Source of the DNA: Ekhidna sp.
GTDB taxonomy: Bacteria > Bacteroidota > Bacteroidia > Cytophagales > Cyclobacteriaceae
Direction of reading: 5' to 3'
NCBI GenBank assembly: GCA_013214445.1
Contig: JABSPG010000007.1
Coordinates: 1 to 41,904, forward strand
Length of the DNA stretch: 41,904 nt
A program made the translations under genes and the position numbers. Of this stretch, positions 1 through 41,904 are shown in pieces. Positions within the stretch are counted from its first letter, which is position 1; each line of letters begins with the position of its first letter. The notes beneath the pieces were generated by a model that worked only from the letters and a program-made list of their open reading frames with translations, did no database searches and was not told the origin of the DNA.

Positions 1-1732
1 CAGTAGCTACACTAGTCTTCTGTTCTTCTGTTAAAGTTGTACTACTTACTGTTGGTGTAGGAGCTTCTCTAGCAACTACCTGTTCGAATGTAGGTTCTCT
101 AGCCTCTCTTCTAGGCCTAGGAGCTTCTTGTGTGGCTATCTCTATAGGAACTTCCATAGGTATAGTAACAGGAGCTTCTATAGGTTGACTACTTGTAACC
201 TGTGTAGGTGTGACCTCAGAAGGAAAAGAAGGTGCGGAAGCAGCCAAAGAAGCATCAGAAGATTTTAAAGGTCCTTCTCTGGGTTGAACTACTTCTTCTT
301 GTACAGGTTGAACTACTTCTTCTTGTACAGGTTGAACTACTTCTTCTTGTACAGGTTGAACTACTTCTTCTTGTACAGGTTGAACTACTCTAGGTACACT
401 CTTCTTAGAGTTCTCAAATAAGGACGCATCTATATCTGCTTCTGTGAATGGCGAACGTAAATCACTTACACTAGTTACAGATGAATCTTGCATTAGCTTA
501 TCAGCCATACCACCTAGAGCAGACATGTCTCCCTCTAGTCCATTACTCCCTTGCAGTCCTGCTTCATCCATACCACCAATTCTAGCCAGTTCATCCATAG
601 GGCTAAAATAGTCTTGTCCTACGACTGGGCGGATAAAGTTTTGAGCCGTTCCCTTACTATTATCAGCACTGAGTTTGCGCCCTGTGATGTCTTTAGTAAG
701 CCCTGCTAGGGATAGGAAGCCTTTAAAGTCTGCCTCAATATCTTTCTGAGATTCTAGATTTGCCCTACGTTCAGGATTCAAAGCAGCCATAGCCGATTTA
801 GTCTTGTTCATACCCTCGTAGGCTGCACCAGTAAGCGTAGACATTGCGCTAGGCTTGTTCTGGTAATCTAGTATTGCTTTCTTATCAGGCTTCGCAAAAC
901 GGTATTCACGGCCTTCTCTGTAGTCTGGATTGTAAGGGTTACCAGACATGTTCAGAGTGGTTCTAAGCGACTTTGAGAATCGGCTAGGTAATTGCATAGG
1001 TGTCGGCAAAGCGTCCATGTGAGACACCATTTGGTCGCCTCCGAACGATGCTTGCATACCCCTACTAGTTCTCGGAATCTGTATTGCTAATTGCTTTGCT
1101 AGATTGCTTTGAGTACTAGGGTCTGTACCTTCCTTCAAGTACTTACCTGCTAAGGAGTACATCACTTGGTCTACACTGCGACCGCCTATATCATAACTCT
1201 GTTGAGTCAAGTCATCTGCATGACCTTGTATAGATGGCAGTGCATCAGTGTATTGTGAACCCTCTTTCTTTGACGTTGCAACTATCTTGTCGTAGCTTCG
1301 TTGCTGTGCCTTAGTTATTTCTGGAGCTTCTATAATGCTTGTAACGCCACGCTGTATACTACCTTGCGTAAGGTTATCTACTTGCCTATACTTAGGGTCT
1401 ACACCACTCAAGTCATAGCGAGTTACGTCACCACTTCTTTGAGATTCTGGTATAGAACCTATTTCGTTACTTCCAGTAATCGGCAGTCCAGTAGAACGCA
1501 ACCTTGCATTAAGTACTGCTTCATCAGTGTCAGCACCTACTAAGTGTGAGTCAGGGTCATTACCTGTATCATTCTCAGCAAGCCAAGCCGTAGCCATATC
1601 TACATCAGCATCGCCAGTACTTATCTGGTCTTGCCAGTCTAGAGTCTCATTAGTATCGGAGTCTCCGCCTTGGCTGAGGTCATCAAACCCTCCATCCCAG
1701 CTTCCCGATGTACCTTCGTAATCATCATCCAT
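1..1732 (-). CDS. N-terminal part of a large phage structural protein (candidate tape measure), truncated by window start
   Basis: ORF read by eye from ATG at 1732 (MDDDYEGTSGSWDGG...) stays open to position 1. It lies directly downstream of the frameshifting tail assembly chaperone. Contains VQPVQEEV repeats. Absent from the ORF track because its stop is outside the window. Confidence 0.7.
   Translation of the reverse strand, partial: MDDDYEGTSGSWDGGFDDLSQGGDSDTNETLDWQDQISTGDADVDMATAWLAENDTGNDPDSHLVGADTDEAVLNARLRSTGLPITGSNEIGSIPESQRSGDVTRYDLSGVDPKYRQVDNLTQGSIQRGVTSIIEAPEITKAQQRSYDKIVATSKKEGSQYTDALPSIQGHADDLTQQSYDIGGRSVDQVMYSLAGKYLKEGTDPSTQSNLAKQLAIQIPRTSRGMQASFGGDQMVSHMDALPTPMQLPSRFSKSLRTTLNMSGNPYNPDYREGREYRFAKPDKKAILDYQNKPSAMSTLTGAAYEGMNKTKSAMAALNPERRANLESQKDIEADFKGFLSLAGLTKDITGRKLSADNSKGTAQNFIRPVVGQDYFSPMDELARIGGMDEAGLQGSNGLEGDMSALGGMADKLMQDSSVTSVSDLRSPFTEADIDASLFENSKKSVPRVVQPVQEEVVQPVQEEVVQPVQEEVVQPVQEEVVQPREGPLKSSDASLAASAPSFPSEVTPTQVTSSQPIEAPVTIPMEVPIEIATQEAPRPRREAREPTFEQVVAREAPTPTVSSTTLTEEQKTSVAT
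283..394. repeat. 24-bp tandem repeat, 4 perfect copies plus partial, encoding VQPVQEEV
   Basis: gttgaactacttcttcttgtacag repeated at 283, 307, 331, 355, then partial gttgaactact. Confidence 0.95.
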
Positions 1733-2353
1733 TAGTGTTGTCCTCTTTGTTAGACTCTTTCATTTTACGCTTTAAGTCTAAAAGTTCATTCATTAATAGT
1801 ATATCCATTAAGCTATAAGTCCCGTCCTCTAACTCTTTCAAAGTGAGCATAGGGGGTTCAGCTATTACTGGCCTGTGCAGAAAGAAGTTTACATTGGGAA
1901 ACAAAGAAGGTAAGTCCTCTACATATTCAGCAGAAGAACTTACCTCGTTTTGTTCAACTAAGCCTTTGTTGGCATTAGTGCGCGACCTTGCTCGAAAAAA
2001 TCTTTATACTGTAATTCACATACAGCCTTAAAGATAAGTACTAGGTCTATCAATTTACCACTATACAGTTGGTCAATGTTCACATCACTTAATTCAACAG
2101 GGTTACCTGCGCCATCTACTGTGCGAACTGTGTATAGGAACTTCTTAAATATCCCTAGCAGAGTATCATTCTGTACATTAGTCATAAGACGTAGTACATC
2201 ATCAAAGTCTGCTGTACCTTCTATGAAGGGTATTGCATATTGAGCGCAAGCATTCATAAGTATGCTAGAGTTAGAGAGTGCTTCAATAGCATTCCACTGT
2301 CTAGCATATATCTGTTTACCACCAATAGTAGTTTTTAATTCTAAACAAGCCAT
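1725..2353 (-). CDS. Tail assembly chaperone -1 frameshift fusion product (about 209 aa)
   Basis: Slippery heptamer TTTTTTC (fwd gaaaaaa 1994-2000) in frame GA|T TTT TTC near the end of the 131-aa ORF; the -1 frame is open to TGA at 1725-1727. Confidence 0.75.
1958..2353 (-). CDS. Tail assembly chaperone, unshifted form (131 aa)
   Basis: ORF track; position between tube and probable tape measure; frameshift arrangement. Confidence 0.7.
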   Translation of the reverse strand: MACLELKTTIGGKQIYARQWNAIEALSNSSILMNACAQYAIPFIEGTADFDDVLRLMTNVQNDTLLGIFKKFLYTVRTVDGAGNPVELSDVNIDQLYSGKLIDLVLIFKAVCELQYKDFFEQGRALMPTKA

Positions 2354-2373
2354 AGGGTTCTCCTTAAGTTAGC

Positions 2374-2826
2374 TTATAAGATATCAGTGTAAGTGCCCGG
2401 TACAGGCCATTCGATTTGCTCGAAGCGTACAGTCCAGTTGTGTACTGTAAAGCTGTTACCACGGCTTAAGTTAGGCACTTTAGGGATATAACCTGTAGTA
2501 GCTGCAACAAGAGTACCGCCCATCTTATCTTGAACGATTGCATGCCAAGGTATAAACACTGCATTATTATCAGCTAAACCTAATGATTGGTCTAAGATAG
2601 CACGAGCTTGTAGTACTTGATTAGAGTCAGATGTATGTAGTAGGTTGAAGCTAATCAAGCCTGACTTGTTTGCACTTGTAGCTACGTTCATATTACCTTT
2701 TGCATCAATAACATCGTTATGTGCATTAACTGCACGAGCAGCAGTGATGATGTTATTTGAGTCAGCAAAACCAGAGATAGTTACGCCATCAATGATTAAG
2801 TCTACTTTGTTAAATGTGTACTGTTT
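2374..2826 (-). CDS. Tail tube-like structural protein
   Basis: ORF 2374..2871; internal start MKQYTFNKVDLIIDG at 2826 preferred because the longer start overlaps the terminator hairpin. Directly after the sheath gene. Confidence 0.65.
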   Translation of the reverse strand, partial: KQYTFNKVDLIIDGVTISGFADSNNIITAARAVNAHNDVIDAKGNMNVATSANKSGLISFNLLHTSDSNQVLQARAILDQSLGLADNNAVFIPWHAIVQDKMGGTLVAATTGYIPKVPNLSRGNSFTVHNWTVRFEQIEWPVPGTYTDIL

Positions 2827-2855
2827 CATGTATATGTTTCCAATAGTTAATAGTA

Positions 2856-2893
2856 ATAAAAAATAGGGCACATCTTATGTAAGATGCACCCTA
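2856..2893 (-). terminator. Rho-independent terminator/attenuator between sheath and tube genes
   Basis: Minus strand GGGTGCATCTT-ACAT-AAGATGTGCCC (11 bp incl. two G.U) followed by TATTTTTTATT. Confidence 0.8.
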
Positions 2894-2908
2894 GGTATTT
2901 CTTGTGTA

Positions 2909-4375
2909 CTACTCTGAGAATGAACCAGTAATAGTAGCACCATGTATAGCACCTGCGCCCACAGCTTTAAAGGTGATACCGTTATAGATACGATTACCTT
3001 TATCACTTGCAGATACTTGTGTTACTGGCACAGAGAAAATCTCATAACCTAGAGGCAAGTAATTACCATCAGAGTCATTACCTGCTGCTACTAAACCATT
3101 ACGTACAGCTTGACGTAGAGCTAAGTCTACTTGCTGAACTACCAATGCAATACCTGCATCAGTGTATGGAATCTTAGTAGTAGAGGTATATAACAAGTTG
3201 AATACATTTAACTGTACTTGTTTCTCTAACCATGCAACGCCATGAACAGTATCTAGCCAACCACCTCCAGCCATACGGCCGTCTGAGTATAAGCTTGTAC
3301 TGCCAACTTTCAAGAAGCTATTCACGTTGATAGATTCTAAGGCTTTCTTCTGTGTAGTAGATAAGTCAGCTACCGTAATAGTAGGTAACTTCTTAAACAT
3401 TAGAGTCAAAGTAGTATTAGTACCTTGGTAATTAACCGTATTAATACGACCTAATACAGATGCACTAGGGTATTCAGCAGTTACAGGAGAGTAAGACGTA
3501 ATAGTATTACCATTAGACTTAGCATCAATCTGCCCTGCAATAGTGCCAGAAGCAGTAGCTAGGCCAAGTGCGTTAGCATCATTAGTAGTGTTACCAAAGA
3601 TACGTTTAGTTGCTTGGCAGTAGTCAGAGATAGCAATTGCAGTAGCACTATCACGCCACTTCTTATCACTTACTACTTCATTGAAAGTGCCATCAAACAA
3701 GTCACATTGCTGTAGACCTTGTAGTGCAGTTTCACCAACAGCACCCGCCACAACTGTAGGAGCAGGACTTGCAGTATCTAGTAAGCCTAAAGCTATAGCA
3801 GTACCTGTTACATCAACAGTTAGTGCTTCTACAGTAGATGATGCACCAGCAGTGCCAGATTCAATAATGAACTTGCCATCTAAGTAAATACATGTAGCAT
3901 CTGCTGTAGCTGCTGTTAGTGCAGTATTTACAACAATAGCTACACCATTCAAAGATGTAGCTGCTGAGAAATCTAACGCAGTAATAGCTTCGGCTGCAAC
4001 ACCATCCACTTCAATAGAGAAGCCACCAGCAGTTATAGCTTGTAAAGTTGCTAGGTCTGCATGCTCGTTAGACTCAATGTAACCTGCTGTAGGGTTAGCT
4101 GCTAGTACTGCACCAACCATAAACACTTGTGGTGTAGGTACTTGTGCATAGTAGCCTGTAGCTGCTGCATTGATTTCTGGGTAGGTAGCTTGTGGATACA
4201 TAGCACCTACTTCTGGCAGTGAGCCAAATGTCTGCACTCGGTTAGCTACACCTACTTCTGTATGGCCCTCTGACTCATCCGTAAGGAAAAGTAGATTACC
4301 AAAACCCGGTAGAGCAACTGGCGTAGGTGCAATGCCAATAGAGACATTAACAATATTATCATAAGTTACTGACAT
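2909..4375 (-). CDS. Tail sheath-like protein (DUF3383 type)
   Basis: 488 aa, MSVTYDNIVNVSIGIAPTPVALPGFGNLLFLTDESEG... resembles DUF3383 N-terminus; position before tube. Confidence 0.7.
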   Translation of the reverse strand: MSVTYDNIVNVSIGIAPTPVALPGFGNLLFLTDESEGHTEVGVANRVQTFGSLPEVGAMYPQATYPEINAAATGYYAQVPTPQVFMVGAVLAANPTAGYIESNEHADLATLQAITAGGFSIEVDGVAAEAITALDFSAATSLNGVAIVVNTALTAATADATCIYLDGKFIIESGTAGASSTVEALTVDVTGTAIALGLLDTASPAPTVVAGAVGETALQGLQQCDLFDGTFNEVVSDKKWRDSATAIAISDYCQATKRIFGNTTNDANALGLATASGTIAGQIDAKSNGNTITSYSPVTAEYPSASVLGRINTVNYQGTNTTLTLMFKKLPTITVADLSTTQKKALESINVNSFLKVGSTSLYSDGRMAGGGWLDTVHGVAWLEKQVQLNVFNLLYTSTTKIPYTDAGIALVVQQVDLALRQAVRNGLVAAGNDSDGNYLPLGYEIFSVPVTQVSASDKGNRIYNGITFKAVGAGAIHGATITGSFSE

Positions 4376-4378
4376 TTA

Positions 4379-4915
4379 TTATTCCTTGATATTTATATTT
4401 AAGTTAGTGACTTTGCCACTCTCTTCAAAGTGTGAGCCACTTATGTTGAATTCGTCAACGTAGCCTATTACAACTTCATCAACTTGTAAGACAGACATTA
4501 TACAAGTTATGCCTGTCCTGATTTCCCAATTAGTCTCTAGACTTTTATTGCGAAGGTTAGTAGCTTTCTTACGTAGTAAGTGCATACCAACTTCATCACA
4601 TATTGCTTCCACATCGGGTCTAAAGAAGCTATTATCAAACTTAATTATATCACTGTAGCCGCCAGCTCTATTGAAGAGTACGTCTACCATGATTTCTCTA
4701 TTACCTTCTGTCCTCTGAATCAACTCCCCATCCTTTTCATAGGTAGTTAATTCATCGTAACAAGGGCTTCTACTTCCCATAATACGTATGGCGGCAAAAG
4801 GGTTTTCAGTAGGTCGAGGTGCATTTTGATACATAGGGTAAGAGTAGCGAGGTATGCCAACGGCAATATCAACTATCTTTTGCATAGCTACTACGTAGGG
4901 GTTCTTTTCAATCAA
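4379..4915 (-). CDS. Neck/tail completion-type protein
   Basis: 178 aa, in structural operon between DUF4054-like and sheath genes. Confidence 0.45.
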   Translation of the reverse strand: MIEKNPYVVAMQKIVDIAVGIPRYSYPMYQNAPRPTENPFAAIRIMGSRSPCYDELTTYEKDGELIQRTEGNREIMVDVLFNRAGGYSDIIKFDNSFFRPDVEAICDEVGMHLLRKKATNLRNKSLETNWEIRTGITCIMSVLQVDEVVIGYVDEFNISGSHFEESGKVTNLNINIKE

Positions 4916-5280
4916 TTGGAATCCTCCAGTATTGTAGTGCCTATCATGATATAGAAGCCCGAAGCTTTATGCTTTAGCTCTTTTACCATCTTGTATGTTT
5001 CACCATATATTGCTATACGGTCATTCAGCTTGAGTTCATTTATTCCAGTGAACTTCATAAACGCAGGAGTACGTTCACCTGTAGTCTTTGCTTTCAACTC
5101 TATACCTGCTATACCTGCATCCCTATCACCAAATGGCATAGGAGTTACAGAAATAACTGTAGGGTCGTCAAAGCCTTCAGATACCCAATGATTATCTGTA
5201 TCATAATAGCCATCTCGTTTCTTGAAGTACTGTACAGGTGTAGTAGTATCTCCTGAGAAGGCATCAAACATGTTAATCAT
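4912..5280 (-). CDS. Putative head-tail connector/completion protein
   Basis: 122 aa, position in operon. Confidence 0.4.
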   Translation of the reverse strand: MINMFDAFSGDTTTPVQYFKKRDGYYDTDNHWVSEGFDDPTVISVTPMPFGDRDAGIAGIELKAKTTGERTPAFMKFTGINELKLNDRIAIYGETYKMVKELKHKASGFYIMIGTTILEDSN

Positions 5281-5645
5281 TAGGCTACCCTCGGTCCTGA
5301 GAAGTATATACGCCTGTAACGTATATACTCTTGTCCATAAGTTGTAGAGTTTAGTGCATCGAAGTTGTTAGCTTGGTCACGACTAATCGCATACTCAACT
5401 ACTACTTCGTCCACTTCTTTACTTCTTATTGGTACTGCTGCACCTTGCTCCCCCGCAGAAGAACGATTGGCAAGATAGATTAGATGGCCTACTAGATAAG
5501 CCTGAGCTTTATCATATGCAGTTCCCCATCTTGATTCTAACTTGCCCATCTTAAGTACGGCATCATCTAGAAAGATATCAAACCGTACTTCTGGTGTAGC
5601 TGTAAACTCAGGGAATCGGGCAATCCAATTCGCATAAGTTAACAT
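5280..5645 (-). CDS. DUF4054-like head-tail protein
   Basis: MLTYANWIARFPEFTATPEVRFDIFLDDAVLKMGKLESRWGTAYDKAQAYLVGHLIYLANRS, typical DUF4054 pattern. Confidence 0.65.
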   Translation of the reverse strand: MLTYANWIARFPEFTATPEVRFDIFLDDAVLKMGKLESRWGTAYDKAQAYLVGHLIYLANRSSAGEQGAAVPIRSKEVDEVVVEYAISRDQANNFDALNSTTYGQEYIRYRRIYFSGPRVA

Positions 5646-5654
5646 AGGAATTCC

Positions 5655-6140
5655 TTATTTACGTACTAGTTCATACATCTGTTCAATGTAATCTTTTGTA
5701 GAGTCTTTAGGCAATTTCATACCTGTAGCTTCTACAACAGTTCGCATATCTTCTGGTGTAAGAGTTGACTTAGGTCTTTCGATAATAGTCATCTCACCTC
5801 TGTCCACTAACTCTTGGATAGGACAAATGTACTTGTATTCGCCAGTCCATGTATGAGTATTCTTAAAGATACCTTGCTTCTTGCCTTGCGTAAGGTTAGC
5901 TATCTTAGTTCTTTCAGTAGTATAAATCTTACGCTTGACTTTACCAGTGTCTACAGCATTCCATAATTCATCATCAATTATTACAGTGTGTTGTGCAGGT
6001 ACGAAAATAATCTCGTACTGCGGCTTCTCTTGTACTTTTACAGCCTTACCTAACTTATTGATGTGGTCTGTTTGTACACCACGGTTAGTGTAAGCAATGA
6101 ATTGTAATGCTGCATGTGACCTGTCGTTTCTTAATTTCAT
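5655..6140 (-). CDS. Hypothetical structural-operon protein
   Basis: 161 aa ORF. Confidence 0.5.
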   Translation of the reverse strand: MKLRNDRSHAALQFIAYTNRGVQTDHINKLGKAVKVQEKPQYEIIFVPAQHTVIIDDELWNAVDTGKVKRKIYTTERTKIANLTQGKKQGIFKNTHTWTGEYKYICPIQELVDRGEMTIIERPKSTLTPEDMRTVVEATGMKLPKDSTKDYIEQMYELVRK

Positions 6141-6160
6141 AGGGTTCTCCTTAGAACAGA

Positions 6161-7261
6161 TTAAATTTCAGAGTATACTGCAACAGCAGCAGGGTAAGTT
6201 ACTTCTAGACCACCAAAGCGACCACGTCCCGGAACTTCATATACTAGGCCATGTAACTGTACAGGCAAGAATTGAAGTGGTAACGTTTCACGGATACGGA
6301 TAGTCTCACGACCTTCTGGTGAAGTATGCTTAATGAATACCATTAACTCATAACCAAAACCAGTTTCTTCATCAGCAATGGCATTAAGAGATTTAATTTG
6401 GTCCATGCTAGTGATGAACGGGTTATTCTTAATGAAGAACTGAGCAATAGTAGTATCAGATACATCGTTACGAGGTGTTTGCATGATGTGGTGGTAACGG
6501 TCTAATGGTAACCATAACTCAGAAGGTGAGAAGATTTTCTTAGTAGTAGTGTGCATAGCACGACCACCAAAGAATAAATCAGCTAAGATTTCATCAGGAA
6601 CTTTAGCATTAGCACCTACCCATGAACGACTACCCGCAGCACCTGTAGGTACTTGTGTATGTGGGATTTCAGGGTGTAGACCAGCAGCATTACCAAAGAA
6701 GCCAATGAAGTCTTCATTACCATACCATACAGAGTCATTGATTAACTCTTCATAGCCACGCTTAGATGCTTGTGCACGTCTAGCTTCAAGGGGCATACCT
6801 GTTACTTGAGCAGCAGCTACTTCATCGATATCAAAGTCATAAGCAGTACCAAGTGTTTTAACAGACATACTGTATTCTTTACCAGTGATTTCTGATTTAG
6901 GGAAATCTGTAGCACGAGCATTGATTACTTGTGCTTTACCAACACGGTCATACGAACGGAAAGTCAGAGTTGTTACACCTGCGCCACCAAAAGTATTAGT
7001 AGTGAAACACTCACGAGCTTCTAAGTCTGGGTATAGAACGTCATACGTTTGAGTTTCAATTGCTTCTAACTGACGTTGGAAGAATAAGCCATCGCTATCC
7101 GACATCTTCACGCCATTCTTAGCAAGAGCTTCATCCATGATTCTAAGTGTAGTATCTGTTAATGCAATTGAATTATCATTAGCAACAACTACTTTAAGTT
7201 CTTCATCAGATAATTGTAAAGTAGCGATTTGTGAATCATTTAATTTTACGATACGAGCCAT
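6161..7261 (-). CDS. Major capsid protein (DUF2184 type)
   Basis: 366 aa; length, composition and position after protease/cement genes; ...TLGTAYDFDIDEVAAAQVTG...RRAQASKRGYEELINDSVWYGNED... Confidence 0.75.
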   Translation of the reverse strand: MARIVKLNDSQIATLQLSDEELKVVVANDNSIALTDTTLRIMDEALAKNGVKMSDSDGLFFQRQLEAIETQTYDVLYPDLEARECFTTNTFGGAGVTTLTFRSYDRVGKAQVINARATDFPKSEITGKEYSMSVKTLGTAYDFDIDEVAAAQVTGMPLEARRAQASKRGYEELINDSVWYGNEDFIGFFGNAAGLHPEIPHTQVPTGAAGSRSWVGANAKVPDEILADLFFGGRAMHTTTKKIFSPSELWLPLDRYHHIMQTPRNDVSDTTIAQFFIKNNPFITSMDQIKSLNAIADEETGFGYELMVFIKHTSPEGRETIRIRETLPLQFLPVQLHGLVYEVPGRGRFGGLEVTYPAAVAVYSEI

Positions 7262-7288
7262 TTATATTTCTCTCTTATAAATAATATT

Positions 7289-7316
7289 ATGTAGTAGCAG
7301 AGCGAATCCCTGCTAC
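7289..7316 (-). other. Stem-loop upstream of capsid gene
   Basis: Minus GTAGCAG-GGATTCGCT-CTGCTAC, then TACAT AATATTATTTATAAG; weak terminator or processing hairpin. Confidence 0.5.
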
Positions 7317-7334
7317 ATAAAAGTTACTAAGCTA

Positions 7335-7850
7335 TTAAGCAATAGTTAAGATGCGTACACGTACGATGTCATCAGCAGCGGCTGCACTTGAGTCGAATAT
7401 TGCATTAGTTGCTAAGAAGTAACCACCAGTAACAACACCAGTAAAGGCATGAGTTAAAGGGTTGTAATAAACACCAGTAGCAGTAGCGCGGTCAATAGCT
7501 GTACCTGCTAAAGCTTGAATACAACCAAAGCGCATAGCTGGAACAGTGTTACCTACTAAATACTCTACGTTGCTGTCTGAACCACTAACATCACCAATGA
7601 TTGCTCGGTCTTGTTCTTGACGTGCTTGACGTAAAGCAAGAGCTTCAATAGTGAAATCACCAGTTACATTAGTGCCACTAGCAGTTTCACATTTACGGTC
7701 TCCAGTACGAACTAGTACAGAAGCATAAGGAGCATTATCAGTACCTTCTAATTCCCAAGAGTCCACTACTTTAGCTGCGTAATGGATGCCATAGATTTGG
7801 CCAAGTACTGCATCGCGTGTGTTAATGTTGAAAGCTTGATTTACTGACAT
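7335..7850 (-). CDS. Structural cement (gp24-like) protein
   Basis: Start MSVNQAFNINTRDAVLGQIYGIHYAAKVVDSWELEG; adjacent to capsid. Confidence 0.6.
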   Translation of the reverse strand: MSVNQAFNINTRDAVLGQIYGIHYAAKVVDSWELEGTDNAPYASVLVRTGDRKCETASGTNVTGDFTIEALALRQARQEQDRAIIGDVSGSDSNVEYLVGNTVPAMRFGCIQALAGTAIDRATATGVYYNPLTHAFTGVVTGGYFLATNAIFDSSAAAADDIVRVRILTIA

Positions 7851-7851
7851 A

Positions 7852-8955
7852 TTATTTGTTTCCTTGATTACGTTTAATTGCTCTTTCACGAGCCATTTCA
7901 GAAGTAGACTTTGCAGTCACTGCTGTATCGTTCACCGCTACTTGTACTTGCTTACGCAGGATATTACTCATAGGGCTTTCACTGTCACCATCTTCTAGTG
8001 CAATATCATATGCACATTCTACATAGGCAACAGATTTGTCTTCCATACTCTTGTCACGAAGCTCGGCCACTACAGCACGTTTCGCATCAATAATACTTAG
8101 ACCTGTCACATCCATATCAGATAGTGTTGCCACTTCTGTTACAAATGCAAGTCGCTTAGTTACAAGCTTGTCAATGGCTGCATCGTCAAACTTTGCAGTA
8201 GCATCGGCAAGGGCTTTGTCACTTAGGGCAACTTTATCTAGAGCAGCTTCTAACTTTGCAGTTGCTACATCTAAATCTTTAATACTGTCTGCTACTTTAG
8301 CTTCTGCTTCTACAAGCTTCTTCTCAGTATCAGCCAGTTTGATTTCTGCATCAGATAAAGTAATAGCTTCATCAGCAATCTTTGCACTACCTGCACGACC
8401 ACTTTCAACGATGGCTATGTGGTTAGCTTTAATGTTTGTCTTATAAGCGTCATACTCAAGACCTTTATCAGCTAAGACTAAAGTACAAGTATGGCCAGAA
8501 GATAACTGTGAAACACCTGTATCAATAAGCTCAAGGGCTTCTGCATCATTAATAACAATGTGACCTGCTAACATATTACCGTCAGCTAGAGGGACACCAT
8601 CAAGGTTGCCCTTCTGTAAGTCCTTAGAGTTGTCAATAGATACATCTTCATCAGGGTGGTCAATTGTAATAGGAGCAGAGCGGTAAGACTCAATGCTATC
8701 TTTACAGAATAAATCCGCTTCTAATGTAGCAACCTTAACAATAGAGTTAGGGTCACGGTCAGCAAATAATGCACCACACTCACTAGCTCTGTATTGCATA
8801 ATACCAGTACGCGCAATAGTACAAGGCGCAATCATTGCACCACTATCTTTGAACTTACGTTCACTTGGCATATCACATGCAAAGTCATTTAGCTGTATAG
8901 TAGAAGCTTCATCACTGAAACGAACTACTGCACTAGCTACTAGGCTTTTTCGCAT
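7852..8955 (-). CDS. DUF2213-type prohead protease/scaffold
   Basis: MRKSLVASAVVRF...APITIDHPDEDV...LAGHIVINDAEALELIDTGVSQLSSGHTC; coiled-coil region. Confidence 0.7.
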   Translation of the reverse strand: MRKSLVASAVVRFSDEASTIQLNDFACDMPSERKFKDSGAMIAPCTIARTGIMQYRASECGALFADRDPNSIVKVATLEADLFCKDSIESYRSAPITIDHPDEDVSIDNSKDLQKGNLDGVPLADGNMLAGHIVINDAEALELIDTGVSQLSSGHTCTLVLADKGLEYDAYKTNIKANHIAIVESGRAGSAKIADEAITLSDAEIKLADTEKKLVEAEAKVADSIKDLDVATAKLEAALDKVALSDKALADATAKFDDAAIDKLVTKRLAFVTEVATLSDMDVTGLSIIDAKRAVVAELRDKSMEDKSVAYVECAYDIALEDGDSESPMSNILRKQVQVAVNDTAVTAKSTSEMARERAIKRNQGNK

Positions 8956-10318
8956 CTGTATTTCCTTTTTCTTTAAGTAAATGTCTTGGCTCAGGTGGCT
9001 TCTGAAATGGTACATCGTGTCCGAACAACTGCTCTTTGTTTATAAGCATCTGTGCATCTTCGGCTGTAATTATGTCAGAGTCAACTAGCATCTGTATAGG
9101 TTCTATCGTCTTCTTAATTCTCTCAGCCTTCTGTAAAGGAGACTCAGGGAATATTGGATTGAACTCATAACGTATCTTATCTATGCCATAGTGAGCTTCA
9201 ATAAGTTTATCAATTATCTTAAGTTTAGGTTTAAATATTGCTTTTTGCAAACCCATAAGTAAATCAATGTAGTTATTTAAATCACTCTCACCTGTAGCGT
9301 TCATGCCATCAGGAGAAGCAGATAAGAATCTAGTTGCAGGTATACCAACTGCGGCCGCTATAATACGTAGGTACTCCCAAATAAGGTCTTTAACCCCGTT
9401 TAGTTGTGCAGTCTTCGTACTGTATTCTTCTGTGCTATCTAATAGTAAGACGTTGTACAGAGATTTAAGTTGCTTCATAACTCGGAAGCGTTTCATTATC
9501 TGAGCTTCACCTTCCTCGCTAGTAAGAATGTCTTGTAGACCTTCAATACTAACTACATCAACAACAGCTTCTTGACACAATTGTGCAGCAGCCTTAGCAG
9601 ATGTATGGAAGTTATCTATTACCTCCATTAGCGGAATCAAGGTACTATCACTGTACCACTGGTTACGCATGAATTCATATAGAGGAAGTTCAGTTGCTTC
9701 AAAGCGAAGTAATCTAGAGTGATGTATAGATGATGCAGAGTTTACAAATTGGTAGTGAGTTGGAAGTCCATAAGTAGGACTCATTGGCTCAGTATCCATA
9801 GTTCCCATAGCATGCATACGAGTTCTATCTATCACTTGTAACGATTTTATACAGCCCTTCTTTAATCGTTTAAGATTAAGTGGCTTACTTAGAGGGCCTG
9901 AACCCTTTATGTCTAGTACTATAAAACAAGTGCCATACACTCTTGCCCACTTATATGCTTCTCTAAACTTATCAGCAATACATAATTCATCATCAGCATC
10001 TCTGCCTTCTTGACTCTCTATGTGTCTCCAAGTACGAGTCATATCTTGCGGTATTATATTACATACTTTCTGGGATACCCAATCCTCACGGTATCTAGCA
10101 GCCAGTTGAACCCAATCAAGGTTCTTACCAGAGTGAGTCCACTTGTTATAAACAGACTTATCATTTTCTCCACCCATACCACTTACGATATTCTCTAACC
10201 CATCATTCATTGTGATAGAACTAGAAGCAGATGAATGCTCTGGTGTTGCATCTTTAAGCACTTGTTGTTGTGCAGAATCTACAATTGCTTGCGCTATTAA
10301 AGTTTTTTGGGCTTCCAT
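8933..10318 (-). CDS. Phage portal protein (DUF1073 type)
   Basis: 461 aa; YREDWVSQKVCNIIPQDMTRTWRHIES...; ...PATRFLSASPDGMNATGESDLNNYIDLLMGLQKAIFKPKL. Confidence 0.8.
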   Translation of the reverse strand: MEAQKTLIAQAIVDSAQQQVLKDATPEHSSASSSITMNDGLENIVSGMGGENDKSVYNKWTHSGKNLDWVQLAARYREDWVSQKVCNIIPQDMTRTWRHIESQEGRDADDELCIADKFREAYKWARVYGTCFIVLDIKGSGPLSKPLNLKRLKKGCIKSLQVIDRTRMHAMGTMDTEPMSPTYGLPTHYQFVNSASSIHHSRLLRFEATELPLYEFMRNQWYSDSTLIPLMEVIDNFHTSAKAAAQLCQEAVVDVVSIEGLQDILTSEEGEAQIMKRFRVMKQLKSLYNVLLLDSTEEYSTKTAQLNGVKDLIWEYLRIIAAAVGIPATRFLSASPDGMNATGESDLNNYIDLLMGLQKAIFKPKLKIIDKLIEAHYGIDKIRYEFNPIFPESPLQKAERIKKTIEPIQMLVDSDIITAEDAQMLINKEQLFGHDVPFQKPPEPRHLLKEKGNTDAKKPSS

Positions 10319-10321
10319 AGG

Positions 10322-10513
10322 TTACCCCTTTTTGCTAGAGAAACCATTAGGCTTCTCTATATATAGTCCACTCGCAGTAGTAATGGCAAGTTCTGCTTTA
10401 CTAGATTTACAAGTTATCACTGCAATTATGCAGCCCTGTTCATCTAATATAGCTAACCTGTCATTATCTTTAGAGCGACTATCTAAACGTGTTTGTAATG
10501 GCATTATACCCAC
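10322..10513 (-). CDS. Hypothetical small protein
   Basis: 63 aa ORF between TerL and portal. Confidence 0.4.
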   Translation of the reverse strand: MGIMPLQTRLDSRSKDNDRLAILDEQGCIIAVITCKSSKAELAITTASGLYIEKPNGFSSKKG

Positions 10514-12522
10514 CCACTGTAGTCCATTCTATTACCAGTAAATGCAATGACAACCGCATCAGAGAAATTGTCGACTACATCATCGTGTCCAGTACCACTA
10601 CCTTGTCCAGTCATACCTAGTACCTCACGAGATACGTGTGCAGCATGCTTGTGGTTAGCAGGTACTAGGATACGACCTTGAGCAAAGTAGGGCGCTGTAT
10701 TCATAAATCTAGCTATCTTATCATTACCTGACTTATCTCTAGGTACAGGCTTAAGGCTAATCTTTCCCTCTCTAGCAAATTGCTGATTGAGGAATTGACC
10801 GCTAGACTTATCTTCCATAAATAAAGCTCTAGGCATCATCTTTGGAAATCTCATGTCAAGTTTCTTATGCTTGTCCCAGAAGTCCTTAATGATTATGGAT
10901 AACTCGGGAGTTTCCCACTTGCCTAAAGTTATATCTATAAGCACTAGTTTGTTATCTTTAGTAACACCCCAGTAGCATATTACAGAGTAGTCTGAATAAG
11001 TCTTAGTTGTAGATGCTGTATCAGCAGTCATGAACGTATACTTAATAGTACTCTTATCTAATTCATCGTACTCCACCCACCACTCGTCCTGAATAACACC
11101 AGAGCCTTTAGCACTAGGGTCACCCATATACTGAGAGTTGAACGTGTATGGTGTCGCCAACTCCATAGCTTCTAGAGACTTAAGACTCTTACGAGCAGCC
11201 CATAGAGCAGACTTAGGAGCCTTACGTTCTAAGTCATATAAGATTGGCTTAACATGTGTGTATGCTTGTTTCTTTATAATCTTATCATACCATTCTTGTG
11301 AACCTGTATTAGGCTCTACTATAGCTGGCATATTTAACCAGTCATAAGTATCGGTAGAGTTACCTCTTAATAGGTAGCCTACTAAGTCTTCATCATGAAC
11401 ACGTTGCATTATAATTGCCATCGCTGTTCTGGGACACTCAATAGGGTTGCCATCATCATCATCTATAGAACCATCATTGGCTAGACGAGACATAAAGGTG
11501 TTATCGAAACGGTCGTTTATTTCTGAACGAACTGTGTTAGAGTAAGCATCTTTCGGCTTAATAACATCATCCACTACAAACACACCTGCATACTCAGGTA
11601 TAAGTAGTCCTGCACCTTTACCAGTCATTTTACCACCAGTTGGTACAGCGTGCATTACTCCTTGCTTAGTAGTACCCCAACGCTCTAAGGAACGCTTGTT
11701 AGGGTCTATACGTACTTTAGGAAATACCCTTTGAAATAAAGGGTCAGTCATAATTGTACGTATGTAACCACTAGACTCTTGTACAACATCATCAGCATAA
11801 GATGTAATAATGTTATGAGAGTTAGGGTTATAACAGAAGGAGTAAAGAGGAAGAAAGATAGACAGAACCTGTGTTTTAGAATGTCTTGGTGGTATACATA
11901 CGATAACTCTATCGCGCTTACCATCTACTATATCTTGACATACCTGAAACACAGTGGAGTGAAAGTCCTGCATCTGAAACTTAAAGCCCATCTGTATCCA
12001 GAAACACCACTTACTAAACTCCTCGAAAGAAGTTAGCAGGTGTTCTCGAATCAAGGTACAGTCTTCTACTGATATAGAATCAATAGCAACTTCCCTAGGG
12101 GTGTTAAGTATTGCATCGAACTGGCTTATCTCTTCTCCTTCCTCTTTGGCTACATTCACAGTGTCCCCTGCTTTACGGTCGAATAAACCTTCCGTTATAA
12201 GCTTCTTAAGTTCCACTGAGTATGTAGTACTATTCTTTTGGTCACCCTTTTTAAGGGATATGACTTGAGCGCGTAGTAGCTCATTAGCTAAAGCATTACC
12301 TGAGAGACCCTGACCTTCTATCTCTCCTTGAATATCCTTACAGTAAGATTCACAAAGTTCATGACTAGATTGCATAAACTTACGTAGTAACGGTAAGGAT
12401 TTATTAATGCCTCTTGCTCTGGATACCTTTAACAAGTCCCCATAGTTATACTTGAGTTGGTATACAACTAGACTGTCATAGTCTTCGTCTCTTTCTAATT
12501 CCTGCTCTAAGGACATTTCCAC
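10504..12522 (-). CDS. terL: Terminase large subunit with N-terminal extension
   Basis: Walker A-like CIPPRHSKT, VFVVDDVIKPKDA, nuclease region YTFMTADTASTTKTYSDYSVICYWG; about 150-aa extension before the ATPase. Confidence 0.85.
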   Translation of the reverse strand: MEMSLEQELERDEDYDSLVVYQLKYNYGDLLKVSRARGINKSLPLLRKFMQSSHELCESYCKDIQGEIEGQGLSGNALANELLRAQVISLKKGDQKNSTTYSVELKKLITEGLFDRKAGDTVNVAKEEGEEISQFDAILNTPREVAIDSISVEDCTLIREHLLTSFEEFSKWCFWIQMGFKFQMQDFHSTVFQVCQDIVDGKRDRVIVCIPPRHSKTQVLSIFLPLYSFCYNPNSHNIITSYADDVVQESSGYIRTIMTDPLFQRVFPKVRIDPNKRSLERWGTTKQGVMHAVPTGGKMTGKGAGLLIPEYAGVFVVDDVIKPKDAYSNTVRSEINDRFDNTFMSRLANDGSIDDDDGNPIECPRTAMAIIMQRVHDEDLVGYLLRGNSTDTYDWLNMPAIVEPNTGSQEWYDKIIKKQAYTHVKPILYDLERKAPKSALWAARKSLKSLEAMELATPYTFNSQYMGDPSAKGSGVIQDEWWVEYDELDKSTIKYTFMTADTASTTKTYSDYSVICYWGVTKDNKLVLIDITLGKWETPELSIIIKDFWDKHKKLDMRFPKMMPRALFMEDKSSGQFLNQQFAREGKISLKPVPRDKSGNDKIARFMNTAPYFAQGRILVPANHKHAAHVSREVLGMTGQGSGTGHDDVVDNFSDAVVIAFTGNRMDYSGWV

Positions 12523-12523
12523 T

Positions 12524-12685
12524 TTAAAATACCTCTGTAGGTGCTTGTTCTGGTATTGCCTTTGCTAGTGGTATTGTTCTACCTGACGTATCGCCTTGGC
12601 AATGTGGGCAGGGTTCGCCACTTAATCGGTCACCTATATGAAGTATTACTCCACATGTACCGCAACTTGTTTCTGATTCTCTCAT
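12524..12685 (-). CDS. 53-aa zinc-ribbon micro-protein
   Basis: Read by eye: MRESETSCGTCGVILHIGDRLSGEPCPHCQGDTSGRTIPLAKAIPEQAPTEVF; CxxC...CxxC; preceded by GGAGTTACTG. Confidence 0.7.
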   Translation of the reverse strand: MRESETSCGTCGVILHIGDRLSGEPCPHCQGDTSGRTIPLAKAIPEQAPTEVF

Positions 12686-12730
12686 CAGTAACTCCTAAAA
12701 TTACAAGGGCATATTTCAGCCCCTATACAA

Positions 12731-13741
12731 TTACAACTTCTTCAAGCCTTTATACTTGCTAAAGTTAATGTGTCCTACTAAACCTTCATGGTCGTAGGCG
12801 GTCTCTTTCTTCTCAAAGAAGTTAGAGTGCTGTTCTCCACCCAATACGAATGCCATCCATTCTAAAGGGTTCTTAACAGGTTGTACTTCAAAACCTAACT
12901 GGTGAAGTCGCACTTGTCCAAGATACGTAATGTACTCTTTCATCTGCTCCTTCGTCATGTCTTGTTGGTCGCCCATTTCAAACACTAAATCAATGAACTT
13001 GTGTTCAGCACTTACATAAGCATTTACCATGTTAGTGATAAATAGATAAAGTTCTTCTATCTCAGCTTGTGTAAGGTCTGCATTAATGATTGCCTTAAGC
13101 ATCACTATGTTACCCTCTACATGACGTTCTTCATCACGTAGCGACCACTCATTAATTGTATTGGTGCCAAGCATAAGGCCGAAGCGCTTAAGGTTAAGCA
13201 TACAAGCGAAAGCACCAAATAAGCATATACCCTCAGCAAGTAGAAGTTGTACAAGAGTTTTAGCAAAGTCTAATGGCTTGCTATGGTCACGACCGTCTAT
13301 ACCTGTCATAAGGTCTATCTTGTCCTGCATCTCTTTGTACTCCATAAACTCACCCCAAGTTGAATCGGGAAAGTCTAAGGTCTCTACAGCTAGTGCATAA
13401 GACCTTTGATGTACACCTTCTTTACTACCTGCTGTAAGTAGCCAGTTTCTAGCTTCATTGTTCTTTACATGTGGAACAAGAATAGCATAAAGCTCTCCTG
13501 CACCTACGTCCATCTGAGTAAACAACGAAAGCATTTTGCTTAGGTTATTTTTATTAGACTCATGTGATACGTCTTTAGTAGCTAGGCCACCTTCTGTATG
13601 GAACTGTGAAACATCTGTAGATAACTCTATTTGGTTTTCATGCCAAGCTAGGCCTATGTTCTGTTCAGCAGCAAAACTCATTAGTTTAGGAAACTTAAAA
13701 GGCCTGTACTGTACTGTTGGTGTAAATATACTATCAGCCAT
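12731..13741 (-). CDS. nrdB: Class I ribonucleotide reductase beta subunit
   Basis: EGVHQRSY and DEERHVEG metal-ligand motifs; start MADSIFTPTVQYRPF. Confidence 0.85.
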   Translation of the reverse strand: MADSIFTPTVQYRPFKFPKLMSFAAEQNIGLAWHENQIELSTDVSQFHTEGGLATKDVSHESNKNNLSKMLSLFTQMDVGAGELYAILVPHVKNNEARNWLLTAGSKEGVHQRSYALAVETLDFPDSTWGEFMEYKEMQDKIDLMTGIDGRDHSKPLDFAKTLVQLLLAEGICLFGAFACMLNLKRFGLMLGTNTINEWSLRDEERHVEGNIVMLKAIINADLTQAEIEELYLFITNMVNAYVSAEHKFIDLVFEMGDQQDMTKEQMKEYITYLGQVRLHQLGFEVQPVKNPLEWMAFVLGGEQHSNFFEKKETAYDHEGLVGHINFSKYKGLKKL

Positions 13742-15587
13742 CACAACCTCTACATTCGTTTTCTTCAAAGGAGATTGAAACATCTACTCTGTTTAATGGT
13801 TGAGTTACTTCCGTACTGGCTGTAACTTTCTCTTCTGCTCTACAATAGTACATAGTCTTGACTCCCTTCCTCCACGCTAAAACATGTAAGTCTGAGAACC
13901 ACTCTTTACTAGTACCTGTACGTACCTGAATATTTAATGATGCAGCTTGACATAGGTAAGGCTGTCTTTCAGCAGCTACTTCTATAACCCATGTTTGGTC
14001 TACTTCTTTAAACGTCTTGAATACTAACTTTTCATGGTCAGATAGGCAAGCCAGATGTTGAACAGAACCTTTATGTGCATTAATGTCTAGCCAGACTTCT
14101 TCCGTATCCATACCTAAAGTGGCTAAGATAGTTTGAAGATGTGGGTTCTTTATAATGAAAGTTCCCGTACGTCCTGCACTTACAAACACGTTAGCCTTCC
14201 ACAACTCTATGCCCGGACTTACGTTAATAAGTGAGCTAGTGCTAGCATTAGGTGCGATTGCCATAAGATGACTGTTTCGCATACCTGAGCCTTTACAGTC
14301 TGGAGCTTCACCACGTTCAGTAGCGAGTTGCTTTGATGCTGCAATAGCTTGGGCTTTAATGTTTGAATAAGCTTTATGTGTATATTGTACATTGGAGTTA
14401 AACCCGCCTGATTCAAATGGGATTGAGTTACGTTGTAAGTAGCTGTGCCAACCTAAAGTACCCATACCTAATGCACGTTCCATTTTAGCACTATACACTG
14501 CACGACTTAACTCTGGTGGAGCAAGTCGTATAAAGTACTCAAGAATATTATCTAGGTATCGTATTACATCTGCTACTAGTGCAGTATCTTTCCATTCATC
14601 ATATAAGTCCATGTTAAGTGAACTTAAGCAACAAACAGCAGTACGAAATTCATCAGTCATCAATGTTATTTCTGTACACAAGTTAGATTGTAATACTTTG
14701 TAGTCTGGATTAGTTATCCATTCGGGTAGATTGCCATTTACTGTATCAATAAAGTTAAGGAATGGTTCGCCAGTTTCGTAGCGTAAGTCCAGTAGTTTCT
14801 CCCATACTTCACCAGCATCTAGAAATCTCCCAGTAGCTCCATGTTTAGGGTCAATCAATTCATACTTCTCACCTGCAAACATAGCATACATAAATGAGTC
14901 AGGAATATTTACACCATTATTTAGGTTAAAACATTTCTTGTTAGCGTCACCACCAATAGGTTCACGCATAGTTATGAATGACATGATTTCTGGGTGGTCA
15001 ATATTTAGGTAAGCAGCAATGGAGCCTCTACGTGATTCAGTTTGCTTATAAGCTAAAGCATCTGCATCATAACCTTTCATATGTGCCATTACACCAGTAG
15101 ACTTCTTATCAGGTGCGCGCATTGTAGGTGCAATACCTATCCCGCCACCATTCATACTAATACTACGAGTTTCGTTAGAGGCACTCAGTAAGCCCTCTTT
15201 AGTATCAGGTATCATAGTTAAGAAACAAGAGATTGGTAAACCTCTGGGTGTTACCTTGTAACTAAGCCAATTAGCAAAGTGTGAAAACTCTGAACGTCCT
15301 TGGCACTTCTCAGGCCAACGTACCTCTTGTGCATTACTTAGTACAGGGCTAGCAGGAGTAAAACGTAGTAGACTCATATGGTCATACATACGTTGTGCAA
15401 ACTCATAGTCACCAAAACAGTATGCAGTAGCAGCACGAGCATAACCCTGTTGAGGACTAGTTTCATGCTCCATACGATAGAAGCCTTCTCTAGTCAGCAT
15501 TTCGAAACCCTGCTCTGGTAAGAGAGAGTCTCTACTATAATCAATGTCAATACCTAGGTATTTAGTTTTTTCTAGCTTCATCTTCAA
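13734..15587 (-). CDS. nrdA: Class I ribonucleotide reductase alpha subunit (no N-terminal ATP cone)
   Basis: FTPASPVLSNAQ, ISCFLTMIPD, NLCTEITL, MRNSHLMAIAPNASTSSL, C-terminal CRGCDG. Confidence 0.9.
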   Translation of the reverse strand: MKMKLEKTKYLGIDIDYSRDSLLPEQGFEMLTREGFYRMEHETSPQQGYARAATAYCFGDYEFAQRMYDHMSLLRFTPASPVLSNAQEVRWPEKCQGRSEFSHFANWLSYKVTPRGLPISCFLTMIPDTKEGLLSASNETRSISMNGGGIGIAPTMRAPDKKSTGVMAHMKGYDADALAYKQTESRRGSIAAYLNIDHPEIMSFITMREPIGGDANKKCFNLNNGVNIPDSFMYAMFAGEKYELIDPKHGATGRFLDAGEVWEKLLDLRYETGEPFLNFIDTVNGNLPEWITNPDYKVLQSNLCTEITLMTDEFRTAVCCLSSLNMDLYDEWKDTALVADVIRYLDNILEYFIRLAPPELSRAVYSAKMERALGMGTLGWHSYLQRNSIPFESGGFNSNVQYTHKAYSNIKAQAIAASKQLATERGEAPDCKGSGMRNSHLMAIAPNASTSSLINVSPGIELWKANVFVSAGRTGTFIIKNPHLQTILATLGMDTEEVWLDINAHKGSVQHLACLSDHEKLVFKTFKEVDQTWVIEVAAERQPYLCQAASLNIQVRTGTSKEWFSDLHVLAWRKGVKTMYYCRAEEKVTASTEVTQPLNRVDVSISFEENECRGCDG

Positions 15588-16416
15588 TTTCTCTACGGTA
15601 TTGTGCCCAACCAGTAAAGTTACATTTCTCTTGACCTATACGGCAAGGTGTAGCTTGATGCTCGAATGGGCTTGCATGCAGTGGTTCTCCACCAACAAGA
15701 CGTTTATATATAGATAGCGCTTTCTCTACACTATCATCTAATGTTCTATAACTAACTTGTGCACAACAAGATGCAGATAACTGTTTAGCAATTTTCAGTG
15801 GGCTAGCCACATCTTCACCTGCAATACGGTTAAGGCGTTGTGCCTCTTCTGTGCAAGCAATCATTGCTTTAGTGTCTACATAAGGTAAGTGCCAACCAGT
15901 TTGTTCTAACTGTGCAGGTTCACTACAGTGCATTTGTGAAGCCATTACTTTTGCAAGTTGCATGATTTCAGGTTGTGCATCTTTATGATTGCGTAGGCTA
16001 AACCAGTTAGTATAGTCAGTAGCAGTTACTACAACTTTAATATGTTGGTAAGGTTCAAGCACACGGTTAGCGTTTTGCTTATGAGCGCCTAACTTAGCCA
16101 TGTCCTCAGCAGTTATACAAGCACCTCTAGCTGAATCTACCCAAAGATTATTCAAGTCATTTATTAGAGTGCCATTGGTAATAAACTTACCTTGCATACC
16201 TGATTGTTCTTGAGTCCAGATAGGCATAACAGTATCATTTAATACTAAGTCTATCATCTTCTCTACAGGTATTGCACGACTACTTGCAGCATTACGGCTG
16301 AATACTCTATGAGTCATAAATTCCGCATGTACATAACGTGGGTAAACAAGTTCGAATGTAGTAATTCGTTCACCAGCTTTGCTGATTGAATCAGCTATAA
16401 TCTTTGCAGTTATCAC
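15562..16416 (-). CDS. thyX: Flavin-dependent thymidylate synthase
   Basis: MTHRVFSRNAASSRAIPVEK, ThyX signature-like. Confidence 0.85.
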   Translation of the reverse strand: MITAKIIADSISKAGERITTFELVYPRYVHAEFMTHRVFSRNAASSRAIPVEKMIDLVLNDTVMPIWTQEQSGMQGKFITNGTLINDLNNLWVDSARGACITAEDMAKLGAHKQNANRVLEPYQHIKVVVTATDYTNWFSLRNHKDAQPEIMQLAKVMASQMHCSEPAQLEQTGWHLPYVDTKAMIACTEEAQRLNRIAGEDVASPLKIAKQLSASCCAQVSYRTLDDSVEKALSIYKRLVGGEPLHASPFEHQATPCRIGQEKCNFTGWAQYRREIEDEARKN

Positions 16417-16706
16417 AAGGCGTCCTCCAACTTGGATAAAGTACTTACCTTGTCTTGTGCAAGTTCTAAGTTCTTAGTATTTATTTCGTGCTGCTCTAGA
16501 AGTATCCCAATTACTTTATCTTTCAACTTCAAGTCAGTAATCTTTACAGTCCCATGGCCAACACCTGTGCGGCTTTCTGATATAGACATATCTATGCGCT
16601 CTAGGTTGGTGGTCTTATTACTAGGCATTCTGTTGAAAGTGGCCTTTTGGGTTGCCAAACTTTCCATACTGCCGTACAGTTTAAGTACTCTATCTCTTAA
16701 GTTCAT
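16413..16706 (-). CDS. Hypothetical protein
   Basis: 97 aa ORF in nucleotide-metabolism cluster. Confidence 0.4.
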   Translation of the reverse strand: MNLRDRVLKLYGSMESLATQKATFNRMPSNKTTNLERIDMSISESRTGVGHGTVKITDLKLKDKVIGILLEQHEINTKNLELAQDKVSTLSKLEDAL

Positions 16707-16718
16707 GTCAGTAGTCCT

Positions 16719-17291
16719 CTACTTTAGTTTATTTAAGATTGCATCAAGTGCAGCCATAGGGTTATCTTCTTCCAGTTGTAGGTCAAAGACTTGAATGTTT
16801 GTATTAGGCATATTCACTACAGAATCTTTGTAGTAGTTACGACTGTCTCCATTGAAGTTATATCCATTCCTGTGCATACGAACTATTAAGACTTTATCTG
16901 CTGCTTCTGCCACAGGTTTAAGTTCTTCTTCCCAACCTCCACCATCACTAAAGACATTACTGCCTAGTTCAAGTTTCTCTGCTGCTTTGATACCGAAGTA
17001 GTCTGCACCATGATAAGGTTTGAATATATCTTCTGACACATGTATTAGACCTTCACGAGGTGTTATTTTATTCGCATGGAAGAAGGAGCTATTGTGCGTA
17101 TCTTTCATAAGTCTATGAGTACAGATAAGCTTAGTTTCTTCCATAGTGATACCATAGTACGCTGTAAAGGCTTTATATAGAGCGTCTTTAAACTCCATCT
17201 TCTTGCTAGGTTTGATATGCTCTATAAACAAATTTGCTATAGTATCTTTACCAGAGAAAGGTGGAGCATTTAATATTATTACTGTTTTCAT
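16719..17291 (-). CDS. Deoxynucleoside monophosphate kinase-like P-loop protein
   Basis: MKTVIILNAPPFSGKDTIANLF (P-loop); internal start preferred. Confidence 0.7.
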   Translation of the reverse strand: MKTVIILNAPPFSGKDTIANLFIEHIKPSKKMEFKDALYKAFTAYYGITMEETKLICTHRLMKDTHNSSFFHANKITPREGLIHVSEDIFKPYHGADYFGIKAAEKLELGSNVFSDGGGWEEELKPVAEAADKVLIVRMHRNGYNFNGDSRNYYKDSVVNMPNTNIQVFDLQLEEDNPMAALDAILNKLK

Positions 17292-17292
17292 A

Positions 17293-17490
17293 CTATATAA
17301 ACCTCGAATGTATATCACTTACCCAACGATGTAGGGATTCTGGTGTTAACCTACTTAGGTTATCCATATCTACTATATCTAAGGTCATAGCCTCCCAACC
17401 TATTCCTGATGGTTTCTGAAACACATTCAGGTTGTGTGTCACTACAGTAGTCTTTCTTTCATTCTTTTTAATAGTTTGTTTACAAAGCAT
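17293..17490 (-). CDS. Hypothetical small protein
   Basis: 65 aa ORF. Confidence 0.35.
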   Translation of the reverse strand: MLCKQTIKKNERKTTVVTHNLNVFQKPSGIGWEAMTLDIVDMDNLSRLTPESLHRWVSDIHSRFI

Positions 17491-18397
17491 CTATTTCTAC
17501 CTTATCAAAACGTACAGCCTTATAACGACCTTCACGTAACGACTTGTTAGATAATACCTTCATAGCTTTTACTTCTACGATTGCACCAACTATAAGTAAT
17601 GGATTACTCCACCACAAATCACGTTCAGTATTAGTCATACCAGATACAAAGTTAATAACACCATTAGCATCTTCAACTTTAAGTTTACCTAGTGTACCTT
17701 TGTACTTACCTTCACCTTCTAGTATACCAACAACTTTAAGCTCGAATGTCTTCTCACACTTAATCTTAAGTATGTCTGCATTCTTCTTGCCGTAGGAGTA
17801 AGGAGCATCGTCCTTCTTAAGGATTACACCTTCACCATTGTTATTATACTTAAGGCAGATAGATTCGTAAATCTCCTGCCACATAGCTTTATTGCTAGAG
17901 CAGTGTAGTACTGATACAAGGTTTAGAGTAAGTAGTATATCCTGCTTCTGCATTGCTGCTTGGCTTAGGAATTGCTTTAGGTTTTCGTATCTAAGCTTGA
18001 AAGGTTTATCTTCCATATCAAAGAATACTATATCATGGCACATAAGAGTTACATGTTTATGTATAGGCTGCTTACGATTAAACCAACCATTAACAGTCTT
18101 GAACTCTATAGGGAAGCCAGTAGCTTCATCGAATACAACACCTTCAAAGATAAGTCTACAGTCCTTCTTAGGTGCTGGTACTTGCTCTTTAAACATTTTT
18201 GTGTAATTTTGCATACTAGAGATAACATTCATATTACGTGATGTAATGTCCTGCCACTCTCCATCAATGCAATCAATAAACATGTACCAACCATCGTACT
18301 TCTCCATTACAGAGTAATCGTGGCCTACATGTTTAGGTTTAGCCTTATCTTCATCTAGGTATAGATGTAGGGCTTTTTGTGGTTTCAGTTGGCTCAT
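17480..18397 (-). CDS. ATP-dependent DNA ligase
   Basis: Adenylation motif MEKYDGWYMF, EGVVFDEATG, EGVILKKDDAPYSYGKKNADILKIK. Confidence 0.85.
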   Translation of the reverse strand: MSQLKPQKALHLYLDEDKAKPKHVGHDYSVMEKYDGWYMFIDCIDGEWQDITSRNMNVISSMQNYTKMFKEQVPAPKKDCRLIFEGVVFDEATGFPIEFKTVNGWFNRKQPIHKHVTLMCHDIVFFDMEDKPFKLRYENLKQFLSQAAMQKQDILLTLNLVSVLHCSSNKAMWQEIYESICLKYNNNGEGVILKKDDAPYSYGKKNADILKIKCEKTFELKVVGILEGEGKYKGTLGKLKVEDANGVINFVSGMTNTERDLWWSNPLLIVGAIVEVKAMKVLSNKSLREGRYKAVRFDKVEIDAL

Positions 18398-18569
18398 CTT
18401 TAGGGTTCTCCATAGAATTTATAAGCCCTTTTAACGTAACCTCATCTAAGGCACGTCTTAAGGCAGCTTGAAGTTTGCTAGTTGTGTAAGGCTCTTTAAA
18501 GTATACTTTTAAAGTTTCCATTAATATTGCAGCCACTTCATTTGCTCGGTCTTGACTTTGCTTTTGCAT
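18351..18569 (-). CDS. Hypothetical small protein
   Basis: 72 aa ORF overlapping ligase start. Confidence 0.35.
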   Translation of the reverse strand: MQKQSQDRANEVAAILMETLKVYFKEPYTTSKLQAALRRALDEVTLKGLINSMENPKDEPTETTKSPTSIPR

Positions 18570-19116
18570 TTAAGTAGTCCTCTACTTGTTTGAGTCTAAG
18601 TGGTTCTGTCTTAGCAGGTTCTATACCCGCCTTAACTAGTTTCTCTTTCTGCTCTTTAGCCTTAAGCTTACCGAATTTAATTACCTTCTTCATAAGTACA
18701 GCGTTCTCTATAGTCCCGCCATATCGTTCAGTAAAGGTAACAAGGTCGTGACAAGATTTACATAGGTGTTCAAGGTCTTCAAAAGTAACATCAAACATAC
18801 GCCTAATGATACCCTCTAACTCGTCCCAGTTTATGCCATTCTTTATGCAATTATCTTTATGATTAACTTGCACATCTTTCTCACGAAAGAAGTCTTTGCA
18901 GTGTTCACATTGTATTGCAAAAACACTACGCCCGTTGTTTCCAATAGGCGCTCTAGTTCTTGCATTCTGTGTGAATAACATCTTTGTAGGATGCCTAGCC
19001 CAGCCCTTACGTCTTAGTATGTTATTAACTAACCAAGACAGTAGAGCCTTCTCAGACTTAATGTAACCATAAGTTCTATTCGTCTTCAAGCCAGACAAGC
19101 TTTTGCTGTTCTGCAT
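18538..19116 (-). CDS. HNH endonuclease-like protein
   Basis: CEHCKDFFREKDVQVNHKDN...DLEHLCKSCHDLVTFTERYG. Confidence 0.65.
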   Translation of the reverse strand: MQNSKSLSGLKTNRTYGYIKSEKALLSWLVNNILRRKGWARHPTKMLFTQNARTRAPIGNNGRSVFAIQCEHCKDFFREKDVQVNHKDNCIKNGINWDELEGIIRRMFDVTFEDLEHLCKSCHDLVTFTERYGGTIENAVLMKKVIKFGKLKAKEQKEKLVKAGIEPAKTEPLRLKQVEDYLNAKAKSRPSK

Positions 19117-20125
19117 CGAAGTACTCCTTCACACTTGGGTCGTAGTGCCACATATGTTGAAGTCCATTAGGTAGGATATTCTTCACCATGTACAAGCACC
19201 TACCTTGTTTAAGTAGTTCTTCTGTCCAACGACCACCATGCATCTCTACATACACTTTCTTTACGGCTTGTAGCCCAGAGGAATAGGTAAGGAATGGCGA
19301 AAGAATCTCGAATGCTTGTATAGAGCCTACACCTTTACGTTTAGAGTATACTTGACCTGCTTTAGCACCAGTCCTGTACTTCTGTTCTGTTAAGATACCT
19401 GCACCCATGATTCCATCAGTACTATCACCAATCAGACACTGGTATAAGAACCACATAGGGCCATCACCTTTAACTTCTTGCTTAGAGTTAGCTTTACCTG
19501 CTTTAGTCTTACTTGTGCGTAAGTCTGCATTACAGTATTCACATACCTTCCTAGCAGTTAAATAGTTATCACGTGTAGCGGCTGTAGTAGTATCACACTC
19601 CTTACACTTAATATCCATACGCAGGTGTCCTTGTCCTGTTACAGAAAAGAATTTCTCACCCTCGTGTTGAGTTTCCCAACGATATAATGCGCCTCGACAT
19701 TGAAGTAAATCTTTATCAAGGGTAACTATACAAGTACTTCCATCAGTCTTTTGATAATGAGCTAACATATCATCTGCTTCCATTCCTAGAACTTTAACAG
19801 AGTTATGTACTCTAGCTGTTTCAGCTATTGCAATTTTAAGGTTGTTAGGTCGCCATACGTTTGCACGATTAGCTTTGTACTCAGGCATTACCGTTGTACG
19901 GAAGTTTTCAGGATTGCTACAAGAGAAGAAGACAGTATATTTAGTACCTGCAAGTCTATCTACTAAGAAGTTAATCTTAGAGTCAACAGACTTAAGGATA
20001 GCAGGAAGGAATTCTAACCAATCGTCATCCTCCCAATCCTGCTCCAATGCAATGTCTTTATATCTATACTCTATAGCAGCACATATAGAGAAGACCAAAA
20101 GGTCTCCATCAAGCAGCACGTGCAT
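19076..20125 (-). CDS. T7 gp6/FEN-like 5'-3' exonuclease with inserted zinc ribbon
   Basis: MHVLLDGDLLVF, EADDMLAHY, CIVTLDKDLLQ, LYQCLIGDSTDGIMG; insertion CKEC-x17-CEYC. Confidence 0.8.
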   Translation of the reverse strand: MHVLLDGDLLVFSICAAIEYRYKDIALEQDWEDDDWLEFLPAILKSVDSKINFLVDRLAGTKYTVFFSCSNPENFRTTVMPEYKANRANVWRPNNLKIAIAETARVHNSVKVLGMEADDMLAHYQKTDGSTCIVTLDKDLLQCRGALYRWETQHEGEKFFSVTGQGHLRMDIKCKECDTTTAATRDNYLTARKVCEYCNADLRTSKTKAGKANSKQEVKGDGPMWFLYQCLIGDSTDGIMGAGILTEQKYRTGAKAGQVYSKRKGVGSIQAFEILSPFLTYSSGLQAVKKVYVEMHGGRWTEELLKQGRCLYMVKNILPNGLQHMWHYDPSVKEYFDAEQQKLVWLEDE

Positions 20126-20135
20126 AGGTTTGAGT

Positions 20136-20657
20136 TTATTTTTCACTAGTCCATCCTCTATAACTAGAGATAGCACCTCTATTTAGCTTTGCAAGTCTTT
20201 GAGGTTCAAGCCCGAAGGCTCTAGCAAATTCAGATACATTACTACCTGTATATACCTCTCCCTCTGGACTTCTAAAAGCATACATAGAGCTTTCCCTATC
20301 TTTAGTTATATTAGTACCATTAGTAGTCCACTGTAAGTTACATATACAGATGTTATCTATATTATTATCTATGTGGTCTACTATCGGAAATTTGTTTGTG
20401 TTGGGTAAGAATGCCGTAGCTACTAGCCTATGGACTTTAAAAGTCCTCTTAGCATTCTTACCCGCTTCTAGGTATAGTTCAAACTGTGGGTAGTTTCTAC
20501 CTCCACCTCCACCGACACCTCTAAAGAAACTCTTTATAAGCTTAGGTTTTGCTTTTGGAAACCTCAAGGCATTAGCATAAGACTTACACCTACCCTTGCT
20601 GGATATAGCGTACCTCTTGCACTTCAGCATCTTCCAGATTTCTACACAGTCGCACAT
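20136..20657 (-). CDS. NUMOD4/HNH homing endonuclease-like
   Basis: CDCVEIWKMLKCKRYAISSKGRCKSY...VHRLVATAFLPN...VDHIDNNIDNICICNLQWTT... Confidence 0.85.
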   Translation of the reverse strand: MCDCVEIWKMLKCKRYAISSKGRCKSYANALRFPKAKPKLIKSFFRGVGGGGGRNYPQFELYLEAGKNAKRTFKVHRLVATAFLPNTNKFPIVDHIDNNIDNICICNLQWTTNGTNITKDRESSMYAFRSPEGEVYTGSNVSEFARAFGLEPQRLAKLNRGAISSYRGWTSEK

Positions 20658-20667
20658 ACATTAGTCC

Positions 20668-21459
20668 TTAGAAGATTTCATCATCATCTGTTGCAGGTGT
20701 ACTTGCTTGTGCAGCAGCCTGTGCAGCAGCTTCTTTATTCGCTAACTCTTCAGCAGAAGGGCCACTAGGTGTGTCATCACCCATTTCATCGAAGTCGCCG
20801 TCTAGTTCATCAACTTCTTCATCGAAGCCCATTTCATCATCATCTAATGAATCAGCAGCACCAACGTATTCAACTAGTTCACTAATGCGAACCATCTTTA
20901 AGTTTACAGAACAGCCGAAGCCGAATGTAGGATGCTTATATGTGAAGAACTCAAAGCCAATAGTAGCTAATGAACCATTACCAATTAAGGTATCAGCAAG
21001 GCTAGACTTATCAGTTGCAAGTACACGAGGTGGGTCAAGAAGCTTGATATCACCAGAAGTCTTGTCTTTATATGCTGCATTACTTGCGAATTTGATTACG
21101 TAATAGTTATCATCTTCGTTGATTTCAGAAGCTGGTACAGGAGTCTTGAACTGCTTTTCGAATTTTGCAGCAGTGTACTCTTTATAAGAAAGCTTCTTAT
21201 GGTACTTCTTAAGTAGTTTCCAGATTTTCTCTGTAACAAGAATTTGCACAGGGTACTCATTGTCACCCTTGTACTTAGGTTCCATCTTAGGAACTCCACC
21301 TTTCTTATGAGTAAGGAAGTAAACATATACATCCTTTAAGATAAACGGTAGAGTTAGTTTAGGAGTTTCATTATCGAACTTAGTTTGAGCAGCATCAGAT
21401 ACTACTTTACCATTCTCAATTACTCTATCCCACTTTTTGCCTTTAGCTAATGCAGTCAT
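20668..21459 (-). CDS. T7 gp2.5-like single-stranded DNA-binding protein
   Basis: Position before exonuclease; GCSVNLKMVRISELVEYVG; acidic C-terminus ...DDDEIF. Confidence 0.75.
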   Translation of the reverse strand: MTALAKGKKWDRVIENGKVVSDAAQTKFDNETPKLTLPFILKDVYVYFLTHKKGGVPKMEPKYKGDNEYPVQILVTEKIWKLLKKYHKKLSYKEYTAAKFEKQFKTPVPASEINEDDNYYVIKFASNAAYKDKTSGDIKLLDPPRVLATDKSSLADTLIGNGSLATIGFEFFTYKHPTFGFGCSVNLKMVRISELVEYVGAADSLDDDEMGFDEEVDELDGDFDEMGDDTPSGPSAEELANKEAAAQAAAQASTPATDDDEIF

Positions 21460-21854
21460 TATTCTTCGCCTTCTTTATCAGCACGAGCTTGTGCTTGTTC
21501 ATTTGAGTAAGTACCACTTGAGTAGCGCTTGCCTAGTTTATTAATGTTTGCTTTGATAGTCTCTTCACGAGTAATACCTAAGCCTGTACGTAAGCCTTCC
21601 ATATAGAACTCTAAGTCACCTAATTCTTCAATTACGTTGACTCTGTCCAGAGGCTTTTGGTAAATACAACACTTCTTGATTGCATCTAGTAGTTCGCCTG
21701 ACTCGCCACTGATACCCACAGCCATATGCAAAATATGTGTTTGCTTAGGTGTAAGTTGCTTTTTAATTTCTGCACCGTCTTTAGCTAGTGCCTTTACCAT
21801 ATTCTCGAAAAATACGTAGTCTAGATATGTACTCATTTTAGTTCTCCTCCACAC
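21459..21854 (-). CDS. MazG-like nucleotide pyrophosphohydrolase
   Basis: GISGESGELLDAIKK...VIEELGDLEFYMEGLR. Confidence 0.75.
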   Translation of the reverse strand: MWRRTKMSTYLDYVFFENMVKALAKDGAEIKKQLTPKQTHILHMAVGISGESGELLDAIKKCCIYQKPLDRVNVIEELGDLEFYMEGLRTGLGITREETIKANINKLGKRYSSGTYSNEQAQARADKEGEE

Positions 21855-22192
21855 TCAATACAAGTGCAGGTTTTTGATTCATTTGATGTTAGATACATAA
21901 TAATCTCTTCAGATGTATAACCTAGGTATCCACCCATTAATACTTGGAAAGTTGTCCTAGTATATAATTTACGGTCTTTTACTAATTTCATATAGATATC
22001 TATATATTGTGGCTTAGTAGCTATAGCTATAACTCCAGCCCTGACAAGTTTCCTATGTTTGATTAGAGAGCTACTACATGCAGCTCTATACATCTTAGGA
22101 TTCTTATCATGGTAGATTATAGCTAAAGGTTTAATACCTTCTTCTACAAGCATAAGTTCTTCATGCTCATGTGGTGCTATACAGTTACTCAT
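21833..22192 (-). CDS. Hypothetical protein (C-terminal CxCxxC)
   Basis: 119 aa ORF. Confidence 0.45.
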   Translation of the reverse strand: MSNCIAPHEHEELMLVEEGIKPLAIIYHDKNPKMYRAACSSSLIKHRKLVRAGVIAIATKPQYIDIYMKLVKDRKLYTRTTFQVLMGGYLGYTSEEIIMYLTSNESKTCTCIECGGELK

Positions 22193-22193
22193 G

Positions 22194-22451
22194 TTATCCT
22201 ACCTTTTGTAAGTAAATAGTTATAGCTTGATTTCTATTGTAAGACATAGGGTGCCTAGCAGAGAAGAAGCCAATTATACGTAGTTTAAAACTAAGCATAT
22301 CAATAAGTCTATTATTTCTGCACCAAGCATAAGCAAAGTCTTCATACATATCTGGACTAATAATCAGTTCTAAGATATGAGGGCTTCTTCGTTTGTGTCT
22401 ATTAGGGCTTTCTTCGAAACCCTCTCTTGCAAATATTTCACCGTAGTTCAT
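22194..22451 (-). CDS. Hypothetical protein
   Basis: ORF 22194..22466, internal start MNYGEIFAREGF. Confidence 0.4.
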   Translation of the reverse strand: MNYGEIFAREGFEESPNRHKRRSPHILELIISPDMYEDFAYAWCRNNRLIDMLSFKLRIIGFFSARHPMSYNRNQAITIYLQKVG

Positions 22452-22942
22452 GATATTAATCTCCAACCTTTATGTTTAGTTATTGCACCAGAAGTAAGCC
22501 TCTGCATACTTGATTTAGATATACCTACTTCTTTTGCAAATGCGTTAGGGTTACTAACTTCAATTGCTTTACCTTCTGGACTCAGTAGGGTACAGCTTAC
22601 GCTATTAGCTTTAGCCGCATTAGCACCTCTAGTTAGCCACTTTAGATTGCACGAGCAGTTGTTATACTTATCATTATCATCATGGTCTACTGTCAAGGTT
22701 TTATCCTTTGTAGCTACAAAAGCTAAAGCCACTAGCCTATGTATAAACATAGTCTTTGGCTTCCCACCTACGTATAGTATTACTCTATAGTAGTTGGTCA
22801 TGCAAGGCTTTAGTATTTTATTAGCTCTATGTGACAATACTTTGCCTTTAGAGGATACAGAATAGCGGCCATTCTTCATAGGCTTCCATAACTCTACACA
22901 ATCGCAATTTACATCAATGAATTTCACTGTAGTTGTATCCAA
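22448..22942 (-). CDS. NUMOD4/HNH homing endonuclease-like
   Basis: CDCVELWKPMKNGRYSVSSKGKVLSHR...IHRLVALAFVA...VDHDDNDKYNNCSCNLKWLTR; paralogous to 20136..20657. Confidence 0.85.
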   Translation of the reverse strand: MDTTTVKFIDVNCDCVELWKPMKNGRYSVSSKGKVLSHRANKILKPCMTNYYRVILYVGGKPKTMFIHRLVALAFVATKDKTLTVDHDDNDKYNNCSCNLKWLTRGANAAKANSVSCTLLSPEGKAIEVSNPNAFAKEVGISKSSMQRLTSGAITKHKGWRLIS

Positions 22943-24929
22943 ATTGCGTATCGCATCCTAACTTCACATCAAGATTACATAGTACGTCAGTTCTCTCTAG
23001 AGCTTCGTTTACAATACCAGACCAAGTAGCCTTAGAAGGTTCTGAGTCTTTTACGTTTAGCACATATTCATCGTGAAATTGGGCGATATAAGCAGGGTCA
23101 CGCCCATACTTCTCTTGTGTGATTAAGAAGGTGTTCATACTCCACATGTCAAAGATGTATGCTCCTAGTCCCTGACACAAAGTACTAAACCTATCTTTAT
23201 CAGCTTTCAACCAGTACCAGTAGCCAGAAATTGGGTTGAGTTGCCAACGCTTACCCATTACCTCTCTGACTTGCGTATTCTCCGCTATGGTCTTTATAGA
23301 CCAGTTTAAGTCCCAATAAGCTTTGTGTAATTCCTTGCCTACGGATTTATCAACACCCGCTGAACGTGCCACAGCAGCAGCCCCTGCGCCATACTGACAG
23401 GAGTAGTTTGTACCCTTACCAAGATGTCGAATATCTGAATAATCAGCTTCTCCGGCCTTGTGAGCTTCAACCTGTGCCTCTGTCAACATTCCGCCTTGAA
23501 TACAGATTGCTAAATGAGCATCATAGCCTTCAACATTCTGTCTCTTAACGTAGTCAGGGTCGTATTTCATTTGGAAGTGGAACTTACATTTATCCTCTAG
23601 TGAACTCAAATCCGTACCTAAGTTTAGGTGACCTCTTTGAGCTTCTAAAAGACTACGTATCTCTTTACCAAGCAGTACGCGTGTACTAGGTAGGTTAACT
23701 AAGTTACTATGCTTAAGTCTTAACGTATTAGTAAAGCCATTACATTCAGCAGCTATATATCCATCTACACTATTTTTAATGAAACCATTAAACACAGTTA
23801 CTCTATGCTTAAGTATTCCTAGACCTTGTAAATGTTCAAGCCCTTTATCAGGATGCTTTAGACGTAACTTTTCAATACTAGGACAAAGCTTACCATCAGA
23901 GTTCTTCAAGTTTACTTGAGGTATCTCTCGGACTTCACCTGTCTCTTTATTACGCTTAAACTCAAAAGTTTCTGGTTTCCAACCTAAGTCGAATAGCCAG
24001 TTCTTAATCTGTTGTGGTGACTTAGGATTACCTAATTCAAACTTAAGTGAGCCATCATCATTAAGACGGTTAACTACATAATCAATATTATCATCACCAG
24101 ACTTACCATGACTATTAGCCAGTTTATAATAAGCAAGACCTAACTTAGAGAACACACGTTTCTCAGGAGTAGAGCTAGCTTTGAAGCATTTCTTAGGTCT
24201 ACTCTTTGTAGTCTTAAGGTACATCTTAGGCATAACTTGTATAAGCTCTGCAAACTTTGCTTGTACCTTAGTATCTGTTTCATCTAGCTCTATCTTACAT
24301 TGTTCTTCATTAAGCTTCCAAGGATTACGAGCTTGCGTAACCTGTAGGTGCATTTTAAACATTAAGAACTGTATGAACTCAAACACTTTTTCATCAGTTA
24401 GATATATGGCTTTAAGCTCTCTATACTGTCTCTGCCAAAGCATTTGCTGTATCTTACAATCTTCCATGACTCGGTTATCGTACTCTTCTTGAGTTTGATT
24501 TTCCCAATCATCTATTTTAGGTTTAGGTATACCGAACTCTTCACCGTACCCAGCTAGTCCATGCAGCTTCTTAGTAGGTTCTAAGTACCAAGATATAGCT
24601 AGTGTATCAATAACACGCATCTTACTCGTATCATATCCAAGTACTGTTAGTGCCTCTTTATCATAGGTTACCCCATTGTGCATCAGATGAACTACGTTCT
24701 CTTTATATAAGAACTTTTGCATAGCTTCTTTATCTTCTGCGTGGAATAACTTACTCTTACCTGATTTAATATCTATCATGCCAAAGTTGTGGAGCTTTGC
24801 TCTGTCACCTTGGTCTTTAAGCATTTGCAGTAAGCCAGTAGTTTCTATATCTGAGGCTATAAGTTGCATCTTAGAGTAATGAGGCAAAAACCACTCAGTA
24901 CCTAAGTATTTACTGTTATCTATCTTCAT
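22914..24929 (-). CDS. Family A (T7-like) DNA polymerase with 3'-5' exonuclease domain
   Basis: Exo DIETTGL; pol LGTDLSSLEDKCKFHF, KGTNYSCQYGAGAAAVAR, AQFHDEYVLNV. Confidence 0.9.
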   Translation of the reverse strand: MKIDNSKYLGTEWFLPHYSKMQLIASDIETTGLLQMLKDQGDRAKLHNFGMIDIKSGKSKLFHAEDKEAMQKFLYKENVVHLMHNGVTYDKEALTVLGYDTSKMRVIDTLAISWYLEPTKKLHGLAGYGEEFGIPKPKIDDWENQTQEEYDNRVMEDCKIQQMLWQRQYRELKAIYLTDEKVFEFIQFLMFKMHLQVTQARNPWKLNEEQCKIELDETDTKVQAKFAELIQVMPKMYLKTTKSRPKKCFKASSTPEKRVFSKLGLAYYKLANSHGKSGDDNIDYVVNRLNDDGSLKFELGNPKSPQQIKNWLFDLGWKPETFEFKRNKETGEVREIPQVNLKNSDGKLCPSIEKLRLKHPDKGLEHLQGLGILKHRVTVFNGFIKNSVDGYIAAECNGFTNTLRLKHSNLVNLPSTRVLLGKEIRSLLEAQRGHLNLGTDLSSLEDKCKFHFQMKYDPDYVKRQNVEGYDAHLAICIQGGMLTEAQVEAHKAGEADYSDIRHLGKGTNYSCQYGAGAAAVARSAGVDKSVGKELHKAYWDLNWSIKTIAENTQVREVMGKRWQLNPISGYWYWLKADKDRFSTLCQGLGAYIFDMWSMNTFLITQEKYGRDPAYIAQFHDEYVLNVKDSEPSKATWSGIVNEALERTDVLCNLDVKLGCDTQFGYNYSEIH

Positions 24930-24942
24930 AGTGATTCTTCAT

Positions 24943-25203
24943 CTAGTGAGGTAGTATAATCATGCTTCTGACTCTAGCTTCTGCATCATCAATAGTAAAT
25001 GGGATGAAGGTAATGTTTGCAAATTCTTTGTAGACACTTGCACCATCTATTTGCTTACCTTCTCGTAACTGTTGTCTAAAACTTGCTTGTGCTCTTAGAG
25101 GCATACTACGCTTTGCAAGTTCAGCCATTAAAGCGCTTACTTGTATTTCAGCAGGTTCTTCGCCTGTCTTGGGTTGTAATTTTACCATGTGAATCATGTT
25201 CAT
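24943..25203 (-). CDS. Hypothetical protein
   Basis: 86 aa ORF. Confidence 0.45.
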   Translation of the reverse strand: MNMIHMVKLQPKTGEEPAEIQVSALMAELAKRSMPLRAQASFRQQLREGKQIDGASVYKEFANITFIPFTIDDAEARVRSMIILPH

Positions 25204-25228
25204 GTGACTCTCCTATTAATTAGTACTC

Positions 25229-25825
25229 TTACATCTCTTGTACTCTATTACTGTTTGTGTATACTAGTCTGTCTTTATATCTAGGCCAACCTTCATTAGC
25301 TATACGTTCAAGCCAGTACTTGTCAAGATATAGATGTGGGTAGAACTTCCAACCTTTATACTTAGCACGTGATTCTGTAGCACTTATAGGCACTAGTTCA
25401 AATTCACAGTATCTACGTTTACCGTCTACTACTGCACTAAATTTAAACCATATACGTTCACGTACTACAGTCTTCGTAGCCATGCTTGCATGTGAGTATC
25501 TAAAACTCTTATGGAAGGTATTGCCCTCAAATCTTATATCTGTAACGTGTTCTGGTAATGCGCTTAAGCTGCACCAACGTACATATCGCATATTCCATGC
25601 AGGGTTTCTTATAGCCTTCCAATAGTACTCAGTCCACCACTTGTCAGCTAGGTTAGGTCTATGCTCTTTTAGCCATACGTTGCCATCACCATCTTCTTTA
25701 TTATCCCACACAAAGAAGCACTGTTTAAATGTACCATCTTTATTCTTTAGTAGGATAGCTATAGGTACTATAAATAAACCTAAGAAGGTTAGTGCGATTT
25801 TATATATTAAATATTTATTCATCAC
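25229..25825 (-). CDS. Hypothetical membrane-anchored protein
   Basis: 198 aa; hydrophobic N-terminus YLIYKIALTFLGLFIVPIAIL. Confidence 0.55.
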   Translation of the reverse strand: MMNKYLIYKIALTFLGLFIVPIAILLKNKDGTFKQCFFVWDNKEDGDGNVWLKEHRPNLADKWWTEYYWKAIRNPAWNMRYVRWCSLSALPEHVTDIRFEGNTFHKSFRYSHASMATKTVVRERIWFKFSAVVDGKRRYCEFELVPISATESRAKYKGWKFYPHLYLDKYWLERIANEGWPRYKDRLVYTNSNRVQEM

Positions 25826-26050
25826 TTATTTCCCTTTAACATCAATAGCATTCAAAATACTCATAGCAAGTTCATATGCTTGGTAGTTGTCCAGTTCATG
25901 GTAGAATGTGGGTCTGTCAGCAGGTGGCAGTATATTACCCTCACCATCTGATTTATCTGTAAACTTGAAGGATATGCCAGCACCCATAGTAATTTCACTA
26001 TGCAGTTCTATATCACACCAATCAAATTCTAACTTTAGTTGCTTATGCAT
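25826..26050 (-). CDS. Hypothetical protein
   Basis: 74 aa ORF. Confidence 0.4.
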   Translation of the reverse strand: MHKQLKLEFDWCDIELHSEITMGAGISFKFTDKSDGEGNILPPADRPTFYHELDNYQAYELAMSILNAIDVKGK

Positions 26051-26273
26051 ATTGCCTCCTAATATTTATTTTTCCGTTTATGTTCAGCACACCGTTATAT
26101 GCAAATTTGCATCCAGTTTCTGCATGAGTTTTATGTACTACATGTACACCTAACTGTTTAAGCTTCTTCTTTAGAAACTCTATCTCAGCTAGCGTAGCAC
26201 TACGTAAACCTACAACTGACTTCTTACGTCTGTTCTGTTTAGTTCTTTCTACTACTTTGTGTCCGTAGTACAT
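26043..26273 (-). CDS. Hypothetical protein
   Basis: ORF 26043..26363; start MYYGHKVVERTKQNRRKK preferred because upstream codons overlap the tRNA-like gene. Confidence 0.4.
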   Translation of the reverse strand: MYYGHKVVERTKQNRRKKSVVGLRSATLAEIEFLKKKLKQLGVHVVHKTHAETGCKFAYNGVLNINGKINIRRQYA

Positions 26274-26293
26274 AAGTACTCCTATTAAATTGA

Positions 26294-26409
26294 TAGAGGG
26301 TGTAGGATTCGAACCTACGGGATTACTGTTCAAGTACTTAGAAGTACAAGGAATCTCCAACACGCCTTTGGATACGTTTGCTTGCCTTAAGCCACTCAGC
26401 CAACCCTCT
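26294..26409 (-). tRNA. tRNA-like gene 1 (class II-like, oversized, anticodon not assignable)
   Basis: Acceptor AGAGGGT/ACCCTCT, D-arm TGGCTGAGTGGCTTAAGGCAAGC, T-arm GTAGG-TTCGAAT-CCTAC. About 115 nt; TCCAA-AGGCGTG-TTGGA stem has no U33. Confidence 0.6.
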
Positions 26410-26417
26410 TTAAAATG

Positions 26418-26546
26418 CTCTTACAACTATATACTAATCAGCCCCTATAAGGACACTATCTGATTTTAGTCCTACTCGGTCAGGGTAGTATATATGTGTA
26501 AGAACACTGCCTATCTGGACAATACCATCTTTGAGTATTCTTACAT
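26418..26546 (-). ncRNA. Structured leader module upstream of tRNA-like 1
   Basis: TGTAAGAA (26545-26538) and GTATATAGTTGTAAG (26434-26420) both complementary to AGTGTTCTTACACATATATAC (26508-26488). Confidence 0.5.
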
Positions 26547-26638
26547 CTATTTATGACACTCCACACTGTCACACGTTGCTTTTACGTACGCTATTACAAC
26601 CATCGGTACTGCATAGATACAGCTTTCTTGCTTAAAAT

Positions 26639-26718
26639 TGGTGGACAGAAGCGGGTTCGAACCGCTACCAGTGCATATTTCATAGATGCCTAGACCTCCC
26701 AATTGGCCTCACCTGCCC
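26639..26718 (-). tRNA. tRNA-like gene 2 with encoded CCA (anticodon ambiguous)
   Basis: Acceptor GGGCAGG/TCTGTCC + ACCA; D-arm GGCC-AATTGGGA-GGTC; T-arm AGCGG-TTCGAAC-CCGCT. Anticodon arm GCAT-CTATGAAAT-ATGC has only 4 bp and a 9-nt loop. Confidence 0.7.
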
Positions 26719-26725
26719 GTTAAAT

Positions 26726-26868
26726 GTTCTTACAAAAGGCTCTATTAAAGTGTACACCACCTCCTATCTATCTATGTTCTGCCGTCACATTGCATAGTTA
26801 TCATCCTAACCTCTGTTAGTAGGAGTATAGAGCTTTTGTAAGAACACTAGTATTTAAGTGTCTTACAA
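26726..26868 (-). ncRNA. Structured leader module upstream of tRNA-like 2
   Basis: TTGTAAGACACT (26868-26857) and ATAGAGCCTTTTGTAAGAAC (26745-26726) both complementary to AGTGTTCTTACAAAAGCTCTAT (26848-26827). Confidence 0.55.
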
Positions 26869-27104
26869 GTCAATTTATATGTAGACAGTTTCACAACTTG
26901 TCTAGGTCGTTTCTACCCTTTATAACGCTCCGCATACTTCACTGTTATACTCTAGCTAGTTGAGCCTACACCATCTTTATACAGTACTAAGGCACTTAAG
27001 CTACTCAGTAGGTGTCTGTAGGCATGTCACTGCTTAGAAGGATAAATTCTTAACGTCTCATTTAACATTTACGAGTAGTTTTGAGTGTATTACTATCCAC
27101 TTTA

Positions 27105-27227
27105 ATTACACTTGCGGTCAAGGCGTAACGACTACGAATCGAATACCTATCAAGGCGTGTAATGAGTTCCTGCTGCTAGGTCGCAATTAATAACCAATAA
27201 GGAGGAATAAAAAGGTATTGCAGCAGG
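27105..27227. repeat. Inverted and direct repeats 3' of primase-helicase
   Basis: attacac/gtgtaat (27105, 27157), direct repeat tcaaggcgt x2, cctgctgc/gcagcagg (27169, 27220). Confidence 0.6.
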
Positions 27228-27251
27228 GAGCTTTCGCCCACAGTTGTTGTG

Positions 27252-28940
27252 TTAAATCTTCTTATCTTCATACATTTCATTTTCCCATTCCTTTTGGAAT
27301 AGTCTACCTGTGTACGGGTCATAGTAAGTTTTAACGAAGCCTGTCTTACCAAACTTACGAGCTTTAACTATACGTATTAATGAACAGTTAGGGTCGTTAG
27401 CTTGTTGGTTACGTTCGAAACCTAACATAGCATGGCTATATCTTTGCAACGCTCTTGAGCCTGTGAACTGGTTAGGTTTAACTACACCACCACTTTCATG
27501 AGGTCTAGAGTTCTTATCAGGTGCATTAAGATGGCTATACAAGAAGAAAGTTATTTTAAACTTCTTACCCATATCTACACAATCTTTAGCCAAAGAACCT
27601 ATGAAATCATTACGTTCTGTAGCAGACATGCCCTCTGTCAATGTAGTCAAGTTATCTATAAATACATTGTCTAGGTAATGTGCTTTAGACTTAATCATTT
27701 GCTTCATAGAAGTCCAATCAGTCTCAGGGTCTACTGACTCTTCACTATCCCATAGCTCTATGTTATCAGATAGCCTCATAGCTGTAGCTCTAAACTGGTC
27801 ACGGTCGAAGTCTGTATCAGGCACATGGTAAGTAATAGAATCTACTTTACCTGCTATGTTCTGTACTGACTCTATCTTGGTCTCTTCTAGAAACATACCT
27901 AGTGAGTTCCAACCATGCTCTAAAGCATTGTGTGCAGCTAGTTCATGTGCAGTTAGTGTTTTACCACTACCTGTACCACCACCTATAGAGATTACTTCAC
28001 CTAGTCGCTGTCCATAGAATTGGTCTGTTAACCACTTCCAAGGGTAAGATAATCCCCACTTTACAGGTTCAAGTGCTTCCTCAATAATAGATGATATTTG
28101 AATAGCTTGTACATCTAACTCAGCTGACGCTCTAAATATTACAGCATCACGAGTAGCTTTAAGTTTACCTTCTTGCAGACACTTATTAGCATCTTTGTAA
28201 GGCAACGTAGCAGACATACATTTAGGTAGTATGCGCTTAACATCTTTAGCAGCAGCCTTACCTTGTTCATCACCATCAAATACAAGTACTACATTTTCCC
28301 ATATTGCTTCTATTTCCTTTAAGTGTTTAGCAATACACTTACGTGCATCTTTAACACCTCTAGGTAGAGACACTACAGCATAGTCATTGTTTTTGTACTG
28401 TGCACTATTCATTTCTCTAAGGATATGTCTTAATGCAATTGCATCTTCTTCACCCTCAGTTATGTATAAGTATTTACCACCAATCTTCTTAGCGATTTCC
28501 CAACCATATAAGTCAGCACCTTGTGTATTACCTACACTCCACATTACCTTCTTATTAAGCAGCTTGACTTTATAGCCTGATAGCTTCTTGTTACAAGTAA
28601 ATGGGTGTGCAATAGCATAAGGAGTTTTACCATCATACTCATTGTATAACAGCTTAACATGATAGAAGTCCCAGTCTTCAATAGGGATAGCACGATGGTT
28701 ATAGTGCAAGCTTCCACACGCACGTATCTCCTGTATATCTTCAGCTATTTCTGCTTGAGACTTCTTTACTACTTTAGTAGGGTCAGGTGGGTTATCACCA
28801 TAAGGGTCTTTTACAAAGCTTCCACAACTGAAACAAGTACCTGTGAAGGTGTCGTTATCGTTTACAAAGACCTGTAAAGATTTATTAGGTGAGCTACAAT
28901 TAGGGTCGTCATGAAATATCTTTTCGTAACAGGATGACAT
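27252..28940 (-). CDS. T7 gp4-like primase-helicase
   Basis: Zn-binding N-terminus, TOPRIM YITEGEEDAIALRHIL / VVLVFDGDEQGKAAA, Walker A SIGGGTGSGKTLTAHELA. Confidence 0.9.
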   Translation of the reverse strand: MSSCYEKIFHDDPNCSSPNKSLQVFVNDNDTFTGTCFSCGSFVKDPYGDNPPDPTKVVKKSQAEIAEDIQEIRACGSLHYNHRAIPIEDWDFYHVKLLYNEYDGKTPYAIAHPFTCNKKLSGYKVKLLNKKVMWSVGNTQGADLYGWEIAKKIGGKYLYITEGEEDAIALRHILREMNSAQYKNNDYAVVSLPRGVKDARKCIAKHLKEIEAIWENVVLVFDGDEQGKAAAKDVKRILPKCMSATLPYKDANKCLQEGKLKATRDAVIFRASAELDVQAIQISSIIEEALEPVKWGLSYPWKWLTDQFYGQRLGEVISIGGGTGSGKTLTAHELAAHNALEHGWNSLGMFLEETKIESVQNIAGKVDSITYHVPDTDFDRDQFRATAMRLSDNIELWDSEESVDPETDWTSMKQMIKSKAHYLDNVFIDNLTTLTEGMSATERNDFIGSLAKDCVDMGKKFKITFFLYSHLNAPDKNSRPHESGGVVKPNQFTGSRALQRYSHAMLGFERNQQANDPNCSLIRIVKARKFGKTGFVKTYYDPYTGRLFQKEWENEMYEDKKI

Positions 28941-28949
28941 AGTGTACTC

Positions 28950-29690
28950 CTATTCTGAAAGTAGTTTTAAGGCTTCTATAGATAATTCTAAGTTCTCTTT
29001 ATGAGCCTTTTTAGCTCGTCTAGAGGTTTCTGCCTTAGTTTGTAATTTATAAATTTGCGCTGATAGACCAAAAGCTATGTCGGCTTCTTGAGAGATACCA
29101 GACTCTAACATTTTAATGTTATGTCTAAGTACTTCCTTCCTATGCTCGTTTGTCTTGGCATGTTCATCTTCTCTATCCCAAAACAAGTTTTCTGCATGGT
29201 TTAAGTTACGTGCAATAAGTTCTTCATTCATACCATATCTAGTACAGTACTCACGTTGCTTCTGTTTAGCACGTTCTAGTCGTTTAAGTTGGTTCATTGT
29301 TCTATCTACCTTCTTTGAGTCTGTTTGGTCTAAGTTGTCATAAGCAGTAACAAGTAATATATCTACAGCTTCAATTATGTCTACAGGAGTGCCTAGAGGC
29401 AGATTCGTTGTAAAGCCTACATTCCTCTTGCGAGTTGCACTGCTATAGACGTTTTTCCAAGCTAGGTCACGCCACACCACTATGGTATGGTATGCAGTAT
29501 GAAACATATCAGCTATGTCTTTAATATGCACATGCTTACCATATATATACATTCTATAGTTCTTTGAGTTAGTCACGCTTTGGCGCTTAATAATAATAGC
29601 ACCATGCTCTACAGCATACCTAAAACCTGCTTTAGTTTTAAATATTCGTATGCCGCCTAAGATTAGGTCGCTTCTACTATGATGCAGCAT
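28950..29690 (-). CDS. Hypothetical protein
   Basis: 246 aa ORF, basic. Confidence 0.5.
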   Translation of the reverse strand: MLHHSRSDLILGGIRIFKTKAGFRYAVEHGAIIIKRQSVTNSKNYRMYIYGKHVHIKDIADMFHTAYHTIVVWRDLAWKNVYSSATRKRNVGFTTNLPLGTPVDIIEAVDILLVTAYDNLDQTDSKKVDRTMNQLKRLERAKQKQREYCTRYGMNEELIARNLNHAENLFWDREDEHAKTNEHRKEVLRHNIKMLESGISQEADIAFGLSAQIYKLQTKAETSRRAKKAHKENLELSIEALKLLSE

Positions 29691-29991
29691 TATCTAATAC
29701 CTCTACTACTTTTGTATAAGCATCACCTGTTAGGGCTTGCATTAATGTATTGTGGTACACACCTATAGCAATAGACATAGGACTTTGCATATCCTGTGTA
29801 ACTAGGCTTAGTGCATATTCATGGGCTTCTACTACAGTTTCTTTAGTAGCAAAAATACCCATCTTGTTATCTAGTATAGTAGCTACTGGAACTACTAGTT
29901 GAGTTTTCTTTTCTTGTACGTTAGTACGTAAAGGCTTATCTTTACAATGTACTAAACATGATAACTGTTTTTCTGGCATGGTAGCCTCCAA
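29677..29991 (-). CDS. Hypothetical protein
   Basis: 104 aa ORF. Confidence 0.45.
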   Translation of the reverse strand: MEATMPEKQLSCLVHCKDKPLRTNVQEKKTQLVVPVATILDNKMGIFATKETVVEAHEYALSLVTQDMQSPMSIAIGVYHNTLMQALTGDAYTKVVEVLDNAAS

Positions 29992-30050
29992 TGTAAATTA
30001 ATATATAACAGTATTGGTACTCTTATATAGTAACTCGGTAATAAGGTGAG

Positions 30051-30099
30051 AAAAAATACCCACATGGTTTCCATTTTAATCTGGAGGCTATGTGGGTAT
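30051..30099 (-). terminator. Rho-independent terminator
   Basis: Minus ATACCCACAT...ATGTGGGTAT (10 bp, extra inner TCCA/TGGA) followed by TTTTTTCTC. Confidence 0.85.
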
Positions 30100-30134
30100 A
30101 AGTAAGTAGTACTATGCAGTACTACCTAAAGGTT

Positions 30135-30536
30135 CTAGAACAACTCATCTTCTGCACCGGCTTCAACAGGAGCAGTTTCAGTAGTTTCAGCAGTGTCAGT
30201 AGCTTCAGTAGCTTCAGTAGCATCTACTTTAGCAGGAGTAGGAGTATCAAATACAGTTTGCTCTACAGCTTCAACACCTGTTAAATCTACACCAGCACCA
30301 ACTAAGAATGCTAATACTGATTCAACAACAGTTTGCTTTTGCTTACGATTACGGTCAATAAGGCCATTAGTGTTTAAGTAAGCTTGTACAGGCACAGCAA
30401 TGATTTCAGCTGAATCTAATACATTTTGGTGTGCTTGAGCAAGAGCCATATCGTTGAACTCTTTACCATCTGAAGTTTTGATTACTTGTACTGATACTGC
30501 TTCTAGTGTGAATTTAGACATAATTTTTATTTCCAA
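30135..30536 (-). CDS. Hypothetical protein with acidic C-terminal tail ending EDELF
   Basis: 133 aa; ATEATEATDTAETTETAPVEAGAEDELF. Confidence 0.55.
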   Translation of the reverse strand: MEIKIMSKFTLEAVSVQVIKTSDGKEFNDMALAQAHQNVLDSAEIIAVPVQAYLNTNGLIDRNRKQKQTVVESVLAFLVGAGVDLTGVEAVEQTVFDTPTPAKVDATEATEATDTAETTETAPVEAGAEDELF

Positions 30537-30577
30537 TATTTAATTTTAAGTTAAGTTTCTCTACATCATGTGTAGTG

Positions 30578-31252
30578 TTAGGTTAAAAGTACTTTCTGTA
30601 TGACCTTTCTAGCCCATACAGACTCGGTACTCTCATCGAGTTTTAGTGGAGTATCTTGACACTTCCACAGTTGTATACATGTGTACTTAGTTAGTTTACC
30701 CTCGGGATGAAGGTGAAGTCTGTTTCTACTATATCTATAGTTGAAGTACAGTTCTTCTTTAAACGAATCTATTAAACGATTACGTGGTACAGCAGTAGGC
30801 GGAGGCATTTGTGCTAGTGTGTGAGCCAAGTTTATCACATTGACTATCGATGCACCTAGTACATTTGTCTTCGTATCTAAAGCCATTTGTATGCTGTATT
30901 TGATAATACTTTCTGTAGCACTTAAGTTACGCTTTGAAGCATAATTAAAATACTGAGGTAAGCATTTACCATGTACAGTAACACCACGTTCATGTATACG
31001 TTCACATTCTTGAGCAGCAGCCATCAATACATCTGTACCCATGTAGCGCATTAGTTCTAGTGATACATAAGTACCACGTAGAATATTTACTACATCTCTC
31101 AGTGATTGCTTCTTCCAACCCAAGTTTGCTACGTTTCCATCAATACTTGTCCAGTTAACAACAATACGTTCAGCCGCAAGGACATGCATATCATTCTCTT
31201 CTAGCCAAGCTTTGACAATTTCTAGTACTACTATTTGGGGATCTTCCACCAT
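30578..31252 (-). CDS. Hypothetical protein
   Basis: 224 aa ORF. Confidence 0.5.
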   Translation of the reverse strand: MVEDPQIVVLEIVKAWLEENDMHVLAAERIVVNWTSIDGNVANLGWKKQSLRDVVNILRGTYVSLELMRYMGTDVLMAAAQECERIHERGVTVHGKCLPQYFNYASKRNLSATESIIKYSIQMALDTKTNVLGASIVNVINLAHTLAQMPPPTAVPRNRLIDSFKEELYFNYRYSRNRLHLHPEGKLTKYTCIQLWKCQDTPLKLDESTESVWARKVIQKVLLT

Positions 31253-31262
31253 AGCCTCCTAG

Positions 31263-31616
31263 TTAGCTCTGTTTCCCAACAGTACTTAATTCTTCTAATA
31301 CAAGACCGAACAAGTAATGAGATACCTGTTGTACAGTATTGCTAGGGTCAGCTTCTGCTGCTGTGCCCATTTGACTCCATAAGAATCCTAAAGCATCACG
31401 AGTAATACCTTGTGCAATTAAAGCTGATGTGTACTGTGTTAAGTACCTCACTGTAGCTGCTTCGGTGTCTTCGTTCTTACCTTGAATAACTAGCACAACT
31501 GCTGCACCAGTGAATACACCTTGCAATATACAAGTTGCTTCTGCTGTTACATCTACAGTACTTTGTTCAGTGCTGGTATCGGTGTTGCTGTTAGTGTGTT
31601 CAATATTTTCTGACAT
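31263..31616 (-). CDS. Hypothetical protein
   Basis: 117 aa ORF. Confidence 0.45.
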   Translation of the reverse strand: MSENIEHTNSNTDTSTEQSTVDVTAEATCILQGVFTGAAVVLVIQGKNEDTEAATVRYLTQYTSALIAQGITRDALGFLWSQMGTAAEADPSNTVQQVSHYLFGLVLEELSTVGKQS

Positions 31617-32137
31617 TCTTTTGTATCCCAGTTAAGTTCATTTGCAAGTTTAATATTCTTTTCGTATCTCTCAGCAGGTATAATTGCACCGTCCAATACT
31701 GTTAAAGTACCAAAGTCTGCACTGTTACTAGGTAAGTACATAGGTGATGTATCACCTAACATAATAAACTGATTAATATTAAAGTCGAAGTTACCTAATA
31801 CATTAGTTATATCCATAAATGGTGCATTCCAAAGTACTATATCTATATTACCTTGTATCTTCATAACTTCACGCACACGAGGGTCGCCACTAGCACTAGG
31901 TGCTTCCGACTCATCAAACGCATTAACTAATAAGCCGCATTCATCTAGGTCTAATCTGAACCCTAGCCAGTCTATATACTCAGTATTGCCACAGACAATA
32001 ATATCTAAATCTTTTGGTGTTCGTCCAAAATGCAAGTCGCGAGGGTATCCACCTGCAACTGTCATATGTATATCATGTTTAGCTGCTAATGCTACTACCT
32101 GTTTATATTCAGGACTTAAGTGTATTTCATTACTCAT
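31553..32137 (-). CDS. Nucleotidyltransferase-fold protein (poly(A)-polymerase/CCA head-domain-like)
   Basis: VAGGYPRDLHFGRTPKDLDIIVCG: GGxxRD...DLDI. Confidence 0.7.
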   Translation of the reverse strand: MSNEIHLSPEYKQVVALAAKHDIHMTVAGGYPRDLHFGRTPKDLDIIVCGNTEYIDWLGFRLDLDECGLLVNAFDESEAPSASGDPRVREVMKIQGNIDIVLWNAPFMDITNVLGNFDFNINQFIMLGDTSPMYLPSNSADFGTLTVLDGAIIPAERYEKNIKLANELNWDTKECQKILNTLTATPIPALNKVL

Positions 32138-32161
32138 TTTATATCCTATTAATTAGTTGAA

Positions 32162-32241
32162 TTTATTGCTCTACACTCTATCATCATCAACGCGAGGGAA
32201 ACCATCACGAAACCTGCGGACTAAGAGTGTAGAGCAATAAA
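32162..32241 (-). ncRNA. Long structured hairpin (18-bp perfect stem) in the leader of the nucleotidyltransferase gene
   Basis: tttattgctctacactct (32162-32179) / agagtgtagagcaataaa (32224-32241); inner CGC(G)AGG/CCTGCG stem. Confidence 0.75.
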
Positions 32242-32637
32242 CTCAGGGAGAAACAAAGGAGAAACTCCTAAGCCTATTGCAACCTAAATATTTTTATACT
32301 GGTGAAATTGGTTAAGTACTCCAGTGCCCAAGTTATACTCAAGTCACGGCTCTGAGTTGTATTTGTCAATCTCTGAGTTCTTGACTCCGTTCCAACCGGC
32401 ATCACTAAGCTACATATCGTCATGTAGTGCCAGTATCTACTTCCAATCATGCATACATACATGGATAGACCTTCTACTCTATCTGAGGGTATCTTTAGTC
32501 ACTCTTCAAGCACCCTTTACGAGCTGCACGTATCTTATACTCACACTTGCTTATGAGTTTGTATCGGGCTTATACTCCACGTTTGATACTTTTTGGGAGT
32601 CTCACACTACACATGTGAAATTTGTTTTAAGCGAGGT

Positions 32638-32952
32638 TTAAGCGCCAAAAATCTTTTCAAAGTTTGCTATAGCTTTAGCACAGCCTTTAGCTTCTGCTCC
32701 AGCGTTAGACTCTTGTAGTTGCAAATATACAATCTCTATATTCAAATCTCCTGCAACTTTATCTTGATGCTCCTGTCTACGCTTTAACTCATTAGTAGCA
32801 TCGTTCATAATCTCTGTAAGACTACGTGGAGCTGGCTTTTTCACTGCTGGCATAATTAGTATAGACTTAGCTGTTGGCATATTTAATAGAGGCTTAACTG
32901 TCCGCTGTTTCTTCTTAAATCCAAACATAATACTTCCTTTTAAAGTCTTCAA
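32638..32952 (-). CDS. Hypothetical protein
   Basis: 104 aa ORF. Confidence 0.4.
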   Translation of the reverse strand: MKTLKGSIMFGFKKKQRTVKPLLNMPTAKSILIMPAVKKPAPRSLTEIMNDATNELKRRQEHQDKVAGDLNIEIVYLQLQESNAGAEAKGCAKAIANFEKIFGA

Positions 32953-33026
32953 CAGAGGCTTACCTACTCGTCCACAAATAATATGTAGGGAGGGAGGGTG
33001 ACGCTTGAGAAGAGTTTATAAACTGG

Positions 33027-33443
33027 TTAAAAGATTTCGTCTCTAGTTGCTTCAACGTTTTCATCAGTAGTTATAGTTTCAACAGCAGTTTGTGCCGCTG
33101 TCTTTACTACTGGTGCTTGACTGTTCTGTACAGGTGCTTCGTTACCAACTGGACGGTTAGTTACATACTTAGCGATTTGCTCAGGTGTCATAGGTTGAAA
33201 TGATAAAGAGATATATCTTTGATTGCTACTTGCTTGAATATTGTTCCAACCACTGACCCACATCCATATGTTATTCACTAAACATCTACCACGTACGTTT
33301 GGATGATTGTCCTTAGTACGTTGTGTGTTTGGATATAATGCACCAGAGTTATCACGGTCATTACCTTGTGAACTAGGTTGTTGGTCTAAGAAGTCCATAC
33401 CGCTGTCTAATACAACGGGTGTTGCTGTTTGTTCAGTAGACAT
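33027..33443 (-). CDS. Putative OB-fold/SSB-like protein with acidic tail ending DEIF
   Basis: GALYPNTQRTKDNHPNVRGRCLVNNIWMWVSGWNNIQASSNQRYISLSFQPM resembles small phage/bacterial SSB-like proteins of the pattern GALFKN...G...YWLSAW...GxxYMSLSVKP. Confidence 0.5.
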   Translation of the reverse strand: MSTEQTATPVVLDSGMDFLDQQPSSQGNDRDNSGALYPNTQRTKDNHPNVRGRCLVNNIWMWVSGWNNIQASSNQRYISLSFQPMTPEQIAKYVTNRPVGNEAPVQNSQAPVVKTAAQTAVETITTDENVEATRDEIF

Positions 33444-33484
33444 TAGTAATGTCTCCTATATTAAGTTAATTAAGAATTTGAGGG

Positions 33485-33558
33485 TGGTGTGTACTGGAAT
33501 CGAACCAGTGTCCGTGCTACATACTGTCGCGTGCTCTACCTACTGAGCTTCACACACC
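33485..33558 (-). tRNA. tRNA-like gene 3 (positional anticodon GTA, anticodon stem poorly paired)
   Basis: Acceptor GGTGTGT/ACACACC, D-arm GCTC-AGTAGGTA-GAGC, T-arm ACTGG-TTCGATT-CCAGT; anticodon arm CGCGA-CAGTATG-TAGCA, A at 33. Confidence 0.7.
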
Positions 33559-33568
33559 TATAATAAGT

Positions 33569-34009
33569 TTAGCTTGTACGTTTCTTTGCAGATTTCTTTA
33601 AACGCTTGCCAGTATAACCTGACTTGCTTGTTACCTTTTGGAATAGTATACCTGTGTATGGGTCATAGTAAGTTTTAACGGAGCCTGTCTTACCAAACTT
33701 ACGTGCTTTGGTTATACGAATCAATGCGCAGTTAGGGTCTATAGCCTGTTGATTACGTTCAAAACCGATATGTTTAATAGTAGTTTCACTATCTTTATAC
33801 TCTAAAGGTTTATCTTTGCTAGATGATTCTACAATAGCACTATACATTAGCTGCATCTTGTTTAATATATTCATGATAGATTTTCCTCTACGTTCAAAAC
33901 CGATATGTTTAATAGTAGTTTCACTATCTTTATACTCTAAAGGTTTATCTTTGCTAGATGATTCTACAATAGCACTATACATTAGCTGCATCTTGTTTAA
34001 TATATTCAT
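33569..34009 (-). pseudogene. Chimeric ORF: duplicated 45-aa segment fused to a primase-helicase C-terminal fragment
   Basis: FERNQQAIDPNCALIRITKARKFGKTGSVKTYYDPYTGILFQK matches the helicase C-terminus at 27.3 kb; N-terminal part is tandemly duplicated. Confidence 0.75.
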
Positions 34010-34024
34010 GATAGATTTTCCTCT
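33755..34024. repeat. Perfect 135-bp tandem duplication
   Basis: 33755-33889 identical to 33890-34024. Confidence 0.95.
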
Positions 34025-34035
34025 ACTCTGTATTG

Positions 34036-34323
34036 CTAAAGTACGTAAGTTATTTTGTAGCCTTGGTCAGACCAATACTTAGGGTTAATTGATATAGCCG
34101 TAGTTCCCACAACTCCATCATCACTAAGTATACCCCGCTTACATATTGTTAAGGCCTCATGTACTTTCTTTCTCTCAGTACCAATAAGTTCCCAACCTAA
34201 GAAGAGTTTATCACGCTTGCTAACTACTCTAAATATAGTACCCTGTCCACGCTTCTTTGCATAAAATGCTAGAATATCTTTCTCTTTAAGAGGACGTACT
34301 TTACCTTGTTTAATAGTTTTCAT
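34036..34323 (-). CDS. Hypothetical protein
   Basis: 95 aa ORF. Confidence 0.45.
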   Translation of the reverse strand: MKTIKQGKVRPLKEKDILAFYAKKRGQGTIFRVVSKRDKLFLGWELIGTERKKVHEALTICKRGILSDDGVVGTTAISINPKYWSDQGYKITYVL

Positions 34324-34324
34324 A

Positions 34325-34486
34325 CTACTTACCTGCTTTAATTAGTTGGCGTACTTTAGCAACTCTAAAACCTGCATTACGTTGTCGTGTATTTAACTTA
34401 CAAAAACTTACACCAGATTCTTGGTTATGGCTTCCGTAGTTTTTACTATGAGTTAATACTGGTGCTTCTACATATTCGTTTGTCAT
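34325..34486 (-). CDS. Hypothetical 53-aa protein
   Basis: By eye: MTNEYVEAPVLTHSKNYGSHNQESGVSFCKLNTRQRNAGFRVAKVRQLIKAGK. Confidence 0.5.
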   Translation of the reverse strand: MTNEYVEAPVLTHSKNYGSHNQESGVSFCKLNTRQRNAGFRVAKVRQLIKAGK

Positions 34487-34753
34487 GATAGCTTCCTTTA
34501 GACCGTGAATCCACAGTCGTAGTGTTTAAAATTAATCAGTTAAAATAATAATCGGTAAATATTCTTGTAGTATCTATGTATAGACCTATGAAGATTACTT
34601 ACAGGTATCACCCTAGTTATAAGTACTTGTTGTACAATAGTTTGTTACTATGTTACTGTTAGTCGGTTTTGGCCACCACCCTCAAGTCAAGTACTATCTA
34701 AGTACTAGCAATCATCATCCAAAATGGACTCCTATTGTTTATTTCTCTACTTC

Positions 34754-34763
34754 CTAAGTCAGC
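34754..34763 (-). promoter_or_regulatory. CTAAGTCAGC element, copy A
   Basis: Minus TTGTGCATGACTCAAGCTGACTTAGGAAGTAGAGAA. Confidence 0.5.
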
Positions 34764-34804
34764 TTGAGTCATGCACAACTCTTTCAAGTCATGCACAATA
34801 TAAG

Positions 34805-35185
34805 TTAGGTTTGTCTGTAGAAGTTATTACTGTCTATCTCTACCCATACATAGCCATCAATTAATATAGGATTGCCGGTCATATGTGGTGCAATAGTCCT
34901 TCTGATAGTTTTCACAAGATACTTATCCCCACAAATACGTACTAAGGTTTTATCACCTGAGCGCATTCCACATCTATAAGCTGAGTGCAGTTTAATTACT
35001 AATCTTAACTGTACTTCGTGAATCGTTACTTCCAGCTTAACAGGTGTTGTATTCTCTCGTACAGGTTCATTTTCAATAGTCTGTGGGATTGGATTATCCT
35101 TAGACTTATTTGCGTAAATGAATGTAACGAGTGTTGCAATACCTATCAGCATAAAGCTTAATGTTAGTTCGTAATCAATCATCAT
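34805..35185 (-). CDS. Hypothetical membrane protein
   Basis: 126 aa, N-terminal TM. Confidence 0.45.
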   Translation of the reverse strand: MMIDYELTLSFMLIGIATLVTFIYANKSKDNPIPQTIENEPVRENTTPVKLEVTIHEVQLRLVIKLHSAYRCGMRSGDKTLVRICGDKYLVKTIRRTIAPHMTGNPILIDGYVWVEIDSNNFYRQT

Positions 35186-35456
35186 TTACGACCTTAAATT
35201 GTGATGTAGCTAGGAATATATTTAGAGTTCTTGATTCTACCCAAGAGCTGTCTACTAATGTATATGCTAAGTCTCTATTACCTACTTTATAGAACTTATG
35301 ATTATACATACAAACATGAGTAGCTTCCTTGGATTTGGCTACATACTCACGTTCACATCTACTACAGCATCTAATACACCTGCTTAACCAATTAACCCTT
35401 CCGCAATTATTACACGGTACTGAGACTGGGAATCTTCCCTCTGTTACTAGTTTCAT
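35175..35456 (-). CDS. Zinc-ribbon-containing hypothetical protein
   Basis: VPCNNCGRVNWLSRCIRCCSRCEREYV. Confidence 0.5.
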   Translation of the reverse strand: MKLVTEGRFPVSVPCNNCGRVNWLSRCIRCCSRCEREYVAKSKEATHVCMYNHKFYKVGNRDLAYTLVDSSWVESRTLNIFLATSQFKVVNDD

Positions 35457-35457
35457 A

Positions 35458-35595
35458 TTAACCTCCTAATTCAATAGGGTTGCCATCGTTATCTTCACCA
35501 CGACATTTATTACAAACAGACTTGCCGTTAAATAGTACTATCGCTTTACGTTGTTCACAAGAATCACATGGTTTATATACAGTGTACTCTTTCAT
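35458..35595 (-). CDS. 45-aa zinc-ribbon micro-protein
   Basis: By eye: MKEYTVYKPCDSCEQRKAIVLFNGKSVCNKCRGEDNDGNPIELGG. Confidence 0.6.
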   Translation of the reverse strand: MKEYTVYKPCDSCEQRKAIVLFNGKSVCNKCRGEDNDGNPIELGG

Positions 35596-35744
35596 TATAA
35601 TCCTATCCCATAATCTCTTATCATCCTTATAACATCTAGTGCTATAAGGAATCCAAGTAAAAGTTTACCAATAAACACTTGCTTTTGTAGCTTACGTTTA
35701 TCTCTTCTAAGTTGTGCGTAATGTTGTATCTCTGACTTATTCAT
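35595..35744 (-). CDS. 49-aa small membrane protein
   Basis: By eye: MNKSEIQHYAQLRRDKRKLQKQVFIGKLLLGFLIALDVIRMIRDYGIGL; TAATG overlap with next ORF. Confidence 0.5.
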   Translation of the reverse strand: MNKSEIQHYAQLRRDKRKLQKQVFIGKLLLGFLIALDVIRMIRDYGIGL

Positions 35745-35875
35745 TAGAAGAAGCCTTTCATAGTTCTATAGATAAAGAATAATATGAATCCAGATGCTAT
35801 GCCAGACAAGCTACATAGTACTAAGAATATAACATTATATATGTACTTTCTTACTAGTTCTTTTAATTTATTCAT
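35744..35875 (-). CDS. 43-aa small membrane protein
   Basis: By eye: MNKLKELVRKYIYNVIFLVLCSLSGIASGFILFFIYRTMKGFF. Confidence 0.5.
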   Translation of the reverse strand: MNKLKELVRKYIYNVIFLVLCSLSGIASGFILFFIYRTMKGFF

Positions 35876-36217
35876 TGTGATGATTCCTATTAATGTAAGT
35901 TATTGTTACTAGCGTGTTATAGGTGTTACTTTACAACCTACTAAAGTCTTTTGCTGCATAGCTTTCATGTAGTCTACTATCTGAGCTGTTGTTAATGTTT
36001 TCATGTGGTTCCTCTAGCAAGACAAGCTTGCAGTTAATTAGTTTATACTATTTTGGGTCTACCCATAGTTGGATATGTTAACTAAACTTGATAGCTCCTC
36101 AGTTAACACTTAGCCGATTTAAAGTGAGTCTATCAATAGTTTACGACCTCTCACTACTAGTTACTTATCACTAGCAAGCCTTGTGGAGAAAGAACTGGAT
36201 TGTCCCTTCTCTATTTT

Positions 36218-36227
36218 CTAAGTCAGC
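36218..36227 (-). promoter_or_regulatory. CTAAGTCAGC element, copy B (abuts RNAP gene stop)
   Basis: Minus TTGTGCCTGAGTCAAGCTGACTTAGAAAATAGAGAA. Confidence 0.5.
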
Positions 36228-36232
36228 TTGAC

Positions 36233-38191
36233 TCAGGCACAAAAGTACGAGCTATCTTTATGGTTTAATATCTCCTCAGTAACGATTGGGGTGTACTGTG
36301 GCATTACTGGACGACCTAGTATCTTCATAAGATGTACATGTTGGTCGTTATCAATAAATACTTCTTTATAAGCTGACGCAATAACTGCTTTAAGCTTAGG
36401 AGCATCTAATAAAGTAGTTCTGAAACAATCATGTATAGATGTAAAAGCCTTCAAGCCAGCTTTCTTTGCGTGTACAATAACAGTACGAGCAACTAAAGCA
36501 TCTAGACCTTGGATATAGTTTACAAGGAAAGTACGTACATATTCCTCAGCAGTAGGTTGTGCAGCTTTAACTGTCCAACTACCCTCAGCCTTACCAAAAT
36601 GCATTCTCTTACCTGCTCCAAGGAACAAGCTAAATGAAGGACATACTTCGATAGTAGGTTTAGCAGGTTTAAATACTTGTAAACCATCTGTATGTCTATA
36701 CGTGATATATTCTTTACCTGCTAACTCTAGGTTAACCTTTAAAGTATCTTGTACAGTAGTCTTAAGGTTATTAATCTTAACACCCATAGCTTCATTAATA
36801 GCTTCAATACAATCTTTAGCTACTTGTTGCATATCATTACTTAGTATACCTGCATCACGTAAGTTCTGTAAGTTATCTTTAGAAGTAAGTAAAGCACGTT
36901 CACCACCACCATACTGTACAGCCATGTAAGGTGTTTTGATAAAGCTACGTGAAGCAAAGTCATAACCAAACTTCTCAAGTAATTTCTTTGCAGACATTAC
37001 ATAAGGGTCAGTAGTTTCAGACTTAGGCTTAGTAGTAATACCTGTAGCTTCACCCATTTCAGCATCACCTGCTAAGATAGCAAAGTACTGTGTACCAGAA
37101 CAACGAGCATCTAAGCCAAAACCTAGACGTGAATCACATTTACCTGTGTTCTCGAAATCAGCGAAATCAAGAGCCATACGTACTAATGTAAAAGGCTTCT
37201 TAGGACAATCTTGACGTGTAGCTAGGTCAGTAGACAAAGACTTCTTAAGTGACTGGAACAAGAATTCAATTGGATTATTGGCAACTCGCATTAAGTACTT
37301 ACTGTCTTGGAACTTCTTACCACCTGCACAATCATCTAGTTCGTCTAAGAACATGTTGTATGATTCTGTTGTTTCTACACCTGCGCCAGTTTCTACAGCA
37401 TGTGTTTGATACTTACTTACAAAGTTCTCTACATTATGAGCATATAAAGAACGAGCTAAATCACTAGATTGTGGGTTAGCACCTGCACAAGCTTCATGGT
37501 ATAATCTACCACGTACATCAGCATCATAAGGAGAAGTTAAGATAGGCTCATCCTTCATAGTTTCACAACCAGTTAAGATGTAACCGTATCCATCTAATTC
37601 CATCATTATAGAATTACGTAGGTCTGACATTGGCATAGCTTTAACTCTACCAATTACTTGACCGATTATGTTAAGCATATCACCGTGTACATGATACTCA
37701 GTTGCTTGTAAATGTTGGATTGCTTCCTTAAGTAATTTACTAGGCTTAACCTTTCCACCTTTTACATAGTTAGTAAGACGATTAGCATCATCAAACTTAC
37801 CAGTAGCAGGTAATGTAACATTCTTAGCAAGTACCATCTCATTCCATTTAGGAGTAAGTTGTACAGTGCCATCTTCATTAACAACAAGTAAGTTAAGAGT
37901 TTTAGCAACAGATACTAAAGCACTAGCATTACCTGCTAATGTAATATCTTGGTTAAGTCTACGTACACGGTCTAAATGATAATCTAACTGTACCATTAAA
38001 GAGTCTAGTTCTAACGCTGTATCAAGTGGTAACTCAACAAATGACCAAGTAATAGCAAGAGCTACACAAGCACATTTTTCAGGAGTATGTATATTGATTT
38101 TAGAGCTAGTATAAATAGCACTAGTTAAAGTAGGAGTTACGTTAGAAGTGATACGTTGAGCGTTTTGTAAGTTTAAAGTAATTTGAGTCAT
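36233..38191 (-). CDS. Single-subunit T7-like RNA polymerase (short, divergent)
   Basis: Motif A LGFGLDARCSGTQYFAIL, motif B KTPYMAVQYGGGERA, motif C FTSIHDCFRTTLLDA, C-terminus YFCA; start MTQITLNLQNAQR preferred. Confidence 0.85.
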   Translation of the reverse strand: MTQITLNLQNAQRITSNVTPTLTSAIYTSSKINIHTPEKCACVALAITWSFVELPLDTALELDSLMVQLDYHLDRVRRLNQDITLAGNASALVSVAKTLNLLVVNEDGTVQLTPKWNEMVLAKNVTLPATGKFDDANRLTNYVKGGKVKPSKLLKEAIQHLQATEYHVHGDMLNIIGQVIGRVKAMPMSDLRNSIMMELDGYGYILTGCETMKDEPILTSPYDADVRGRLYHEACAGANPQSSDLARSLYAHNVENFVSKYQTHAVETGAGVETTESYNMFLDELDDCAGGKKFQDSKYLMRVANNPIEFLFQSLKKSLSTDLATRQDCPKKPFTLVRMALDFADFENTGKCDSRLGFGLDARCSGTQYFAILAGDAEMGEATGITTKPKSETTDPYVMSAKKLLEKFGYDFASRSFIKTPYMAVQYGGGERALLTSKDNLQNLRDAGILSNDMQQVAKDCIEAINEAMGVKINNLKTTVQDTLKVNLELAGKEYITYRHTDGLQVFKPAKPTIEVCPSFSLFLGAGKRMHFGKAEGSWTVKAAQPTAEEYVRTFLVNYIQGLDALVARTVIVHAKKAGLKAFTSIHDCFRTTLLDAPKLKAVIASAYKEVFIDNDQHVHLMKILGRPVMPQYTPIVTEEILNHKDSSYFCA

Positions 38192-38259
38192 TTGATGGTT
38201 TCTCTGTATTAAGTTAAGTTGTATTAAGTATAAGTATATGTATAAGTATGTATTAAGTG

Positions 38260-38496
38260 TTAGTATTCTATCTGACAAGTACCATTAGCAGTACTTATAT
38301 CTTTACGTTCTATACCTTGTGCTATGTAAGTTCTTACACAAGCTGATTCTGATTGGTAAGCTTCGTAGTCAGCCTTAATTAACTGTCCAGTATTATATAG
38401 CGATATAGATAAGAGACTAACTATAGTCACTATAAAAGCTATGTATGTAGTTGTATTACTATGTATATTCGATAGTTTCATGTTATTTAACTCCAT
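38260..38496 (-). CDS. Small membrane protein
   Basis: 78 aa, TM IAFIVTIVSLLSISL. Confidence 0.45.
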   Translation of the reverse strand: MELNNMKLSNIHSNTTTYIAFIVTIVSLLSISLYNTGQLIKADYEAYQSESACVRTYIAQGIERKDISTANGTCQIEY

Positions 38497-38680
38497 TAGA
38501 TGAGTTGCTTGCTATTATAGACAGGTCTTGTTCAGAACCTTGTACAGTTAACTCATTCTCATCAAAGTGCATAAGAACTAATATAGCTCCAAAGACAAAT
38601 AAAGCAGCAAGTACCGATTGAGATACTATGTAAGTGATAAGTATAACTAGTATAAATGATATGTATAAGATGATTTGCAT
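38483..38680 (-). CDS. Small membrane protein
   Basis: 65 aa, hydrophobic N-terminal half. Confidence 0.45.
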   Translation of the reverse strand: MQIILYISFILVILITYIVSQSVLAALFVFGAILVLMHFDENELTVQGSEQDLSIIASNSSNGVK

Positions 38681-38682
38681 GA

Positions 38683-39090
38683 TTAAGCTCCTTTTATATT
38701 TTGTACATAGTACTTAAGCATATCTTCGTATGACATTTCTTCTAAGTCTGTGTTACTTTCCCAACTATCTTCTTCACAGTACATGAAGTGGTGAGATAGT
38801 ATATCATACAAATCTTCTTGACTTGTATTACATAAGCTTGTTAATTCCTTTATAGCTTCCTCTCCATCTACTATATCATCACCTTTAGTTAGGTACATAG
38901 TGCCACATGTAGATACTTCCACATCAACTATAACTTTAGATGTGATAGTGTTGAAGAATCCCCAGTAGATAAAACCTGAGAACTCATCAATTCCAAATGT
39001 TACAGATAAACCTGTGTAATCATCTTCGCAGATACTAGTGATGATTTGAGCATTTGTTTGAGCTTGAGTAGTGATAGTTTGAATAGTCAT
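38683..39090 (-). CDS. Hypothetical acidic protein
   Basis: 135 aa ORF. Confidence 0.45.
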   Translation of the reverse strand: MTIQTITTQAQTNAQIITSICEDDYTGLSVTFGIDEFSGFIYWGFFNTITSKVIVDVEVSTCGTMYLTKGDDIVDGEEAIKELTSLCNTSQEDLYDILSHHFMYCEEDSWESNTDLEEMSYEDMLKYYVQNIKGA

Positions 39091-39092
39091 GA

Positions 39093-39293
39093 TTAAGATT
39101 CCTGTGTAGTAGTAGTTAATTTAGCATCTAAGTTAAGTTCATGTGTTAAGTACGTGAAGTAACCTAACATAGCTGTTAATGTACAAGTTATAAGTAAGTC
39201 TTGCGTATCAATGTAAACTGCAACGCTTGTGTAGATAGTAATTAGAGCTAAGATGATAGTTACTATGTAAGTCTTGATAGTTAATGTATTCAT
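39093..39293 (-). CDS. Small membrane protein
   Basis: 66 aa, two TM-like segments. Confidence 0.45.
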   Translation of the reverse strand: MNTLTIKTYIVTIILALITIYTSVAVYIDTQDLLITCTLTAMLGYFTYLTHELNLDAKLTTTTQES

Positions 39294-39652
39294 GATGTAT
39301 AGCCTTGTATAGTTGATGGTGTAATTCTGTTAATTAGTTGTGTGTATATCTTTACTTGTTTATTTGTAAGTGTTGGAGGTCTATAACTATGTTCTAGCTC
39401 ACCACCTCGTACCTTGTCTACACCTTTATAGTGTATAAGTAGTGATGTTATTAAGTACTCATAACTCTTAGCTTTATGTTTAGGTACTGTGTAAACTCTG
39501 GATAGTCCTAATACCGCGTACTTATTAGTCCAAGTATTAGGATTACGTATGTGGTCTTGTAACCTACTACTTACACACTTAGTTATGCCTACGTAGTATC
39601 TGTTATCCTCAAGCTTAAGTATGTAGATGTATCTGTGTATGTATCTGTTCAT
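39290..39652 (-). CDS. GIY-YIG endonuclease-like protein
   Basis: IYILKLEDNRYYVGITKCVSSRLQDHIRN. Confidence 0.75.
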   Translation of the reverse strand: MNRYIHRYIYILKLEDNRYYVGITKCVSSRLQDHIRNPNTWTNKYAVLGLSRVYTVPKHKAKSYEYLITSLLIHYKGVDKVRGGELEHSYRPPTLTNKQVKIYTQLINRITPSTIQGYTS

Positions 39653-39742
39653 GTATTACCTCATGTATAAGTGCGAAGCATAAAAGAGAAGAAGCGTAAG
39701 CAATAGAAGCATAAAGAAGACTACTTAGTCCTGTTTAGTATG

Positions 39743-39795
39743 CTGTATAAAACTGTATAATTCACTGTATAATGTCCTGTATATGGACACTGTAT
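39743..39795. repeat. CTGTATA repeat cluster, 5 copies at 10-13 bp spacing
   Basis: CTGTAT at 39743, 39753, 39765, 39777, 39790; further copies at 39910, 39922, 40083. Confidence 0.8.
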
Positions 39796-39817
39796 CGATT
39801 GTATGATGATTCAATTA

Positions 39818-39827
39818 CTAAGTCAGC
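39818..39827 (-). promoter_or_regulatory. CTAAGTCAGC element, copy C
   Basis: Minus GATTGGCTGACTTAGTAATTGAATCATC. Confidence 0.45.
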
Positions 39828-40001
39828 CAATCGTATTCTGAATGGTATAAATTGCGTATAGGCTTACGTAAGAGGCTTACATTTGATACTGGGTATTATT
39901 GATTAAATACTGTATAGAGTACTGTATAGTGTGTGTGCCCCTCTATTTATGTTGTCGACTTCACTACACCTTCAACAACCAAACAGTACTTATCTAACAA
40001 C

Positions 40002-40053
40002 TACACAAGCCCTACACAGGTCTAACACAGTAATTACACAAATAATACACAGG
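40002..40053. repeat. 11-bp phased TACACA iterons (5 copies)
   Basis: ACACA at 40003, 40014, 40025, 40036, 40047: exact 11-bp spacing. Confidence 0.9.
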
Positions 40054-40195
40054 AGCTTATTCAAGATAGAGAGCTTAATACACTGTATAGTATTTGTACA
40101 AACACTGCGCAAGCCCTTATGTAGTAGGCTATGCAGGAATTACCTAGGATACAAAACTATGTTGGATTACGTAGGTTTGTTAGGTGATTCATATC

Positions 40196-40205
40196 CTAAG
40201 TCAGC
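40196..40205 (-). promoter_or_regulatory. CTAAGTCAGC element, copy D
   Basis: Minus CAGTCAGGCTGACTTAGGATATGAATCACC. Confidence 0.45.
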
Positions 40206-40352
40206 CTGACTGGTACACTGTTATCAGACAGAACACAAAGGGTAAGTAAGAGGTTGTTATACTAACTTACATAGAGCCAGTAAAAATGACTATGAATCCA
40301 CACTCATACTCACTATGCTATGAACTACTCTTTATGCTTTATTGCTTCGCTA

Positions 40353-40694
40353 CTAACTTACTTGTGCTAGTATTGCTTTACGGTCGCCATTGCTTGCATC
40401 CCACTTCATCACTCTACCTGTTGTAAGGCTTATGATTAGACCTTTTACACTTACTAGGTAATCTTTACCTTTGTGTGTTACTACTGGCATTGGGTCAAAC
40501 TGTGTAGCTGATACATTACGTGTACTTACATTAAGCTTAACTTGTGTCTTAGGGTCTAATATCTTAACCATTGTTACATCTTCATTGAAGTCTACTATCA
40601 CTTGCAGAGTGCCTTTATACTTAACATAGCCGCCAATAGGTGAAGGAGCATACGTAGTTTGTGTAGTTGTGTACATATCGTTAAATGAAATCAT
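40353..40694 (-). CDS. Hypothetical protein
   Basis: 113 aa ORF. Confidence 0.5.
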   Translation of the reverse strand: MISFNDMYTTTQTTYAPSPIGGYVKYKGTLQVIVDFNEDVTMVKILDPKTQVKLNVSTRNVSATQFDPMPVVTHKGKDYLVSVKGLIISLTTGRVMKWDASNGDRKAILAQVS

Positions 40695-40826
40695 GATGTT
40701 TACCTTTTAGTTTGACTTGGATTGAATAGTATACAGAAAGAAGTTAGGAGTCCCTTATACTATCTAACTATACATTCAGCCACACGCCAGACATATATAA
40801 AATTTTAAAAATAAATTTATAATAAC

Positions 40827-40915
40827 TACACAGGTAACTACACTAGAGTTCATTACACCACTAGTATATGTAGACGACTCTAATGTATACACATCAACTA
40901 CACTTGTAATTACAC
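40827..40915. repeat. Second TACAC repeat cluster (irregular, partly 11-12 bp phased)
   Basis: TACAC at 40827, 40839, 40854, 40888, 40899, 40911. Confidence 0.6.
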
Positions 40916-41270
40916 CTCTAATATACAGTATATCTAGTATAAATATTGTTCAATTGTTCTATTTGCTCCTATTTAAGCCTCTAACAGTTTTAAGCATAAA
41001 CTCACATAATGCGTTAAGTGCGTGATTAAAACAGCTATAAAGTACCTTACAATGTGCAGAATGCACGTAATAAAGCATAAAAATCAGTAATAAATGAGTA
41101 GTAAATATAGGATTATATAGGACTTCTGTAACCTATTTTAAGGCTATTTAAACCCTATATAATCCAATTGTATAGACAGAACTTTCGCTGCGCTGCCTAT
41201 CTCGCAAGGCTCGCCTGTTATGCTTCTTAAGTGCCTTGCTATCGCTAATTACTATGTAAAGCTTGCTTTA

Positions 41271-41903
41271 TCACTGTGCAGGAATAGCTAAGATTCTACC
41301 TGTTAATCGACTAGCTCTACTAGGTGTTTGACTAGCCCATCTAGAGTCTAGTAGTTCTACAGCAGCTCTAGTATAAGCTCCACTTTGTAGTGCATCTAAA
41401 GTCTTCTTGAACTTACTTACACCAGTACTGCCAAGTTGATAAGTCATGTTTATAAGTACAAGCCTTACTTCTCCATAAGCCCAAGGGTAGTACTTGTCTA
41501 CACTATTCTCAGCATAAGAGTAGTCTTGTATAAGCAGTGCTACAGCTTGACCTTTAGTAAGGCATTTGTATGTATCAGTAGGGAGCATCAAGTGGCCGAA
41601 GCCTATTGTCTTTAATCCTCTACTGTCATCGTATATGCATCTTCTATAGCCTTCATCTACAACTAACTGTGCAAGCTCACTAGATCTATGTTGCTCAGTA
41701 GTTAGCTGGTCAAACTTAGATACTACTTGCTTAAGCTCTATAGCAGTTGCTATGCCTTTATCATTTACAGTATCGATTTTAGTATTCACATTATAAGCAG
41801 CATAGAAGGAAGCAATCAGCATAAGCACTATTGAAGTACTATTGAAGATTCTGTGTATGTCTTGCCTCTTGTCCCTTTGTACTTGCTTTGACTCTTGTAT
41901 AGA
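41271..41903 (-). CDS. GH24 phage lysozyme (endolysin) with N-terminal TM segment; 5' end outside window
   Basis: VVDEGYRRCIYDDSRGLKTIGFGH; frame open to window end (SIQESKQVQRDKRQDIHRIFNSTSIVLMLIASFYAAY...). Confidence 0.8.
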   Translation of the reverse strand, partial: SIQESKQVQRDKRQDIHRIFNSTSIVLMLIASFYAAYNVNTKIDTVNDKGIATAIELKQVVSKFDQLTTEQHRSSELAQLVVDEGYRRCIYDDSRGLKTIGFGHLMLPTDTYKCLTKGQAVALLIQDYSYAENSVDKYYPWAYGEVRLVLINMTYQLGSTGVSKFKKTLDALQSGAYTRAAVELLDSRWASQTPSRASRLTGRILAIPAQ

Positions 41904-41904
41904 T

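Follow-up and report, generated by a model that had tools for sequence, protein, structure and literature searches.

The window, a 41,904-nt stretch of contig JABSPG010000007.1 from an assembly assigned to Ekhidna sp. (GCA_013214445.1), represents a myophage encoding a tail sheath, a single-subunit RNA polymerase, a primase/helicase and a T7-like polymerase. The characters used to recognise Chaseviridae were present, namely the contractile tail (sheath), the single-subunit RNA polymerase and a primase/helicase 45-53% identical to those of family members and nearest to Nefertitivirinae, e.g. Vibrio phage VPs20 and Aeromonas phage BUCT696. Judged by its encoded proteins, the phage is a divergent relative of Chaseviridae. 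The primase/helicase stop codon is followed by about 960 nt of noncoding DNA; in the Aeromonas members of the family the next gene begins within about 10 nt of this stop. No split of the primase gene by an intron was found, as the protein aligned with its relatives up to the end. Close to the left end of the contig, near-perfect 24-nt tandem repeats were noticed (293-389).

The minus strand at 26868-26291 carries two modules, each consisting of a TGTAAGA segment (i), the 12-mer AGTGTTCTTACA (ii), a second TGTAAGA segment (iii) and a tRNA-like sequence (Table 1), and probably constitutes a noncoding RNA locus of this Chaseviridae-like phage, built of two tandem units. The order of elements given in the preliminary description was found in full, twice, at the positions reported there. 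The duplexes between elements (ii) and (iii) were also present, with different dimensions. In copy 2, 22 bp with one bulged C were found in place of the 19 bp with a bulged G, and the duplex of copy 1 comprised 12 and 9 bp (21 bp) flanking a 2x2 internal loop and not 13 bp with a 2-nt internal loop. About 4 nt separate the duplexes from the acceptor stem, so that the spacing of about 8 nt between the (iii) segment and the tRNA-like gene was not upheld.

Table 1. Location of the features in the window and, where a genome handle (L number) is given, in related phages; (i), (ii) and (iii) are the leader elements defined in the text.
Feature	Location	Strand	Remarks
Single-subunit RNA polymerase gene	36233-38278		
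DNA primase/helicase	27252..28940	-	phylogenetic anchor
Remaining noncoding stretch, primase/helicase stop to modules	26869..27250	-	more inverted repeats inside
Copy 2 element (i), TTGTAAGACACT	26868-26857	-	pairing with (ii) possible; sequence and prefix folding
Copy 2 element (ii)	26848-26837	-	5' arm of leader duplex 26827..26848, AGTGTTCTTACAAAAGCTCTAT
Copy 2 element (iii)	26735-26720	-	3' arm of leader duplex 26723..26745, ATAGAGCCTTTTGTAAGAACATT, with the bulged C
tRNA-like RNA 2	26718-26643	-	76 nt; acceptor of 7 bp including G3.U70; T arm perfect; D-like arm
Copy 1 element (i), TGTAAGAATACT	26545-26534	-	sequence and prefix folding
Copy 1 element (ii)	26508-26497	-	5' arm of leader duplex 26486..26508
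Copy 1 element (iii)	26426-26410	-	3' arm of leader duplex 26414..26436
tRNA-like RNA 1	26409-26295	-	115 nt, class II/serine-like D region, degenerate anticodon arm
Third tRNA-like RNA	33558-33486	-	73 nt, 7-bp acceptor, perfect T arm, non-canonical anticodon arm
Erwinia phage Faunus (L012) tRNA-like genes	L012 977-1059, 1339-1435, 1442-1544, 1622-1726		not called by ARAGORN
Escherichia phage 4HA13 (L058) tRNA-like genes	L058 5385-5481, 5492-5598		not called by ARAGORN
Cleopatravirinae pseudoknot	L012 1289-1331, L010 2032-2077, L058 5335-5377, L059 4558-4605, L055 6971-7013, others		
GATTAG hairpin RNA	L012 851-940, L006 2199-2283, L010 1284-1368, L028 13099-13185, L029 2532-2617, L033 665-757		

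The tRNA-like genes were detected by a scan for a T arm of five pairs with a TTCRA loop and, behind it, 7 nt that complement a 7-mer farther upstream, which gave exactly three matches in the window in comparison with 0.01 expected in shuffled sequences. The acceptor stem (7/7 pairs), the T stem (5/5 pairs) and the TTCRA loop were intact in all three. None of them had, at the anticodon position, a 5-bp stem closing a 7-nt loop with U33 and purine 37; the two matches to this pattern within the three genes were placed in the D region and beside the extra arm. ARAGORN called no tRNA genes and no tmRNA in the window. The only Rfam match in the window was a tRNA match at 33486-33557 (31.5 bits, just over the threshold), and a search of the region both at the gathering threshold and at E<=10 added no other family.

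The 3' ends differed among the three genes. The RNA of copy 2, in which the 7-nt anticodon loop was missing from its place, is directly followed by an encoded ACCA (26642-26639), that of copy 1, which has a very large extra arm, by ATCA (26294-26291), and the third gene ends in ACCC, so that a CCA end in the latter two would need repair. Copy 2, the only window gene with G3.U70, combines it with G1-C72, G2-C71, A73 and CCA. By this set, alanyl-tRNA synthetase recognises tRNA-Ala, minihelices and tmRNA with no need for an anticodon. The window also encodes a nucleotidyltransferase (31553-32137; phrog_1614) with weak similarity to the head of poly(A) polymerases/CCA enzymes, which could matter for the CCA ends of the tRNA-like RNAs. 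A partial copy of the primase/helicase C terminus (33569-34009, 72% identity over 57 aa), containing an internal tandem repeat, was located directly upstream of the third gene.

The significance of the leader structures was evaluated against chance. Compared with dinucleotide shuffles of the 220-nt leader to which each belongs, the copy 2 duplex reached a z of -4.5, with 0 of 200 shuffles as strong, and the copy 1 duplex a z of -2.8 (p 0.015); the third tRNA-like gene showed no significant long leader duplex in the shuffle test. The 12-mer occurred twice in the 4.9-Mb assembly, both times at the module locus. Exact 7-mer A-B-A triples were found 12 times in the window, with 8.3 expected, and due to this chance level the three-segment layout by itself says little. 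A BLAST search of the region against 50,697 phage records matched only the flanking primase and no module homologue, and no match was obtained between the noncoding regions of the window and of Cleopatravirinae, either by BLAST or with covariance models R1 and R2. Viral contigs scanned for the pattern TTGTAAGARCATTTNAA gave at least 120 matches, none of which, among the matches listed, adjoined a tRNA-like sequence. With no sequence homologue of the modules, selection could be judged only between the two copies. Their leader interiors were unrelated, with little in common beyond the motif, and the distal halves of (ii) and (iii) were likewise unrelated in sequence but paired in both copies. 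For this reason the (ii):(iii) helix looks selected, the paired distal halves being the best evidence for it.

To place the locus in the context of the family, the scan was applied to about 40 Chaseviridae loci, where 31 non-redundant tRNA-like genes were identified, in comparison with 0 in 658 kb of family sequence after shuffling. Some of these were ordinary tRNAs, and many were 80-130 nt long and had no anticodon arm; overall the relatives' RNAs spanned 59-130 nt and were mostly missed by ARAGORN. Cultured members are among the carriers, for example Faunus with four unannotated genes and 4HA13 with two (Table 1). According to its genome paper (PMC9699118), Escherichia phage 4HA13 has no tRNA genes, whereas two conserved, unannotated tRNA-like genes and a conserved pseudoknot were found in this phage. 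In a family of five related tRNA-like genes, all acceptor, D and T pairs were kept (100% of cells, with at most 53% in slid controls) and two acceptor pairs were changed on both sides. Other homologue pairs had acceptors that differed in sequence and were still paired. Because of this complete pairing and the compensatory acceptor changes, the relatives' tRNA-like genes are probably maintained RNAs rather than debris. In the literature searched (most subscription journals and preprints lay outside its scope), neither anticodon-less tRNA-like RNAs nor the pseudoknot were described in these phages.

Structured leaders were found in the family as well, of a different kind. The leader of Cleopatravirinae, of about 45 nt, has the form CAAGCCTCGCAG-TT-(S2)-CTGCGTTANCAAAAC-(S2') and was recognised by inspection as an H-type pseudoknot. 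It occurred once per genome (E 1e-9 to 1e-15 with covariance model R2), had no match in Rfam, and its model found no match in the window. One covariation was observed in the first stem (CGCAG/CTGCG to CGCTG/CAGCG). The second stem formed 3-5 pairs in 12 of 12 sequences, across several different sequences, with a modest difference between its own pairing (mean 4.1 bp) and pairing of the loops with the tails of other genomes (3.0 bp). The RNA that follows the pseudoknot at 6-9 nt is tRNA-like or CCA-ended; the scan identified a tRNA-like RNA there in nine genomes, and one was also seen by eye in PP101. In VPs20, in the same place after the primase gene, a hairpin AAAGACGGG-CAG...CTG-CCCGTCTTT is accompanied by a short tRNA-like sequence whose T loop, TTCGAAT, is perfect; this is the closest positional counterpart of the modules, with no sequence similarity to them. 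As far as sequence comparison goes, the layout of a structured leader, a short gap and a tRNA-like RNA is one that recurs in the phage family, with leaders that are not homologous.

Several other candidate RNAs were noticed in the relatives. VPs20 (L022 9768-9832) and a metagenomic relative (L038 ~10085-10160) share a hairpin, GACGGGACAGCCTC...ATGCACAACTGCCCGTC, which follows the primase gene and differs in its interior between the two. The tRNA-like array of Faunus contains a CCA-ended RNA without a T arm (L012 1550-1620), whose two outer stems appear to covary. A version 76-78% identical to it lies within the tRNA cluster of Salmonella phage SJ2 of Ackermannviridae, in a section that carries no annotation (L085 705-772). 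A conserved hairpin RNA with a long variable closing helix, GATTAG, a covarying inner stem, GGGAGGNWGGCCGATGCCC and RTGGCCCAG gave twelve matches (E 1e-9 to 1e-23), with five pairs changed on both sides and no Rfam match. In Cleopatravirinae, about 1 kb of noncoding DNA upstream of thyX (L010 2592-3582, L011 2086-3063, L012 2213-3270) comprises modules 75-97% identical between genomes, whose order differs in some of them, probably representing several structured RNAs.

The preliminary description had proposed that the modules act as a cotranscriptional switch or processing signal controlling the release of the tRNA-like RNA. In such a switch, an early (i):(ii) pairing would give way to (ii):(iii), and the choice between the two would govern release. 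Both pairings, mutually exclusive, were predicted in both copies, and minimum free energy folding of growing prefixes reproduced the proposed order, with (i):(ii) forming first (-12.6 and -18.8 kcal/mol) and (ii):(iii) once element (iii) existed, although such thermodynamic folding yields this order for any repeat set of this kind and is not evidence of regulation. The 12-mer shared by the two copies and absent elsewhere in the assembly also speaks for a switch. Between the copies, however, (i):(ii) showed one one-sided change (C-G to U-G) plus an insertion and no two-sided compensatory change. Neither a terminator nor a start site on which a switch could act was found at the region, nor any excess of promoters or terminators explaining the motif, and the terminator/attenuator reading was rejected as no terminator-like site was present. 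The chance level of 7-mer triples and the far higher stability of (ii):(iii), with nothing visible to hold the first state, also argue against it. Relatives having the tRNA genes without the paired segments had been named as the observation that would speak against the proposal, and this was largely what was observed: in the leader-duplex test, one of 23 other Chaseviridae tRNA-like genes, an ordinary tRNA-Ile, reached p<=0.05, and most had no long duplex just upstream, which weakens the specific leader proposed. With no conserved counterpart in relatives, a conserved switch was not borne out; such a switch is rather improbable, and the (i):(ii) hairpin may be at most a transient folding intermediate.

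The degenerate anticodon arms, the ATCA and ACCC ends in two of the three genes and the scarcity of sequence shared by the two leaders beyond the motif could also be explained by decay, with acquired tRNAs now being pseudogenes and the duplicated leader a by-product of tandem duplication. Even decay is not expected to leave perfect acceptor and T stems in three of three genes, and the fully paired five-member family with its two compensatory acceptor changes, together with the differing yet paired acceptors of other homologues, speaks further against it; decay was considered unlikely. The AT-rich motif right before a G-rich start, in a phage encoding a single-subunit RNA polymerase, brings to mind a promoter of this enzyme. 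In it, TTGTAAGARCATTT(T)AA would precede GGG or AGAGGG, and transcription would start where the tRNA-like RNA has its 5' end. For the polymerases of Chaseviridae, no promoters are known (PMC12842549). Promoters of a phage are expected ahead of many genes, whereas the exact motif was present at two places only and matches with up to three mismatches came at a chance number (13 observed, 14.6 expected); this reading, which leaves the paired distal halves unexplained, is very unlikely. In both copies, elements (ii) and (iii) form 12-bp inverted repeats separated by about 100 nt, and could finally be the termini of a miniature mobile element inserted twice beside tRNA-like genes. The interiors were unrelated, the 4.9-Mb assembly held no further copies and the repeats continued inward with different sequences, which makes such an element highly improbable.

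The explanation proposed here, to which somewhat less than an even chance is given, is that the two-turn duplex would be a processing or insulation element and the tRNA-derived RNA a non-decoding mimic. The unit would be transcribed together with the primase-polymerase gene block, and the (ii):(iii) leader duplex, with about the minimal length of an RNase III substrate, would serve for processing or insulation. RNase P and maturation of the CCA end would then free a stable tRNA mimic working off the codon. It could decoy host proteins that bind or attack tRNAs, or serve as an aminoacyl carrier. The latter may apply to copy 2, whose G3.U70/A73 set is what AlaRS reads without an anticodon. A regular duplex of about two turns, as in RNase III sites, was present in both leaders, and from this duplex length only, RNase III-type processing is inferred. 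Processing or insulation is favoured over a switch because of the one-sided change in (i):(ii) and the missing terminator or promoter to act on. In support of a mimic, intact acceptor and T stems go together with a non-canonical anticodon arm in all three RNAs, contrary to what even decay would produce. Against the explanation speak the relatives' tRNA-like genes, most of which have no long duplex upstream, the ATCA and ACCC ends, and the restriction of G3.U70 to copy 2 among the window genes. The anatomy of the units, duplexes beyond chance, the tRNA-like arms and the occurrence of such RNAs across the family are established, whereas transcription, processing and function are proposed. In a wider sense, it is possible, though still doubtful, that Chaseviridae and their relatives make a so far undescribed class of tRNA mimics that end in CCA and lack an anticodon. 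Each would have a structured 5' leader, a pseudoknot in Cleopatravirinae and a two-turn duplex in the window phage, and their role would lie beyond decoding, such as decoying tRNA-targeting defence or donating aminoacyl groups. There is a fair chance that these would form a separate RNA class, beyond phage tRNA-derived RNAs.

Each known system resembles the locus in part. GOLLD and ROOL RNAs of phages, which occur near tRNA islands (PMC12286853), are likewise structured noncoding RNAs beside or containing tRNAs, but they are large, and the region consists of short units and not one large conserved fold, with no match to Rfam covariance models. The tRNA genes of T4, T5 and many myophages similarly have an acceptor stem, a T arm, a CCA or near-CCA end and a tandem arrangement, whereas the window RNAs are of aberrant size (73-115 nt), lack a canonical 7-nt anticodon loop and have individual structured leaders. 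The tRNA-like domain of tmRNA also lacks an anticodon arm and has the alanine identity set of copy 2 (G3.U70, A73). In contrast to tmRNA, the window RNAs have no tag reading frame and no pseudoknot ring, the leader and the tRNA-like part follow each other consecutively, and no tmRNA match was found in Rfam at 25800-28000 even at E<=10. In the 3' tRNA-like structures of plant viruses, a structured element or pseudoknot also lies directly 5' of the tRNA mimic, a likeness clearest for Cleopatravirinae and one of layout only, as the present case concerns an internal locus of a DNA phage without sequence relation. Hairpins processed by RNase III in T7-like phages are two-turn duplexes in a phage transcript too, whereas the window duplexes, which are predicted sites only, are placed singly before tRNA-like RNAs.

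The presence of tRNA genes in phages is usually explained by codon usage or by the replacement of tRNAs cut by defence nucleases. If real, tRNA-like RNAs that retain the acceptor and elbow and are unable to read codons would fit neither explanation well. They were overlooked because tRNA finders look for anticodon arms. Several members of Chaseviridae grow on laboratory E. coli, which makes the role of the mimics directly testable. Such RNAs would suggest that phage tRNA mimics have a role other than decoding.
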